From an uncultured Monoglobus sp. (lineage in GTDB: Bacteria; Bacillota; Clostridia; Monoglobales; Monoglobaceae): 64,000 bases of DNA. Where the stretch lies: contig CANRHV010000003.1 of the NCBI GenBank assembly GCA_947630505.1, forward strand, positions 17,533-81,532, written 5' to 3'. Below are positions 1-64,000 of this stretch, piece after piece; within the stretch, counting starts at the first letter, position 1, and each line of letters starts with the position of its first letter. The position numbers and the translations under genes were made by a program. The notes below the pieces were generated by a model. The model saw nothing but the letters and a program-made list of their open reading frames with translations. It had not been told where the DNA came from and ran no database searches.

Positions 1-409
1 CGTTTGATGATGTAAAGCAGACATTGTCCATCATATGCTTTTTCATGTACCTGTTAAGCGCCTCTTCGAGCTTATCGCTGTCGAGCGGCTTTAAAATATA
101 GTATATGGGATCAACGTCAAAGCTTTCGATCGCGTATTCCTTGGCTGTCGTTATAAAAATGATATCGGTGTTTTGGTTGTTCCTGCGAAACTCCTTTGCG
201 TAGCTCATGCCGTTTTCGTTATCGAAGAATATGTCAAGCAGCAGCAGGTCATACTCGGTGCCGCTCTTTATTGAGCTGTCAAGAGCGGACACATCATTGA
301 AAGACCGAATGATGCAGTCAGTTTCCACATCGGAAAAAAAGCCGCGCACAAATTCTGACGCATTGCTGCAAAACTCCGCGTCGTCGTCGCATATAGCGAT
401 TTTTACCAT
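1..409 (-). CDS. LytTR-type response regulator (receiver domain, truncated by window edge)
   Basis: Minus-strand reading from ATG at 409 gives MVKIAICDDDAEFCSNASEFVRGFF...DLLLLDIFFDNENGMSYAKEFRR...ILKPLDSDKLEEAL, a CheY-like receiver typical of AgrA/LytR regulators. The DNA-binding part lies outside the window. Confidence 0.75.
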   Translation of the reverse strand, partial: MVKIAICDDDAEFCSNASEFVRGFFSDVETDCIIRSFNDVSALDSSIKSGTEYDLLLLDIFFDNENGMSYAKEFRRNNQNTDIIFITTAKEYAIESFDVDPIYYILKPLDSDKLEEALNRYMKKHMMDNVCFTSSN

Positions 410-565
410 GACAAACACCTCAATTCAATCTTTCTCTTCTTTTACAGCGCTAAAAATATTTTATCACATTTTATCAAAAAGTCAAGCAAAAAGATAAAAT
501 TACTACAAAATTTATAGGTTATGTAGTGTTACGCCGCGGGCATAGATCACAAAATATTAAAAAAA

Positions 566-587
566 TCGGCGGTATAATTACCGCCGA
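566..587 (-). terminator. intrinsic terminator hairpin downstream of the 603..1214 gene
   Basis: TCGGCGGTA-taa-TTACCGCCGA with an A-run on the left (U-tract on the minus strand). Confidence 0.7.
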
Positions 588-602
588 TAAAGCGTATTAA
601 AC

Positions 603-1214
603 TTATTTAAAAACCTTTTTGATTATTATATTAACTTTTTTGCCTATATAGCCGACTATAACGTCGTCCGCGATGTTGGCAATGACCGATTTTTCAAGCT
701 CGTCCCAAGTTTCCTTGTCTTTGTTATCTTGAGCGTTGTCTCTGTAATTTTTAAGGGACCACGCCTCCGACCAGATCTCATTTTGCAGCTGTCCCGTTGC
801 CGAGCCCATGTCGTAGAACTCATAGCCCGCGGTGTTTGACATTTTCGATGCCTCGACATAGCCGTCCGCCATGGATTCCGCGATAAGCTTGATCTTGTTT
901 ATGATTCCCTTCGAGGACGCGTTAACGCCGGATTTTGAGACCGACATGATTTCTTCTTTTTTGTCAAGCGTCATGCGCTTTGTTTTGATAGCCGCGTGCA
1001 GCTCATACTCGGGACCGTCGTTCTCTATCCAGAATTCGCCGTTTCCGATCTCCAAAAGCTCGGGCAGCATGCCGACCATTTCCTCCGCCAGAAGGCGCAG
1101 CTGGAGTGACTGCTTGGCGCTCAGCTTATTATATGACGCAGATTTTTCGGCCTCGGCAAGGATATTGTTGAGCGTTGATTTATCGTTTGTCAGCTTGCAT
1201 ACATCAGATTTCAT
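603..1214 (-). CDS. conserved hypothetical protein, possible degenerate HATPase-like protein
   Basis: 203-aa ORF, divergent from the SpoIIE-like gene. The N-terminal LRLLAEEMVGMLPELLEIGNGEFWIENDGPEYELHAAI resembles an N-box/beta-strand of GHKL ATPases, but no clear G boxes are visible. Confidence 0.6.
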   Translation of the reverse strand: MKSDVCKLTNDKSTLNNILAEAEKSASYNKLSAKQSLQLRLLAEEMVGMLPELLEIGNGEFWIENDGPEYELHAAIKTKRMTLDKKEEIMSVSKSGVNASSKGIINKIKLIAESMADGYVEASKMSNTAGYEFYDMGSATGQLQNEIWSEAWSLKNYRDNAQDNKDKETWDELEKSVIANIADDVIVGYIGKKVNIIIKKVFK

Positions 1215-1340
1215 TTTTTGACCTCATTTCATAAAATTATCTTATTGGTTATTATATATTATTTTAATTTAAAAATCAATAGAAATATTAAATTTTGACG
1301 TGAAATGTTCGGATTTTGACGTGAACGGACGCGAAATGTC

Positions 1341-1370
1341 TTGCTTTTAACGATTGATTTATGGTATAAT
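1341..1370 (+). promoter_or_regulatory. sigma-A-like promoter (weak -35 TTGCTT, extended -10 TGGTATAAT)
   Basis: TTGCTT 1341-1346, 18-nt spacer, TATAAT 1365-1370 preceded by TGG; upstream of the ATG at 1406. Confidence 0.6.
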
Positions 1371-1405
1371 TATCATAATAATAAAATGTTTGGAGTGATA
1401 AACCT

Positions 1406-4243
1406 ATGACCTTGACCATGGTTCTTCCGGTTTTATATAACGCCGTCGCCGCCGTGCTGTTTTATCTCGCGGAGGAAAAGACGCCTTTCGGCCGCTTGAG
1501 CAAAAAGGCAAGGCAGATCACAATCGGCGTTGTTTTCGGTCTGCTTGCGATTTTGTCAAGCACGAATATTATCGGCGTTGACATCGGTTCGGGAGTTATA
1601 ATCAATGTGCGAGACGCGTCCCCGATATGCGCGGCGCTGATCTTCGGCGGCCCCGCCGGAATAATCGCCGGACTTATCGCGGGAGTCTATCGCTTTACCG
1701 CGCCGTTTTTCGGTCTCGCGGGCACATACACTCAGGTCGCCTGCACGATATCTACGATCGTAGCCAGCTTTTTTGCCGCGTGGCTCAGAAAGGTTATGTT
1801 TGACGACAAAAAGGCCACATGGATATACGGCATAGGCGCCGCGGTTATTTGCGAAGTATTTCATATGCTAATGATCTTTTTCACAAATATGAACGACGCG
1901 GACACCGCTTTTACTTTCGTTCAGAACGCGACATTGCCGATGGTTCTGTATAACGCGCTGGCGGTCGGTTTTTCGATCATCGCGGTGACGCTTGTGAGCC
2001 GCGAGAGAGCCCTGATCTCGTTTGGGACCGGAGAAAACAGACGAATATCCAAGACCTTTCAAAAGTGGCTCTTTATTTTTGTTGTGATAGCCTATGTTCT
2101 GACGAGCTCGTACACATATATTCTTCAGAGCAGAATGTCTGACACCGAGACAGAGTCGGTCATAACAACCTCGATCAATGACGTGAAGAACGATATAAGC
2201 GACGCGTCGGACGAAAATCTGCTCGAAAAAACGCGCGTGATAGCGAATGCCTATATAGCCTCGTCCGACAAGAGCGCCGACTTCCTCGTGCGTCTGGCCG
2301 AAGCGAGCAACACAAAAGAAATTAATATCGTGGGCGCGGACGGCTTTATATCAAACAGCAGCGTTGCCGATTATATAGGCTTTGACATGCGCTCGGGAGA
2401 ACAGTCAAACGAGTTTCTTGTTATTAATGAGGGCGGCGTCGACCACTACGTTCAGCCGTATATGCCTCATACACACAGCGACGGTGAGTACAGAAAATAC
2501 GCGGGCGTCGCTCTTCCGGGCGGTGGCTTTATCCAGGCGGGATATGACTACAAGCAGTTTAAATCGGATATCGACAGCTTCGTCGGCAAGATCGCCAGGA
2601 ACCGCCATATCGACAACAGCGGCTTCATTGTGATATGCGACAGCGCATGGAACATTGTCACCACAGGAAGCGAGTATGAGGGCCGAAATCTTAAAGAGAT
2701 TGGCATATGGGTCGACACCGACGCGGTTACGGAGCAGAGCGTGTTTGAAACAAAATTTGGCAACACCTCATATTTCTGCGAGTACGCCTTTGTTGAGGGA
2801 TATTATATCTTCGGAGCCGTTCCGATATCCGAGGCGCAGTTTATGAGAAACGTCTCGGTATACCTCAGTCTGTTTATGGAAATACTCATTTTCGCGGTGC
2901 TGTTTATCCTGATCTACTTTCTGATAAAGAGCGTCATACTCAACAATATAAACAAAATCAACGGCGCGCTCTCGAGAATAACGGGCGGAGATCTTGACGT
3001 CACAGTCGATGTGCGCACCAACCGCGAGTTCGCGTCTCTCTCGGATGACATAAACTCGACCGTCGATACTTTAAAGCGCTATATCAGCGAGGCCGAGGCG
3101 AGAATAGACAAGGAGCTTGAGTTTGCCAAGCAGATACAGTATTCGGCGATGCCCACGGTATTTCCGCCGTTCCCCGCCCGCAAGGAGTTTGACGTTTACG
3201 CGCAGATGTTCACCGCCAAAGAGGTGGGAGGCGACTTCTATGATTTCTATATGCTGAGCGATTCTTCCGTCGGTTTCGTTATTGCCGATGTTTCGGGCAA
3301 GGGAATACCCGCGGCCATGTTCATGATGCGCGCTAAATCGGTTATAAAAGACATGGCCGAGAGCGGCGTCGAGGTCGAGAGGATATTGGCCGAGGCCAAC
3401 GAGAGGCTCTGCGAAAGCAACGACGCGGGTATGTTCGTGACCGCGTGGATAGGAATACTTGACTTAAAGACCGGAATGCTCACATCCGCCAGCGCGGGCC
3501 ACAACCCGCCGGTGATCTGCCGAGCGGACGGGACCTGTGAGGCGATAAAGCAAAAGAGCGGCTTCGTTCTGGGCGGAATGGAAGGCATGAAGTACCGCAA
3601 GCATGAAATGCAGCTGAAACCCGGAGATCAGATATTTGTGTACACCGACGGCGTGACCGAGGCCAATGACGAAAACGAGGACTTCTACGGCGAGGAGCGC
3701 ATGCTCAAGGTGGTAGGCTCAAACGCTGCCATGGGGCCCGAGGGCATCTGCCATGCCGTCAAGTCGGACTTAGACATATTCGCGGGCGGCGCGCCGCAGT
3801 TTGACGACATAACAATGCTGTGCTTCACGCTCAACTATGTCAGCGGCGACAATTCGATAGAGTTTATTCCGGGCGAGAAATCCACCGACGCGGTCATAGA
3901 CTTCACAAACAGGATCAAGTCAAAGCTCGACGTGGTGCCCAGGATCGGCAACCGCGTGAGCATCGCGATCGACGAGATATACGCAAATATCTTAAATCAC
4001 AGCAAGGCGACAATGGCATCTATCACCTGGTCGATAGACGGCGGCAAGCTGTATCTTAAATTCACGGACAACGGCATTCCGTACAATCCGCTCGACGCGC
4101 CCGAGCCCGATATAACGCTTTCCGCGGAGGATAGGCAAATCGGCGGTCTCGGTATTCTGCTCGTTCGCAAAATGACCGAGTCGATGGAATACGTCCGCGA
4201 GGACGACAAAAATATTCTGACATTGACCGTGGCGCTGCTATAA
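1406..4243 (+). CDS. multidomain signalling protein: N-terminal LytS-like multi-TM region, sensor region, HAMP, SpoIIE/PP2C phosphatase, C-terminal HATPase (RsbW-like)
   Basis: GGPAGIIAGLIAGVYRF in the TM region; HAMP-like NNINKINGALSRITGGDLDVTV; PP2C motifs GGDFYDF, VIADVSGKGIPAAMFM, AGHNPPVI and YTDGVTEA; C-terminal IAIDEIYANILNHS and FTDNGIPYNPL...GGLGILLVRKM typical of HATPase_c_2. Confidence 0.85.
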   Translation: MTLTMVLPVLYNAVAAVLFYLAEEKTPFGRLSKKARQITIGVVFGLLAILSSTNIIGVDIGSGVIINVRDASPICAALIFGGPAGIIAGLIAGVYRFTAPFFGLAGTYTQVACTISTIVASFFAAWLRKVMFDDKKATWIYGIGAAVICEVFHMLMIFFTNMNDADTAFTFVQNATLPMVLYNALAVGFSIIAVTLVSRERALISFGTGENRRISKTFQKWLFIFVVIAYVLTSSYTYILQSRMSDTETESVITTSINDVKNDISDASDENLLEKTRVIANAYIASSDKSADFLVRLAEASNTKEINIVGADGFISNSSVADYIGFDMRSGEQSNEFLVINEGGVDHYVQPYMPHTHSDGEYRKYAGVALPGGGFIQAGYDYKQFKSDIDSFVGKIARNRHIDNSGFIVICDSAWNIVTTGSEYEGRNLKEIGIWVDTDAVTEQSVFETKFGNTSYFCEYAFVEGYYIFGAVPISEAQFMRNVSVYLSLFMEILIFAVLFILIYFLIKSVILNNINKINGALSRITGGDLDVTVDVRTNREFASLSDDINSTVDTLKRYISEAEARIDKELEFAKQIQYSAMPTVFPPFPARKEFDVYAQMFTAKEVGGDFYDFYMLSDSSVGFVIADVSGKGIPAAMFMMRAKSVIKDMAESGVEVERILAEANERLCESNDAGMFVTAWIGILDLKTGMLTSASAGHNPPVICRADGTCEAIKQKSGFVLGGMEGMKYRKHEMQLKPGDQIFVYTDGVTEANDENEDFYGEERMLKVVGSNAAMGPEGICHAVKSDLDIFAGGAPQFDDITMLCFTLNYVSGDNSIEFIPGEKSTDAVIDFTNRIKSKLDVVPRIGNRVSIAIDEIYANILNHSKATMASITWSIDGGKLYLKFTDNGIPYNPLDAPEPDITLSAEDRQIGGLGILLVRKMTESMEYVREDDKNILTLTVALL

Positions 4244-4273
4244 GAAAAAGCGTTTAAAAAATGCAATATTAAT

Positions 4274-4295
4274 AGGGGCGCCGATCGGCGCCCCT
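4274..4295. terminator. hairpin between convergent genes
   Basis: AGGGGCGCC-GATC-GGCGCCCCT perfect inverted repeat. Confidence 0.55.
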
Positions 4296-4393
4296 GAATA
4301 ATTTGTCAAATCCACCCGTCTGCCTCTCTCCAAGTGGCGAGCCGGGATATCGAGGATTTATAGCGACTACGGATGAGACGTTAAAAAATTATG

Positions 4394-4696
4394 TTACGAA
4401 TTTTGAATATCAAGTATCTCGTCAAATCCCGTGGCTTCGAACACCTCGGTTATCAGCTCGTTGGGATTGCGGATAACCATTTTGCCGTCCGCCGCGTTCA
4501 TCTTTTTCTGAGCCGCCAGCAGAACTCTGAGGCCCGCGCTCGATATGTAAACCAGATCGGAAAAATCAAAATCGATCTCGGTTATTCCGTCCAGCTCGCC
4601 GATCGTGTTCTCAAGCTCGGGGGCAGTGTTGGTGTCCAGTCTGCCCTCGAGGGCGATCTTAGCGGTCGAACCATCTTTATTTAAATTAATGTTCAT
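4394..4696 (-). CDS. STAS-domain anti-sigma factor antagonist
   Basis: 100 aa: ALEGRLDTNTAPELENTIGELDGITEIDFDFSDLVYISSAGLRVLLAAQKKM; SSAGLR is the canonical SpoIIAA/RsbV phosphorylation region. Confidence 0.9.
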   Translation of the reverse strand: MNINLNKDGSTAKIALEGRLDTNTAPELENTIGELDGITEIDFDFSDLVYISSAGLRVLLAAQKKMNAADGKMVIRNPNELITEVFEATGFDEILDIQNS

Positions 4697-4774
4697 AATA
4701 GCACTCCTTTATTGTAATTTTGTTTATCTTAATAATATTATAGCACACGTCAAAATAAAAATCAAGATATAATT

Positions 4775-6364
4775 TTATTTAATAACAAGCGCGTGCGACA
4801 GATTGTCGAGCCATGTGGTTCCGTTTGCGCGGAGCGTCGAAAGATCGTTCAGTATAACGCCTCGCGGTCTGATGATACCTCCCGACGGATCCGCGGGGCT
4901 GACAAGCGAGCTCACGTCGCTTACGGTGTAGTAAAGCCCGTTGTCCTTGCCGATATAAAGCATCTCGTGGCCGGGGAAGATCAATATCGCGCCCGGCGGC
5001 AGCGTGTCAAGCAAATCTTTCTTTTGCTGAACGGTCATGGCCGACATGTCGGTCACCTCGGCGGGTATCGCCGACTGCCATGTAGTGTTTCTCGGAAGTT
5101 CAAAGCCGAAGCATTTGTACACCTCTCGAACAAACGACGAGCAGTCCTGAGAGTTCATCATGCCTCCCCAGCCGTAACGGTTGCCGAGGGAGCGGAACGC
5201 CCGGGTTATAACATTCGCCTCGGTATAGGGCAGGTACCCGACGCTCACGCCCCTGTTCGCGGGGATGGCCGCGAGCTTTTGATAAAAGTTTCCGTCCTCG
5301 TTCCGCGCGGGCATTTTAACGACATAATTGTTCCAGGGCAGCCTATGCGCCACGGCGTCGGAACAGTCGGTGACAAGCTCAAGCGCGGTTCCCATAGTCA
5401 GCAGCTTTTCGTTTAAGTCCTCATCGGCGCTCGGCTCAAGATAAACCTTCTGGTCGGTGACGACCAAAACCTGCTCCGGGTCCGCGGCGGCCTGCCACTC
5501 GGCCTTGTCGGCGCATATCGCGATATCCTCGGTCGGCGCCCAGCCCGAGCAGCAGTCGTTTTTAACAAGGCTGAACTTTCCGTCAGCGGTCGTGAAGTAA
5601 ATAACAAGCGGCTCGTTCACAAGTATCGCGCTTGAAACCAAATTGTCCCACTCGGGGTCGCTCGGGTCGTCCGAGAGATAATCCTCGTAAGGATACGCCT
5701 TCATGACCGTCCTGTTGACCGCGAAGCCGTATTTGAGCTTCATGTTTTCCGAAACGGGCGCGTTTTTGATGTTGTCGCGTATGGCCTGATAGTAGCTTTC
5801 GGGCACCGGCTCACCGTTTAGGTAAAGCCCCGTCGGCGATTCAAAATCGGCGTTTAGGTCCGCCATATACCGACCGTTGTATGTGTCACTCTGCGCCGCC
5901 AGATTGTTGGTGTTTGTGTCGGGCGTGTCGAGGATTCTTCGGTTGAGAGCCTTGATCTCATTCTCACTCATAATAACATCGTCGGCATCGGCGTTTTTTG
6001 ATATCCAGTAGGACGGGATACACATTTCGCTTATGACGTTGGGTGCCTTGACGGTGCCGTCATTTGTGTCGCCCCGAGTGTCGGCGCCGCTTAAATAATC
6101 CGATTCCAGCGGGACCTCTACGGGGGCCAGATTTGAGTTCCAACGGAACAGCTTGGCGGCCGCCGCGCCGTTCGGCGCGTAGGCGTCAAGCCTGTTTTTC
6201 ATTTCATCGTCGCTCGCCGCGTCGTTTATGCCGACCGCGTCAACCAGATTTCCGTCCTCGCCGTAGTAGGCGCATACATAAAACATTTCCGCCTCGGCGT
6301 GGGCGGGGAGCGGAGCTATGATTGCCGCCGCGGCAAGCGCGGCAATAATTTTTTTCAGTTTCAT
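4775..6364 (-). CDS. secreted NlpC/P60-family cysteine peptidase with SH3-like region
   Basis: Signal peptide MKLKKIIAALAAAAIIAPLPAHA; NSQDCSSFVREVYKCFGFELPRNT and PPGAILIFPGHEMLYIGKD match the NlpC/P60 catalytic layout. Confidence 0.85.
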   Translation of the reverse strand: MKLKKIIAALAAAAIIAPLPAHAEAEMFYVCAYYGEDGNLVDAVGINDAASDDEMKNRLDAYAPNGAAAAKLFRWNSNLAPVEVPLESDYLSGADTRGDTNDGTVKAPNVISEMCIPSYWISKNADADDVIMSENEIKALNRRILDTPDTNTNNLAAQSDTYNGRYMADLNADFESPTGLYLNGEPVPESYYQAIRDNIKNAPVSENMKLKYGFAVNRTVMKAYPYEDYLSDDPSDPEWDNLVSSAILVNEPLVIYFTTADGKFSLVKNDCCSGWAPTEDIAICADKAEWQAAADPEQVLVVTDQKVYLEPSADEDLNEKLLTMGTALELVTDCSDAVAHRLPWNNYVVKMPARNEDGNFYQKLAAIPANRGVSVGYLPYTEANVITRAFRSLGNRYGWGGMMNSQDCSSFVREVYKCFGFELPRNTTWQSAIPAEVTDMSAMTVQQKKDLLDTLPPGAILIFPGHEMLYIGKDNGLYYTVSDVSSLVSPADPSGGIIRPRGVILNDLSTLRANGTTWLDNLSHALVIK

Positions 6365-6366
6365 TA

Positions 6367-6699
6367 TTACTTGTTAATAAATTTTACCGCGGTTCCGCAT
6401 GCCATAACCTCGGCAGCTCCCTGCATAACGGCGGCGGATGAGTATCTGATGTTCACGACCGCGTCCGCTCCGAGACTTTCGGCCTCGGCGACCATACGGC
6501 TCGTCGCGAGGTCTCTCGCCTCGTTCATCATTTGCGTGTACGCTTTAAGCTCGCCGCCAACGAGCGTTTTAAAGCTCTGAGTCAGGTCCTTGCCGATGTT
6601 TTTTGACTGAATGGTGCTGCCCTTAACAAGGCCCAGCGTCTCCAGTTCCTTTCCGCTTACGTAGTCCGTGTTTACCAATAACATAATAAATACCTCCAA
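6367..6699 (-). CDS. YbjQ-family (putative heavy-metal-binding) protein
   Basis: 110 aa; GKELETLGLVKGSTIQSKNIGKDLTQSFKTLVGGELKAYTQMMNEAR...SLGADAVVNIRYSS...GTAV. Confidence 0.85.
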   Translation of the reverse strand: MEVFIMLLVNTDYVSGKELETLGLVKGSTIQSKNIGKDLTQSFKTLVGGELKAYTQMMNEARDLATSRMVAEAESLGADAVVNIRYSSAAVMQGAAEVMACGTAVKFINK

Positions 6700-6883
6700 T
6701 TAAAATATTTTAAAATTTTATTTATTTCGGTTTTATCCGATATATTATACTACAATATTTTTAAATTTTCAATACCCGGAGCATGAAATGCGGCTTTTTT
6801 GACACGAATAGTTATTTTAAACGCTCTTCGGGCTAAAAAAATATTATTTTTAAATCGGAACGCGGGTCAAATTAAAATAGTGC

Positions 6884-6912
6884 TTGCAATATGTGTCGCA
6901 TAATGATATAAT
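6884..6912 (+). promoter_or_regulatory. sigma-A-like promoter for the paaK operon
   Basis: TTGCAA - 17 nt - TATAAT. Confidence 0.7.
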
Positions 6913-6975
6913 GTTTTTAATGTATATTTATAAGTATAAGTGGGCGGCTGTGCCGCCCGAAAAAAGGAGATAAAC

Positions 6976-8292
6976 ATGCAAGAACAAGTAAAAATCTGGA
7001 ACAAAGACATTGAATGTGAAAAGGATCATTCGAAAATCGAGGAGATCCAGCTGGAGCGGCTGCGCTACATGCTCGACAAAGCCTATCGCAACGTCAAGTT
7101 TTATCGCGACCGTTTCGACAGTCTGGGTATCAAGCCCGAGATGGTGAAATCCCTTGACGATCTCAAAAACCTGCCCTTTACCACAAAGGACGATCTGCGC
7201 GACAATTACCCCTTCGGCCTGTTCGCCGAGCCCATGAACAAGGTTGTCCGCATACACGCTTCGTCGGGCACGACCGGAAAGCCGGTTGTCGCTGGCTATA
7301 CCCAAAAGGACCTTGACACCTGGTCCGAGGCGATCGCCAGGATCGTTATGGGCGCGGGAATAGACGAGACCGACGTGGTGCAGATCTCGTTCGGCTACGG
7401 CCTGTTCACGGGCGGATTCGGCCTTCACTACGGAATCGAGAAGGTTGGCGCCACGATCGTGCCCATATCCAGCGGCAACACTCAGCGTCAGCTGATGCTG
7501 ATGGAGGACTTCGGCGCCACCGGACTGGTCGCCACCCCGTCATACGCTACATATCTGGCCGAGATAATAAAAGAAAAAGACCTGCTCAAGAGAATGAAGC
7601 TCAAGTATGGTCTGTTCGGCTCGGAGGCGATGAGCGAGAACATGCGCGCCAATCTTGAACATTCTCTCAACATGCTTGTCACATCCAACTACGGTCTGAC
7701 CGAAGTCATGGGCCCCGGCGTTTCGGGAGAGTGTATCTACAAGTGCGGCGAGCACATCAACGAGGACATGTTCATAGTTGAGATCATCGATCCCAAAACC
7801 GGCGAGGCGCTGCCCGCCGGCGAGCCCGGCGAGGTAGTTATAACGACACTTGCCAAAGAGGCAATGCCCGTCGTTCGCTACAGGACCCGCGACATATCAT
7901 ACCTGATCGAGGAGCCCTGCAAGTGCGGCAGAACGTCGTATCGTCTGGCTCCGATCCAGGGCAGGACCGACGACATGATAAAGATAAAGGGCGTAAATCT
8001 GTTCCCGTCGGAGATCGAGAGCGTTGTGCTCGAGTTCCCGCAGGTCAGCCCCAACTACCAGCTTATCCTCCGCCGCGAAAATATGCTTGATAATCTGGAG
8101 ATCGTTGTCGAGCTGATAGACGGCTCGCTGCTCGAGAAATATTCCGAGATCGAAAAGCTGACCCGCGAGATGTCGGAGCACCTTAACAGCGTGCTGGGCC
8201 TCCGCGCCAAGCTCAGACTGGCCGAGCCCAAGTCGATCGAGCGCACCACGGGCAAGGCCAAGAGAATAGTTGACTTGAGAGGGGAGAATTAA
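6976..8292 (+). CDS. paaK: phenylacetate-CoA ligase
   Basis: RIHASSGTTGKPVVAGYT AMP-binding motif, YGLTEVMGPGVSGEC, GRTDDMIKIKGVNLFPSEIE; SD aaaggag before the ATG at 6976 (the ORF track extends further upstream). Confidence 0.92.
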   Translation: MQEQVKIWNKDIECEKDHSKIEEIQLERLRYMLDKAYRNVKFYRDRFDSLGIKPEMVKSLDDLKNLPFTTKDDLRDNYPFGLFAEPMNKVVRIHASSGTTGKPVVAGYTQKDLDTWSEAIARIVMGAGIDETDVVQISFGYGLFTGGFGLHYGIEKVGATIVPISSGNTQRQLMLMEDFGATGLVATPSYATYLAEIIKEKDLLKRMKLKYGLFGSEAMSENMRANLEHSLNMLVTSNYGLTEVMGPGVSGECIYKCGEHINEDMFIVEIIDPKTGEALPAGEPGEVVITTLAKEAMPVVRYRTRDISYLIEEPCKCGRTSYRLAPIQGRTDDMIKIKGVNLFPSEIESVVLEFPQVSPNYQLILRRENMLDNLEIVVELIDGSLLEKYSEIEKLTREMSEHLNSVLGLRAKLRLAEPKSIERTTGKAKRIVDLRGEN

Positions 8293-8295
8293 AAT

Positions 8296-10026
8296 ATGCA
8301 AAAAAAGCTTATGCTCGGAAACGAGGCTGTCGCCCGCGGACTTTGGGAGTGCGGAGTGACTGTGGCCTCGGCTTATCCGGGCACGCCGAGCACCGAAATA
8401 TCGGAGTTCGCCGCGAAATACGATGAGATATACGCCGAGTGGGCGCCGAACGAGAAAGTCGCCACAGAGGTTGCGCTGGGCGCGGCGGTCGGCGGAGCCA
8501 GATCGTTCTGCGCGATGAAGCACGTCGGTCTCAATGTGGCCGCCGACCCGCTTTTCACCGCGTCGTACACAGGAGTCAACGGCGGTATGGTTATTGCCGT
8601 CGCGGACGACCCGAGCATGCACTCGTCTCAGAACGAGCAGGACAGCCGCAACTACGCCAAGGCAGCGAAGATCCCAATGCTCGAACCGTCGGACAGCAGG
8701 GAGTGTAAGGAATTCGTCAAGCTCGCCTACGAGATCAGCGAGGAATACGACACCCCGGTGCTGTTCAGACTGTCCACCAGAGTGGCGCACTCCCAGAGCG
8801 TGACGCCTCTTGAGGACAGAGAGGTGCCCGAGCTTCGGGATTACGAAACCGATATTTCAAAATATGTTATGATGCCCTCGAGCGCTATCCGCCGCCACCC
8901 GATAGTAGAGGAGCGGACAAAGAAGCTTGCGGGGTACGCCGAAACATCCCCGCTCAACCGCGCGGAATACGGCGACACAAAAATCGGAATAATCACAAGC
9001 GGCATGTGCTATAACTATGTGCGCGAGGCGTTCGGAAACGACGTTTCGGTGCTGAAACTGGGCATGGCCTATCCCATGCCGACAAAGCTTATAAAAGAGT
9101 TCGCCGCCAAGGTGGATAAGCTGTACGTGGTTGAGGAACTCGACCCGTTCATCGAGGAGCACTGCCGCAATATCGGCCTTGAGCCGATAGGCAAAGAGCT
9201 GTTCCCCATGTGCTATGAGTTCTCGACAAGGCAGATAAAGGAGCTTATCAGCGGAACAAAGGGCGCCGCGTTTGACGAGCCCGACGAGGAGATCCCCGTC
9301 CGCCCGCCGGTGCTGTGTGCCGGCTGCCCCCACAGAGGTACGTTCTATATATTAAAGAAGCTGGGCGTCAATGTGTGCGGAGATATCGGCTGCTACACCT
9401 TGGGAGCTGCCGCGCCGCTTCAGTCGATACACTCGGTTGTCTGCATGGGCGCGTCGATCGGCATGGCGTTCGGCATGTCGCTGGCTAGAGGCAGGGACTA
9501 CGCCAAAAAGACGGTGGCCGTCCTGGGCGACTCGACGTTCATCCACAGCGGTATCACGGGCCTTATTGACATAGTTTACAACAAGGGCATAAACACCGTT
9601 ATGATACTTGACAACTCGATCACCGGAATGACGGGGCATCAGGACAACCCCACTACCGGCAAGACCCTGAAGGGCGAGATGACCAAGCAGGTCGATCTTG
9701 AGCATTTGGGCAGAGCGGTCGGTATCGACAGGATCGCGATAGTTGACCCGTTTGACCTAAAGGGCACCGAGAAGGTCATAAAAGAGGAACTGGAGGCCGA
9801 GGAACCGTCGCTGATAATAGTTCAAAGGCCGTGCGCGCTGCTTAAATCGGTGAAGTTCCCGGGCCCCATAGCAATAGACCAAGACAAGTGCAAAAAGTGC
9901 AGAATGTGCATGAAGCTGGGCTGCCCCGCCATTGTGGACAAGGGCGGCAGAATAGAGATAGACAAGACCCAGTGCGTGGGCTGCGGCTTGTGCCGCGGCG
10001 TGTGCGCTTTCGGCGCGATAGATTAG
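8296..10026 (+). CDS. iorA: indolepyruvate ferredoxin oxidoreductase, alpha subunit
   Basis: AYPGTPSTEISEFAAKYDEIYAEWAPNEKVATEVALG; TPP site GDSTFIHSGITGLIDIVYN; C-terminal ferredoxin cysteines CKKCRMCMKLGCP and CVGCGLCRGVC. Confidence 0.95.
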   Translation: MQKKLMLGNEAVARGLWECGVTVASAYPGTPSTEISEFAAKYDEIYAEWAPNEKVATEVALGAAVGGARSFCAMKHVGLNVAADPLFTASYTGVNGGMVIAVADDPSMHSSQNEQDSRNYAKAAKIPMLEPSDSRECKEFVKLAYEISEEYDTPVLFRLSTRVAHSQSVTPLEDREVPELRDYETDISKYVMMPSSAIRRHPIVEERTKKLAGYAETSPLNRAEYGDTKIGIITSGMCYNYVREAFGNDVSVLKLGMAYPMPTKLIKEFAAKVDKLYVVEELDPFIEEHCRNIGLEPIGKELFPMCYEFSTRQIKELISGTKGAAFDEPDEEIPVRPPVLCAGCPHRGTFYILKKLGVNVCGDIGCYTLGAAAPLQSIHSVVCMGASIGMAFGMSLARGRDYAKKTVAVLGDSTFIHSGITGLIDIVYNKGINTVMILDNSITGMTGHQDNPTTGKTLKGEMTKQVDLEHLGRAVGIDRIAIVDPFDLKGTEKVIKEELEAEEPSLIIVQRPCALLKSVKFPGPIAIDQDKCKKCRMCMKLGCPAIVDKGGRIEIDKTQCVGCGLCRGVCAFGAID

Positions 10027-10036
10027 GAGGCGGATC

Positions 10037-10618
10037 ATGAACAACACAAATTGCAAATCAATTATGATCGTTGGAGTCGGCGGACAGGGCACTCTGCTCG
10101 CCAGCCGCATATTGGGAAATCTGCTTCTGGGCGAGGGTTTTGACGTCAAAGTCTCCGAGGTGCACGGCATGTCCCAAAGAGGCGGCAGCGTTGTGACCTA
10201 CGTGAAATACGGCAAGCGCGTGGCGTCGCCGATAATCGACAAGGGCGAGGCCGATCTGATACTGGCTTTTGAGGAGCTTGAAGCCTACAGGTATTTGCCG
10301 TATCTCAAAAAGGGCGGCACAATTATCTGCAACACCCAGAACATCGACCCGATGCCGGTCATAATCGGCGCGAAAAAATATCCCGAAAACATAATCGAAA
10401 AAATAAAGGCGAAGAACGCCGACATAGTTCCGGCGGACGCGGCGGAGCTGGCGATGACCGCGGGCAATATCAGATGCGCCAACGTTGCGCTCATAGGAGT
10501 GCTGTCAAAGCGCATGGATATCCCGGAGCAGGCGTGGGTAGACACGATAAAATCCACCGTTCCCCAAAAGGCGGTCGACGTGAACCTCAAAGCCTTCACC
10601 CTGGGCCGCGAGGCATAA
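10037..10618 (+). CDS. iorB: indolepyruvate ferredoxin oxidoreductase, beta subunit
   Basis: IMIVGVGGQGTLLASRILGNLLLGEGFDVKVSEVHGMSQRGGSVVTYVKYG; immediately downstream of iorA. Confidence 0.93.
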   Translation: MNNTNCKSIMIVGVGGQGTLLASRILGNLLLGEGFDVKVSEVHGMSQRGGSVVTYVKYGKRVASPIIDKGEADLILAFEELEAYRYLPYLKKGGTIICNTQNIDPMPVIIGAKKYPENIIEKIKAKNADIVPADAAELAMTAGNIRCANVALIGVLSKRMDIPEQAWVDTIKSTVPQKAVDVNLKAFTLGREA

Positions 10619-10621
10619 AAA

Positions 10622-10788
10622 TAGGCTCGCCCCTTGGGGATAATCAGCAAGCTTGCTTGCGGGTTCAAAGCTATCTTTCAAAATTGCTTGCAATTTTGAC
10701 TAAGAGCAACCTTAATGCTGTCAGCGAAGCTGACTGAGAGGGGTTCCCTATTCGCTATTCACTAATCGCTAATCACTACGTTAGGAGG
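10622..10788 (+). repeat. mosaic intergenic repeat: hairpin element with internal insertion plus heptanucleotide array ending CTACGTT-AGGAGG
   Basis: GGCTCGCCCCTTGGGGA...GTCAGCgaaGCTGACTGAGAGGGGTT followed by CTATTCG CTATTCA CTAATCG CTAATCA CTACGTT AGGAGG. Confidence 0.85.
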
Positions 10789-10797
10789 TAAAATATT

Positions 10798-11241
10798 ATG
10801 TATGTAAAACAAATTTCCGTGTTTATGGAAAACAGACCCGGCAGACTTGCCGCGATAACCAAAGTATTAAAGGACAACAATATTGACATCCGCGCGATCA
10901 ACATCGCGGACACGACCGATTTCGGCATACTGAGAATGATCGTCAACGACCCGGTAAAGGCCGAGCAGGTGCTCCGCGCCAATGATATGACCGCCAACGC
11001 CGCGGACGTTATCGCTATCTCGATCGACGACAACATCGGCGCTTTCAGCGATGTTATCACGCTCCTTAAAGACAAGGATATCAGCATTGACTATATCTAC
11101 TCGTTCATAGGCGAGAAGTCGAGCAAGGCGGTTATAATAATCAAGACAAACGACCTTGAAAACTCGATTGCGGCGCTCAAAGAGGGCGGCGTGAATGTTC
11201 TGTCGGCCAAGGATGTGAACGAGCTTAATTATGCTGAATAA
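10798..11241 (+). CDS. ACT-domain protein (tandem ACT, amino-acid sensing)
   Basis: QISVFMENRPGRLAAITKVLKDNNIDIRAINIADTTDFGILRMIV with a second ACT-like half; co-directional with iorAB. Confidence 0.85.
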   Translation: MYVKQISVFMENRPGRLAAITKVLKDNNIDIRAINIADTTDFGILRMIVNDPVKAEQVLRANDMTANAADVIAISIDDNIGAFSDVITLLKDKDISIDYIYSFIGEKSSKAVIIIKTNDLENSIAALKEGGVNVLSAKDVNELNYAE

Positions 11242-12517
11242 CAACCGGGAATACGCGCGCTATCTCAAAGATAATTTCGGAATAAGCGACAAGGCACTGA
11301 GTATCTACGAATCCGCGTCGGAGCGACTGAAAGGCGTATTTGAAAAAATCGAGCAAACCGCAGAGATAAATCAGGCGAAGGTGCTCAAGGCGTTTCAAAA
11401 TAACCGCGTTTCGTACGCCCACTTCGGCGAGACCACGGGCTACGGCTATGACGATCTGGGCAGAGATGCCCTCGATAAGGTCTACGCCGAGATCTGCGGC
11501 GCCGAGGACGCTATGGTTCGGCACAATATCGTGTCGGGAACTCAGGCGATCTCGGCCTGCCTGTTCGCGGTGCTGCGTCCCGGCGACGTTATGGCGTCGG
11601 TGGCGGGCGCGCCCTACGACACGATGGAGGAAGTTATCGGGATACGCGAGGGCGATCATCCCGATCCCGGCTCGCTCAAGGATTTCGGCGTCGGTTACCG
11701 CCAAGTCGATCTGAAGGACGGCAGGCCGGACTATTCGGGCATTGAAAATCTGCTCAAAGCCGAGAAAATAAAAGCCGTGCTTATCCAGCGTTCAAGGGGC
11801 TACGACTGGCGCGACTCTCTCTCGGTTGCCGAGATAGGAAAGATCATAAAGCTGGTAAAAACGATCAGCCCCGAAACGCTCTGTGTGGTGGACAACTGCT
11901 ACGGAATATTCGTTGAGACAAAGGAGCCGACAGAGCTTGGAGCCGATCTGATTGTAGGCTCGCTGATAAAGAACGCGGGCGGCAGTCTGGCGCTTAGCGG
12001 CGGCTATGTCGCAGGAACAAAAGAGTGCGTGCGCAGGGTCGGATTCAGGCTGACCGCGCCCGGTCTCGGCAAGCATGTGGGCGCCAGCCTCGGCATGAAC
12101 CGCAATATGTACCAGGGCCTTTTTCAGGCGCCGCATATCGTGGCCGAGAGCATAAAGACAGCCGCGCTGTGCGCCGCGATGTTTGAGGAGCTGGGCTTTG
12201 AGGTCTGCCCGTCGAGCACGGCTGAGCGCAGCGACATAATCCAGGCGATAAAATTCGGCAGCGCCGAAAATGTGATAAAATTCTGCCAAGCGATACAAAA
12301 GGGCTCGCCGATAGACAGCTATGTGACGCCCGAGCCTTGGGATATGCCCGGCTATGACGATCCGGTCATAATGGCGGCGGGCGCCTTTGTGCAGGGAGCC
12401 TCGATCGAGCTCTCGGCTGACGCTCCGATCTGCGAGCCGTATACGGCCTACATGCAGGGCGGAGTTATATACGACAGCGCCAAGATCGCCATACTGCGCG
12501 CCGCCTCGGAGTTTTAG
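11231..12517 (+). CDS. methionine gamma-lyase-like PLP enzyme ('aluminum resistance protein' family)
   Basis: VSYAHFGETTGYGYDDLGRDALDKVYAEICGAEDAMVRHNIVSGTQAI...VVDNCYGIFVETKEPTELGADLIVGSLIKNAGGSLALSGGYVAG. Confidence 0.9.
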   Translation: MLNNNREYARYLKDNFGISDKALSIYESASERLKGVFEKIEQTAEINQAKVLKAFQNNRVSYAHFGETTGYGYDDLGRDALDKVYAEICGAEDAMVRHNIVSGTQAISACLFAVLRPGDVMASVAGAPYDTMEEVIGIREGDHPDPGSLKDFGVGYRQVDLKDGRPDYSGIENLLKAEKIKAVLIQRSRGYDWRDSLSVAEIGKIIKLVKTISPETLCVVDNCYGIFVETKEPTELGADLIVGSLIKNAGGSLALSGGYVAGTKECVRRVGFRLTAPGLGKHVGASLGMNRNMYQGLFQAPHIVAESIKTAALCAAMFEELGFEVCPSSTAERSDIIQAIKFGSAENVIKFCQAIQKGSPIDSYVTPEPWDMPGYDDPVIMAAGAFVQGASIELSADAPICEPYTAYMQGGVIYDSAKIAILRAASEF

Positions 12518-12528
12518 GAGGTCCGAAC

Positions 12529-12735
12529 ATGGCAAAGCAATGCGTTTTATATGACAGACTGTGCAGCGGCTGCGGCGAGTGCGACTATTGCGACTTAAAT
12601 CCGCTCAAGCTGTGCGACAACTGCGGCAAGTGCCTTGAGACCGGCAAAGAATACAACGAGATCAAGATCGACAGCGTGATATTGTCCGATCATGATCATA
12701 ATCATGAGCATCATCACGACTGTGACTGCTGCTGA
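12529..12735 (+). CDS. small Cys-rich protein with His/Asp-rich metal-binding-like tail
   Basis: 68 aa; CSGCGECDYC...CDNCGKC and a terminal DHDHNHEHHHDCDCC; SD taggagg at 12516-12522. Confidence 0.75.
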   Translation: MAKQCVLYDRLCSGCGECDYCDLNPLKLCDNCGKCLETGKEYNEIKIDSVILSDHDHNHEHHHDCDCC

Positions 12736-12740
12736 TTGTC

Positions 12741-12799
12741 TGCCTCGCCCCTTGGGGAGAGGTGGATTTCCGACAAAGGCGAAAAGACGGAGAGGGGTC
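12741..12799 (+). repeat. copy of the GC-rich hairpin repeat
   Basis: TGCCTCGCCCCTTGGGGAGAGGTGGATTTCCGACAAAGGCGAAAAGACGGAGAGGGGT; near-identical to the reverse complement of 49008..49068. Confidence 0.85.
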
Positions 12800-12810
12800 T
12801 ACCTAGCACC

Positions 12811-13467
12811 ATGAAAATTATTGTAATATCCGACACTCACGGCGTTTTGCGCCCGGAGGTCGAGTCCGCGATAAACAGCGCGGACGCGGTCATCCATGGC
12901 GGAGACTTCGCCACGGAAAAAAACTATAACGATATCAAGGCGGCTCTCAAACCGGGCGCGCCTTTCTTTGCCGTTCGAGGCAACAATGACCGCCGCTTGG
13001 ACGAACTTCCCGAAACGCTGGAGTTTACCTTGGGCGGCTTAAAATTTTTTCTGATCCACAACAAAAAAGACATGCCCGATAAAATCGACGCCGATATTGT
13101 TATATTCGGGCACACTCACAAATATTTTTGCGAGACCCGCGGCGGCAGGCTTTGGCTGAATCCCGGCAGCTGCGGCAGGCGCAGATTCAATCTTCCGGTC
13201 ACTTGGGCGGAGCTTACTGTAGAAAACGAAGAATATTCCGTGAAGTCTATCGACATTTCCGAAACAGCGCAAATCCTCAAAATGCCCAAAGACCCGAGCG
13301 CGGCGATCCGCGGGATCATCAAGCGTTTGGGCAAAGGCGAGAGCTCGTATAAAATAGCTAAAAAACTGGGCCTTGACCCCGATTTTACCGAGCAGGTGAT
13401 CCGCATGATCGCGACCCATCCGGGGATAGACGAGGACGGAATACTAAACAGGATCAACAAGGAGTGA
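12811..13467 (+). CDS. YfcE/MJ0936-family metallophosphoesterase with C-terminal extension
   Basis: MKIIVISDTHG, VIHGGDF, VRGNND, IFGHTHKY, LNPGS motifs; ATG at 12811 (upstream codons of the track ORF overlap the repeat). Confidence 0.88.
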   Translation: MKIIVISDTHGVLRPEVESAINSADAVIHGGDFATEKNYNDIKAALKPGAPFFAVRGNNDRRLDELPETLEFTLGGLKFFLIHNKKDMPDKIDADIVIFGHTHKYFCETRGGRLWLNPGSCGRRRFNLPVTWAELTVENEEYSVKSIDISETAQILKMPKDPSAAIRGIIKRLGKGESSYKIAKKLGLDPDFTEQVIRMIATHPGIDEDGILNRINKE

Positions 13468-13471
13468 GAAA

Positions 13472-13781
13472 AATGTCCGCTGTTATCTCGGATGAGCTGA
13501 TATACGAGGTGCTTTCGGCCGTGGAGGAAATTCCCGAGGGAAAAGTCGCGTCCTACGGGCAGATCGCGCGTCTGATCGGCAGAGAGAAAAACGCGCGGCT
13601 CGTGGGCAAGATTTTAAGCATGTCGGAGCATTACGGCGACTACCCCTGCCACCGGGTGGTAAACAGCGCCGGGCGGCTTGCTCCGGGATTTTCGGAGCAG
13701 AGACAGCGGCTGCTTGACGAGGGCGTCGGCTTTACCCCGAGCGGCCGTGTCGATATGAAAAAACACAAATGGGACGCGTAA
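13472..13781 (+). CDS. MGMT-family DNA-binding / O6-alkylguanine methyltransferase-like protein
   Basis: VEEIPEGKVASYGQIARLIGREKNARLVGKILS...YPCHRVVNSAGRLAPGF; the PCHR cysteine motif is intact. Confidence 0.88.
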
Positions 13782-13793
13782 ACTGTGAAGGAC

Positions 13794-13842
13794 ACCTCAT
13801 CCGACAGGCTGCGCCTGCCACCTTCCCCTCGAGGGGAAGGCA
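13794..13842. repeat. variant copy of the GC-rich hairpin repeat
   Basis: CCTCATCCGACAGGCtgcGCCTGCCACCTTCCCCTCGAGGGGAAGG. Confidence 0.6.
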
Positions 13843-13850
13843 AATAAAAA

Positions 13851-13876
13851 AGCGGCGCGATGTGCGCCGCTTTTAA
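13851..13876. terminator. bidirectional intrinsic terminator
   Basis: aaaaaAGCGGCGC-gatgt-GCGCCGCTTTT between convergent genes. Confidence 0.75.
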
Positions 13877-13889
13877 GTTTGCGATAAAA

Positions 13890-14921
13890 TTATCTCTGAA
13901 CACGGCCGCTGCCGTCGCCGCCTGCCAGGTTCTCAACATCCGCGCGGGTAACCAGATTGAAGTCGCCGGGGATAGTGTGCTTGAGAGCCGAAGCCGCAAC
14001 GCCGAACTCGAGAGCGTCCTTAAAGTTCTTGCCGTCAACGAAGCCGCAGATCGTGCCGCCCGCGAACGAGTCGCCGCCGCCTACGCGGTCAACGATGGGA
14101 GAAATTCTGTACTCTCTGGAGTGATAGAATTCCTTGGTGTCTCTTGAGTAGATGCAGGCCGACCAGCCGTTGTCGGAAGCCGAGTGGCTTACGCGCAGCG
14201 AGCTTATAACATACTCGAAGTTGAACTTGTCAACCATCTGCTTGAAGATATCCTCATAGCCGGCGAGTTCCAGGTCGCCGCTTGTAACGTCTGTGTTGCC
14301 GGGCTTGAAGCCGAGAACCTTCTCAGCGTCTTCCTCGTTGCCTATGCAAACGTCAACATACTGCATCAGGTTTGTCATGATCCTCTGAGCCTTCTCGCTC
14401 GACCACAGCTTTTTGCGGAAGTTGAGGTCAACCGAAACCTTAACGCCCTTAGCCTTAGCGGCCTTCAGAGCGGCCTCGGTCAGCTCGGCAGCCGCGTCGG
14501 AAACGGCGGGTGTGATTCCCGTGAAGTGGAACCAGTCGGCGCCCTCAAAGATCTTGTCGAAGTCAAAGTCAGCCTCTGTGGCTGTTGAGATCGAGGAATG
14601 AGCTCTGTCGTAAACAACGTTCGACGCTCTCATCGAAGCGCCTGTCTCGAGGTAGTAGATACCCAGTCTCTCGCCGCATCTCGCGATGTTGTCGGTCTTA
14701 ACGTTCATCTTGCGCAGAGCCGCAACGGCGCACTCGCCGATCGGATTGTCGGGAACAGCCGTAACGAACTCGGCGTCATGGCCGTAGTTAGCCAGCGATA
14801 CCGCAACGTTAGCCTCGCCGCCGCCGTAGTTTACGTCAAACTCGTCGGCCTGGATAAATTTCTCGTTGTTAGGTGTTGATAATCTGAGCATGATCTCGCC
14901 CATAGTAACAATTTTTGCCAT
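13890..14921 (-). CDS. kdgK: 2-dehydro-3-deoxygluconokinase (PfkB family)
   Basis: GEIMLRLSTPNNEKFIQADEFDVNYGGGEANVAVSLANYG; RVGGGDSFAGGTICGF; paired with eda. Confidence 0.9.
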   Translation of the reverse strand: MAKIVTMGEIMLRLSTPNNEKFIQADEFDVNYGGGEANVAVSLANYGHDAEFVTAVPDNPIGECAVAALRKMNVKTDNIARCGERLGIYYLETGASMRASNVVYDRAHSSISTATEADFDFDKIFEGADWFHFTGITPAVSDAAAELTEAALKAAKAKGVKVSVDLNFRKKLWSSEKAQRIMTNLMQYVDVCIGNEEDAEKVLGFKPGNTDVTSGDLELAGYEDIFKQMVDKFNFEYVISSLRVSHSASDNGWSACIYSRDTKEFYHSREYRISPIVDRVGGGDSFAGGTICGFVDGKNFKDALEFGVAASALKHTIPGDFNLVTRADVENLAGGDGSGRVQR

Positions 14922-14967
14922 TGTAAAAAATTCTCCTTTTTTAAAATTTAAGTATTCGCGTCAATGA

Positions 14968-15615
14968 TTACAGAGCCGCGCGCGCAGCCTTGATGTTCTT
15001 GATGAACTCTTTGGCTGTCTTTGTGATGTCGGCATAATCGCCTGTCTTTGCGCCCTTTGTGAGAGCCGAGCCCGCGCCTACGGCAACGGCGCCCGCCTTG
15101 ATCCACTGGTCAACGTTGTTCACGTCAACGCCGCCTGTGGGCATCAGCTTGGCCTGGGGCAGAGGACCTCTAACGTCCTTGATGAAGTTGGGGCCCACGA
15201 TGTCGCCGGGGAATACTTTGCAGATATCAACGCCCGCTTCCATAGCGGTGAGGATCTCCGTGAAGGTCATTGTGCCGGGCATGTAGGGCACCGCATAGCG
15301 GTTACAGAGTTTGGCCGCCTCGGCGTTGAAGCCGGGGCTTACGATAAAGTTAGCGCCTGACAGAATAGCCTGTCTCGCTGTCTCGGAATCCAGAACCGTG
15401 CCGGCTCCCAGCAGCATCTCGCCGTTGGGGTACTTTGCGGCAAGAGCCTCGATAACCTTGTGCGCGCCCGGAACCGTGAATGTTAGCTCGATAGAGGGGC
15501 AGCCGCCCTCCAGGCATGCGTCGGAAATTCTGATAGCGTCCTCAGCGCTGCTCGCGCGAACAACCGCAACCAGACCCGCGTCTGTCATTTTTGTTAAAAC
15601 CTGTTGTTTATCCAT
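14968..15615 (-). CDS. eda: KDPG/KHG aldolase
   Basis: LVAVVRASSAEDAIRISDACLEGGCPSIELTFTVPGAHKVIEAL...LLGAGTVLD...FIVSPGF...VCKVFPG-like...LMPTGGVD. Confidence 0.93.
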   Translation of the reverse strand: MDKQQVLTKMTDAGLVAVVRASSAEDAIRISDACLEGGCPSIELTFTVPGAHKVIEALAAKYPNGEMLLGAGTVLDSETARQAILSGANFIVSPGFNAEAAKLCNRYAVPYMPGTMTFTEILTAMEAGVDICKVFPGDIVGPNFIKDVRGPLPQAKLMPTGGVDVNNVDQWIKAGAVAVGAGSALTKGAKTGDYADITKTAKEFIKNIKAARAAL

Positions 15616-15862
15616 TTTTACTCCTCCTAATTAAATATTAAAAATAATTCTTTTGCGTATTTTTTATTTTTCATGTATATTATACCTCAAGTTTTTACAA
15701 TAAGCAAGCATTAATTTGAATATTTTTCACATTTTTGGAATGAATTTTCAAAGTTTTTTCAAACGCGGTAAGTTTGTGTATTGTTTCGAGACAAAACCTG
15801 TGTTATAATTAAAAACCGAAGAAAAATATTTTTGTCCGACATATGAAACGAGGTGCGAGATC

Positions 15863-16177
15863 ATGAAAAAATGCAGAATAACGGCTATAAGGCAGGCGAG
15901 ATACGACGATCTGATAGAGAAATACGAGAATCCGATCGAGCATCCCTGCGATATCCGCGAGGGGATGGTTTTTGTCGCGAACGGGCACAAGAGGCCCGAG
16001 GGGCTTTGCGAGAGCGCGTGGGAGAGCATGTCGCCCTTTGTGCTGACTTTGGCCTGCGGCGGCGGTGACTTTTTCGGCGGCTGGATGAAAAACAAAAAAT
16101 CCGCCATGATATCGTGCAATGACGGATTCCGCCCGGTCAGCTTTCTGATCGAGGCTCTCGACGAGGACGCCGATTAG
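15863..16177 (+). CDS. TIGR04076-family small protein
   Basis: Short protein with CRITAIRQARYDDLIEKY...CDIREGMVFVANGHKRPEGLCESAWESMSPFVLTLACGGGDFFGGWMKN, the layout of TIGR04076. Confidence 0.75.
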   Translation: MKKCRITAIRQARYDDLIEKYENPIEHPCDIREGMVFVANGHKRPEGLCESAWESMSPFVLTLACGGGDFFGGWMKNKKSAMISCNDGFRPVSFLIEALDEDAD

Positions 16178-16178
16178 A

Positions 16179-16571
16179 TTATTTGTTTCGCCCGGTTTTA
16201 AGGCCCGCTGCGATCATTTTCCGCTCGGCGGATATTTCGGAGATCAGACGGCCGAGGGTCCAGCTTGAATTGGTCTCGGTCAGCATCGCTTTGAGCCCGA
16301 TGCTCATTTTTCCCTTGCGCATAAAGTTCAGCACCGCGTCCAAATTTTTCGGATCCATGCCGCAGAGCAGCATAAATTCCTCGCCGAAGTTTTCATTTCC
16401 GCTCGGTTCGGGCTTGTTTTCGAATTTGTCGGGGTATGCGATGTATCCGACCGAGTCGCCCATGCGGCTTTGGTCGATTATTTTTATCCCGATCCCCATA
16501 AGGTTCAGGATAGGGCGCAGCTTGCTTATCTTGTCATTGCCGACGTTCATAAATATAATAACAGGCTTCAT
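16179..16571 (-). CDS. DUF3783-family protein
   Basis: FGEEFMLLCGMDPKNLDAVLNFMRKGKMSIGLKAMLTETNSSWTLGRLISEISAER. Confidence 0.7.
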   Translation of the reverse strand: MKPVIIFMNVGNDKISKLRPILNLMGIGIKIIDQSRMGDSVGYIAYPDKFENKPEPSGNENFGEEFMLLCGMDPKNLDAVLNFMRKGKMSIGLKAMLTETNSSWTLGRLISEISAERKMIAAGLKTGRNK

Positions 16572-16673
16572 GTTTTTGTCTCCCGTAAATCGGATTAACG
16601 GCGCTGTCCGCCGCCTTTTTTATTTTACACCGATCTCGGGTTTATGTCAAGCGATCCGAAACAGGGCGCTCTC

Positions 16674-17045
16674 CTACGCGCCGCTTTTAATGTGTTTGAT
16701 GTAATCGCTTTCGGTGTAAACCTTTATTATGCTTATGTCCCGCTCAAGCTTTGAGAGAATTTCCCGTGTTTCAAAATATTCGCGCGTCTCAGCCTCGTCC
16801 GAAATGACGACCGAGAGGGCGCGTGCTCTGATACCGCACATTCCCGAGCACAGACGCGACGCGTATTCGCGGACCGCCGTCTCAACGCTTTCTCTGTCCG
16901 CCGCGCTGACAAACAGCACCACTTCGGCCGCGATCGCGTGTTTGCGCCGCGTTCGTCCTATCGACTCTGTCGCCGCGTACAGCGCCGTCATTATCCCTAT
17001 GACCGCGAAAACCCCCATAAATACCATTAGAATTTGATTGATCAT
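16674..17045 (-). CDS. hypothetical membrane-anchored protein
   Basis: N-terminal TM MINQILMVFMGVFAVIGIMTALYAA followed by a ~95-aa soluble domain; ATG at 17045 preceded by an SD. Confidence 0.6.
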   Translation of the reverse strand: MINQILMVFMGVFAVIGIMTALYAATESIGRTRRKHAIAAEVVLFVSAADRESVETAVREYASRLCSGMCGIRARALSVVISDEAETREYFETREILSKLERDISIIKVYTESDYIKHIKSGA

Positions 17046-17189
17046 AAACTCAACTCCTTGATATATTATATACGAGACGGGCGAACGCGTGATAAATTGT
17101 TGTTGACTAAGACGCCTACGTTTAGTATAATATAACAATAACAGCGGCAATTTTTATTTGCTGTTCATCTCTACGTTGGGAGAATTATT

Positions 17190-19556
17190 ATGAATGAGAA
17201 AACTTTATCTATTCTTGAATTTAATAAAATAATCAAATCATTGGCGTCGCTTTGCAAAAATCACGGCGCGGCGAATATCGCCGAGGGATTAAAGCCGTCG
17301 CCGAGCCTTCGAGAAGCGGAGCAGGCTCTGCTTGAGACCGACGCCGCCGTCACCATGTCGCAAAAATTCGGGTTCCCCGAGATATCGAGGCTGGAGCCTG
17401 TGGAAGGCTCGCTCAAGCGCCTGGCGGTGGGCGGCAGCCTCAGCGCGCCCGAGCTTTTGAATATCGCGAAGGTTTTAAGGTGCGCCAGGACTCTCGGCCG
17501 CTGCACCGAGGAGCAGACCGGAATACTATCCGGCTACTTTTCGGAGCTGACAAGCTTCAAGTCCCTTGAGGATGAGATCACGCTCTCGATAATATCCGAG
17601 GACGAGGTGGCCGACACGGCCAGTCCCGCTCTGGCGAACATCAGGCGAAAGATGAAAAACGCCGCGGCGAAGATAAAGAGCAGCCTTGACGGAATGGTGC
17701 GCTCACCGCATTACAAAAAATATCTGATGGACGCGATCGTCACCATGCGCAACAACCGCTATGTGGTCCCGGTCAAGGCGGAGCACCGGAGCGAGGTCCC
17801 GGGCATAGTTCACGATATGTCCTCAAGCGGCAGCACCGTGTTTATCGAGCCCCAAAGCGTGGTCAGCTTAAACAACGACCTGCACGAACTGGAGCTTAAA
17901 GAAAGGACCGAGATAGAGAGGATATTTTACGAGCTCTCGACCGAAGCCGCGGACATTTCGGAAGAGCTTAAGTATAACTACGACACGGTCATGTACCTTG
18001 ATTTTGTGTTCGCCAAGGCGCGGCTGGCGCTTGAGATGAGGGCGGTCTGTCCGAAGCTCAACTCGGACGGCAGGATAAATATAATACGCGGCAGGCACCC
18101 GCTTATAGACAGGAGCAAAATTGTTCCGGTGGACGTGCGTCTCGGCGGCGATTTTGACGCGCTCATAATAACCGGTCCCAACACGGGAGGCAAGACGGTA
18201 GTGCTCAAGACCATAGGCCTGTTCTGCTTGATGGCGATGGCGGGCCTGCATATCCCTGCCGCAGAGGAGAGCGAGACCGCGGTGTTTGAGGACGTTTTCG
18301 CCGACATAGGCGACGAGCAGAGCATCGAGCAGAGCCTGTCCACGTTCTCGTCACACATGAAGAACATAGTGCATATAGTAAAAAATATGAACGCGAAGTC
18401 ACTGGTGCTGTTTGACGAACTGTGCGCGGGCACCGACCCCGTGGAGGGAGCGGCGCTGGCGGCCTCGATAATAGAGCGCGTGCGGCGGGCGGGCGCGAAG
18501 ATCGCGGTCACCACCCACTACAGCGAGCTGAAGCTGTACGCTCTTGAGAGCGACGGCGTAATGAACGCGTCCTGTGAGTTTGACGTAAAAACGCTGAGCC
18601 CCACGTACAAGCTGCTTATCGGCGTTCCCGGAAAGAGCAACGCCTTCGCGATATCGAAAAAACTGGGACTCCCGACCGATATAATCGAAAGCTCAAAGGA
18701 TAAGCTGTCGCGCGGCAGCCTTAAGTTTGAGGATGTGCTGGGCTCGATAGAGGAGAACCGCCTGTCGGCCGAGAGGGCGCGCGCCGAGCAGGAAAAGCTC
18801 AGACAGGAAGCGCAGCGGCTCAGAAACGAGCTGGCCCGCGAGCGAGATAAGATCACCAAAAAGAAAGACAAAATATACGATTCGGCCCGCGAAAAGGCGG
18901 ACAAGATCATCAGACAGGCGCAGGAGGATACCGAGCGTATGTTAGATGAGATCAACAAGCTCCGCCGCGAGAACCGCGAGAAGGAGACCGCTCGCGCTAT
19001 CGAGGAGGTGCGCAAGGAACTCAAGCTTAAAGAAAAGAAAAACGTGCGCCCCAAGAGCCGCAGGAACGACGGCAGAAAGAGCAACGTGAACCTCAATACC
19101 TTAAAGCCGGGCGCCAACGTGCTGATAATGGATCTCAATGACAAGGGCTCGGTGCTGTCAATAAACAAGGACAACAAGACCGCGGTGATACAAGTGGGTA
19201 TCATGAAAATAACCGCCGATCTGTCGAACCTGATCGTGCTTGAGGACGAGCAGGGCGAAAAACCCAAGAGCTACACGCCGCCTAGGACGCAGACCGTCAA
19301 GGCGGAGCGCAGCGGCAGGACCGAGGTCGATCTTCGCGGCATGACGATAGGTGAGGCGGAGCTTGAGGTCGATAAGTTTTTGGATGAGGCGGCGCTCAGC
19401 GGCCTGAGCGAGGTCAGCATTATCCACGGTAAGGGCACGGGAGCGCTTCGCGCGGGGATACAGGATTATTTAAGGCACCATCCGCACGCGCGCAGATTCA
19501 GACCCGGCCGATTCGGAGAGGGCGATTTGGGTGTGACCGTGGTCGAGGTGAAGTAA
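17190..19556 (+). CDS. mutS2: endonuclease MutS2
   Basis: ITGPNTGGKTVVLKTIGLFCLMAMAGLHIPA, FDELCAGTDPVEGAALAASI, C-terminal Smr domain VDLRGMTIGEAELEVDKFLDEA...IIHGKGTGALR. Confidence 0.96.
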   Translation: MNEKTLSILEFNKIIKSLASLCKNHGAANIAEGLKPSPSLREAEQALLETDAAVTMSQKFGFPEISRLEPVEGSLKRLAVGGSLSAPELLNIAKVLRCARTLGRCTEEQTGILSGYFSELTSFKSLEDEITLSIISEDEVADTASPALANIRRKMKNAAAKIKSSLDGMVRSPHYKKYLMDAIVTMRNNRYVVPVKAEHRSEVPGIVHDMSSSGSTVFIEPQSVVSLNNDLHELELKERTEIERIFYELSTEAADISEELKYNYDTVMYLDFVFAKARLALEMRAVCPKLNSDGRINIIRGRHPLIDRSKIVPVDVRLGGDFDALIITGPNTGGKTVVLKTIGLFCLMAMAGLHIPAAEESETAVFEDVFADIGDEQSIEQSLSTFSSHMKNIVHIVKNMNAKSLVLFDELCAGTDPVEGAALAASIIERVRRAGAKIAVTTHYSELKLYALESDGVMNASCEFDVKTLSPTYKLLIGVPGKSNAFAISKKLGLPTDIIESSKDKLSRGSLKFEDVLGSIEENRLSAERARAEQEKLRQEAQRLRNELARERDKITKKKDKIYDSAREKADKIIRQAQEDTERMLDEINKLRRENREKETARAIEEVRKELKLKEKKNVRPKSRRNDGRKSNVNLNTLKPGANVLIMDLNDKGSVLSINKDNKTAVIQVGIMKITADLSNLIVLEDEQGEKPKSYTPPRTQTVKAERSGRTEVDLRGMTIGEAELEVDKFLDEAALSGLSEVSIIHGKGTGALRAGIQDYLRHHPHARRFRPGRFGEGDLGVTVVEVK

Positions 19557-19667
19557 AAAAATTAATATTTTTTTTAAAAATATGTTGATTTTTTGCGGAA
19601 CTAATGTTAAAATTACTAGATAGTTGTTTCTTATGTAAATTAATTGATTTGGGGAGATATAACAGGT

Positions 19668-21371
19668 ATGCTAAAAAAGACATGGATTCTTAAACAGTTT
19701 GACAAAAACAGGGTGCTCGAGATTTCCAGGACCTTCAAGGTTTCGCCGCTAACGGCTATTATTTTGTATAATCGCGGCATCAGGGAGGATGAAGATATAC
19801 GCAAGTTCCTGTCAAGGGACCTGAGCGAGCTCCATGATCCGTTTTTAATGAAGGACATGGACAAGGCGGTCGAGAGGATCATGGCCGCGGGCGAGAAAAA
19901 GGAGAAGATAACGATCTATGGCGACTATGACGTGGACGGCATCACATCTATCGCCATACTCTATAAGCAGCTCAAAAAAATGGGCATAGAAGTCGGATTT
20001 TATGTTCCTGACCGCATGGTAGAGGGCTACGGCGTCAATCGTGAGGCGCTGGATAAGATCAAAGCCGACGGCACCAAGCTCATTGTCACAGTCGACACGG
20101 GAATCACAGCGGTGGAGGAAGCGGAGTACGCCAAGTCTATAGGGCTTGACTTTATCATAACCGACCATCACGAGTGCAAAGAAAAGATCCCCGATGTGTA
20201 CGCCGCGATCGACCCCAAGCGCAAAGACTGCCCCTACCCGTTCAAAAGTCTCGCGGGCGTGGGAGTCGTGTTTAAGCTTATACAGGCGCTCAACAAGAGT
20301 GAGCCTCTTAAAAATATAATGGATGAATACGCCGATCTGATGTGCCTCGGCACCGTGGCAGACATCTCGCCGCTGATCGACGAGAACCGCGTCATTGTAA
20401 CCGAAGGTCTCAAAAAATTCAAGACCACAAAAAATATCGGCCTTAAAGCGCTTATCGACGTTTCAACCAACGGTAAGGCGATAACCACATCGACCATAGG
20501 CTACACCATAGCGCCCAGGATCAACGCCAGCGGCAGACTGGGCTGCGCGTCGACCAGCGTCGAGCTGTTTCTGACCGACGACAAGGACAAGGCGGCTGAG
20601 CTCGCCGAATCGCTTTGCCACGAGAACACCCTGCGCCAGCAGACCGAGCAAAAGATGTTTAAAGAAGCTCTTGAGTATATCAAGCAGCACCCCGAGATCA
20701 AGGACGATGATATTCTGGTTATTCCCCACGAAAATTGGCACCACGGTATAGTCGGCATAGTTTCGTCAAAAATAACAGAGAAATATTACAAGCCCTCGAT
20801 CCTGTTCGCGGTTGACGGGGAATCGGCAAAGGGCAGCGGAAGAAGCGTCACGGGATTTAATTTGTTCGGCGCGCTTGAGAATTCAGCTGACCTGCTTGAA
20901 AAATTCGGCGGCCATGAGCTGGCGGCGGGCCTCACGATAAAGTCTGACAACATCGAGGCGTTCAGAAAAAAGATCAACGAGTACGCCAAGGGCAACACAG
21001 GCGACGTTAACCGCATACCCGAGATCTCGCTGGACGCGCAGATAAAGGTGACGTATATCACCCTCGACACCGTTCATGACATCAACAAGCTGCAGCCGTT
21101 CGGCGTCAACAATCCCACGCCCGCCTTCTCGGTGCGCAACATAAAAATACACAGGATAAGCGTGATGAGCGAGGGCAAGCATCTGAGGATGACACTTTAC
21201 AAAGACGGTAAATACCTCGACGCTGTGGGCTTCGGCATGGGAGAATATTATAACAGCTTTGAGGAAGGCGACTTTGTGGATGTGGCGTTCGCGCTAGATA
21301 TAAACGACTACAAGGGGTTCCAGAATGTGCAGCTGATACTTAAAGACATGAGACCCACGGAATCAAGATAA
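19668..21371 (+). CDS. recJ: single-stranded-DNA-specific exonuclease RecJ
   Basis: YGDYDVDGITSIAILYKQLKKMG, DTGITAVEEAEYAKSIGLDFIITDHHE, GGHELAAGLTI. Confidence 0.96.
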   Translation: MLKKTWILKQFDKNRVLEISRTFKVSPLTAIILYNRGIREDEDIRKFLSRDLSELHDPFLMKDMDKAVERIMAAGEKKEKITIYGDYDVDGITSIAILYKQLKKMGIEVGFYVPDRMVEGYGVNREALDKIKADGTKLIVTVDTGITAVEEAEYAKSIGLDFIITDHHECKEKIPDVYAAIDPKRKDCPYPFKSLAGVGVVFKLIQALNKSEPLKNIMDEYADLMCLGTVADISPLIDENRVIVTEGLKKFKTTKNIGLKALIDVSTNGKAITTSTIGYTIAPRINASGRLGCASTSVELFLTDDKDKAAELAESLCHENTLRQQTEQKMFKEALEYIKQHPEIKDDDILVIPHENWHHGIVGIVSSKITEKYYKPSILFAVDGESAKGSGRSVTGFNLFGALENSADLLEKFGGHELAAGLTIKSDNIEAFRKKINEYAKGNTGDVNRIPEISLDAQIKVTYITLDTVHDINKLQPFGVNNPTPAFSVRNIKIHRISVMSEGKHLRMTLYKDGKYLDAVGFGMGEYYNSFEEGDFVDVAFALDINDYKGFQNVQLILKDMRPTESR

Positions 21372-21545
21372 AAAAGGGCGCAAGGGACAAGAGCCCTTGC
21401 GCCAACGTAGTTATTAGGGATTAGCGAAGGGAGAAAACAGACAGGGTTCCCGAAAACGCAAGCGTTTTTGGGAAGGAGGAGCGGCCCCGGAGCGGTGAGC
21501 AAAAGCCGCTCGCGGGTTTTGCGATAAGCGAAGGGAGACGCGACG
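21372..21545. repeat. palindrome-rich intergenic block with inverted CTACGTT heptad array
   Basis: GGCGCAAGGGacaagaGCCCTTGCGCC; heptads on the minus strand CTAATCC CTAATAA CTACGTT (21404-21424); CCCGAAAACGcaaGCGTTTTTGGG-like palindrome. Confidence 0.7.
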
Positions 21546-23738
21546 ATGAAGGGCAACGAGCTTTCAACTTTAATCGAACTGATCAGAAAATATAATAAAA
21601 ACGGCGACCTATCCCAGGTGGAGAAGGCTTATCGCTATGCCGTTGAGCATCATGAGGGCCAAAAGCGCAAATCGGGCGAGCCTTTTGTCAACCACCCGAT
21701 ACAAGTGGCGTCGATCATCGCCGAGATGGAGTTTGACACCGAGTCTATCTGCGCCGCTCTGCTCCATGACGTTGTGGAGGACACCGAGGCCACCCGCGAG
21801 GACCTTGTCCGCGAGTTCGGCGAGACAGTCGCAATGCTGGTGGACGGTGTTACCAAGCTTGCCAAAATTCCCTATTCCTCAAAGGAAGAGCAGCAGGTTG
21901 AGACGCTGCGCAAGATGTTTTTCGCGATGGCGAAGGATGTGCGCGTAATTATAATAAAGCTCGCCGACAGGCTGCACAACATGCGCACCCTGCGCTTTAT
22001 GAAGGAGGACCGCCAGCGCGCGATCTCCCGCGAGACGCTTGAGGTATACTCGCCTCTGGCTCATCGCTTGGGTATGGCGAAGATCAAAATGGAGCTTGAG
22101 GATCTGGCTCTGCGCTATATCGACCCGATAGGCTACTATGAGATAGTGGACAATATAGCTCAGAAGCGCGAGGAGCGCGAGCAGTATATCAGCGAGATCA
22201 TAGACATAATCAAAAAGAAGCTTGACGAAATGAATATAAAGGCGACGGCATACGGCAGAGCCAAGCATTTCTACAGTATATACAGAAAAATGTTTATGCA
22301 AAACAAGACGATCGACGAGCTGTATGACCTGTTCGCGGTGCGCGTGATAGTTGACACCGTGGCCGACTGCTACGCGGTGCTGGGCATGGTGCACGAGCTG
22401 TATACCCCAATGCCGGGCAGATTCAAGGATTATATCGCTATGCCAAAGCCCAATATGTACCAGTCGCTGCACTCGACGCTTATCGGCCCCGGGGGCACCC
22501 CGTTTGAGATACAGATCAGAACATGGGAGATGCACCAGATCGCCGAGAACGGAATCGCGGCACATTGGAAGTACAAAGAGGGAAAAAGCGGCACCGACGA
22601 TATGGACGAGAAGCTGGCCTGGATAAAGAATCTGCTTGAGCTTCAGAAGGAGACCACCAATCCCGACGAGTTCATGGAGACCCTCAAGATCGACATGTTC
22701 AGCGACGAGGTTTTTGTGTTCACTCCAAAAGGCGACGTTAAGGCGCTGCCCGTGGGCTCCACGCCGATAGACTTTGCGTACAAGATACACAGCGCGGTCG
22801 GAAACAAGATGATCGGAGCCAAGGTCAACGGCAAGATCGTGCCGCTGTCTCACGAGCTTCGCAACGGCGATTTTGTGGATATAATCACCAGTTCCACGCC
22901 CCACGGCCCCAATATCGACTGGCTCAAGATATGCAAGACCAACGAGGCGCGCAACAAGATCAACCAGTGGTTCAAAAAGGTCAACCGCGAGGAGAACATC
23001 GAAAAGGGCAGAACGGCCATCGAAAAAGAGATGTCCAAAAACAACATACCGCAGAAATATATCGAGGACGCGGATTTTGTCAATCCGCTGCTGAAGCGCT
23101 ACGGATTTAAGGAAATCACCGATCTGTACGCCGCGGTGGGCTTCGGCGGAGTGAACGGCACGCGCTTTGTAAACCGTTTTATAACCGAGTCAAAGAGCAG
23201 GCGGCTGCTTGAGCGCGAGGTTACGCCCGAGGAGCTTGACGTTCCGATCAAGGTCAAGCAGGGCCCCAAGAGCAGCACGGGCGGCGTTGCGGTCGAGGGT
23301 ATCGAAAACTGCATGGTTCGCTTTTCCCATTGCTGCAATCCCATTCCGGGCGACGATATCGTCGGTTACGTGACAAGAGGCAGGGGCGTGGCGATCCACA
23401 GAGCCGACTGTCTCAACATTATCAACGCGCAAAACAACGAGATTGAGCGCGGACGATTGATCTCGGTGCATTGGATAGAGGATTCCGAAACACCGCTTTC
23501 GTATAAGTCAACCATAACCATTACCGCCTCAGACCGCGTAAATCTTTTGGTCGACATTATGAATATAATAAACGAAACAAAAGCCCCTGTAACCAACGTC
23601 AACGCCAGAACGGGCAAAAACGATCTGGCGATCGTCGAGGTCACGGCTCAGCTCGCGAATACCGGCCAGCTTGACAGAATAATCAAGAGTATCAAGAACT
23701 TGAGCGGCATTATTTCGGTCAACAGGCGCAGGCATTAA
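21546..23738 (+). CDS. relA: RelA/SpoT bifunctional (p)ppGpp synthetase/hydrolase
   Basis: HHEGQKRKSGEPFVNHP...LLHDVVEDTEAT (HD), AMPKPNMYQSLHSTLIGPGGTPFEIQIRTWEMHQIAENGIAAHWKYKEG, TGS and ACT domains. Confidence 0.96.
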   Translation: MKGNELSTLIELIRKYNKNGDLSQVEKAYRYAVEHHEGQKRKSGEPFVNHPIQVASIIAEMEFDTESICAALLHDVVEDTEATREDLVREFGETVAMLVDGVTKLAKIPYSSKEEQQVETLRKMFFAMAKDVRVIIIKLADRLHNMRTLRFMKEDRQRAISRETLEVYSPLAHRLGMAKIKMELEDLALRYIDPIGYYEIVDNIAQKREEREQYISEIIDIIKKKLDEMNIKATAYGRAKHFYSIYRKMFMQNKTIDELYDLFAVRVIVDTVADCYAVLGMVHELYTPMPGRFKDYIAMPKPNMYQSLHSTLIGPGGTPFEIQIRTWEMHQIAENGIAAHWKYKEGKSGTDDMDEKLAWIKNLLELQKETTNPDEFMETLKIDMFSDEVFVFTPKGDVKALPVGSTPIDFAYKIHSAVGNKMIGAKVNGKIVPLSHELRNGDFVDIITSSTPHGPNIDWLKICKTNEARNKINQWFKKVNREENIEKGRTAIEKEMSKNNIPQKYIEDADFVNPLLKRYGFKEITDLYAAVGFGGVNGTRFVNRFITESKSRRLLEREVTPEELDVPIKVKQGPKSSTGGVAVEGIENCMVRFSHCCNPIPGDDIVGYVTRGRGVAIHRADCLNIINAQNNEIERGRLISVHWIEDSETPLSYKSTITITASDRVNLLVDIMNIINETKAPVTNVNARTGKNDLAIVEVTAQLANTGQLDRIIKSIKNLSGIISVNRRRH

Positions 23739-23756
23739 ACGGGGGGATAAATAGTC

Positions 23757-24389
23757 ATGAACAAAAATATTAAAATCAAAAGATTGATCCTCGGCCCGGT
23801 CGCGACAAACTGCTATGTGTTCTGTGACACCGCGCGGAAAAAGGCGGCTGTTATTGACCCGGCCGACAAACCGGAGCTCATATACAGAACCGCGGAGGAC
23901 GAGGGCTGCGATATAGAATTGGTAATCCTGACCCACGGCCACTATGACCATATCGGAGGGCTCAAGGGCCTTAAATCAATGACCGGCGCGCCCGTTTACT
24001 GCCACATAAATGGCGTCGACGTGTTGGGCGACCCGCGGAAGAACTGCTGCGAGGATATCGGCGGCAGGATAGAAACATTCGCGGCGGATGAGACTGTGGA
24101 AGACGGAGACGAGATAGCCTTTGGAGATCAGAAGTTTAAGGTGATCTACACTCCGGGGCACACGATCGACAGCATGTGCCTCGCCCTTGACGGAATGGTT
24201 TTCTGCGGCGACACCGTATTCTGCGGCAGCGTCGGAAGAACTGATCTGCCTACGGGAGATATGGCGACCGAGCTTAATTCGATAAAGAAAAAACTGTTGG
24301 TATTGAGCGACGAAACGCCGCTTTACCCAGGCCACGGCGAGGCCACCACGGTCGGCTATGAGAGAAAGCATAATTTTTATTTGAGATAA
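23757..24389 (+). CDS. MBL-fold metallohydrolase (glyoxalase II-like)
   Basis: LTHGHYDHIGGLKGL, TPGHTIDSMCL, FCGDTVF, YPGHGEATT. Confidence 0.93.
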   Translation: MNKNIKIKRLILGPVATNCYVFCDTARKKAAVIDPADKPELIYRTAEDEGCDIELVILTHGHYDHIGGLKGLKSMTGAPVYCHINGVDVLGDPRKNCCEDIGGRIETFAADETVEDGDEIAFGDQKFKVIYTPGHTIDSMCLALDGMVFCGDTVFCGSVGRTDLPTGDMATELNSIKKKLLVLSDETPLYPGHGEATTVGYERKHNFYLR

Positions 24390-24457
24390 TAAAAGCCTAG
24401 CAAAGGACGACCTCGGCCGCCCGTTATAATGATTCAGAAAGGCAAATTATAAATTTT

Positions 24458-25666
24458 ATGAACAATCCATGGGGAGTTCTCACCGGCATACGCCCCGCCA
24501 AGATCGCTACCAAGCTTTTGGCGCGCGGCATGACCGATGAGCAGGTCATAGACTATTTTATGACCGAATGCGGAACCGAATACCAAAAAGCGGCCCTTGC
24601 TCTAAAATGCGCGAGGGCGTTTGTTCCCGTGCGCGAAAAAATGTACGAAAACGGAGTCAGCCTATATATCGGGATCCCGTTCTGCCCCAGCCGCTGTCTT
24701 TATTGCTCATTCGTCACAAACGGCACCAAGCAGGCGGCGAAGCTCAAGCCCGACTATGTTGAGGCTCTCAAAAAGGAGATCGCCTACACGGCTGAGATAG
24801 TCATGGAAAACAAAAACACCGTCGAGACCGTATACATAGGAGGCGGAACGCCCACCTCGCTTTCGGCCGAGCTTATGGACGATATGCTGATCTGCCTTGA
24901 AAACGAGTTCGATCTGTCACGAGTTAAGGAATTCACGGTCGAGGCGGGACGGCCCGACACGATCGACCGAGAAAAGTTGGACGTTATGAAACGGCACGGT
25001 GTCAGCCGCATAAGTATAAATCCCCAGTCGATGAACGACGAGACGCTGCATGTTATCGGCAGGGCGCACTCGGCGCAGGATATATGCGGCGCGATGGCGC
25101 TGGCGCGGGAGCGCGGCTTTGATGATATAAACATGGACGTTATCGCGGGGCTCCCCGGAGAGAGCCTCGATATGTTCAAATACACTCTTGAGGAAGTTGA
25201 AAAGCTAAAGCCGACCGATACCACGGTGCATGTTATGAGCATAAAGCGCTCATCGAGGCTCAACGAGTATTTGAGCGATTACGACCTGACCGACGGCGGA
25301 ACCGTCAGCAGAATGGTAGACTACGCCCGGGAGTTTCTGGCCTCAAAGGGCAAGCGCCCGTATTATATGTACCGTCAGAAGAATCAGCTTGGCAACCTTG
25401 AAAATGTGGGATATGCCCTGCCCGGATACGAGTCGCTGTATAATCTCTATATCATGGAGGAGATACAGACTATCATTTCAATGGGCTGCGGCGGAGTTAC
25501 CAAAACGGTCGACAGGGAGACCGACCGCATAGAGCGTATATTCAACGTCAAGGAGCCGAAGGACTATATTTTGCGTCTTGACGAAATGCTCCATCGTAAA
25601 GATATACTACGCGGCGAAATTCCCGACTTTCGCCACAGAATTTCCGAATTTAAAAGAGAACTATAA
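24458..25666 (+). CDS. hemZ: coproporphyrinogen dehydrogenase HemZ (radical SAM)
   Basis: YIGIPFCPSRCLYCSFVT radical-SAM cysteines; GVLTGIRPAKIATKLL N-terminus; GGGTPTSLS. Confidence 0.93.
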   Translation: MNNPWGVLTGIRPAKIATKLLARGMTDEQVIDYFMTECGTEYQKAALALKCARAFVPVREKMYENGVSLYIGIPFCPSRCLYCSFVTNGTKQAAKLKPDYVEALKKEIAYTAEIVMENKNTVETVYIGGGTPTSLSAELMDDMLICLENEFDLSRVKEFTVEAGRPDTIDREKLDVMKRHGVSRISINPQSMNDETLHVIGRAHSAQDICGAMALARERGFDDINMDVIAGLPGESLDMFKYTLEEVEKLKPTDTTVHVMSIKRSSRLNEYLSDYDLTDGGTVSRMVDYAREFLASKGKRPYYMYRQKNQLGNLENVGYALPGYESLYNLYIMEEIQTIISMGCGGVTKTVDRETDRIERIFNVKEPKDYILRLDEMLHRKDILRGEIPDFRHRISEFKREL

Positions 25667-25690
25667 AAGCCCCGAAGTAGGGGCTTTTAT
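25665..25690. terminator. bidirectional intrinsic terminator
   Basis: AAAAGCCCC-gaagta-GGGGCTTTT between convergent hemZ and hicA-like genes. Confidence 0.8.
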
Positions 25691-25691
25691 G

Positions 25692-25889
25692 TTATCTGAA
25701 TCTGAAATCAATTCCGGATTGTTTTAAAATCGCGTTAGCCGTGTGACGTGATTTTATTTTGCTGTCTACCGTAACATGACGATTGTTCAGAGGACTGTAC
25801 CATATATCGTGATCGCCTTTTCCGCGTCTTACAAATGAGCAGTTATGTTCTTTAAGGATTTCACGCACTCTTTTCTCATATTCCGCCAT
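25692..25889 (-). CDS. HicA-like toxin
   Basis: 65 aa: VREILKEHNCSFVRRGKGDHDIWYSPLNNRHVTVDSKIKSRHTANAILKQSGID, with the HicA G-HxIW core and an SD-like region. Confidence 0.85.
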   Translation of the reverse strand: MAEYEKRVREILKEHNCSFVRRGKGDHDIWYSPLNNRHVTVDSKIKSRHTANAILKQSGIDFRFR

Positions 25890-26107
25890 TATAGTGCTAT
25901 CCTTTCATGGCGCTTTGATACGAAGAAGAGATTAAGGGGCATTTTTTCGGTTCCGTTAAGCTCAAGAAGCTCGGGAACAGCAAATCTCACGCGCTCAAGA
26001 AGAGCGTCAAACGAGCCGCTTTCAAGCACAAGTCCCGGTATATCGTCGCTTGTCGCGATCCATACCTGAGCTTCATCGTCCCATATAAGATTGATCGTAT
26101 ATTCCAT
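25889..26107 (-). CDS. DUF1902/HicB-like antitoxin
   Basis: 72 aa: MEYTINLIWDDEAQVWIATSDDIPGLVLESGSFDALLERVRFAVPELLELNG; stop/start overlap with the hicA-like gene. Confidence 0.85.
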   Translation of the reverse strand: MEYTINLIWDDEAQVWIATSDDIPGLVLESGSFDALLERVRFAVPELLELNGTEKMPLNLFFVSKRHERIAL

Positions 26108-26148
26108 AACGCGTTCCTCCGTTAATATTATATGCCGAACAAATTATT

Positions 26149-29100
26149 TTAGTCGGTGATCTCGGCGTGGAGCTCTTGCAAGGATTTCACGCCGCCGGTC
26201 GCGTCTTTGATGGTTTTCAATCCCGCGATCGCGGCCTTGGCCTCGGCCATTGTGGTGACGTAGGATATCCTGCCCTTTATAACGCCTTTTCTGATATAGC
26301 TGTCGTCGGCCGCGCCCTTCTTGTCGGTGGGCGTGTTGATAACTATGTTGACCTCGCCGTTGGTAATTATGTCCAAAACGTTGGGACGTCCCTCGCCGAG
26401 CTTGGCGACGATCTTGACGTCGATACCGTTGTCGCGCAGCATTTTTCCGGTGCCCTCGGTCGCCACTATGTCAAAGCCGCAGTCCTTAAAGCCCTGCGCA
26501 ACTTCCACAAGCTCGTCCTTGTCGCGGTCGTTGACGCTGATAAGCACCTTGCCGCTTGTAGGGAACTTGATCTGGGTGGCTTCCTGAGCTTTGAGGAACG
26601 CTTCGCCGAAGGTGGGCGCCATGCCGAGGACCTCGCCGGTCGAGCGCATCTCGGGTCCGAGCACGGGGTCGACCTCCTGGAACATATTGAACGGGAACAC
26701 CGCCTCTTTAACGCCGTAGTGAGGTATCTTCTTTTCTTTAAGCTCCGGAACGGGCGACTTTCTGCCCGTCAGCGGCGCGGTTATGATGTCCGTGGCGAGC
26801 GGTACCATGCGTATGTTGCACACCTTTGAAACCAGAGGCACTGTTCTTGACGCTCTCGGGTTGGCCTCCAGAACGTAAACCACGTCGTCCTCGATAGCGT
26901 ACTGCATGTTCATCAGTCCGCGCACGTTCATCTCCCGCGCGATTTTCGCCGTGTATTCTTTGATCGTTTTTACATGTTTTTCGGGTATGTTCATCGAGGG
27001 CAGTATGCACGCCGAGTCTCCCGAGTGGATGCCCGCGAGCTCGATGTGCTCCATAACGGCGGGCACAAACACGTTCTCGCCGTCGCTGATGGCGTCCGCC
27101 TCGCACTCCATGGCGTGGTTCAGGAACCTGTCGATCAGTATAGGTCTGTCGGGCGTCACGCCGACGGCCGCCGCCATGTAGATACGCAGGCTTTCCTCAT
27201 CGTGCACTACCTCCATGCCGCGTCCGCCCAGAACATATGAGGGGCGCACCATAACGGGATATCCGATCTCCTCGGCGATCGCGATCGCTTCATCCACGTT
27301 GACCGCCATTCCCGACTGGGGCATCGGTATGCCCAGCTTGTCCATCATCGCGCGGAACAGGTCTCTGTCCTCGGCAAGGTCTATTGTCTCGGGGGTCGTG
27401 CCCAGAATATTCACGCCGTTTTTCTTGAGTTCAGCCGCTAAGTTCAGAGGCGTCTGGCCGCCGAACTGAGCTATAACGCCTACCGGCTTTTCCTTCTCGT
27501 GTATGCTCAGCACGTCCTCGAGGGTCAGGGGCTCAAAGTACAGCTTGTCCGATGTGTCATAGTCGGTCGAGACCGTCTCGGGGTTGCAGTTGACAATGAT
27601 CGTCTCAAAGCCCAGCTTTTTGAGCGCTATGGCCGCGTGAACGCAGCAATAGTCAAACTCAATGCCCTGGCCTATTCTGTTGGGGCCGCCGCCCAGGATC
27701 ATGATCTTGGGCTTGTCGGTATTGACCTTGCTCTCGTCCTTCATGTTGTAGGATGAATAGTAGTAGGCGGAATCCTGCGTGCCGCTCACGTGAACGCCTT
27801 CCCACGCCTCGGTGATGCCCGCGGCGATCCTCGCGTTTCTGATGTCCTCCTCGGGCACATCCAAAAGCTCGCACAAATATCTGTCCGAGAATCCGTCCTG
27901 TTTGGCCGTCTTGAGCGCCTCGGTCGGAGGAACGCTGCCCTTGTACTGTTTGAGGCTTTCCTCTTCCTCGACAAGCTCTTTCATCTGCTCGATGAAATAG
28001 TGCTTGATCTTTGTGATTTGGTATATCTCCTCGACCTCCGCGCCCTTGCGCAGCGCCTCGTACATAATGAACTGGCGCTCGCTGGTGGGAGTTTTGAGCA
28101 TTTTTAAAAGCTGCTCCTTGGTCTTTTCGCCGAAGTCCTTGGCGCCGCCGAGACCGTATCTTCCGATCTCAAGGCTGCGTATCGCTTTCTGGAACGCCTC
28201 TTTGTATGTCTTGCCTATGCTCATTACCTCGCCGACGGCGCGCATTTGTGTGCCGAGCTTGTCCTCGGCGCCCTTGAATTTTTCAAACGCCCAACGCGCG
28301 AACTTTATAACGACATAGTCGCCGTCGGGATAGTATTTGTCAAGCGTGCCGTATTTTCCGCAGGGAATGTCGCTGAGATTAAGGCCCGACGCCAGCATGG
28401 CCGATACCAGAGCAATCGGGAAGCCTGTCGCCTTTGACGCCAGAGCCGACGAGCGCGACGTTCTGGGGTTGATCTCTATAACTATGATCCTGCCGTCCTC
28501 GGGATTTCTGGCGAACTGAACGTTGGTGCCGCCGATGACCTGAATGGCTTCGACGATCTTGTAGGCCTGCCTTTGGAGCTCGGCCTGAACGTCCTCGGGT
28601 ATGGTCAGCATGGGCGCCGAGCAGAACGAGTCGCCCGTGTGAACGCCAAGCGGGTCGATATTTTCAATAAAGCATACGGTTATCATGTTGCCCGCCGCGT
28701 CGCGCACGACCTCGAGCTCAAGTTCTTCCCAACCGAGTACCGATTCCTCAACCAGAACCTGGCCCACAAGACTGGCCTGCAGGCCTCTGGCGCACACGAC
28801 TTTGAGCTCCTCGGTGTTGTAAACCAGGCCGCCGCCCGCGCCGCCCATGGTGTAGGCGGGTCTTAATACAACGGGATAGCCAAGCTCATCGGCGATCTTC
28901 AGCGCCTCATCGACCGAATAGGCGACCTCGCTGCGCGCCATCTCAATGCCCAGAGAATTCATCGTGTTCTTAAACTCGATCCTGTCCTCGCCGCGGTCGA
29001 TTGCGTCGACCTGAACGCCGATAACTTTAACGCCGTACTTGTCGAGCACGCCCGCTTTCGCAAGCTCCGAGCAGAGATTTAAGCCCGACTGTCCGCCTAA

Positions 29101-29376
29101 GTTAGGCAGCAGCGCGTCGGGGCGCTCTTTTTCTATGATCTGCGTGAGCCGCTCAAGGTTGAGGGGCTCGATATAGGTAACGTCGGCGGTCTCGGGGTCT
29201 GTCATTATCGTGGCCGGGTTTGAGTTGACCAGCACGATCTCGTAGCCCAGCTTTCTCAGCGCCTTGCATGCCTGGGTTCCCGAATAGTCGAACTCGCAGG
29301 CCTGTCCGATGATTATCGGACCCGAGCCGATGATCAGCACCTTATGTATATCTTCGCGTTTTTTAAGTTTTTCCAT
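26149..29376 (-). CDS. carB: carbamoyl-phosphate synthase large chain
   Basis: VLIIGSGPIIIGQACEFDYSGTQACKALRKLGYEIVLVNSNPATIMTDPE; duplicated ATP-grasp halves; IMILGGGPNRIGQGIEFDYCCVHAA. Confidence 0.97.
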   Translation of the reverse strand: MEKLKKREDIHKVLIIGSGPIIIGQACEFDYSGTQACKALRKLGYEIVLVNSNPATIMTDPETADVTYIEPLNLERLTQIIEKERPDALLPNLGGQSGLNLCSELAKAGVLDKYGVKVIGVQVDAIDRGEDRIEFKNTMNSLGIEMARSEVAYSVDEALKIADELGYPVVLRPAYTMGGAGGGLVYNTEELKVVCARGLQASLVGQVLVEESVLGWEELELEVVRDAAGNMITVCFIENIDPLGVHTGDSFCSAPMLTIPEDVQAELQRQAYKIVEAIQVIGGTNVQFARNPEDGRIIVIEINPRTSRSSALASKATGFPIALVSAMLASGLNLSDIPCGKYGTLDKYYPDGDYVVIKFARWAFEKFKGAEDKLGTQMRAVGEVMSIGKTYKEAFQKAIRSLEIGRYGLGGAKDFGEKTKEQLLKMLKTPTSERQFIMYEALRKGAEVEEIYQITKIKHYFIEQMKELVEEEESLKQYKGSVPPTEALKTAKQDGFSDRYLCELLDVPEEDIRNARIAAGITEAWEGVHVSGTQDSAYYYSSYNMKDESKVNTDKPKIMILGGGPNRIGQGIEFDYCCVHAAIALKKLGFETIIVNCNPETVSTDYDTSDKLYFEPLTLEDVLSIHEKEKPVGVIAQFGGQTPLNLAAELKKNGVNILGTTPETIDLAEDRDLFRAMMDKLGIPMPQSGMAVNVDEAIAIAEEIGYPVMVRPSYVLGGRGMEVVHDEESLRIYMAAAVGVTPDRPILIDRFLNHAMECEADAISDGENVFVPAVMEHIELAGIHSGDSACILPSMNIPEKHVKTIKEYTAKIAREMNVRGLMNMQYAIEDDVVYVLEANPRASRTVPLVSKVCNIRMVPLATDIITAPLTGRKSPVPELKEKKIPHYGVKEAVFPFNMFQEVDPVLGPEMRSTGEVLGMAPTFGEAFLKAQEATQIKFPTSGKVLISVNDRDKDELVEVAQGFKDCGFDIVATEGTGKMLRDNGIDVKIVAKLGEGRPNVLDIITNGEVNIVINTPTDKKGAADDSYIRKGVIKGRISYVTTMAEAKAAIAGLKTIKDATGGVKSLQELHAEITD

Positions 29377-29407
29377 AGATAGCTTTCTCCTTTATGTTAA
29401 TGCAAAA

Positions 29408-30667
<1,260 letters not shown>

Positions 30668-30874
30668 AAAATTCAGTCTCCTCGCTATAGTTAATTTTAT
30701 ACATACTAATATATAGTTTACATGAACATGACAGAAAATGCAATAATTTTTTAAAAAATTTTTAATATAAAATTAATGTTATATTATTGATATATTTATA
30801 TTGAAAATTTTATATAATTCGTTTATAATTATATACAGATATTAAAAAATAATTTGTGATTGGAGGCAAACAAT

Positions 30875-33800
30875 ATGAAGATTAGACGAATTCTTGCGCT
30901 TGCGATAATCTGCGCGATGGTCCTGCCGCTTGTCGGCATAACGACGGCAAGCGCCGCGGAGGTCCCCGACGTTTCGGGACTAAAGGAGACCGCGATCACT
31001 TTCCCCGCGAGCGGCGGCATCTCGTCGACAGACCAAACGGGAAAGGGCGACAATTTCAACGGTTATATCCACAGCGGTCAGGGAGCGGATTTTCTCGCCG
31101 CCAAATATTTAAAGATCACATATACGGTCACGGGAGATGTGGACGAGAATGTTGATCTTTTCACGTTTCAGCCGTTTGACTCCGGCTGGCAGGGTTGGCA
31201 GAACAACTTTGTGACTCTTGCCGACTCTGTAAAAGACGGCGATTCCTACACCGCATACGTGTCGGTCGACGATGTGAAAGCGTCGCTCGGCGAGGGAGTT
31301 TCCGCTATGGGAATAAACATCTCGTTTACAGAGCCGCCGGCGGGAGTTGTTGTCAAGCTCACGGGCTACAGCGCTTTGACCGAGCCGAGCGGACTTCCCG
31401 AGACGATAAGAGGTTGGCTTGAATATTCGATAAACTATTCAAAGGCTTTGGACGCGTCAAAGTATCAAGAAGAGTCATTTAAGAATTTCCAAAGCGCGAT
31501 CACGACCGCCGAGGGAGTTTTAAACAATCCGTCCGCCTCGGATTCGCAGCTTCAGACCGCGAGAGATAATTTGGAAAAAGTGAAAGCGAAGCTTTTGTTC
31601 AAGGACAGCGCCGAACAGGGCAAGCCTCAGCCTTTCAGAGTTATCTCGGGCGAGGACACGGTCAAGGAAATGGGTGTCGGCTGGAATTTGGGCAACACCA
31701 TGGACGGACACGCGGGATTCCATCCGAGCGAGACTTCGTGGCAGCCCTATACCACAACCAAAGAGATGATACGCGCCCTGCACGACGCGGGCTTCAACAC
31801 GATCAGGATCCCCGTCACATGGGGCGACATGATCGACGATAATAACAACTACGCCATTAACGACGGCTGGATAAGCCGCGTGCAGGACATAGTTGATTAC
31901 TGCGTTGAGCAGGATATGTACGCGATCATAAATATTCACCATGACGGCGCCGAGCAGGACGGCTGGCTCCGTGTGGCCTCGGACAATATTGATTTTGTTT
32001 ATGAAAAATACGAGGGCGTTTGGCGCAATATCGCCGAACGGTTCAAGGATTATGACGAGCATTTGATATTTGAGTCGGCGAACGAGCTGACCTGCATGGC
32101 GGGAGATAACAAAAACTCGTCCGCGGCGCAGGCAAAGGACACTCCGATAATAATGAATCTCAATCAGATATTTGTGAACACCGTCCGCGCCACGGGCTCA
32201 AACAATTCGAGGCGCTGGCTGGCGGCCGTTACGCATTATGCGAGCAGGGGCACGAGCAACGGTTTCGCGCTGCCGACTGACAGCTATAATTCCGAGAACC
32301 GTCTGATGTTCGCGCAGCATATTTATAAGGACACCAGCAAGGAAACCTATGTTTGGGATATGAGTAATCCGCCCGAAAACACGGGCCGCGCCAACGAGAC
32401 AGTCAAGGTCATAAAAGAGGCGCACAATAAATTTAAAAACATACCTATTATACTCGGCGAGTACGGCTACCGCAACAAGAGCTATTCGGGAAATCCGAGC
32501 GGCTATAACGATATAGGCAGAGCGTATGTCTATGAGTGCGCAACGCGCGCGGGACAGGTCGGAATGACAGTGCCGGTAGCGTGGGACGACAGCCGCGGTT
32601 CGGGTCAGCCGCTGTTTGAGACGGGCGTTTATACCGTATGGGACAGAGAGGGCGGCAAGCCCGTATTCAAGAGCATAACCGACGCCATGATGCGCGGAAT
32701 GTTCCTGACGCCGAGCTCAAAGAACAAGAGCTTTGACATGTCTGACATAGTACTTGGTCCCGAAATAATTCCGATAACCGAGATAATTCCGTCCGAGAGC
32801 GAGGTCAATATCGAAGTCGGCTCAAGCGCGAAGCTAACCGTCTCGGTTCAGCCCTCAAACACCAACGACGTTGTGCTCTGGAAGTCGGACGACGATAACA
32901 TAGCCACCGTATACAACGGTCTTGTTCAAGGGTCGAGGATAGGCGCGACATATGTTACCGCGTTTTCTCAGAGCGGTTCCGCTATGGCGAGAGTAAGGGT
33001 CATCGTTTCTGCCATAGAGTCAAACAATCCTGCGGCCGATATTGTCTCGCAAAACAGCTATAATGTCACGCAGGGCAAATATATGTTTTTGGACGCAAAA
33101 GCGGATAACGGCGAAAATCTGCTTTACTACAGCTCAAACGAGAAGGTGGCCACGGTCAGCGCCGAGGGCAAGGTCGTGGGAATTGCGCCCGGAGCGGCTT
33201 ATATCACGATAGCCGCCGAGACAGGCTATACAAAGACGGTTCCCGTTATCGTCTCGGAGCCCGCGGGAGACAAAAAGGTAAACGTGGCGGCTAATGTCTA
33301 TTACAACAAAGGCTATTTCGGGACCGAGCGCGGCAAGCCCGTGGCGATAAACGGCGACGGACAATACACGGTGTCGTTTGACTTGGACGCCGACATTTCC
33401 GACGCCGGCAAAAAGGCGGGCATAAAAGCGATCGAAAACTTCGGCTCGCTCTATATCAAGGATTATGATGTTGACATGGGCAACGCGTCAAAGAGTCCGA
33501 TCGACGGCTGCGAGATCCGATATGACGAGATCAAGGTAAACGGCATACCTCTTAATATAACCGACAAGGAGTTCAAATCAGCCATGAACGGCGCTGTGCT
33601 TGACACCGGCGACCCGTTCAACGCGTGGGAAGGCTCTGTTGTCGGAGGCGACGAGATAACCACCGACACCAAAAACTATCTTGTAAACTTTAAGAATATC
33701 GAGAACCCCACAAAGATAGAGATAACCTTTACCATTCAAAATCTCGCGTTCACGCAGGCGGAGGAGGGCAGGCCCGCGACTTCGATCAGTTCGGATTTGA

Positions 33801-34330
33801 GCGGAGAGATCACGCTCTCCGAGGGTTCGGAGATGGAGATCCCGGTTAGCGTCGAGCCCGCCGACACCACGTCTTTGGTGAGCTTCGTTTCGGGAAACAG
33901 GGGCGTGCTTATCACCGACACGCGCGGAGCGGCCGTGAAAGACGGCAAAGCCTCGGGTAAAATATACGGCGCCAAACCTGGCGACACGGTGTTGACCGCC
34001 ATAACCGACAGCGGGCAGATGCTCAGCTTGGTTGTGCATATTGCGTCGAATCCGTTTAAAAATATCGCTCCGGTTGTAATCGACGGAAGGATCACCGCGG
34101 TGACCGCCGATGTGAACAAGGTTCCCGATATTGACAGCGTGACGGTTATTGCCGCAGCGTACAACGCGGACGGCGCGCTTTCGGGCGCGGATACAAAAGC
34201 GGTTCCGATATCGGAGATACGCACAGGCGCGGCCTCGTTTGACGGATTTGATATAGTGGTTCCCGAGGGCGGCTCGGCAAAGGCGTTTATCTGGAGCGGA
34301 ACCGACGCGATAGCGCCGCTGGGTAAATAA
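30875..34330 (+). CDS. secreted multidomain cellulase (GH5) with N-terminal CBM-like domain, FIVAR-like linker, Ig-like (BIG2) repeats and C-terminal WSGTD module
   Basis: Signal peptide MKIRRILALAIICAMVLPLVGITTASA; MGVGWNLGNTMDGH, INIHHDG, ESANELT, ILGEYGYRN GH5 motifs; VQPSNTNDVVLWKSDDDNIATVYNGLVQG BIG2-like; C-terminus KAFIWSGTDAIAPLGK. Confidence 0.9.
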   Translation: MKIRRILALAIICAMVLPLVGITTASAAEVPDVSGLKETAITFPASGGISSTDQTGKGDNFNGYIHSGQGADFLAAKYLKITYTVTGDVDENVDLFTFQPFDSGWQGWQNNFVTLADSVKDGDSYTAYVSVDDVKASLGEGVSAMGINISFTEPPAGVVVKLTGYSALTEPSGLPETIRGWLEYSINYSKALDASKYQEESFKNFQSAITTAEGVLNNPSASDSQLQTARDNLEKVKAKLLFKDSAEQGKPQPFRVISGEDTVKEMGVGWNLGNTMDGHAGFHPSETSWQPYTTTKEMIRALHDAGFNTIRIPVTWGDMIDDNNNYAINDGWISRVQDIVDYCVEQDMYAIINIHHDGAEQDGWLRVASDNIDFVYEKYEGVWRNIAERFKDYDEHLIFESANELTCMAGDNKNSSAAQAKDTPIIMNLNQIFVNTVRATGSNNSRRWLAAVTHYASRGTSNGFALPTDSYNSENRLMFAQHIYKDTSKETYVWDMSNPPENTGRANETVKVIKEAHNKFKNIPIILGEYGYRNKSYSGNPSGYNDIGRAYVYECATRAGQVGMTVPVAWDDSRGSGQPLFETGVYTVWDREGGKPVFKSITDAMMRGMFLTPSSKNKSFDMSDIVLGPEIIPITEIIPSESEVNIEVGSSAKLTVSVQPSNTNDVVLWKSDDDNIATVYNGLVQGSRIGATYVTAFSQSGSAMARVRVIVSAIESNNPAADIVSQNSYNVTQGKYMFLDAKADNGENLLYYSSNEKVATVSAEGKVVGIAPGAAYITIAAETGYTKTVPVIVSEPAGDKKVNVAANVYYNKGYFGTERGKPVAINGDGQYTVSFDLDADISDAGKKAGIKAIENFGSLYIKDYDVDMGNASKSPIDGCEIRYDEIKVNGIPLNITDKEFKSAMNGAVLDTGDPFNAWEGSVVGGDEITTDTKNYLVNFKNIENPTKIEITFTIQNLAFTQAEEGRPATSISSDLSGEITLSEGSEMEIPVSVEPADTTSLVSFVSGNRGVLITDTRGAAVKDGKASGKIYGAKPGDTVLTAITDSGQMLSLVVHIASNPFKNIAPVVIDGRITAVTADVNKVPDIDSVTVIAAAYNADGALSGADTKAVPISEIRTGAASFDGFDIVVPEGGSAKAFIWSGTDAIAPLGK

Positions 34331-34333
34331 ATT

Positions 34334-35449
34334 ATGAAAAATTGTTTTGAAGAAATAAAGGGCGGTCTGGGCTTTGGCGCCATGCGTCCGCCCAGAGACA
34401 AAAACGGCGCCGTGATCCTCGGCGAGTTCGCCGACATGATCGACAAATATATGTCGTCGGGCTTCAACTACTTTGACACAGCTCGCGGCTATGTCGGCGG
34501 CAGGAGCGAGGAATCGCTAAAAAAATGCCTCACCTCAAGGTACCCGCGGGAGAGTTTCGCGCTTTGCGACAAGCTGTCAAGCGAGTTTTTCAAAAGCGAG
34601 CGAGATATTTACGAGACGTTTGAAAAACAGCTAAAGAGCTGCGGCGTTGAGTATTTCGACTTTTATCTGATGCACGCGCTGTCGTCGAGGAGCTATAAAA
34701 AATACAGCGAGCTGGGCGCGTTCGAGGCCGCGAAAAAGCTGAAAGCTCAGGGCAGGATACGGCATATCGGCATCTCGTTCCACGATATCGAGGACGCCCT
34801 TGACATGATTTTAAATGAGCGCCCCGAGATCGAGGTCGTGCAGATACAGCTGAATTATCTGGATATGGACAATCCGGGCATACGCAGCCGCGCGAATTAC
34901 GAGATGTGCAGAAAGCACGGAAAGCCCGTGTTTGTCATGGAGCCGATAAAGGGCGGCAGGCTTGTAAATCTGCCCGACGAGGCGAAAGTCGTTTTGAGAG
35001 AAGGCGGAGGAGGAAGCCCGGCTGCCTACGCTCTGCGCTACGCGGCGGGATTTGAGGGTGTGCGCCTTGTGCTGTCGGGCATGTCAAACATGGCGCAGGT
35101 CGAGGAAAACACCGCACTTTTCGGCGATCTAAAGCAGCTGAGCGAGCGCGAGCTTGAGGTGGTGGAAAAAGTTTGCGAAATTTTAAAAAATGAGCGGACG
35201 GTTCAATGCACCGGCTGCGAGTACTGCACCCGCGTGTGCCCCAAGGATATAGCGATACCGCTTTTGATATCCTGCCTCAACTCAAGGATAAGATACGGCG
35301 AGGGCGGATTCTACTACGAAGTGTACACCACGAACCGCGGCAGGCCCGAGGACTGCGTGAAATGCGGCAGATGCGAGGCCGCCTGTCCCCAGAATCTGGA
35401 AATAAGAAAAATTCTGGAGCGGACCGCGAAAGCCTTTTCGAATGAATAA
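34334..35449 (+). CDS. aldo/keto reductase with C-terminal 4Fe-4S ferredoxin domain
   Basis: LGFGAMRPP, FNYFDTARGYVGGRSEESL, CTGCEYCTRVCP and CVKCGRCEAACP. Confidence 0.92.
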   Translation: MKNCFEEIKGGLGFGAMRPPRDKNGAVILGEFADMIDKYMSSGFNYFDTARGYVGGRSEESLKKCLTSRYPRESFALCDKLSSEFFKSERDIYETFEKQLKSCGVEYFDFYLMHALSSRSYKKYSELGAFEAAKKLKAQGRIRHIGISFHDIEDALDMILNERPEIEVVQIQLNYLDMDNPGIRSRANYEMCRKHGKPVFVMEPIKGGRLVNLPDEAKVVLREGGGGSPAAYALRYAAGFEGVRLVLSGMSNMAQVEENTALFGDLKQLSERELEVVEKVCEILKNERTVQCTGCEYCTRVCPKDIAIPLLISCLNSRIRYGEGGFYYEVYTTNRGRPEDCVKCGRCEAACPQNLEIRKILERTAKAFSNE

Positions 35450-35454
35450 AACTA

Positions 35455-35483
35455 AAGCAGGAGCGGATGCTCCTGCTTGTTTT
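35455..35483. terminator. intrinsic terminator
   Basis: AGCAGGAG-cggatg-CTCCTGCT-tgtttt. Confidence 0.75.
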
Positions 35484-36105
35484 ATGCCTCGATCTTTTCA
35501 AAGTCAGAGGCGCCGTGCTTGCACCAGGGACATATAAAGTCGGGCGGAAGCTCCTCGCCCTCATAGATATATCCGCAGATAACGCAGCGCCAGCCGGTGA
35601 CTTTTTTCTCGGATTTTTTTAGCTGCGGCTTGGTATGCTTGTGATAGTACGCATATGTCAGGCTCTCTCCGTCCGAGAGTGATACCGCGTCGCTGAGCTT
35701 GGCGACAAAGATCGTGTGAGTGTCGCAGTCGACCGCGTCGATAACGTCAAACGACAGATACGCGTTCGTGTATTTGTCAAGATAAAGCAGGCCGTTTTCG
35801 GCTCTTTTCGCGTAGTCGATCTCCGAGAACTTGTCGGCGTCTCTGCCGCTTTTAAAGCCGAAGATCTCAAACACCGAAAACGGAGTTTCCTCGGTCAATA
35901 TCGAAACGTTGAACTTGCCGCTGTTTTTTATCATGTCGTGGGTCAGGTTCGCCTTGTTGACCGATATGATAAACTTAAACGGCTCGTTTGACGTGATCTG
36001 CATCACCGTGTTTATTATGCAGCCGTTGTCTTTTCCGCCGTCGTTAGCCGACAGCACATACAGCCCGTAGCCCACTTTGTAGATAGCGTTTGTGTCCATG
36101 ATCAT
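35482..36105 (-). CDS. flavin reductase fused to C-terminal rubredoxin
   Basis: Flavin-reductase-like N-terminus (NDGGKDNGCIINTVMQITSNEPFKFIISVNKANLTHDMIKNSGKFNVSIL) and a rubredoxin-type WRCVICGYIYEGEELPPDFICPWCKHGASDFEKI. Confidence 0.9.
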   Translation of the reverse strand: MIMDTNAIYKVGYGLYVLSANDGGKDNGCIINTVMQITSNEPFKFIISVNKANLTHDMIKNSGKFNVSILTEETPFSVFEIFGFKSGRDADKFSEIDYAKRAENGLLYLDKYTNAYLSFDVIDAVDCDTHTIFVAKLSDAVSLSDGESLTYAYYHKHTKPQLKKSEKKVTGWRCVICGYIYEGEELPPDFICPWCKHGASDFEKIEA

Positions 36106-36163
36106 ACCTCCATATATATTTGCTTTTATTATACTTTATTCTTTATCGGGCGTCAAGAAAATA

Positions 36164-37987
36164 TTACGTGGCGAATCCCGCGAACTGGGTCATGTACAGA
36201 TCGTGGTACTTGCCCTTTCGTCTCAGCAGCTCGTCGTGGGTGCCGCTTTCCACGATCCTGCCGTGATCCATGACCACGATCATGTCCGCGTCGCGTATAG
36301 TCGACAGGCGGTGGGCGATAATTATGCTTGTTCGGTTTTTCATAACCGTGTGCATCGCGTCTTGGATCGCCTTCTCGGTTCTGGTATCGACGTTTGAGGT
36401 GGCCTCGTCCAGGATCAGGATCTTCGGGTCTGTAACAAAGGCTCTGGCGATCGCCAACAGCTGCCTCTGACCCTGGCTGATGTTGGACCCCGACGCCTTG
36501 AGTTTGGCCTTGATACCGCCCTTCATTCTGCGTATCATGCTTTGGCAGCGGCTCATCTCTATCGCCGATTCGATCAAAGTGTCGTCCGCGTCGGGATTTC
36601 CGTATTTCAGGTTGTTTTCGATGGTGTCCGAAAACAGCACCGTGTCCTGGAGCACGATCGCCGCGTTTTCTCTGAGCGAGCCGCGCGACATATTTGCGAT
36701 GTTTCTGCCGTTTATAAGTATCTCACCGCTGTCGATGTCATAAAAGCGCATCAGCAGATTGACGATCGTGGTTTTTCCGCTGCCGGTCGCTCCGACCAGC
36801 GCGACCTTTTTGCCGCTCGGCACCGTGAGGCTGAAGTCGCGGATAACGGGCTTGCCCTTTTCGTATGAGAAATTCACGTTTTTAAACTCCACCTCGGCGG
36901 TCTCGATCTCGCCTATCGGCTCGCCGCTCATATTCTCGGGCTGTTCATCAAGCACGATGAACACGCGCTCGGCTCCCGCAACCGCCGTTTGCAGCTGGCC
37001 GTAGAGCTGCGCGATCTCGTTTATGGGGCGGCTGAACTGCTTGGCGTATATGATAAACGCCGAGATAACGCCGACCGAGATCATGCCCTTTATCGCGAAC
37101 AGACAGCCGAAGGCGGCTATTATCACAAATCCGATATTTCCGATGCAGTTCATTATCGGGCCCATAACGCCGCTGAAAACCTCGGTCCTGATCCCCGCCG
37201 AGGTCAGCGAGTTTGAGGTGTCGGTAAAGCTTTTCGCGGTCGCGCTCTGGTGATTGTACGCCACGACCGAGCGGTATCCGTCTATCATTTCCTCTACCGT
37301 GCCGTTCATCTCGCCCAGCAGGCGTTGGCGCTCTCTTGAAAATTTGCGCACCCGCTTTGATAAAAATTTTGTGGCGAGGAATGTCAGGATAACCGTTATA
37401 AAGCTGAGCAGCGCCAGAGGGGTACAGAACCAAAGCATGACCGCGGCCGTGCCCGTCACGGTCAACACTCCCGAAAACAGCGACGGAAGCGACTGTGAGA
37501 CCGTGTTTGAGATATTTTCTATATCGTTTGTCATTCGGCTCATAACGTCGCCGTGGCTGTGGGTGTCAAGATATTTAACGGGCAGATCAACGATCTTGCT
37601 CAGCAGCTCGCCGCGCATACGGCTGACGATCCTCTGGCTCAGGCGCGCGCTGAGCATACCCTGAAACAGCTGGCAGACGCTGTATATGAGATAAACGCTC
37701 AGCATCAGCGCCAGAGTCTTTATCAGGCGTCCCTCGGCGGCGTCTGCGATTATATCGATCGCGCGGCTCTGGACACTCGGCGCGTACACGCCGCACAGGG
37801 TCCCCAGCACCACTATCGCCAGCATGGATATAACCACGGCCTTTTCTTTCGCGAAGTATTTCCAAATTCTCTTTAAGGTCGCGCCTACGTTGTCGGCGTG
37901 CTCGACCTCGGCGAATCTGTTGCCGCGGTTCCTGCCGGGCAGCTTTTTCTCAACCACCACTCTTTGGGTTTTAATTTGCTCAGGCAT
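36164..37987 (-). CDS. ABC exporter, TM-NBD half-transporter
   Basis: LVGATGSGKTTIVNLLMRFYDIDSGEILINGRNI, ISQGQRQLLAIARAF, LILDEATSNVDTRTE. Confidence 0.93.
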   Translation of the reverse strand: MPEQIKTQRVVVEKKLPGRNRGNRFAEVEHADNVGATLKRIWKYFAKEKAVVISMLAIVVLGTLCGVYAPSVQSRAIDIIADAAEGRLIKTLALMLSVYLIYSVCQLFQGMLSARLSQRIVSRMRGELLSKIVDLPVKYLDTHSHGDVMSRMTNDIENISNTVSQSLPSLFSGVLTVTGTAAVMLWFCTPLALLSFITVILTFLATKFLSKRVRKFSRERQRLLGEMNGTVEEMIDGYRSVVAYNHQSATAKSFTDTSNSLTSAGIRTEVFSGVMGPIMNCIGNIGFVIIAAFGCLFAIKGMISVGVISAFIIYAKQFSRPINEIAQLYGQLQTAVAGAERVFIVLDEQPENMSGEPIGEIETAEVEFKNVNFSYEKGKPVIRDFSLTVPSGKKVALVGATGSGKTTIVNLLMRFYDIDSGEILINGRNIANMSRGSLRENAAIVLQDTVLFSDTIENNLKYGNPDADDTLIESAIEMSRCQSMIRRMKGGIKAKLKASGSNISQGQRQLLAIARAFVTDPKILILDEATSNVDTRTEKAIQDAMHTVMKNRTSIIIAHRLSTIRDADMIVVMDHGRIVESGTHDELLRRKGKYHDLYMTQFAGFAT

Positions 37988-39728
37988 CCGCGCTCACCCC
38001 GCTTTCCTCGTCCGACATCTGCGAGCGGTATATGTCGCGGTACGTGTCGGAGGTTTTCAAAAGCTCCTCATGGCTCCCGCATGCCGCGATCACGCCGTGC
38101 TCCAAGACCGCGATCCGATCTGCGAACCGAGCCGACGCGATCCTCTGCACAACGATGATTTTTGTCATGTCGGGTCTGTGCTTTTTGAGCGCCGCGTACA
38201 GATCGGCCTCGGTTTTAAGGTCAAGAGCGCTGGTCGCGTCGTCGAATATAAGTATCTCGGCGGGACTCAGCACCGCCCTTGCGATCGCCACGCGCTGCCG
38301 CTGTCCTCCCGAGAGGCTTGTGCCCCTCTCGGCCACCATTGTGTCGTACCCGTCGGGAGTGTTCATGATAAAATCGTGAGCCTGCGCGATCCTGGCGGCC
38401 TCTATTATCTCATCGTCGCTCGCGTTGGGCCTGCCCCAGGCGATGTTTTCCTTTATCGGCACGCTGAAAAGCTCGCTCTTTTGGAGGGCGACCGATATTT
38501 TTTGCCTGAGCGCGGTCTGATTGTATTTTTTGACGTCAACTCCGTCAACCAAAACTGCGCCCTCTATCGCGTCATAAAATCTGGGTATCAGGCTCACCAG
38601 CGAGGTCTTGCCGCAGCCTGTGGCGCCCATTATCGCGATCGTCTCACCCGGGTCGATCTTGAGGCTTATGCTGTCGAGCACGTTTTTGTCGCTGTCGGGA
38701 AACGCGAACGACGCGCCTTTAAACTCAACGCTGCCCCGAAGCTCGGTCCTGCCGTCAAAATCCCCGTCCTTGAGGTCGGGCTCGGAGTTTAATACCTCGC
38801 GCACTCTTTTCCACGAGGCGTATCCGCGCGATATGGTCTGAAACAGCATGACAAGCATGAGTATTCCGTTTAAGAGCTGCGTAGCGTATGTTATCGCCGC
38901 CATGATAGCGCCCGGGCTCGCCGTGCCCGTCATTACCTGCGCGTTTCCCGAGTAGAGAATAAGCACTATCGCGCCGTAGAGCAGCATATTCATAAGAGGG
39001 CTCATAAAGGCAAAAATAATTAAAATTTTTAGCTGCGTCTTTATCAGCTCGTCGTTGGCCTTGCCGAAACGGATCTTTTCGTAGACCTCGCGCACGCAGG
39101 CCTTTATGACGCGTATGCCCGATATATCCTCCTGCATGATCGAGTTTATGTTATCGAGCTTTTGCTGGAGCTTCGGGAAAAGCGGATTTGTTTTGAGTAT
39201 CGAGATTATGATTATAAGCAGAACAAGGGGCGCCGCGCACAGAGAGATAAGTCCGAACATAGTGTTAAGCTTGAACAAAAAGAACACGCTTCCGATAGTG
39301 AGTAGCGACGTTCTGATAAGGCCGCGGACAAACATGCTAACAAAGCCCTGCACCTGCGTTATGTCGTTGGTGACACGGGTGATAAGCGAGCCTGTTCCGA
39401 ACCGCTCCACCTGCGGGAACGAGAACCTCAGTATGTTTTTAAAGCAGTCCTTGCGCATGTCGTTGCCCACGCTCTGACCCGCGTACTGCACAAAAACGTT
39501 GTTGGTCGAGCCGAAAACGCAGCCCAAAAGCGCGATGCCGAGCATCGCTGCGCCCATTCTCAGCACCATATTAAGGTCGCTGACGCCGCCGCTTGAAATG
39601 CCTAGCACGCCGTCGTCCACAAGGCGGCTCATTATGTCGGGCTGCAGCAGGTCCATCGAGACCTCTCCCACCATGCAGAGCGCCGCGAACACCGCGTACG
39701 GCAGGTACGGCCGTATGTATTTCCACAT
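37980..39728 (-). CDS. ABC exporter, TM-NBD half-transporter (partner)
   Basis: IMGATGCGKTSLVSLIPRFYDAIEGAVLVDG, LSGGQRQRVAIARAVLSPAEILIFDDATSALD; start MWKYIRPYLPYAV at 39728; overlaps the next gene by 8 nt. Confidence 0.93.
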   Translation of the reverse strand: MWKYIRPYLPYAVFAALCMVGEVSMDLLQPDIMSRLVDDGVLGISSGGVSDLNMVLRMGAAMLGIALLGCVFGSTNNVFVQYAGQSVGNDMRKDCFKNILRFSFPQVERFGTGSLITRVTNDITQVQGFVSMFVRGLIRTSLLTIGSVFFLFKLNTMFGLISLCAAPLVLLIIIISILKTNPLFPKLQQKLDNINSIMQEDISGIRVIKACVREVYEKIRFGKANDELIKTQLKILIIFAFMSPLMNMLLYGAIVLILYSGNAQVMTGTASPGAIMAAITYATQLLNGILMLVMLFQTISRGYASWKRVREVLNSEPDLKDGDFDGRTELRGSVEFKGASFAFPDSDKNVLDSISLKIDPGETIAIMGATGCGKTSLVSLIPRFYDAIEGAVLVDGVDVKKYNQTALRQKISVALQKSELFSVPIKENIAWGRPNASDDEIIEAARIAQAHDFIMNTPDGYDTMVAERGTSLSGGQRQRVAIARAVLSPAEILIFDDATSALDLKTEADLYAALKKHRPDMTKIIVVQRIASARFADRIAVLEHGVIAACGSHEELLKTSDTYRDIYRSQMSDEESGVSADA

Positions 39729-39897
39729 TTGTTTCACTCCTGTCTGATTTATTATTTTAACATAAATCAATATCTGTTTTCAAGAAAAATTTTTAAAATC
39801 AAAAAAGCTAAAATATCGGAAATAAAAATTTTGAATATAAAATCCGCGGTCGGGCATAATAGTTGTGAATCCAAAATTAAAAGGAGACTTTGACGTT

Positions 39898-40116
39898 ATG
39901 GATATATTAGCTTTAATTTTGTTAATAATCGGCGGTCTCAACTGGGGTCTTGTCGGCTTGTTCGACTTCAACCTGGTTTCGTTCATCTTCGGAAGCATGA
40001 GCATAATCAGCCGTATTATTTACACGCTGGTCAGTCTGGGCGCCATATGGTCGATCACGTTCTTTTTCCGTGAGCATATCTTGTCCAGATACCAGCTTAA
40101 AGAAAGCAGCAGATAA
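39898..40116 (+). CDS. DUF378-family small membrane protein
   Basis: MDILALILLIIGGLNWGLVGLFDFNLVSFIFGSMSIISRIIYTLVSLGAIW. Confidence 0.9.
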   Translation: MDILALILLIIGGLNWGLVGLFDFNLVSFIFGSMSIISRIIYTLVSLGAIWSITFFFREHILSRYQLKESSR

Positions 40117-40119
40117 GCT

Positions 40120-40150
40120 AAAATATGGCGCGAAAAGCGCCATATTTTTT
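40120..40150. terminator. bidirectional intrinsic terminator
   Basis: AAAATATGGCGC-gaaaa-GCGCCATATTTTTT. Confidence 0.85.
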
Positions 40151-40163
40151 ATGGTATTTAGTG

Positions 40164-41099
40164 TTAATTGCAGCCGCAGCCGCAACCGTTTCCCTCGCAG
40201 TAGGGATTGCCGGTCGTGTTATCGCCGGCGGGAGGGAAGAACTCGTCAAGCGGGAAGCGTATAGTGTTGAACAGATCGCAGGGATCGTCGTCGCCCGCAG
40301 CCGCGCAGACCTTTTCGGGAACACAGAAGTCGCACGCGTCGATCATCAGCGAGACGTCTCTCTCTATTCTGGCGATCGTGAACAGGCCGAAGCTTACCCG
40401 GACCTGTCTCGCGTCGTCATCGACCACAAGATCATCGCCGTAGCAGGAGCAGATGTTCTCGGGTATCGCGGCGGCATTGCAGCATCCGCAGCAGTTCTCT
40501 TTGTCTACCAGCTTGGCGCCGAGAGCGATGGGATCGACCGCCTCAACCGTGACGGTGGGCATGTTGGTGGACTTTCTGACTCTTTCGATCTCATCGCCGG
40601 GCTGCATTGTCGAGGTGAAGGTCTTGGTCCTGCCCTCGCTGCCGTAGAGGATTATGCGCTTGTCGTAGGTGGTGAGACCGTGTATCTCCTCGGGAGCGCC
40701 GAGGCCGGTGAACACCTCGAGAGTGACGTCGATAAAGAATTTTATGTCGATCGAGTAGTAGCCCGAGTTATAGAGCAGAGGCTCGATATCGGTGTATACC
40801 CAGATGATCTCAGCCTTCTTGAGCTTAACGTTTATCGCGTCCTCAATAAGCTGCTGGTTCTCGGCGGTGAAATACACTCTCGAATCCGCGACGCAGTTCC
40901 TCTCTCTGCACGAGTCATAGATCTTCTTGGCGCTGACGCATATGGGATCCGAGAAATCCTCGCGGCGCCTCTCGCTTGTTTCGGCCGCCTCAGCGGCGCA
41001 GTCCTCGGCGATGCCCGCCGCGTCAACATCAGTGTCAACGTCGTTGTCACAGCCGCAGCCGCAGCCGTTTTGTCTGCCGTAAGTATTTTTATAACTCAT
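40164..41099 (-). CDS. Cys-rich hypothetical protein with GCGCGC motifs at both termini
   Basis: MSYKNTYGRQNGCGCGCDNDVD ... GNPYCEGNGCGCGCN; SD aggaggtttgatt-ATG on the minus strand. Confidence 0.75.
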   Translation of the reverse strand: MSYKNTYGRQNGCGCGCDNDVDTDVDAAGIAEDCAAEAAETSERRREDFSDPICVSAKKIYDSCRERNCVADSRVYFTAENQQLIEDAINVKLKKAEIIWVYTDIEPLLYNSGYYSIDIKFFIDVTLEVFTGLGAPEEIHGLTTYDKRIILYGSEGRTKTFTSTMQPGDEIERVRKSTNMPTVTVEAVDPIALGAKLVDKENCCGCCNAAAIPENICSCYGDDLVVDDDARQVRVSFGLFTIARIERDVSLMIDACDFCVPEKVCAAAGDDDPCDLFNTIRFPLDEFFPPAGDNTTGNPYCEGNGCGCGCN

Positions 41100-41198
41100 A
41101 ATCAAACCTCCTGAATATTTCGCGGCCTTTGCCGCTTTCAATATATTCTATGGCCGGTATGAAAATTTGTTACAAATAATCGAATATGATAAATTATA

Positions 41199-41636
41199 TC
41201 ATATCACATAGTCTTGGCCCGAGTATTCACGGTTTCTGTCTATGATATCCTGAATGGTTATCCCGTCAAGATACTCGGCGATCACGTCTCTCAGGCCCTC
41301 CCAGACAAACAAAGTCTTGCACGAGGCTTGTCTCTCGCATTGATTGGGCTTTTGATCAAGACATGCGATCGGGGCGATGCTGCCCTCGGTGATCCTGAGT
41401 ATTTCCCCGATGGTGTATTCCGACGGCTGCCTCGACAGCTTGTATCCGCCCTTAAAACCTCTGCTCGAGCGCAGGATCCCAGTGTTGTTGAACAGGGATA
41501 TGATCTGCTCCAGATATTTTTTTGAAATTCCCTGGCGCTCCGCTATGTCCTTGAGTGAAATAAATCCGTCGTGAGTATGCTCCGCCATATCCAGAAGCAT
41601 CCTGACCGCGTATCTACCCTTTGTTGAAATCTTCAA
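41199..41636 (-). CDS. Rrf2-family transcriptional regulator
   Basis: MKISTKGRYAVRMLLDMAEHTHDGFISLKDIAERQGISKKYLEQIISLFNNTGILRSSRGFKGGYKLSRQPSEYTIGEILRITEGSIAPI. Confidence 0.95.
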   Translation of the reverse strand: MKISTKGRYAVRMLLDMAEHTHDGFISLKDIAERQGISKKYLEQIISLFNNTGILRSSRGFKGGYKLSRQPSEYTIGEILRITEGSIAPIACLDQKPNQCERQASCKTLFVWEGLRDVIAEYLDGITIQDIIDRNREYSGQDYVI

Positions 41637-41675
41637 TTATGTCACCCCTAACAAAAATCTTTTTTCTAATATACT

Positions 41676-41703
41676 ATTATACCATAGGATTTATAGGATT
41701 CAA
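41676..41703 (-). promoter_or_regulatory. rrf2 promoter with overlapping ATCCTAT repeats (candidate autoregulatory box)
   Basis: Minus strand: TTGAAT-CCTATAAATCCTATGG-TATAAT (16-nt spacer containing two TCCTAT words). Confidence 0.6.
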
Positions 41704-41755
41704 GGGGTTATCGCCAATTTTTTGCAAAAAAATTAAAAAAATTTAAAAAAAGTCC

Positions 41756-41784
41756 TTGACAAACATATCATTATGTGCTATTAT
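41756..41784 (+). promoter_or_regulatory. sigma-A promoter of the metY transcript
   Basis: TTGACA - 17 nt - TATTAT. Confidence 0.8.
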
Positions 41785-41830
41785 CTAAAACATACTAAAT
41801 CTATAGGAATAGTGACAAAAGGAGAAAACC

Positions 41831-41899
41831 ATGAGACAAGAATATGTGAGATTGTTTACAAAGCTTCTCAGATTCAACTGGCGGTTCGGGCGAATGTGA
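41831..41899 (+). CDS. 22-aa leader peptide ORF upstream of metY
   Basis: ATG AGA CAA ... CGA ATG TGA = MRQEYVRLFTKLLRFNWRFGRM; SD aaaggag about 7 nt upstream; sits ~40 nt downstream of a consensus promoter. Not in the supplied ORF track because of its length. Confidence 0.65.
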   Translation: MRQEYVRLFTKLLRFNWRFGRM

Positions 41900-41963
41900 G
41901 TTTTTCAGCAAACCGATTTGAGATTTTTTAAAATAAAATATATTATAGAAGGAGATATTTATT

Positions 41964-43256
41964 ATGGCAAATATAAAAGATACATCAAAATGGGGATTTG
42001 AAACAAAACAGCTGCATATCGGACAGGAGAGCCCCGATCCCGCCAGCGACGCGAGAGCGGTTCCGATCTATCAGACCACATCGTACGTTTTCAAAAATTC
42101 CGACCACGCGGCGGCGCGCTTCGGACTTGCCGATCCCGGCAATATCTACGGCAGGCTGACAAACTCGACGCAGGACGTTTTCGAGCGCAGAATTGCGGCG
42201 CTTGAGGGCGGCGTCGCGGCGCTCGCCACGGCCTCGGGCGCGGCGGCCATCACCTACACGATACAGAATCTGGCGCAGGCGGGCGACCATATAGTTTCGC
42301 AAAAGACCATATACGGCGGCACGTATAATCTTCTTGCGCACACTCTGCCGCAGTACGGCGTTGACACCACCTTTGTTGACATACATAATTTAGAGGAAGT
42401 TAAAAACGCGGTCAAGCCCAACACCAAGGCGATATTTATTGAAACTTTGGGCAACCCCAACAGCGATATTGCGGATATCGACGCGGTGGCCGAGATAGCT
42501 CACGCGAACAAAATTCCGCTGGTTATAGACAACACCTTCGGCACGCCTTATCTTATTCGCCCGATCGAGCACGGCGCGGACATAGTCGTTCATTCCGCCA
42601 CAAAGTTTATCGGCGGCCACGGCACCACGCTCGGCGGCGTTATAGTTGACAGCGGAAAATTTGACTGGGAGGCGAGCGGCAAGTTCCCGTCGTTGACCGA
42701 GCCGAACCCCAGTTATCACGGCATCTCGTTCACGAAAGCCGTTGGCGAGGCCGCGTTTGTGACAAAAATACGCGCCATACTGCTCCGCGACACCGGAGCC
42801 ACGCTTGCGCCGTTCAGCGCGTTCCTGCTGCTCCAGGGCCTTGAGACCCTGTCGCTCAGAGTGGAGCGTCACGCCGAAAACACAAAAAAGGTCGTTGAGT
42901 ATCTGAGCAATCATCCCAAGGTTTTGAAGGTCAACCATCCGTCGCTGCCCGATCATCCCGACCATGAGCTTTACAAAAAGTATTTCCCGAACGGCGGAGG
43001 CTCGATATTCACGTTCGACATAGACGGCGGCGAAAAGGACGCGCGCGACTTTATCGACAGACTGCAGATATTCTCGCTGCTTGCCAACGTGGCCGACGTT
43101 AAGTCGCTGGTTATCCATCCGGCAAGCACCACCCACTCGCAGCTGACCGCCGAGGAGCTGCTCGATCAGGGAATCAATCCCAACACGATCAGGCTCTCGA
43201 TCGGAACCGAAAGCGTTGACGACATAATTGCGGACCTTGAGCAGGCCTTTGAATAA
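41964..43256 (+). CDS. metY: O-acetylhomoserine aminocarboxypropyltransferase / cysteine synthase family
   Basis: WGFETKQLHIGQESPDPASDARAVPIYQTTSYVFKNSDHAAARFGLADPGNIYGRLTNSTQDVFERRIAALEGGVAALATASG; HSATKFIGGHGTTLGG. Confidence 0.95.
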   Translation: MANIKDTSKWGFETKQLHIGQESPDPASDARAVPIYQTTSYVFKNSDHAAARFGLADPGNIYGRLTNSTQDVFERRIAALEGGVAALATASGAAAITYTIQNLAQAGDHIVSQKTIYGGTYNLLAHTLPQYGVDTTFVDIHNLEEVKNAVKPNTKAIFIETLGNPNSDIADIDAVAEIAHANKIPLVIDNTFGTPYLIRPIEHGADIVVHSATKFIGGHGTTLGGVIVDSGKFDWEASGKFPSLTEPNPSYHGISFTKAVGEAAFVTKIRAILLRDTGATLAPFSAFLLLQGLETLSLRVERHAENTKKVVEYLSNHPKVLKVNHPSLPDHPDHELYKKYFPNGGGSIFTFDIDGGEKDARDFIDRLQIFSLLANVADVKSLVIHPASTTHSQLTAEELLDQGINPNTIRLSIGTESVDDIIADLEQAFE

Positions 43257-43266
43257 AAGAGTTTGG

Positions 43267-43995
43267 CTAAAGGCGTGGGATCAGGCATAATATCCCGTAG
43301 ATTATCGGCTGATGTATAAGATAAATAACAAGCGAATGTCTGCCGATAAACGTCAGCGGTCTTATGTCGGGCTTTCTCAAAAAGCACAGCAGGTTCAGCC
43401 TTTTACATAATTTGAAAAGGTAATACCCCGCGAGGTACAAAAAGAACCACGGGAACAACGAGAAGTAATCGACCGAGAAAAAGTCCCTAAAAGGGAACCC
43501 GAAAAACGCGGTAATATAGTTTTTGTAAAGCGCCGTAGGCAACGGAAGTCCCGCGAGATAACCCGCGTTTATGTCAAACGCTAAAATAAACAAAATAAGC
43601 GATATGATCAGCCCGATACACGGGCTGATTTTTTTAAGGGAAAAATCAAACAGCGCGGTCACGAGCGCCGCGCTGCCCAAAAATGTCAGAATTCCGAATA
43701 TTATTATATTTTGGGGCATGAAAACAGCGGTCACGGCCGTGATGCCCGCGCCGAGCAGAAACAGTATCAGCCCGTTTTTTATCGGCTTTTTGCTCAGCGA
43801 AAAGCAAAATCCCGACACGGCTATAAAAGTGAACGCTATGCTGCGCTGCCAGATGACCGCCGGGCGCGAGGCAATAAGGCCGCCGGGCAGAAAATCCAGC
43901 GAGCACAGATCCCAAAAACCGTGATATAATATCATGCTTATTATCGCGGCCGCCCGAACGCAGTCAACCGCCGAGAGCCTTGTACCCCTGCTCAC
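43267..43995 (-). CDS. DUF1624 / heparan-alpha-glucosaminide N-acetyltransferase-like membrane protein
   Basis: RLSAVDCVRAAAIISMILYHGFWDL...FFSVDYFSLFPWFFLYLAGYYLFK...LTFIGRHSLVIYLIHQPII. Confidence 0.85.
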   Translation of the reverse strand: MSRGTRLSAVDCVRAAAIISMILYHGFWDLCSLDFLPGGLIASRPAVIWQRSIAFTFIAVSGFCFSLSKKPIKNGLILFLLGAGITAVTAVFMPQNIIIFGILTFLGSAALVTALFDFSLKKISPCIGLIISLILFILAFDINAGYLAGLPLPTALYKNYITAFFGFPFRDFFSVDYFSLFPWFFLYLAGYYLFKLCKRLNLLCFLRKPDIRPLTFIGRHSLVIYLIHQPIIYGILCLIPRL

Positions 43996-43997
43996 GG

Positions 43998-44369
43998 CTA
44001 TACGGCCGCTATGACCTCGACCTCGACCAGCGCGCCCTTGGGCAGAGCCTTGACGGCCACGCAGGAGCGGGCGGGCTTTGAAGTGAAATACTCGCCGTAT
44101 ATATCGTTGAACTCGGCAAAGTCGTTTATGTCCGCCAAAAAGCAGGTGGTTTTGAGCGCCTTTTCGCAGGACGAGCTCGCAGCCTCAAGTACCGCTGTCA
44201 GATTTTCCATGACCTGCCTGGTCTGGCCTTTGATGTCGTCGGCCTCAATGTTTCCCGTAGCGGGGTTTATCGCTATCTGGCCCGAGGTGTAAACCGTGCC
44301 GCCGATCTTGACGGCCTGGGAGTAGGGGCCTATGGCTTCGGGAGCGCCGTTTGTGTGTATCTTTTCCAT
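43998..44369 (-). CDS. ridA: RidA-family protein
   Basis: GAPEAIGPYSQAVKIGGTVYTSGQIAINPATGNI...TCFLADINDFAEFNDIYGEYF...RSCVAVKALPKGALVEVEVIA. Confidence 0.95.
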   Translation of the reverse strand: MEKIHTNGAPEAIGPYSQAVKIGGTVYTSGQIAINPATGNIEADDIKGQTRQVMENLTAVLEAASSSCEKALKTTCFLADINDFAEFNDIYGEYFTSKPARSCVAVKALPKGALVEVEVIAAV

Positions 44370-44391
44370 AATAATACCTCCGTATAATAAT

Positions 44392-45585
44392 TTATCTTAA
44401 TTTAAATCCGCTCTTTGTCAGGGCGTTTATTATCTCGTTGAGATGGTCGCGGTTCCTGGTTTCGACCGATATCCTGAGGATGCAGTCGTTGATGTCTATG
44501 TGGCTGTCGCCCCTGTTATGGTCGAGCTCCACAACGTTCGCGCCGTACGACGCGATGATCTCCGAAACGGTCAGCAGCTGACCCGGCTTGTCGGTGAGCT
44601 CGATAACCAGCTCGGTCAGGCGTCCCGTCATTTGAAGGCCGCGGTTTATAACTCTCGAAAGGATAGTAACGTCTATGTTTCCGCCCGACACCAGAGCTAC
44701 CACATTTTTGCCCTTGGTGGGCAGCTTGTCAAACATTATCGCGGCGACCGACGCGGCCCCCGCGCCCTCGGCTATGACCTTCTCGCGCTCGATAAGCTCG
44801 AGTATCGCCGTTGAGATCTCGTCGTCCGAGACGGTCACTATATCGTCAACGTAGTTTTTGCATATGTCAAACGTCAGGTCGCCCGGGGTTTTCACAGCGA
44901 TACCGTCAGCGATAGTGTGAACTCCGTTCAGGGTCTCGATCTTGTCGTCTTTTATCGAGGTTTTCATCGACGGGGCGCCCTCTGCCTGCACGCCGTACAC
45001 CTTGATGTCGGGATTGAGCGACTTGAGCGTGAACGCCACCCCGGCGATAAGTCCGCCGCCTCCCACGGGAACGACTACCGCGTCAACATTGTCAAGCTGG
45101 TCGATTATTTCAAGGCCTATCGAGCCCTGGCCCGCGATAACCTTTTCGTCGTTAAACGGGTGGATAAACGTGGCGCCCGTCTCCTCGACCATTTGCAGCG
45201 CCTTTTCGTATGCGTCGTCATAAACGCCCTTCACCAGAACGACGTCCGCGCCGTAGCTCTTTGTGGCCTCGACCTTGGAAATCGGAGCGCCGTCGGGAAT
45301 ACATATCGTGGCTTTTATACCGTGCATGGACGCCGCAAGCGCCACTCCCTGCGCGTGGTTGCCCGCCGAGCAGGCGATAACGCCTTTCTCCTTTTCCTCG
45401 TCGGTCAATTGGGAAATTTTATAATACGCGCCGCGCACCTTAAACGAGCCCGTCACCTGCAAATTCTCGTTTTTGAGATAGAGATTGCAGTCGGGGCACA
45501 TTCTGGTCGCGCGGATCAGCTCGGTCGGGCGCAGTACCTGCTTGAGCACGTGCGCGCCGTGGTAGATTTTATCGAGTGTAACCAT
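44392..45585 (-). CDS. ilvA: threonine ammonia-lyase with C-terminal ACT domain
   Basis: YLKNENLQVTGSFKVRGAYYKI, SAGNHAQGVALAA, VPVGGGGLIAGVA. Confidence 0.94.
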   Translation of the reverse strand: MVTLDKIYHGAHVLKQVLRPTELIRATRMCPDCNLYLKNENLQVTGSFKVRGAYYKISQLTDEEKEKGVIACSAGNHAQGVALAASMHGIKATICIPDGAPISKVEATKSYGADVVLVKGVYDDAYEKALQMVEETGATFIHPFNDEKVIAGQGSIGLEIIDQLDNVDAVVVPVGGGGLIAGVAFTLKSLNPDIKVYGVQAEGAPSMKTSIKDDKIETLNGVHTIADGIAVKTPGDLTFDICKNYVDDIVTVSDDEISTAILELIEREKVIAEGAGAASVAAIMFDKLPTKGKNVVALVSGGNIDVTILSRVINRGLQMTGRLTELVIELTDKPGQLLTVSEIIASYGANVVELDHNRGDSHIDINDCILRISVETRNRDHLNEIINALTKSGFKLR

Positions 45586-45767
45586 ATCTCTCTCCTTATT
45601 CGATCACTGTATTATTTTTACATCTATTAATTATAATGGCAAACCGCGGCGATTGCAAGTTAAAATTACACAAATTATTATTTATCGCGGCGGAATTTCT
45701 TGTATCCCGCCGCAAATTTGGGGTTGACAAAGGCAGCCGCGAGTGATATTATAATATACAGAAAAAA

Positions 45768-45885
45768 TATTTTCTTCAGGGCAGGGTGAAAGTCCCTACC
45801 GGCGGTAAAGCCCGCGAGCCATTTTGGCATGATTCGGTGAGATTCCGAAGCCGACGGTCAAAGTCCGGATGTGAGAAGAAACTCA
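45768..45885 (+). ncRNA. FMN riboswitch (RFN element)
   Basis: TTCTTCAGGGCAGGGTGAAAGTCCCTACCGGCGGTAAAGCCCGCGAGCC...GATTCGGTGAGATTCCGAAGCCGACGGTCAAAGTCCGGATGTGAGAAGAA matches the RFN consensus. Confidence 0.97.
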
Positions 45886-45896
45886 TTACGCAAAAA

Positions 45897-45966
45897 ACGC
45901 TCCGAAGGCAGGTCCTCGGAGTTTTTGTTTTGAGATAAGGCCCCGAGTTTTGCTCGGGGCTTTTTT
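45897..45966 (+). terminator. two consecutive terminator-like hairpins of the FMN riboswitch expression platform
   Basis: GCTCCGAaggcaggtccTCGGAGTTTTTGTTTT followed by CCCCGAG-ttttg-CTCGGGGCTTTTTT; SD ggagg follows directly. Confidence 0.8.
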
Positions 45967-45984
45967 GATCGGAGGCGAATATAT

Positions 45985-47079
45985 ATGGAAGAAAAGTACA
46001 TGCGCCGCGCGCTGGAGCTGGCGGCAAAGGGCAGGGGAAGAACCTCTCCCAATCCGATGGTCGGCTGCGTTATAGTGAAGGACGGCAGAATAATAGGCGA
46101 GGGGTATCACAAAAAATACGGCGGCCCCCACGCCGAACGGAACGCGCTGGCGGCCTGCTCGGAGGACCCGAGCGGAGCCGATATGTACGTGACGCTGGAG
46201 CCCTGCTGTCACTTCGGAAAGACGCCGCCCTGCGCCGACGCGGTGATCGAGAGCGGCATAAAAAGAGTGTTTATCGGCAGTTTTGATCCGAACCCCAAGG
46301 TGGGCGGAGGCGGCGCCGAAAGGCTGCGCCAAAACGGAGTTGAGGTCGTCGTGGGAATGCTTGAAAAAGAGTGTCTTGAGCTCAACAAAATCTTTATGCG
46401 CTACATCACAAGCGGCGAGCCTTACGTGATGCTCAAATACGCCATGACCGCCGACGGAAAAATCGCGACGGCGAGCGGAAGATCAAAATGGATAACCGGA
46501 GAAAAGGCCCGCGAGGACACCCACCGCGACAGAAACGCGTATTCGGCTATCTTAGTCGGAGTGAACACGGTTATAGCCGACGATCCCGAGCTGACCTGCC
46601 GCGCAGAGGACGGAACAAACCCGACGCGCGTCGTGTGCGACAGCGCACTTATGACTCCGCTCGGTTCAAAGCTCGTGAGCACAGCCAAAGAAATACCGAC
46701 CGTGATCGCGACCTGCTCCAAAAGCGAGAAGCGCGCCGAGCCGTATATTAAAGCGGGCTGCCGCGTGATCTGCGCCGCGGGCAGGGACGGACGCGTCAAC
46801 CTGAAACTGCTTATGAAAAAGCTCGGCGAGCTCAAGATCGACAGCGTTATTATCGAGGGCGGCGGAGAGATCGCCTGGTCGGCGTTGAGCGCGGGCATAG
46901 TCGATTATGTCAAGTGCTACATTGCGCCAAAGATTTTCGGAGGCGCGGGCGCGAAAACTCCCGTGGGCGGCGTCGGGGTTGCCGAGCCGTCGGAAGCGTT
47001 TCGAATAAGCGAACCGAAGATCAGCCGCATCGGCGATGATTTTCTGGTAGAGGGGGAGATCAAGTGTTCACGGGGATAA
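45985..47079 (+). CDS. ribD: bifunctional riboflavin deaminase/reductase RibD
   Basis: MRRALELAAKGRGRTSPNPMVGCVIVKDGRIIGEGYHKKYGGPHAERNALAAC...TLEPCCHFGKTPPCADAVIESGIKRV. Confidence 0.96.
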   Translation: MEEKYMRRALELAAKGRGRTSPNPMVGCVIVKDGRIIGEGYHKKYGGPHAERNALAACSEDPSGADMYVTLEPCCHFGKTPPCADAVIESGIKRVFIGSFDPNPKVGGGGAERLRQNGVEVVVGMLEKECLELNKIFMRYITSGEPYVMLKYAMTADGKIATASGRSKWITGEKAREDTHRDRNAYSAILVGVNTVIADDPELTCRAEDGTNPTRVVCDSALMTPLGSKLVSTAKEIPTVIATCSKSEKRAEPYIKAGCRVICAAGRDGRVNLKLLMKKLGELKIDSVIIEGGGEIAWSALSAGIVDYVKCYIAPKIFGGAGAKTPVGGVGVAEPSEAFRISEPKISRIGDDFLVEGEIKCSRG

Positions 47080-47693
47080 TAGAGGAAATAGGCGAGATAA
47101 AAAATATAGTCCGCGGCAGAGCCTCGTCAAGACTGACGATAGCGGGAGACAAAATATTCGACGATCTGAAGATCGGAGACAGCGTCTCGGTCAGCGGAGT
47201 GTGTTTGACGGCAGCCGAGATTTCGGGAAAGACCTTCACCGCCGACGTTATGCACGAGACGCTGAACCGTTCGCTGCTGGGCGCCCTCAAGGTCGGCGGC
47301 GGCGTGAATCTTGAGCGCGCGGTCATGCTCGGCGGACGGCTGGGCGGCCATATAGTGACCGGACATATAGACGGCGTCGGCAGGATAACGAATATAAAAA
47401 GTGACGACAACGCTGTTTTGTACATGATCGAGGCCGGAGAGCTCACTCGGCACATTGCCGAAAAAGGCTCGGCCGCGGTCGACGGTATAAGCCTGACCGT
47501 GGCGGCTGTCAAGGGCGGCAGCTTCACGGTCTCGGTTATCCCCCATACCGCGGAAAACACGACGCTGAGCCGCAAAAAAGTCGGAGACGCGGTCAATATT
47601 GAGACCGACTGTATCGCGAAGTATGTCGAGAAAACTCTGTCCGTCAAAAACGGCGGCATAACGAGAGAGTTTTTGGCAAAATACGGATTTTAG
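47064..47693 (+). CDS. ribE: riboflavin synthase alpha chain
   Basis: MFTGIIEEIGEIKNI...GDSVSVSGVCLTAAEI...GGHIVTGHIDGVGRI...DGISLTVAAVKGGSFTVSVIPHTAENTTL. Confidence 0.96.
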   Translation: MFTGIIEEIGEIKNIVRGRASSRLTIAGDKIFDDLKIGDSVSVSGVCLTAAEISGKTFTADVMHETLNRSLLGALKVGGGVNLERAVMLGGRLGGHIVTGHIDGVGRITNIKSDDNAVLYMIEAGELTRHIAEKGSAAVDGISLTVAAVKGGSFTVSVIPHTAENTTLSRKKVGDAVNIETDCIAKYVEKTLSVKNGGITREFLAKYGF

Positions 47694-47721
47694 GTAGATA
47701 TTTTAGATAATAAATAAGGAA

Positions 47722-48930
47722 GTGATATGTATGACAATTTTTTCGGAAATACCCGAGGCGCTCGAGGCGCTCAAAAACGGCGAAATAATAGTCGTTTCGG
47801 ACGACGAGAGCCGAGAGAACGAGGGCGACCTGATCTGCGCCGCCGAGTTCGCGACAACCGAGAACGTGAACTTTATGGCAAAATACGCCAAAGGTCTGAT
47901 CTGTATGCCGATGGACGCCGAGACCGCGCGGCGCCTTAAATTTCCGCAGATGGTCGATGACAACACCGACAACCACGAGACCGCCTTTACCGTGTCGGCC
48001 GATTACGCGGGCACGACAACGGGCATATCGGCGGCGGAGCGGTCTATGACCGCGATAAAGTGCGCGGACGAAAATTCAAAGCCCGAGGATTTCAGGCGGC
48101 CGGGACATATGTTCCCGCTGGTCTCTAAGAAAAACGGAGTGCTTGAGCGGCAGGGCCACACCGAGGCGACCGTGGACCTTACGCGTCTGGCAGGACTCAG
48201 ACCGGTAGGCCTGTGCTGCGAGATCATGCGCGACGACGGGACCATGATGCGCCGTGATGAGCTTGCGGAATTCGCGGAAAAGTGGGGGCTTAAATATATA
48301 ACCATACGCGCCCTGAGCGATTACCGCAAGCAGTATGATGTATTGGTCGAGCGGGTGGCGGTCACCAAGCTGCCCACGAAGTACGGCAGTTTCACGGCCT
48401 GCGGCTATGTCAACAAACTCAACGGCGAGCACCATGTGGCGCTTGTCAAGGGCGATATCGGCGACGGAAAAAATCTTTTGTGCCGCGTCCACTCCGAGTG
48501 CCTGACCGGAGACGCGTTCGGCTCGCTGCGCTGCGACTGCGGTCAGCAGCTGGCGGCGGCGATGACCGCTATCGAGAAAGAGGGCCGAGGCATCCTGCTC
48601 TACATGAGGCAGGAGGGGCGCGGCATCGGGCTGATAAACAAGCTGCGCGCCTACGAGCTGCAGGACGGCGGGCTTGACACCCTTGAGGCCAATATCGCTC
48701 TGGGCTTTGAGGGCGATCTGAGGGAGTATTATATCGGCGCTCAGATACTGCGCGACCTTGGAGCCAAGACCCTGAGGCTGCTTACCAACAATCCCGACAA
48801 GATATATCAGCTGTCGGGATTCGGCATGGAGATAGCCGAGCGCGTCCCGATCCAAATCGAGCCCAACGACACGGACCTGTTTTATCTCAAAACCAAACAA
48901 TCCAAAATGGGCCACATTTTGGATTTGTAG
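47722..48930 (+). CDS. ribBA: bifunctional DHBP synthase / GTP cyclohydrolase II
   Basis: [17 protein letters not shown]...[54 protein letters not shown] at 47722 or 47731. Confidence 0.95.
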
Positions 48931-48939
48931 GAGAAAATA

Positions 48940-49233
48940 GGCTCGCCCCTTGGGGAGAGCTGTCACCGAAGGTGACTGAGAGGGGTTTGTGTTCCAAATC
49001 GCATGGGAAACCCCTCTCCGTCTTTTCGCCGCTGGCGAAAATCCACCTCTCCCCAAGGGGCGAGGCAGAGCGGGCGGATAATATCCGCCCTACGGCATTT
49101 TACACACTTTGGTCGTAGGGGACGACGACCCCGGCGTCCCGGCTCCCCCCTCGGGGGGGAGCTGTCGGGCAACGCCCGACTGAGGGGGGAACCTATTCAC
49201 TATTCACCAATTTCTAATCACTACGTTAGGAGG
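48940..49233 (+). repeat. mosaic of GC-rich hairpin repeats (three copies, one inverted) and a 5-heptad array ending CTACGTT-AGGAGG
   Basis: Copies at 48940-48988 (+), 49008-49068 (-), 49141-49190 (+, variant); array CTATTCA CTATTCA CCAATTT CTAATCA CTACGTT at 49193-49227 followed by AGGAGG. Confidence 0.85.
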
Positions 49234-49239
49234 TATTTT

Positions 49240-49710
49240 ATGAAAATTTATGAAGGAAAAGTTGTAAACGAGTCAAAAATCAAGATCGGCATTGTGGCGT
49301 CGAGGTTCAACGAGTTCATCGTGTCAAAGCTGATCTCGGGCGCGGAGGACGGTTTAAGGCGCCACGATATAGCAGATGACGATATCGAGCTGGCGTGGGT
49401 GCCCGGCGCGTTTGAGATCCCGCTGGTCGCCTCAAAAATGGCGAAAAGCGGAAAATACGACGCGGTCATCTGCTTGGGCGCGGTGATACGCGGCGCCACA
49501 TCCCACTACGACTATGTGTGCAGCGAGGTGTCAAAGGGTATCGCGGCCGAGGCGCTCAAAAGCGGCGTGCCGATAATGTTCGGCATACTCACCACCGACA
49601 ATATCGAGCAGGCCATAGAAAGAGCCGGAACCAAAGCCGGCAACAAGGGCTACGACTGCGCGCTCGGCGCCATAGAAATGGTTAACCTGATAAGGGAAAT
49701 AGAAAAATAA
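49240..49710 (+). CDS. ribH: 6,7-dimethyl-8-ribityllumazine synthase
   Basis: [27 protein letters not shown]...[16 protein letters not shown]...[29 protein letters not shown] at 49240. Confidence 0.96.
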
Positions 49711-49724
49711 GACTGCGTTAATGA

Positions 49725-49757
49725 AAAAGGGCTGTGTTTCACAGCTCTTTTTTATTG
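49725..49757 (+). terminator. intrinsic terminator after ribH
   Basis: aaaGGGCTGTG-ttt-CACAGCTCTTTTTT. Confidence 0.75.
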
Positions 49758-49993
49758 AGCGCCGACACGGCGGCCGCGCAGCCGCGGCATATGTGGGCGC
49801 CGTTGATCTCTCTGAGGTTTTTCGGCGAGCCGCAAACCGCGCATTTGGGCACCCTGCGGCGCAGCACGATCTGTCCGACCTCGTCCATAAGCATAACGTC
49901 AAGGTTTTCCGCGCCGCTTATGCCTATCATTTTGCGCATATATTTTGGTATGGTTATCCTTCCGTTTTCGTCTATTGTTTTAACGCACCGCAC
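49739..49993 (-). CDS. AbrB/MazE/SpoVT-type DNA-binding protein with C-terminal zinc-ribbon-like motif
   Basis: KTIDENGRITIPKYMRKMIGISGAENLDVMLMDEVGQIVLRR then CAVCGSPKNL...HICRGCAAAV; probable GTG start near 49993 with SD ggagat (the track ORF extends to 50041). Confidence 0.8.
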   Translation of the reverse strand: MRCVKTIDENGRITIPKYMRKMIGISGAENLDVMLMDEVGQIVLRRRVPKCAVCGSPKNLREINGAHICRGCAAAVSALNKKEL

Positions 49994-50065
49994 GCCGATC
50001 TCTCCTTTCGCGATTGCCGATAAAATAAAAAAGCGCGGCAAAAGCCGCGCAAAAACGCAGCTTGA

Positions 50066-50178
50066 CGCAGCACAATTTAACTGATTGAATTATTACAAAG
50101 CAGCAAAAAGTTTCAAGCTTGCGTTTTTAACAAACGCATGCTGCTTTTATAATAATTCCGTATTAAATTTGTGCTGCG
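50066..50178. repeat. nested 113-nt imperfect palindrome
   Basis: Outer arms CGCAGCACAATTTAA / TTAAATTTGTGCTGCG; middle arms GAATTATTAcAAAGCAGC / GCTGCTTTtaTAATAATTC; inner GCGTTT-ttaac-AAACGC. Confidence 0.8.
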
Positions 50179-50304
50179 AGACTATTGTAACACAATGCGA
50201 CAAAAAAGTAAATAGGAATATTATGACAATTTTTCATAATAATTGACAAATCTGCTGATAGTGATGTAATATAATCATAAATATTTGAAACGGCGGAGAA
50301 TAAT

Positions 50305-50682
50305 GTGAAATTTATAGGTAAAATTAATCGCGAAATATATAAGTGTATCACAGATAACATAGTGACCGATGAGGTTATCATTACCGATGAACGCGTGCAA
50401 CATATTAAAGAGCGGCATCCTAATGATTATGAGCAGTACTTCAAATTTATGAGCGACATATTGGAAAGTCCTGATTATATTCTTGAGGCCAACAAACCCA
50501 ACACGGCTTTTATTTTAAAACTGATCACGTAAAATGATAAGCGATTTCAAATGGTGCTTCGGATAATAACACCGTCAGATCCGAACGACTACAAAAATTC
50601 TATAATTACATTTTTACGAATAAACGAGAAACGCTATCACAGATATCTGAGGACTAAAAAAATACTTTACAAAAAGAAATAA
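50305..50682 (+). pseudogene. PBECR/barnase-EndoU-like nuclease family ORF interrupted by one in-frame TAA
   Basis: Same frame before and after the TAA at 50530: ...ITDERVQHIKERHPNDYEQYFKFMSDILESPDYILEANKPNTAFILKLIT*NDKRFQMVLRIITPSDPNDYKNSIITFLRINEKRYHRYLRTKKILYKKK*. Confidence 0.7.
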
Positions 50683-50704
50683 TTGTGATATAATATGAGT
50701 AAGC

Positions 50705-50852
50705 TATAAATGGACTTTGAGGTGGACAATTTCGTGGCATCCACACGCCGAAGGTACTGACAGGGGAAACCCGAGAGATGCAGGGGTAAGCCACGCCTGC
50801 CAAAGTTCGATTTATTCCGAGGGACCGCCTACCGGCGGTCCCTGTTTTTTTA
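50705..50852 (+). ncRNA. unassigned structured RNA candidate ending in an intrinsic terminator
   Basis: Closing stem GGACTTTG...CAAAGTTC; internal GGG-gaaa-CCC, GTGG-cat-CCAC and GCAGG...CCTGC stems; terminator GGGACCGCCtaccGGCGGTCCC-TGTTTTTTT. Confidence 0.5.
50820..50852 (+). terminator. intrinsic terminator of the ncRNA candidate
   Basis: AGGGACCGCC-tacc-GGCGGTCCCTGTTTTTTT. Confidence 0.85.
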
Positions 50853-51120
50853 TGATGCCGTCTCCATAAAAATACAAAATGAGACAATTGGCCCCGATTT
50901 CCTGCGTCTATTATCATTATGACCAATCGTCCGTTGTCAACGGAATAAATTATTCGATAATCTCCTACGCGCAGACGAAAAAGCTTATCATAACCTTTTA
51001 CGGATTTAATATCTCCGGAATCCGGAAGTTTTTCAATTGCCTTCACGATTCGCAGACGCTCGTTTGCGAGAAGACCGTCAATAAACTTTTTGGCTCTCTT
51101 TTTAAAAACTATTGTATACA

Positions 51121-51339
51121 TCAGTCGTCAATACCCCATGCTTTTTTGCAATCCTCGAGTGTGTATTCTTTATCCTTTTCCGGGTCGGTATTGCTGTAAT
51201 ATTCGTCGGCTAAGTTTCGGCAAAACAAATCATCTGCCTCCTCGTCGGCAGTAATACCTTGTATATACGCTAAAACGTAGCCGATTTTATATTCGGGAAC
51301 AAGTTCCAAAAGCTGCACTATCTTTTCTTTGTCTGACAT
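51121..51339 (-). CDS. RelB-like antitoxin associated with the RelE-like toxin
   Basis: 72 aa, acidic, ends where the toxin ORF starts: MSDKEKIVQLLELVPEYKIGYVLAYIQGITADEEADDLFCRNLADEYY...LEDCKKAWGIDD. Confidence 0.7.
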   Translation of the reverse strand: MSDKEKIVQLLELVPEYKIGYVLAYIQGITADEEADDLFCRNLADEYYSNTDPEKDKEYTLEDCKKAWGIDD

Positions 51340-51478
51340 AATATCACATCGGTCGGTTTATATTATTATACTACCACAAACGGTTTAATAAATCAAGGGA
51401 TTTTTTGAGTTCGCGGGTTTGGTATTTTTTTAAAATCCCGTCATATTATATATTATTAAATAAAAAAGGTGTGATGAT

Positions 51479-51781
51479 ATGTCGGAGAAAAGGCGGCGGG
51501 ACGGGGACAGTCAAAAACCCGCTTTGAGGGAGAAGATCGCCGACGCGGTGGATATTTCGAAAAATCTTGTGCTGGGGCTTCCGCTAATCACCATGATAGG
51601 CGACCGCGAGATGACGATAGAAAACTATGTGGGGATAATCGAGTACGGCGACGAGAACATAAAAATAAAATGCAAGGCGGTGAACGTCGCGCTGTGCGGA
51701 AAGGATCTTGAGCTTAAAACAATGACCGAGGAATTTTTATACATAACCGGGAGGTTCAAATGCTTTTCATTCGAATACTGA
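51479..51781 (+). CDS. yqfC: sporulation protein YqfC (YabP family)
   Basis: LPLITMIGDREMTIENYVGIIEYGDENIKIKCKAVNVALCGKDLELKTMTEEFLYITGRF; followed by yqfD. Confidence 0.88.
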   Translation: MSEKRRRDGDSQKPALREKIADAVDISKNLVLGLPLITMIGDREMTIENYVGIIEYGDENIKIKCKAVNVALCGKDLELKTMTEEFLYITGRFKCFSFEY

Positions 51782-53019
51782 ATTATCTGCGCGGCTATCT
51801 GCTGCTGGATATAAGCGGCAGGTTCCCGGAGCGGTTCATAAATATCTGCGTTCGCCGCGGGATAAGAGTGTGGGACGTGCGCTCGCATGGCGGCGTGTTT
51901 CACTGTAAAATGGCGGCGTCGGACTTTAAAAACGTCCGCGGTATCGCGCGAGTCACCGGAGCGAGGCCGAGGATCACCGAGCGCCGCGGTCTTGTGTTCA
52001 CGCTCGCGAGGTACAGGCGGCGTTGGCCCGCCTCGATAGGTATCCTGCTGTTTTTGATAATAATTTACATAACGACCACCCGCGTTATGAGCGTAGATAT
52101 CGCGGGAAATACCCGCATTCCCGAGGACGAGGTCAGGCGGCTGCTTTCCGAGTGCGGAGTCAGAGTCGGAGCCGCCGCGAATGACATTGAGCCCGACAGG
52201 GTGCGCAACGAGATGATACTCAAAAACGACGCGCTGGCATGGGTCGGCGTGAACGTCCGCGGCTCCAGAGTTTTTATCGAAATAGTCGAGCGTCTGGATT
52301 CCGAGAGCGTGCCGCACGTTACCGACGAGGAGTGCAATCTCGTGGCGTCAAAAGACGGTGTGATCAGCCGCATTGAGGTCAGACAGGGGCAGACTATGGT
52401 TCGGCGCGGCGACGGGGTGCGCGCGGGCGACATGCTCGTGAGCGGCGTTGTGGACAGCGTGTACGGCGGATTCAGGCTGGTGCACGCCTTCGGCGAGGTG
52501 TACGCCGAGACCGAGTATTCCGAGACAAGGGAATACCCGCTTGTATATACCGAAAGGGAGTACACCGGAGAGGAAAAGAATTTGTACGGACTTGAGCTTT
52601 TCGGAAGGGAGTTTAATTTATATCCAAAGTCCGCGGCGCCCGGGGCGGATTATGAGGAGGAGCGGAGCGAGGCGTCCGTCACGCTGCCTTTTGTAAACTC
52701 GTCATTCGGCGGAATTTTAAAAAAATACCGAAAATTTGAGGAGGTAGAAAAGCGGCGCACCGTGCGCGAGGCGGTCGACACGGGCATTGCCGAGCTGACG
52801 CCGATCGTGGAGCGGTCCGTCCCGGAGGGCGCGGAAATAACAAACAGGACAAACGAGCATAATATACTATCGGGAGACAGCGTTGAGGTCACCGTGACTT
52901 TTGAGTGCCTGGAAAATATTGCCGAAGAGCGTGAAATTGACAAAAGTCTGATTGACAAAACCGAAAATATGGATTATGATATAGAGAGTAGTAATTCACG
53001 GGAGGAAGCTCCCCGATAA
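51760..53019 (+). CDS. yqfD: sporulation protein YqfD
   Basis: LLLDISGRFPERFINICVRRGIRVWDVRSHGGVFHCKMAASDFKNVRGIARVTGARPRITERRGLVFTLARYRRR. Confidence 0.9.
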   Translation: MLFIRILNYLRGYLLLDISGRFPERFINICVRRGIRVWDVRSHGGVFHCKMAASDFKNVRGIARVTGARPRITERRGLVFTLARYRRRWPASIGILLFLIIIYITTTRVMSVDIAGNTRIPEDEVRRLLSECGVRVGAAANDIEPDRVRNEMILKNDALAWVGVNVRGSRVFIEIVERLDSESVPHVTDEECNLVASKDGVISRIEVRQGQTMVRRGDGVRAGDMLVSGVVDSVYGGFRLVHAFGEVYAETEYSETREYPLVYTEREYTGEEKNLYGLELFGREFNLYPKSAAPGADYEEERSEASVTLPFVNSSFGGILKKYRKFEEVEKRRTVREAVDTGIAELTPIVERSVPEGAEITNRTNEHNILSGDSVEVTVTFECLENIAEEREIDKSLIDKTENMDYDIESSNSREEAPR

Positions 53020-53032
53020 CAGAGGGTATTTA

Positions 53033-54031
53033 ATGGAAAGATTTATTGAAGTTGAAAAAATGGAGTTCGTCATTAACCTGTTCGGCAGCTTTGACGATAA
53101 TGTGAAAATTATAGAAAAAGAGCTGGACGTTGCGATAATCAACCGCGGCTCGGCAATCAAGGTGGGCGGTGAGCCCGAAAAGGTCGACAAGGCGGTGTCC
53201 GCCATAAATCAGCTTTTGGCGATCGCGGCGCGGGGCGAGCAGATAGGCGAGCAGGAAGTCCGCTATGTTATGAGCCAGATCGACGACGGCAACGAGGAAG
53301 AGCTCAAGGAACTCGGCAAAGACGTGATCTGTGTTACCTCAAACGGAACGCCGCTCAAAGCCAAAACCTTGGGTCAGAAAAAATACGTTGAAAAAATCAA
53401 GCAGAACCCGATAGTGTTCGGCATCGGCCCCGCGGGAACCGGAAAGACGTACCTGGCGGTGGCTATGGCGGTGTCGGCCTTTAAAAACAAAGAGGTAAAC
53501 CGCATAATCCTGACCCGTCCCGCTATCGAGGCGGGCGAGAGTTTGGGTTTTCTGCCGGGCGACATGCAGGAGAAGGTCGATCCGTATCTCAGGCCGCTAT
53601 ATGACGCGCTGGGCGAGATGCTGGGATTTGAGACGTTCCACAAGGTGCTGGAGCGCGGACAGATAGAAGTGGCGCCGCTGGCGTACATGCGCGGCAGAAC
53701 GCTTGACGACGCGTTTATAATCCTGGACGAGGCGCAGAACACCACCCGCGAGCAGATGAAAATGTTCCTGACCCGAATGGGTTTCGCCTCAAAGATCGTG
53801 GTGACGGGTGATGTGACGCAGGTCGACCTGCCTGGGGACAAGCAGTCCGGCCTCCGTGACGCGGAGATAGTGCTCAAAAACATCGAGGGCATAGAGTTTA
53901 TGTATCTCTCGGAAAAGGACGTTGTGCGTCATCCGCTGGTCCAGAAGATTGTCAAGGCGTACGAAAAGAAAACTCTGGAGCGCGAGCGCGTGGCGCAGCA
54001 GCGCAGAGGCAAGCAAAGGAATAAGATATGA
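53033..54031 (+). CDS. phoH: PhoH-family ATPase
   Basis: VFGIGPAGTGKTYLAVAMAVSAFKNKEVNRIILTRPAIEAGESLGFLPGDMQEKVDPYLRPLYDAL. Confidence 0.95.
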   Translation: MERFIEVEKMEFVINLFGSFDDNVKIIEKELDVAIINRGSAIKVGGEPEKVDKAVSAINQLLAIAARGEQIGEQEVRYVMSQIDDGNEEELKELGKDVICVTSNGTPLKAKTLGQKKYVEKIKQNPIVFGIGPAGTGKTYLAVAMAVSAFKNKEVNRIILTRPAIEAGESLGFLPGDMQEKVDPYLRPLYDALGEMLGFETFHKVLERGQIEVAPLAYMRGRTLDDAFIILDEAQNTTREQMKMFLTRMGFASKIVVTGDVTQVDLPGDKQSGLRDAEIVLKNIEGIEFMYLSEKDVVRHPLVQKIVKAYEKKTLERERVAQQRRGKQRNKI

Positions 54032-54513
54032 AAGTCGCGATATTAAACGAGCAAAACAAGATCACGGTCAGCCGAAAGCTGCGTGAGCTTATAAAAAAGG
54101 CGGCGCGCGCGTCCTTGGGCTATTTCGGTCTGCGCGACGACGTGGAAGTCAGCGTTATGCTGACCGACAACGAGGGCATCAGGAGCCTCAATAATCTGCA
54201 CCGCGGGATCGACAGAGCCACCGACGTGCTGTCATTCCCGATGTTCGAGTATGACGAGAAGGGCGATATACATGAGGATTACGCCGAGTTTAACGAAATG
54301 GGCGAGATCGTGCTCGGGGACATAGTGATCTCCCTTGAGCGGGCGCGGGAGCAGGCGGAGCAATACGGCCATTCGTTTGAGCGCGAGGTTGGTTTTTTGA
54401 CCGTCCATTCCATGCTCCACCTTTTGGGCTATGACCACATGACCCACGAGGACGAGGACGAGATGTTCGGCTATCAAAAAGAGATACTCGACAAAATGGG
54501 GCTTGAGCGATGA
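54028..54513 (+). CDS. ybeY: rRNA maturation RNase YbeY
   Basis: NNLHRGIDRATDVLSFPMFE...LGDIVISLERAREQAEQYGHSFEREVGFLTVHSMLHLLGYDHM. Confidence 0.95.
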   Translation: MKVAILNEQNKITVSRKLRELIKKAARASLGYFGLRDDVEVSVMLTDNEGIRSLNNLHRGIDRATDVLSFPMFEYDEKGDIHEDYAEFNEMGEIVLGDIVISLERAREQAEQYGHSFEREVGFLTVHSMLHLLGYDHMTHEDEDEMFGYQKEILDKMGLER

Positions 54514-54965
54514 GCGGATTTAAAGACTTGCTCAAAAGCTTCATATACGCCGGCCGCGGAATTTTTGACTGCGCCGCGCGGGAGCGGAATTTCAGAATAC
54601 ATATCGCCGCGATCGTGACGGTGACGATCTTTGCCGCGGTCTACGGGGTGACAAAAATCGAGTCGGCGATCCTCGCTTTGACTATGGCGCTTGTTGCCGG
54701 GCTTGAGGCGGTGAACACCGCGATCGAGACGGCGGTCGATCTTGAGTCAAAAGAAAAAAGCGAGACCGCAAGGCTGGCAAAAGATGCCGCGGCGGGCGCC
54801 GTGCTTATCGCGGCGGTCGGAGCGGTATTTGTGGCAGTGTTTATATTCGGCGACGCGGCGCGATTTTTCCCCGCCGTTTTGACTGTGGCCCGACATTGGT
54901 ATATCTCCGCGCCCTATATTTTGGCAATGATATTGTTTATATTTGCAATGAAGTACAAAAATTAA
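54510..54965 (+). CDS. dgkA: diacylglycerol kinase family protein
   Basis: AGRGIFDCAARERNFRIHIAAIVTVTIFAAVYGVTKIESAILALTMALVAGLEAVNTAIETAVDL. Confidence 0.9.
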   Translation: MSGFKDLLKSFIYAGRGIFDCAARERNFRIHIAAIVTVTIFAAVYGVTKIESAILALTMALVAGLEAVNTAIETAVDLESKEKSETARLAKDAAAGAVLIAAVGAVFVAVFIFGDAARFFPAVLTVARHWYISAPYILAMILFIFAMKYKN

Positions 54966-55097
54966 CAGGCTCGCCCTTGGGGAGAGCTGGCGCCGAAGGC
55001 GACTGAGAGGGGTCAACGTAGGGACTAGGGAGTAGGATCTAGAGACTAGGCTCGCCCCTTGGGGAGAGCTGGCGCCGAAGGCGACTGAGAGGGGTTT
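54966..55097 (+). repeat. two near-identical hairpin repeats flanking an inverted heptad array
   Basis: GGCTCGCCC(C)TTGGGGAGAGCTGGCGCCGAAGGCGACTGAGAGGGGT twice; between them, on the minus strand, CTAGTCT CTAGATC CTACTCC CTAGTCC CTACGTT (55015-55049). Confidence 0.9.
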
Positions 55098-55152
55098 AAA
55101 TTACCATTTAATTGGTTAACTCATTATAACGAATAAACGCAAGGAGGAATAT

Positions 55153-56043
55153 ATGAAATCAGGATTTGTCGCAATAACAGGCAGGCCCAACGCGGGCAAG
55201 TCGACACTGCTCAACCGTCTGGTGGGCGAGAAGGTGGCTATCGTCTCGCGCAAGCCTCAGACCACAAGAACAAAAATACTGGGCGTTCACACCACCGACG
55301 ACTGTCAGCTGGTGCTTATCGACACGCCCGGAATCCACAAGCCGCACAACAAGCTGGGGCAGCGCATGGAGCGGTACATATACTCGGCCACGCGCGATAT
55401 CGACGCGCTGATATACATGGTGGACGCGGGAATTTCCGAAAGCGAACTTGAGTCGGAGCGGGAGGCTCTCGGCGGCCTCAAGGCCTCGGGTGTGCCCGTG
55501 GTGCTGGCGGTCAACAAGATCGATACGATGCCCAGAATAAACATGCTGCCTCTGCTCGACAAAATACAGCATATATATGATTTTGAGGGAATAGTTCCGA
55601 TCTCGGCCAAGTCGGGCGAGAATGTGGACAAGCTGCTCGAGGTCGTGGAGGGACTGATGGAGGAAGGACCCAAGTTCTTCCCCGACGACGTTATAACCGA
55701 CCAGCCCGAGCGTCAGATCGTGGCGGAGCTTATCCGAGAGAAGGCGCTGCGGCTTTTAAACAAAGAGATACCCCACGGCATCGCGGTGGAGATCGAAAAA
55801 ATGAAGCAGCGCGAAAACGGCACCTATGACATTTCCGCGGTGATCTACTGCGAAAAACAGAGCCACAAGGGAATAATAATCGGCAAGGGCGGCGACAAGC
55901 TGAAGGACATCGGCAGAAGGGCGCGCGAGGACATAGAAAAATTTTTGGACGAAAAGGTTTATCTCAAGCTTTGGGTGAAAGTTAAGGAAAACTGGCGCAA
56001 TATTGAAAACTTTATCAACGACATGGGCTTTGAAAAGAATTAA
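55153..56043 (+). CDS. era: GTPase Era
   Basis: GFVAITGRPNAGKSTLLNRLVGEKVAIVSRKPQTTRTKILGV...DTPGIHKPHNKLG, KH domain CEKQSHKGIIIGKGGDKLKDIGRRAREDIEKFLDEKVYLKLWVKV. Confidence 0.97.
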   Translation: MKSGFVAITGRPNAGKSTLLNRLVGEKVAIVSRKPQTTRTKILGVHTTDDCQLVLIDTPGIHKPHNKLGQRMERYIYSATRDIDALIYMVDAGISESELESEREALGGLKASGVPVVLAVNKIDTMPRINMLPLLDKIQHIYDFEGIVPISAKSGENVDKLLEVVEGLMEEGPKFFPDDVITDQPERQIVAELIREKALRLLNKEIPHGIAVEIEKMKQRENGTYDISAVIYCEKQSHKGIIIGKGGDKLKDIGRRAREDIEKFLDEKVYLKLWVKVKENWRNIENFINDMGFEKN

Positions 56044-56088
56044 AAATCAAAATACAAGCGGATTTGGACAGATGAAAGGAAGATATAT

Positions 56089-58095
56089 ATGAAAAGAATT
56101 CTGTGCTTTATTACGGTTTTGTGTATGGCGTTTCCGTCGATATTAGTTTCTGCCGACAGCGGTATCACGATTGAGGAGGCGAGGGGCGGTTTTGAGTCCG
56201 TAGCCGTTATTTGGACAAATCCAAACGCCGAGACGGGCTACAATGTGTATGTGAAAAAATCAGCCGACGCTGATTATCCGCAGCAGCCGATCGACAAGGA
56301 GCTCATCAGATACTACGGCGGCTATTACCGCGCTGACGCTTTGGGACTTTCGGCAGGCGAGTATGACGTTAAAGTTGAAAACGCCGACAAGTCAAGATCG
56401 GTCGAGAGCAAAAACATTGCCGTTTCAGCTTATCGACGCGAGGGATTCGCGTTTTCGTCCAATTCCCCCAACAAGTCGGCATCGGGCGGCTACAACGACG
56501 ACGGAACCGTTAAAGCCGACGCCCAGATCCTCTACATAACAAACGAAAACGTCAATACCGTCAAGTTTGGTATTAAGGAAGGCAGCAAGATCAAAGAGTA
56601 CACCGGTCTTAAAAATATTCTTCAGTCCTACAGAAAGGACTCGAGACCGCTTATCGTGCGCTTTATCGGTATGATCGACGGTGAGAAAATCAGCGGTCTT
56701 GTCGTTTCGGACGGAAAACCCGCGTTTCTGGAGTCCAAGGAATCCAAAAACATCACGTTCGAGGGCGTGGGCGACGACGCCACTCTCAAATGGTTCGGCC
56801 TTAACCTAAACGGCAACAAAAACACCGAGATCAGGAATCTGGGTCTTGTGCTGTTCACCGACGACGGTATCTCGATCAACGGCTCGAATGAAAATATATG
56901 GGTACACAACAACGATTTTTATTACGGAAAGACCGATTCGAAGGAGAGCGATAAGATAAAAGGCGACGGTTCGCTCGATATCAAGGCGGGCGCGAAGTAC
57001 TGCACGCTCTCATACAACCATTTTTGGGACAGCGGAAAGTGCTCGCTGATACAACCCAACAGCAAGAGCGACACGGGTGACGGAACAGACTATCTCACAT
57101 ATCACCACAACTGGTTTGACCATTCCGATTCCCGCCATCCCAGAACCAGATACTCAAACGTGCATATGTACAATAACTACTTCGACGGCAACAGCGGTTA
57201 TGGTATCGGCGTGACCTCGGGAGCTTCGTTGTTCGCGGAAAATAATGTTTTTCGCGGCGTGAAGTCGCCCATGCTTTCCTCAAAGCAGGGTCACGACGAC
57301 GGAACATTCAGCGGCGAGGCGGGCGGTATAATAAAATCATATAACAATCTGATGATCGACTGCGGTGACGTTACGTATTATAACGGAACCAATGATTTTG
57401 ACGCCTATCTCGCATCTTCAAGAAACGAGGAAGTGCCGTCTTTGGTCACCACAAAGCAAAATACTTATGTAAAAAGCGGTGTAACCTACACCTGCAAAGA
57501 CACCTACAGCAATTTTGACACAAAGGTCGATCTCGCTTCAAATCCCGATCCTCCGGAGAGCGTTGCGGCGGATGTCAAAAGCCATGCCGGAAGAAGCGGC
57601 GGAGGCGATATTGTTTTTGACCTGAGCGATTACGCTCCAACCGACACCAAAAGCCCCGATACCAGCCACGACATAGCGCCCGAGCTTAAAAAGATGCTCG
57701 AGGACTATCAATCCTCCGTAGTGAAGAATTATGTCGGCGACGAGGCGGAATATCCCGCCACAAGCGGTGAGGTACCCACGCCCAAACCCACGGACGAGCC
57801 GACAAACACGCCCAAGCCGGAGTTTGTTTATGAGATAACAAGCGCGGCCTACAGCGGTGACAGTCTCTCGGTTCAACTCAAATATAACGGTTCCGAAACC
57901 GCCCCGACCGCCAAACTGTTTGTGGGTGCGTACGGAGCGGACGATCTGCTGATCGACACTAAAATTTATGACATATCGGGGACCGACATCAAAAACCTTG
58001 ATTTCAAAAAGCCGACGGGCGCAACCACGCGATTGTTTGTGTGGAGCGGAACCGATGAGATAAAACCGCTGAGCAAGCCGGTAGAGATCAAATAA
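56089..58095 (+). CDS. secreted pectate lyase (PL1-like) with TP-rich linker and C-terminal WSGTD module
   Basis: Signal peptide MKRILCFITVLCMAFPSILVSA; IWVHNNDFYYG...DGSLDIKAGAKYCTLSYNHFWDSGK...LTYHHNWFDHSDSRHPRTRYSNVHMYNNYFDG; C-terminus RLFVWSGTDEIKPLSKPVEIK. Confidence 0.92.
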   Translation: MKRILCFITVLCMAFPSILVSADSGITIEEARGGFESVAVIWTNPNAETGYNVYVKKSADADYPQQPIDKELIRYYGGYYRADALGLSAGEYDVKVENADKSRSVESKNIAVSAYRREGFAFSSNSPNKSASGGYNDDGTVKADAQILYITNENVNTVKFGIKEGSKIKEYTGLKNILQSYRKDSRPLIVRFIGMIDGEKISGLVVSDGKPAFLESKESKNITFEGVGDDATLKWFGLNLNGNKNTEIRNLGLVLFTDDGISINGSNENIWVHNNDFYYGKTDSKESDKIKGDGSLDIKAGAKYCTLSYNHFWDSGKCSLIQPNSKSDTGDGTDYLTYHHNWFDHSDSRHPRTRYSNVHMYNNYFDGNSGYGIGVTSGASLFAENNVFRGVKSPMLSSKQGHDDGTFSGEAGGIIKSYNNLMIDCGDVTYYNGTNDFDAYLASSRNEEVPSLVTTKQNTYVKSGVTYTCKDTYSNFDTKVDLASNPDPPESVAADVKSHAGRSGGGDIVFDLSDYAPTDTKSPDTSHDIAPELKKMLEDYQSSVVKNYVGDEAEYPATSGEVPTPKPTDEPTNTPKPEFVYEITSAAYSGDSLSVQLKYNGSETAPTAKLFVGAYGADDLLIDTKIYDISGTDIKNLDFKKPTGATTRLFVWSGTDEIKPLSKPVEIK

Positions 58096-58179
58096 TTAAA
58101 TTTAGTTGCCAATTTTGAATATTTGTGTTAGAATATATATTTGACAGTGAAATTATAAATTGGCTTTGGAGGAAAACAA

Positions 58180-59985
58180 ATGTACAGCCGTGACAATATA
58201 CGCAACTTTTCAATAATCGCGCACGTGGACCATGGCAAGAGCACCCTGGCGGACAGACTGCTGGAGCTCACCGGGGCGCTGACGCAGCGCGAGATGCAGG
58301 AACAGATACTTGACAACATGGAACTGGAGCGCGAGCGCGGTATCACGATCAAGGCGCGCGCCGTTCGCCTCATATACAAGGCGAAGGACGGCAGCGAGTA
58401 TTATCTGAATTTGATCGACACGCCGGGGCATGTGGACTTCAACTATGAGGTCTCCCGCTCGCTGGCGGCCTGCGAGGGGGCCGTGCTTGTGGTGGACGCC
58501 GCGCAGGGTATAGAGGCTCAGACTCTGGCGAACACATATCTCGCGTTTGAGCACGATCTTGAGATAGTGCCCGTTATTAATAAAATCGACCTGCCGGGCG
58601 CCAGACCCGACGAGGTCAAGCAGGAGATAGAGGATATAATCGGCATAGACGGCGAGAACGCGCCGCTTATCTCCGCCAAGAACGGAATCAATATCGAGGA
58701 GGTTCTCGAGAAGATCGTCGAGCTGATCCCGCCGCCCGGAGGCGACGAGAACGCTCCGCTAAAGGCGCTGATCTTCGACTCGTATTACGACGCGTACAAG
58801 GGTGTTATCGCGTACGTCCGCGTTGTGGACGGCAGGCTCAGACCCGGACAGCGCATAAAAATGATGGCGACCGGCAGCGAGTTCGACGTGGTCGACGTGG
58901 GATATCTTCTGCCCAACGGAATGCTGTCCGCCGATGAGATCTCGGCCGGAGAGGTGGCGTTCATAACCGCCAGCATAAAGAGCGTGCAGGACGTGAAGGT
59001 CGGCGACACAGTGACGACCGCATCAAAAGGCGCGGCCGAGGCTCTGCCCGGCTACAAGGAAGTCAAGTCTATGGTGTACAGCGGAATCTATCCCGCCGAC
59101 GGCGCCAGATACGACGATCTGCGCGACGCGCTGGAAAAGCTCAAGCTTAACGACGCGGCGCTGAATTTCGAGGCCGAGACCTCGATCGCTCTCGGTTTCG
59201 GATTCAGATGCGGATTTTTGGGCCTTCTGCATATGGAGATAATACAGGAGCGCCTTGAGCGCGAATTTAACCTTGATCTGGTGACGACCGCGCCATCGGT
59301 CGAGTACAAGGTCATAAAGACCGACGGCACGGTGCTGAGCGTGGACAATCCCACCAACATGCCCGAGCCGTCCGAGATAGACTATATGGAAGAGCCGATA
59401 GTGCGCGCCGCGATACTCACGCCCAAGGAGTACGTCGGCAGCATTATGGAGCTGTGCCAGGGCAGGCGCGGCTCGTATATTGACATGGAATATCTGGACA
59501 CCAACAGAGTGCAGCTCAACTACATGATGCCCCTGAACGAGATCATATACGATTTTTTTGACGCGCTGAAGTCGCGCACCAGAGGCTATGCCTCGTTTGA
59601 CTACGAGTTCGAGAAATATCAAAAATCGGATCTTGTGAAGCTTGATATGCTGCTTAACGGCGAACTGGTGGATGCGCTGTCGTTTATAGTGCACAAGGAG
59701 CGCGCCTACCCGAGAGGCAGAAAGATGGCGGAAAAGCTCAAAGAAGTCATTCCGCGGCAGTTGTTCGAGGTTCCGATACAGGCGGCAGTGGGCGGCAAGA
59801 TAATAGCCCGCGAGACGGTCAAGGCGATGCGTAAGGACGTGCTAGCCAAGTGCTACGGCGGTGACATCTCAAGAAAGCGCAAGCTGCTCGAAAAGCAAAA
59901 AGAGGGCAAAAAGCGCATGCGCCAGGTGGGCAGCGTGGAGGTGCCCCAAGAGGCGTTTATGTCGGTGCTCAAGCTGGACGAATAA
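58180..59985 (+). CDS. lepA: elongation factor 4
   Basis: [59 protein letters not shown]. Confidence 0.98.
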
Positions 59986-59999
59986 AGAGGTTATTTCTT

Positions 60000-61127
60000 A
60001 TGACCGGTATCTATACCCACATTCCGTTTTGTATTAAAAAATGCGCTTACTGCGACTTTAACTCATATTCCGGGATTCGGGATATGAGTTATTCGTATGG
60101 GAAAGCGGTTATATCCGAGATTAAAAACTCGCCTTATAAAAACAAAAAAATCGACACGGTATACATCGGCGGCGGCACTCCGACCTGTATAGATGAAAAA
60201 ATACTGATCGACATACTCGCGTCGGTTCGCGAAAGCTTTGACGTTGCCGAGGGCGCCGAGATCACGGTTGAGTGCAATCCCGGCACCGCGGATTTTAAAA
60301 AGCTGCACGCGCTGTGCCGCGCGGGTTTTAACCGTCTCAGTATCGGCTGCCAGTCGGCGGACGATAAGCTGCTTGAAAAAATCGGACGCATCCATAATTT
60401 CGATGATTTCACGAACTGCTTTCAAGAGGCGCGACGCGCGGGTTTTGAGAATATTTCCGTCGATCTGATGTTCGGCCTGCCGGGGCAGACGGCCGAGATC
60501 TGGCGCGACACTTTGCGGAAAATCACCGAGCTCGGCCCGGAGCATATATCGGCCTATTCCCTGAAAATAGAGGGGGGGACTCCGTTTTTTGAAATGAAAA
60601 GCCGCGGCGAGCTCTCCGTTCCCGATGACGACGCAAACCGCGAAATGTACGACACGGTAGTTGAGTTTTTGAAAGACCGAGGATATTGCCGCTACGAGAT
60701 ATCCAATTTTTCAAAGGCGGGTTTTGAGTCTCGCCACAATCTTATCTATTGGACGCTCGGCGAGTATATAGGATTCGGGGCGGGCGCGCACTCGTTCGTA
60801 TGTGGCAGGCGTTTTTCCGACCCGTTGGGCGTTTCGGATTATATTGATTTCATAGACAGCGGAGGACGCGCGGAGGACGGCGCCGAGACGGAGTCCGAGA
60901 TCGATATGATGTGCGAGTTTATGTTTCTCGGGCTTAGGCTCGACAGGGGCGTGTCGGAGAGTGAGTTTAAAAAACGGTTCGGCAAAGATATGCGCGAGGT
61001 TTTTAAAATACCCCTTGAAAAGCATTTGAATATAACCCGCGTCCTTGAGCGAAGCGGCGGAAATATAAAAATACGTCCCGAATACACCTACGTTTCAAAC
61101 CTGATCATGTCGGATTTTATTTTATAG
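60000..61127 (+). CDS. hemW: HemW-family radical SAM protein
   Basis: GIYTHIPFCIKKCAYCDFNSY, YIGGGTPTCID, TVECNPGTAD, SIGCQSADDKLLEKIGRIHN, SVDLMFGLPGQTAEIW. Confidence 0.95.
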   Translation: MTGIYTHIPFCIKKCAYCDFNSYSGIRDMSYSYGKAVISEIKNSPYKNKKIDTVYIGGGTPTCIDEKILIDILASVRESFDVAEGAEITVECNPGTADFKKLHALCRAGFNRLSIGCQSADDKLLEKIGRIHNFDDFTNCFQEARRAGFENISVDLMFGLPGQTAEIWRDTLRKITELGPEHISAYSLKIEGGTPFFEMKSRGELSVPDDDANREMYDTVVEFLKDRGYCRYEISNFSKAGFESRHNLIYWTLGEYIGFGAGAHSFVCGRRFSDPLGVSDYIDFIDSGGRAEDGAETESEIDMMCEFMFLGLRLDRGVSESEFKKRFGKDMREVFKIPLEKHLNITRVLERSGGNIKIRPEYTYVSNLIMSDFIL

Positions 61128-61268
61128 ACAACCGGCGATAAATTTTAAAAATATTTTTGAATTGGTATTGCATAATTTATTATTTATTGTTATAATTAAT
61201 GCAGTAAACGGTTTCAATCGAATTTTCGGTGATTGAACTCGAAAATGTACTATGAAAGGAGTAAACAT

Positions 61269-61961
61269 ATGAAGTATTCAAGTGAAGTAGAAGCGATGTG
61301 TCCTTTGGCAAAAGGAGCATATCACGGACCTGCTCCGATCCCTCAGGAAGGCAAATGGACGCAGGTTAAAGAAGTCAGCGACGTTTCCGGCCTGACCCAC
61401 GGTATCGGCTGGTGCGCGCCTCAGCAGGGCACATGTAAGCTCACCCTGAACGTCAAAGAGGGCATAATCCAGGAGGCTTTGGTCGAGACGATAGGCTGCA
61501 GCGGCATGACTCATTCGGCGGCTATGGCGTCCGAGATACTGATAGGCAAGACAATTCTTGAGGCGCTCAATACCGACTTGGTATGCGACGCTATCAACAC
61601 GGCTATGAGAGAGCTGTTCCTGCAGATCGTGTACGGCCGCAGCCAGACCGCGTTCTCAGAGGACGGACTGCCCATTGGCGCCGGTCTTGAGGATCTGGGC
61701 AAGGGTCTCCGCAGCCAGATTGGTACTACATATGCGACCCTCAAAAAAGGCCCCAGATATCTGGAACTGGCCGAGGGATATATCACAAAAGTCGCGGTCG
61801 ACAAGGCGGGCGAGATAATCGGCTACAAGTTCGTTCATCTCGGCAAGATGATGGAAATGATCGCCAAGGGAACCGACGCTAACGAGGCGCTCGAAAAAGC
61901 AAGCGGCCAATACGGCCGCGTTGACGACGCGGACAAACTCATAGATCCGCGCCATGAATAA
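61269..61961 (+). CDS. NifU/IscU-like iron-sulfur cluster assembly scaffold protein
   Basis: MKYSSEVEAMCPLAKGAYHGPAPIP...GIIQEALVETIGCSGMTHSAAMASEILIGKTILEALNTDLVCDAINTAM; ATG at 61269 with SD aaaggag. Confidence 0.8.
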   Translation: MKYSSEVEAMCPLAKGAYHGPAPIPQEGKWTQVKEVSDVSGLTHGIGWCAPQQGTCKLTLNVKEGIIQEALVETIGCSGMTHSAAMASEILIGKTILEALNTDLVCDAINTAMRELFLQIVYGRSQTAFSEDGLPIGAGLEDLGKGLRSQIGTTYATLKKGPRYLELAEGYITKVAVDKAGEIIGYKFVHLGKMMEMIAKGTDANEALEKASGQYGRVDDADKLIDPRHE

Positions 61962-61986
61962 GAATTAAGATAGGAGGAATTGAGAT

Positions 61987-62988
61987 ATGGCTTTATTTGA
62001 GAGTTATGAAAGAAGAATTGACCAAATCAATGCAGAGCTTAAAAAACATGGGATTTCTTCTATTGAGGAAGCAAAGCAGATTTGCGACGACAAGGGCGTT
62101 GACGCCTATAATATAGTTAAAGGTATCCAGCCCATTTGCTTTGAGAATGCGTGTTGGGCATACACGGTAGGCGCGGCCATCGCCATCAAAGAGGGCGTAA
62201 AGACAGCCGCCGATGCCGCCGAAAAGATTGGTCTGGGCCTCCAGTCGTTCTGCATCCCCGGCAGCGTTGCCGACGACAGAAAAGTCGGAATCGGCCACGG
62301 TAATTTGGGCGCGAGACTTCTGCGCGACGAGACAAAGTGCTTCGCTTTCCTGGCGGGTCATGAGTCGTTCGCTGCGGCGGAAGGCGCTATCGGCCTTGCC
62401 AGAAGCGCCAACAAGGCGAGAAAAGAAGACCTGAGAGTAATATTAAACGGTCTCGGCAAGGATGCCGCTCAGATCATTTCCAGGATTAACGGCTTTACAT
62501 ATGTTCAGACCCAGTTTGATTACTATACCGGAGAGGTAAAAGTCGTAAAAGAGACGGCCTACTCAAACGGCGAGCGCTCGAAGGTTCGCTGTTACGGCGC
62601 AGACGACGTTCGCGAGGGCGTCGCGATAATGCACCTCGAGGGCGTTGACGTTTCGATCACCGGTAACTCCACCAATCCCACCAGGTTCCAGCATCCGGTT
62701 GCGGGCACGTACAAGAAGGAGTGCATCGAGCAGGGCAAGAAGTACTTCTCGGTTGCCAGCGGCGGCGGTACGGGCAGAACACTCCATCCCGACAACATGG
62801 CGGCGGGCCCCGCTTCCTACGGAATGACCGACACGATGGGCAGAATGCACAGCGACGCGCAGTTCGCGGGTTCGTCCTCGGTTCCCGCCCACGTTGAGAT
62901 GATGGGCCTCATAGGCATGGGCAACAACCCGATGGTGGGCGCCACCGTAGCCGTGGCCGTAGCCGTCGAGGAAGCGATGAAAGGCTAA
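61987..62988 (+). CDS. GGGtGRT protein (conserved in anaerobes, function unknown)
   Basis: YFSVASGGGTGRTLHPDNMAAGPASYGMTDTMGRMHSDAQFAGSSSVPAHVEMMGLIGMGNNPMVGATVAVAVAVEEAMKG. Confidence 0.88.
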   Translation: MALFESYERRIDQINAELKKHGISSIEEAKQICDDKGVDAYNIVKGIQPICFENACWAYTVGAAIAIKEGVKTAADAAEKIGLGLQSFCIPGSVADDRKVGIGHGNLGARLLRDETKCFAFLAGHESFAAAEGAIGLARSANKARKEDLRVILNGLGKDAAQIISRINGFTYVQTQFDYYTGEVKVVKETAYSNGERSKVRCYGADDVREGVAIMHLEGVDVSITGNSTNPTRFQHPVAGTYKKECIEQGKKYFSVASGGGTGRTLHPDNMAAGPASYGMTDTMGRMHSDAQFAGSSSVPAHVEMMGLIGMGNNPMVGATVAVAVAVEEAMKG

Positions 62989-63012
62989 ATTAAATCTAAA
63001 ATCCCACAAACA

Positions 63013-63047
63013 GGGCGTTTCACCATGTGTGAGACGTCCTGAATTTT
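63013..63047 (+). terminator. intrinsic terminator after the GGGtGRT gene
   Basis: GGGCGTTTCAC-catgt-GTGAGACGTCC-tgaattttt. Confidence 0.65.
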
Positions 63048-63052
63048 TACGT

Positions 63053-63096
63053 GTAGCACACACGTAGCTAACAAGTAGCGCACACACGTAGCGCAC
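63053..63096. repeat. short direct repeats next to the integrase (candidate att/arm sites)
   Basis: GTAGCACACACGTAGC ... GTAGCGCACACACGTAGCGCAC. Confidence 0.55.
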
Positions 63097-63101
63097 AAAG
63101 T

Positions 63102-64000
63102 TTATGCCGTAAGCAGCGTCATATTTTTGGGTATTTTATCATTATGTATCTTTTGGATTTCCGTATGAAGCTGCTCGATTTTTCTGTGCGTATAAACCTT
63201 TTCGGTTATGTCGCTGATACTGTGACCGACTATCGTTTTAAGGATGTACTCGTCCATATTGGCTTCTTTGCCCAAGGTTATGAATGTGTGCCTTGTTTCG
63301 TGCGGACGGTGATCCATTTTCAAGCGGTTCATTGCTTTTGCAAATCGACCGCGGTATTTGTCATAAGTCAATGCTCTGCCCGACCCCTGCGGGCAGTTGT
63401 CGTCGTTAAACAGAAATTCGTTTTCGGAATTATATCGTTTGCATACGAGCGGAAATATCAGCGGATGTATCGGAACAATTCTGTTTTTTCCCGCCGCGGT
63501 TTTCATACCGCCGAGCATTGTTTGAGCCTCAAGGTCTATATCGGCGGTTTTCAGAATCGCTAACTCCTGCGGACGCCAGCCGGAATATATTCCTATAAGG
63601 ATCATATCAACAAACGGAACAGTATTTACGTTCTTCCATAGGATTTCAATTTCCTCATCGGAAAACGGTTGCGGTTTTCTGAGCGGTTCCGTCTGTTTTA
63701 CGCTGTCACATAACCGCGCATAATCAACAGTAACAATTTCATGTTTCAACGCGTATTTATACAGCATATTGAACAAGGATTTCATTCTGCCTTTAGTCGA
63801 GGCTCCGACATCTGCGTCATGGATCGTTCCCTCTAAATGCGAAACCCGTATATCCTTAAAGCGCATATTATAAAGCGGAGCGCAGTATTTATACGCGGCT
63901 TTTACCGTGCGTATACTCGACGGATTTGAAAGAGTTTCAAAGTATCTTTCGCTCCACTTGTTATAAAGTTCCGAAAATGTAATTGTGTTTGCCTTAATAT
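63102..64000 (-). CDS. tyrosine-type site-specific integrase, N-terminus cut by window edge
   Basis: The frame continues upstream of the track ATG (63866) as KANTITFSELYNKWSERYFETLSNPSSIRTVKAAYKYCAPLYNMRFKD...; catalytic region IGIYSGWRPQELAILK, HETRHTFITLGKEANMDEYILKTIVGHSISDITEKVYTH. Confidence 0.93.
   Translation of the reverse strand, partial: IKANTITFSELYNKWSERYFETLSNPSSIRTVKAAYKYCAPLYNMRFKDIRVSHLEGTIHDADVGASTKGRMKSLFNMLYKYALKHEIVTVDYARLCDSVKQTEPLRKPQPFSDEEIEILWKNVNTVPFVDMILIGIYSGWRPQELAILKTADIDLEAQTMLGGMKTAAGKNRIVPIHPLIFPLVCKRYNSENEFLFNDDNCPQGSGRALTYDKYRGRFAKAMNRLKMDHRPHETRHTFITLGKEANMDEYILKTIVGHSISDITEKVYTHRKIEQLHTEIQKIHNDKIPKNMTLLTA

Follow-up and report, generated by a model that had tools for sequence, protein, structure and literature searches.

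Bacterial MITEs such as Correia/NEMIS, RUP and ERIC are gene-less elements of about 100-200 bp with terminal inverted repeats and a long predicted hairpin, and they lie between genes in high copy number; RUP and the 155-bp form of Correia also carry stops in all frames (reviewed in PMC2229807). A 7-nt period is known from the TAACTGA heptanucleotide repeats of Beggiatoaceae, Cyanobacteria and Bacteroidetes, which are intergenic, in many cases lie immediately before a start codon or overlap a stop codon, and provide stop codons in all three frames (PMC4679880). GTAG-tagged REPs and REPINs carry GTAG at their outer end, are palindromic and are abundant between genes (PMC3733652, PMC3116915). The heptad arrays reported here share each of these sets of features with the system concerned. 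No description of this heptad-ended family was found in the open-access papers searched.

Heptad arrays in the window and in related genomes

The arrays were noticed in a 64,000-nt stretch of contig CANRHV010000003.1 from an uncultured Monoglobus sp. (the window). At 10748-10782 on the plus strand, the sequence reads exactly as the heptads CTATTCG, CTATTCA, CTAATCG, CTAATCA and CTACGTT, followed by AGGAGG. The array at 49193-49227 (plus strand) consists of CTATTCA, CTATTCA, CCAATTT, CTAATCA and CTACGTT and again runs into AGGAGG. On the minus strand, five heptads ending in CTACGTT occupy 55049-55015, and only three are present at 21424-21404. This is as the initial annotation had described these four places, save for the third heptad at 49193, which has lost its CTA. 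The annotation had also described the terminal CTACGTT as fixed and proposed a genome-wide count; such arrays recur throughout the genome and are well in excess of chance. The pattern CTAnnnnCTAnnnnCTACGTT matched three times in the window compared to none in 100 dinucleotide-preserving shuffles, and it occurred 120 times in the 2.70-Mb genome compared to 0 for a reversed-pattern control. Mirror ends finishing in CTATGTT, which had not been noted before, add 53 more in the same genome. The ends are found on both strands, and the copies are dispersed in both orientations.

Thirteen of the 51 genomes searched for the order were positive, all of them in one family and in three of 20 genera. Within the genus of the source, 11 of the 12 members carry arrays, and the other two genera are represented by 57 copies in genome G017 and 6 in G030. 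The exception in the source genus, G008, is a single-contig genome that has no arrays but three IS110 copies, and it serves as a natural contrast genome.

Anatomy of the complete element

In our view, the arrays probably form the inverted-repeat termini of a short non-autonomous element, for which a MITE is the most likely identity. This filing rests on structure, distribution, and presence or absence at orthologous sites. One hundred of the array copies were taken with their flanks, and complete units were obtained by searching the DNA ahead of each array for an inverted counterpart. A complete unit consists of a left arm of AACATAG and inverted heptads, a short core, and a right arm of heptads ending in CTACGTT, so that terminal inverted repeats of the form AAC(A/G)TAG...CTA(C/T)GTT are present. 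A search for CTACGTT shows half of the picture because the left terminus is usually AACATAG, which is CTATGTT reversed. Two sequence classes were found: class A typically ends CTAATCA-CTACGTT and class B typically CTAGTCC-CTACGTT. Non-composite units measure 96-104 bp in class B and about 118-124 bp in class A, and the 96-124 bp units contain no ORFs. Among the ends of the source genome, a recognizable other arm or core is left in only a minority. In G004, in-register hybrids of classes A and B suggest, from their sequences, recombination between arms.

The fixed length, also new here, bears on what kind of repeat this is. The initial annotation had likened the arrays to heptanucleotide short tandem repeats, which would grow and shrink by slippage. 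An in-register period of 7 and occasional arrays of 3, 4, 6 or 7 heptads are what such a repeat would give, but exactly five heptads (35 bp) were present in 79 of the 100 arrays. A class-A core profile built without any heptads was run on the fetched DNA of the source genome and its relatives. It recovered 49 distinct copies, 44 of which have five in-register heptads directly after the core. In these core-picked copies, the CTA is 92-100% conserved per heptad and the fifth base (T) 96%, compared to 37-84% at the free positions. The heptads are position-specific, with a fixed terminal one, and the array has an inverted partner on the far side of a linked core. A slippage repeat is thus a very improbable account of the arrays, although slippage may still act on existing arms.

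Over its whole length, a single strand of the element is predicted to form one long hairpin. The predicted folds, made with one representative per type, reach -45.1 kcal/mol (118 nt), -38.2 kcal/mol (96 nt) and -72.6 kcal/mol (184 nt). No arm-arm covariation was detected at the free heptad positions (6.2 of 12 within vs 6.1 across, p 0.34), which gives no support for pairing over and above that of the shared consensus. In G017, which belongs to another genus (g7), units of 140-186 bp have the same ends around a different core, and some adjoin Shine-Dalgarno sequences. The same ends around different cores in two genera argue that the ends carry the function.

Remnants in the window and the GC-rich hairpin repeats

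The array at 10748..10782 is a class-A right arm whose match to the class-A profile is confined to the final 34 positions (85-118, E 3.2e-7) and which stands here without a core or left arm. Their place is taken by a GC-rich hairpin repeat, GGCTCGCCCC...GAGAGGGGTT, which contains an inserted stretch (10624..10745, plus strand) and has many more copies across the genus. The orthologous spacer in G010 has kept the core and right arm (profile 42-118, E 2.8e-15), while G003, G004, G009 and G011 have other hairpin repeats there and the array is kept. The arm at 49193..49227 is also class A (profile 85-118, E 0.0036), with its third heptad worn; G011 likewise has an array upstream of the orthologue of the following gene. 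The array at 55015..55049 (minus strand) is, by its sequence, a class-B arm with a GC-rich hairpin repeat on both sides. At 21404..21464 (minus strand), the three heptads and a trace of core make up a worn class-A remnant (profile 55-118, E 6.5e-4), and a full 118-bp element occupies the orthologous place in G011 (E 2e-35). A further worn copy, absent from the initial annotation, has only its last heptad, at 17171..17177 (plus strand), directly before GGGAG and mutS2 (start 17190; MutS_V and Smr domains); five heptads are kept at this place in G003 and G009. As judged from sequence, the window arrays are shown to be mostly lone, worn right ends, remnants in which other sequence, for the most part GC-rich hairpin repeats, has taken over from the core and the second arm.

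A link between arrays and hairpins had been proposed earlier, and the association is real and frequent. It depends on class, with a hairpin-like outer flank at 44 of 63 CTAGT-class ends compared to 20 of 60 CTAAT-class ends. The hairpin is, on sequence comparison, a separate repeat family that turns over independently of the arrays. At 10748, the arm is kept while the DNA from the preceding stop codon to the arm is wholly different among species whose flanking genes are about 92-95% identical. Several GC-rich hairpin families (GGCTCGCCCC...GAGAGGGGTT; CGTAGGGGCGGATATTATCCGCCCG) swap in spacers between close species, in the window at 10624-10745, 49146-49190 and 54960-55130 and at many other loci. 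At the gathering score, Rfam gave no match over an array or hairpin in the window; its matches elsewhere in the window, at 45768-45884 and 50712-50808, are an FMN riboswitch and a skipping-rope RNA.

Gene edges and reading-frame stops

The junction of array and Shine-Dalgarno sequence, which the initial annotation had singled out at 10748, is frequent. AGGAGG at 10783..10788 (plus strand) is the Shine-Dalgarno sequence of an ACT-domain gene (ACT_8) starting at 10798, and the one after 49227 belongs to ribH (start 49240; DMRL_synthase). Fourteen ends in the source genome run straight into a Shine-Dalgarno sequence, and the start codon then comes 13-16 nt past CTA(C/T)GTT. Among all fetched ends, the Shine-Dalgarno sequence was at offset 0 in 21 of 35 cases with a downstream gene, orthologues counted. 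This placement, together with the retention of the 10748 array while the remaining spacer is rewritten, would suit a 5'-leader RNA element that acts on translation, in which the array ahead of the Shine-Dalgarno sequence would be bound by a protein or would prevent the leader from closing. However, most ends do not precede a start codon, and many are at gene 3' ends or between hairpins. We therefore regard a leader RNA as an improbable explanation of the family, with a secondary role of this kind possible for a subset of ends.

The ends also close reading frames that enter them. In the source genome, such ORFs terminate either at +1/+2, in a TAA completed by the terminal AA, or in a heptad TAG at +7, +14 or +21, though the longer-offset ORFs may include some that are not genes. 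Because the inward strand of each heptad provides a TAG and 7 mod 3 = 1, three heptads close all three frames within 21 nt. All frames were stopped at 21 nt in 46 of the 49 copies picked by core, which is the unbiased figure; a count of 309 of 310 ends was set aside since it is forced by the search pattern.

If the arrays are the ends of a MITE, frame stops in either end would make it tolerable for the element to insert at the edge of a gene or into a short operon spacer, in agreement with where it lies, next to stop codons and Shine-Dalgarno sequences. The gene-edge positions can be explained by selection that removes harmful insertions from tight operons. Target preference is a possible alternative source of them, and the flanks outside the ends begin with purines in both genera, which fits such a preference; the flank and position data do not separate the two.

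Filled and empty sites

Presence and absence were compared at orthologous spacers. In the proS-cdaA spacer, eight species have an arm that begins at the proS stop codon. G005, G007 and G008 have an empty site: their proS ends in the same TAA, and a short native spacer comes after it. The spacer of the 10748 array is empty in G005, G001 and G008. These filled and empty sites in relatives indicate that, inside this genus, the element was gained at both spacers; the alternative, that three lineages lost it at each, is less simple. At most of the compared sites, the array is common to species that are 85-95% identical and, thus, neither recent movement nor present activity is demonstrated.

Candidates for the proposed mobilizing enzyme

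In the mechanism that we propose for a MITE, the heptads would be iterated binding sites for a putative mobilizing enzyme that is now rare, lost or yet to be identified. A bolder version, which we put forward as speculative, is that the 7-nt end code does two jobs, docking one recombinase per heptad and closing the frames, so that the element would settle between stop codon and ribosome-binding site in operons; its mover would then be an enzyme not yet linked to such ends.

No autonomous copy or transposase was found in the stretches read between arms up to 2.4 kb apart, and a repeated parent could go unseen in the 119-contig assembly. Arms that face outward at a distance of 1.6-2.4 kb were considered as the borders of a parent and rejected, as only ordinary ORFs lie between them (glutamine synthetase-like and D-Ala-D-Ala carboxypeptidase-like, read from sequence). 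Also, the flanks of complete units have no recognizable target-site duplication, and no clean two-sided empty site was found.

Known enzyme families were considered in turn. IS110 was rejected as the mover, its transposase (PF01548) being absent from the source genome and its copy in G017 being inserted into an array, not bounded by arrays. That copy, an IS110-family element (PF01548, PF02371) at about 1293-2860 of G017:C26:21000-25000, interrupts the heptad array of a putative MITE at a point between CT and CT. In this single case, the array may have been the landing site for IS110. Tyrosine recombinases gave up to 19 matches per genome, and the best-scoring one is also present in the array-free G008. 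Seven were checked and none has arrays beside it, making this class uninformative as to the mover. Elsewhere, at 1761-2711 of G000:C50:16000-18712, tandemly duplicated short ORFs starting MHDIMFSLYDDEQIQKAMMRDARKEGRMEG have a heptad array between the copies.

The remaining enzyme considered is the RAYT tyrosine transposase, which would make the family a REP/REPIN-like element. Outer GTAG/CTAC tetranucleotides, a palindromic whole, the lack of a visible target duplication and a high copy number all agree with this. The Y1 transposase (PF01797), however, is absent from the source genome and from 9 of 11 relatives in the genus, some of which have more than 100 arrays, and the arms consist of heptads in series, where a REP would have a compact stem-loop beside GTAG. 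We give this explanation hardly any weight.

Comparison with known systems

Reading the arrays as ends of a MITE turns an apparent simple repeat into a defined mini-element family with a testable end code, and it provides a concrete explanation for the clustering of some repeats at stop codons and Shine-Dalgarno sequences. It also draws attention to operon spacers that are rewritten between species about 95% identical while the end of the element stays put.

In contrast to Correia/NEMIS, RUP and ERIC, the present family has 35-bp arms, each built from five units of 7 nt; neither TA ends nor a target duplication were recognized, and no related insertion sequence was found. From REPs and REPINs it differs in that most of its genomes have no RAYT and its arms are heptad arrays instead of a compact stem-loop. 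The TAACTGA repeats consist of one fixed unit in numbers from 2 to 43, and neither an inverted partner nor a core is described for them (PMC4679880), whereas the arrays reported here have a fixed number of units that vary by position and form the two ends of one element. This last comparison is by features, not descent, and it suggests looking for inverted partners and cores in the unexplained TAACTGA heptads of other phyla.

Follow-up and report, generated by a model that had tools for sequence, protein, structure and literature searches.

A conserved leader peptide upstream of metY in gut Clostridia, very likely a switch for the supply of cysteine and methionine that works through the ribosome

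Introduction

In low-GC Gram-positive bacteria, the genes for methionine and cysteine are thought to be controlled mainly via SAM riboswitches, T-boxes, and CymR. TnaC, dependent on tryptophan, is an example of a ligand-sensing arrest peptide. Like TnaC and SpeFL, the leaders described here are short peptides with conserved C-terminal residues near the proposed arrest point, and by analogy, their form in which the terminal G-R-M is directly followed by a stop codon (GRM-stop) would place that codon in the A site; however, the peptides are unrelated in sequence to TnaC and SpeFL and belong to another target pathway. The translation attenuators of erm genes (ermCL type) also employ a leader ORF, and the pairing of a pause site with the Shine-Dalgarno (SD) sequence of the next gene recurs in several of our lineages. 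In contrast to the erm systems, there is no antibiotic link, the targets are genes of sulfur acquisition, and the peptide is unrelated.

In mycobacteria, cys operons have polycysteine leader ORFs, which were predicted earlier (PMC1262725) and are described as cysteine-responsive attenuators (Canestrari et al. 2020, as cited in PMC13236596). The Clostridia leaders resemble them as small ORFs placed directly before sulfur genes, in the Cys codons that many members carry near the stop, and, in part, in translation attenuation as the putative output. However, the mycobacterial ORFs are leaderless and defined by their Cys runs, whereas those of Clostridia, a different phylum, possess an SD and conserve N-[FWY]-R-x-G-R-M, the Cys run being optional. 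Classical amino-acid attenuators (trp, his), represented in Firmicutes by the hisS leader (PMC2965389), share with our leaders the leader ORF, the terminator present in a few members, and the Met/Cys-rich tandem leader of some loci, but what they conserve is runs of the regulated codon, whereas our leaders conserve a peptide motif in which a single Arg codon is fixed. Arrest peptides related to Sec/YidC, including CliM of Clostridia, monitor protein localization (PMC10987492, PMC13183943); they are likewise leader peptides with a conserved C-terminal motif and a patchy distribution, yet they precede protein-localization genes, and many carry RAPP-like motifs.

The subject of the present analysis is a 22-aa ORF upstream of metY in a stretch of 64,000 nucleotides from an uncultured Monoglobus sp., referred to as the window. 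This ORF almost certainly encodes a genuine leader peptide that is conserved and belongs to a sulfur regulon, and it is very probably a ribosome-based switch for the supply of cysteine and methionine rather than a chance frame. Sequence comparison places it in a previously unnamed leader family that extends across many gut Clostridia. If this reading is true, a ribosome-based sulfur sensor would be added before metY, metQ, and genes of sulfate/sulfonate uptake in these bacteria, and the control of metY would be explained where no riboswitch is found. Furthermore, the fixed synonymous Arg codon (CGA) would permit a direct test of what a slow codon contributes to a natural switch, while the occurrence of either a Cys codon or a stop after the same motif would constitute a natural experiment on the change of input in such sensors.

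The leader ORF upstream of metY

The leader ORF (41831–41899, forward strand) encodes MRQEYVRLFTKLLRFNWRFGRM, starting with ATG at 41831 and ending with TGA at 41897–41899. On the same strand, it is preceded by the SD AAAGGAG (41818–41824) and by a sigma-A promoter, TTGACA-17-TATTAT (41756–41784), with 11/12 matches and an extended −10 TG. The peptide contains five Arg and no Cys, with Met at both ends only, and closes with the C-terminal motif N-W-R-F-G-R-M-stop (41876–41899, forward strand), which is found again before sulfur genes in many genera. A gap of 64 nt (41900–41963) separates the leader stop from the ATG of metY at 41964. The metY gene (41964–43256, forward strand), the proposed target, encodes an O-acetylhomoserine aminocarboxypropyltransferase of 430 aa (TIGR01326, E 3e-194; PF01053) and has its own SD, GAAGGAG, at 41948–41954. 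A preliminary description had reported the ORF, its SD, the 64-nt distance, the promoter, and the composition of the peptide; when re-read from the sequence and its translation, each of these agrees.

Conservation of the reading frame

The leader peptide is identical (100%) in three Monoglobus congeners and 95% identical in a fourth, in which one residue is changed, and every Monoglobus copy is located directly upstream of metY. Six codons vary across the five Monoglobus genomes, five of them synonymously, while only about 20% of random changes in the leader ORF, or 30% if transitions only are considered, are expected to be synonymous (P about 0.002 to 0.01, binomial estimate). The preliminary description had held that loss of the frame in relatives would refute the leader and had proposed a search for synonymous bias; the frame proved to be conserved and the bias to be present. 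In a species-wide scan, the genomes closest to the window are those of uncultured Monoglobus, and their samples carry the label Lapin (rabbit).

In other genera, the corresponding position is occupied by homologues that share this C-terminus. The distant ones share the C-terminus only (MSEYIGHFAYLIRSNWRNGRM, MNIYHKDKWFYLLRHNWRFGRM, MEVKLLHNRFYLLRHNWRYGRM), ending in N-[FWY]-R-x-G-R-M followed by a stop or Cys, so that the N-terminal half varies freely and the last eight or so residues are constrained. As far as sequence comparison can tell, the functional part of the leader is this C-terminal motif together with the invariant CGA-AUG, not the overall cationic and amphipathic character of the peptide. 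Readthrough of the leader TGA was rejected because the frame beyond the stop is not conserved even between Monoglobus species. Within the window's own genome, matches to the region upstream of the leader are promoter-like stretches, located mostly before tRNA genes.

Distribution and target genes

A first DNA pattern, N-W-R-x-G-R-M plus stop, recovered leaders in other families of Clostridia. The strict pattern, N-[aromatic]-R-x-G-R-M, matched 33/391 Clostridia genomes, and the reversed pattern, used as a control, matched none; all 33 matches were directly upstream of a sulfur gene, namely, metY (29), metQ (2), sbp (1), or an ssuA-like gene (1). Among 399 genomes drawn from across the phylum, only the window itself and one match outside Clostridia (L232) were returned; the latter was dismissed as chance since it lies inside an unrelated gene. 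The species-wide scan, comprising about 85,000 species genomes, gave 28 matches, 22 of which are genuine leaders, followed by metY (17), sbp (2), ssuA (1), metQ (1), and an ABC ATPase of the nitrate/taurine/sulfonate class (1); the other six fall within unrelated genes and were rejected as chance. Taken over many families, the genes found after the motif are metY, sbp, metQ, and ssuA. The MetY proteins beside the leaders with Trp in the aromatic position (W-type) are 82–86% identical across families; therefore, the leader-metY unit has probably moved horizontally, and the family counts of leaders are not fully independent.

No family was found for the window peptide in Pfam and NCBIfam or for ten of its homologues in NCBIfam, and Rfam gave no match in the window leader. 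A text search with the motif strings returned unrelated words only, and literature searches gave no description of the family. The initial view of an unannotated leader of no described family before a sulfur gene thus stands: the leader would resemble known attenuators in its working, yet it is outside any described family by the tests made.

Codon constraint and the position after the motif

The CGA-ATG dicodon of the window leader (41891–41896, forward strand) is the proposed pause site. In an unbiased scoring, in which N-[FWY]-R-x-G was required and the codons that follow were left free, the next codon was CGA in 35/35 leaders and the one after it was ATG in 35/35, with one unrelated match on the complementary strand. 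At the remaining Arg positions of these leaders, AGA or AGG predominates, with CGA accounting for about 8% in a count that takes in some in-frame codons upstream of the leader start; therefore, the peptide and one codon are both fixed. In addition, CGAATGTG is the commonest 8-mer among 123 Clostridia regions upstream of metY (47/123), ranking above the promoter hexamers, and in nearly every case it forms the in-frame R-M-(Cys or stop) of a small ORF. In Salmonella, a his-leader assay showed slow reading of CGA (PMC4046918), and if this behavior carries over from Salmonella to Clostridia, as we infer, it would fit a programmed pause.

About half of the leaders have Cys after R-M, frequently followed by further Cys (RMCCCR, RMCLCRC, RMCHC), and Cys is the commonest residue after the motif (18/90 tail residues) as well as the first residue of most tails. 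The leaders without Cys at this position, including that of the window, have a stop instead, usually TGA; since the motif is the same, the window form represents the Cys-to-stop version of the leaders of its relatives. A run of Cys codons near the stop, the criterion of the mycobacterial type, is absent from the window peptide.

Tandem leaders

In nine loci (L035, L036, L037, L080, L085, L174, L184, L193, and L233), a second small ORF with runs of Met/Cys codons (MMCMCMMC and similar) is located 200–250 nt upstream of the GRM leader, which has the GRM-stop form in all nine, and a terminator-like hairpin lies between the two leaders in L085 and L233. The upstream ORF resembles a Met/Cys attenuator of the classical kind, placed in series with the GRM leader, and its presence suggests that the GRM leader may add a different signal or level of control. 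No upstream Met/Cys-rich leader is present at the window locus. A different type of metY leader, long and Met/Cys-rich (e.g., MSHGNTWPMNMYEMADSMCCMQDMMCFSCTPCSEMRM), was observed at L118 (G180), L128 (G330), L099 (G202), and L116 (G299); these leaders end in or run through CGA-ATG and have hairpins downstream.

Candidate outputs

Base pairing of the metY SD and start with the stretch that opens at the R-M codons is striking in families f12, f40, f32, f47, and f15 and is also seen in G013, another genome of the window's family. Over 20 families, the pairing of the pause site with the metY SD region has a mean of −9.3 kcal/mol within a genome vs −7.0 kcal/mol between families (permutation 0.0005). 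Many individual leaders, the window among them, lack this pairing, and sequestration of the metY SD is neither visible nor supported in the window's lineage (G000, z +1.0). Clear intrinsic terminators follow the leader in G281, G202, and G299, and others occur in some further genomes. Between the window leader and metY, a canonical terminator was not found; a weak candidate hairpin, CTCAGATTC : GAATGTGAG followed by TTTTT (41867–41905, forward strand), overlaps the end of the leader ORF, and its z of −0.83 vs synonymous shuffles is not significant alone. The W-type leaders, which are related sequences, have an internal hairpin of moderate strength (mean z −1.1), and their consensus fold gave no structure. 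Neither SD release nor a terminator is convincing as the output in the window's own lineage.

Proposed mechanism and alternative explanations

The leader is, on present evidence, most likely a cis-acting attenuator, in which ribosome pausing at R-M-(Cys/stop) would control the next gene. That a pause at this site is the working principle, whether it responds to charged tRNA or to a ligand, appears probable; that charged tRNA is what the leader peptide senses is the best explanation, held with slightly better than even confidence. Under this explanation, the slow CGA codon and the nascent motif would jointly pause the ribosome while the AUG or the next Cys/stop codon is in the A site, and a shortage of charged Met- or Cys-tRNA would lengthen the pause. 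The paused ribosome would keep the mRNA around the pause site unpaired and would thus make the SD of the gene that follows accessible, which amounts to translation attenuation; a few lineages would alter a terminator decision instead. Either event would switch on sulfur acquisition. With TGA at the position of the Cys codon, the AUG or the termination step would therefore be the sensed event in the window, where the candidate signals may be Met-tRNA or a ligand acting via the nascent chain. It counts against starvation sensing that a regulatory Cys codon is missing from the GRM-stop form, which has a single Met codon besides the start, an unusual makeup for such a sensor; moreover, a second tRNA sensor would be redundant in the nine GRM-stop loci, given their upstream Met/Cys-rich leader.

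A ligand-sensing arrest peptide is a possible though clearly less probable reading, in which nascent N-[FWY]-R-x-G-R-M would bind Met, SAM, Cys, O-acetylserine, or O-acetylhomoserine as sulfur metabolite in the exit tunnel and, like TnaC with tryptophan, would prevent either release of the peptide at the stop codon or its transfer to Cys. About seven residues near the peptidyl-transferase center are conserved while synonymous variation is free, a peptide-level conservation that plain tRNA-starvation attenuation would not need; the stop codon directly after Met would fit arrest at termination, and the co-occurring Met/Cys-codon-rich leader suggests a separate signal. However, a pure ligand sensor would have no use for the Cys codons that about half of the leaders carry after the motif, and the invariant CGA indicates a codon effect besides the peptide effect. 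A broader proposal is put forward just as tentatively: a new family of nascent-peptide sulfur sensors, whose motif chain with CGA-AUG would stall the ribosome at Cys/stop when a sulfur metabolite is sensed, which would employ SD release or a terminator as exchangeable outputs, and which would act in some loci as the second of tandem leaders, after a Met/Cys-codon attenuator.

Explanations that dispense with a pause fare considerably worse. Conservation of CGAATGTG as nucleotides, be it a protein or small-RNA site or part of a structure, with the frame secondary, would agree with its top rank among 8-mers of metY leaders and with the pairing seen in many lineages, where its partner is the metY SD or a set of upstream codons, but this reading is improbable: upstream variation consists of synonymous third positions and F/W/Y exchange, the frame, SD, and stop are all kept with the element in frame as R-M, and the TG after CGAATG becomes TA, CA, or CG in some leaders. 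It is still less probable that the leader serves merely as a translation enhancer that loads ribosomes reinitiating at metY, the peptide sequence being incidental; although the motif and the start of metY are separated by a fairly uniform distance, mostly 60–95 nt, the gap of 64 nt is long for reinitiation, and the conserved C-terminal residues and the fixed CGA-AUG would be left unexplained. The shortness of the frame could point to a chance ORF without function, a reading of negligible probability that conservation, genomic association, and codon constraint all contradict.

Neighboring regulatory elements

An Rrf2-family transcriptional regulator (CymR/IscR-like; Pfam PF02082 Rrf2, E 1.6e-38) is encoded divergently from metY at 41199–41636 on the reverse strand and probably controls the metY promoter. 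The operator-like element ACATACTAAATCTATAGGAAT (41790–41810, forward strand), for which 0.05 matches are expected in the window at up to 3 mismatches, is probably an Rrf2/CymR-type site by its sequence. A similar element occurs before metY in relatives, and the window's own genome has a copy with 3 mismatches ahead of sbp (L240, G000:C54:1805-1825); this sbp locus combines the operator-like site with the sulfate-binding protein gene and has no GRM leader. The Rrf2 gene is adjoined by a gene on the reverse strand (40164–41141) for a protein with Cys/Gly-rich ends (GCGCGC).

Among the loci scanned, no riboswitch or T-box recognizable by Rfam was detected before a leader-bearing metY, and SAM riboswitches preceded metY only in two other, leader-less genomes. 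Elsewhere in the window, an FMN riboswitch (45768–45884) is located before riboflavin genes (ribD-like ORF at 45985), and a skipping-rope RNA (RF02924), a member of an orphan RNA family, is found at 50712–50808.
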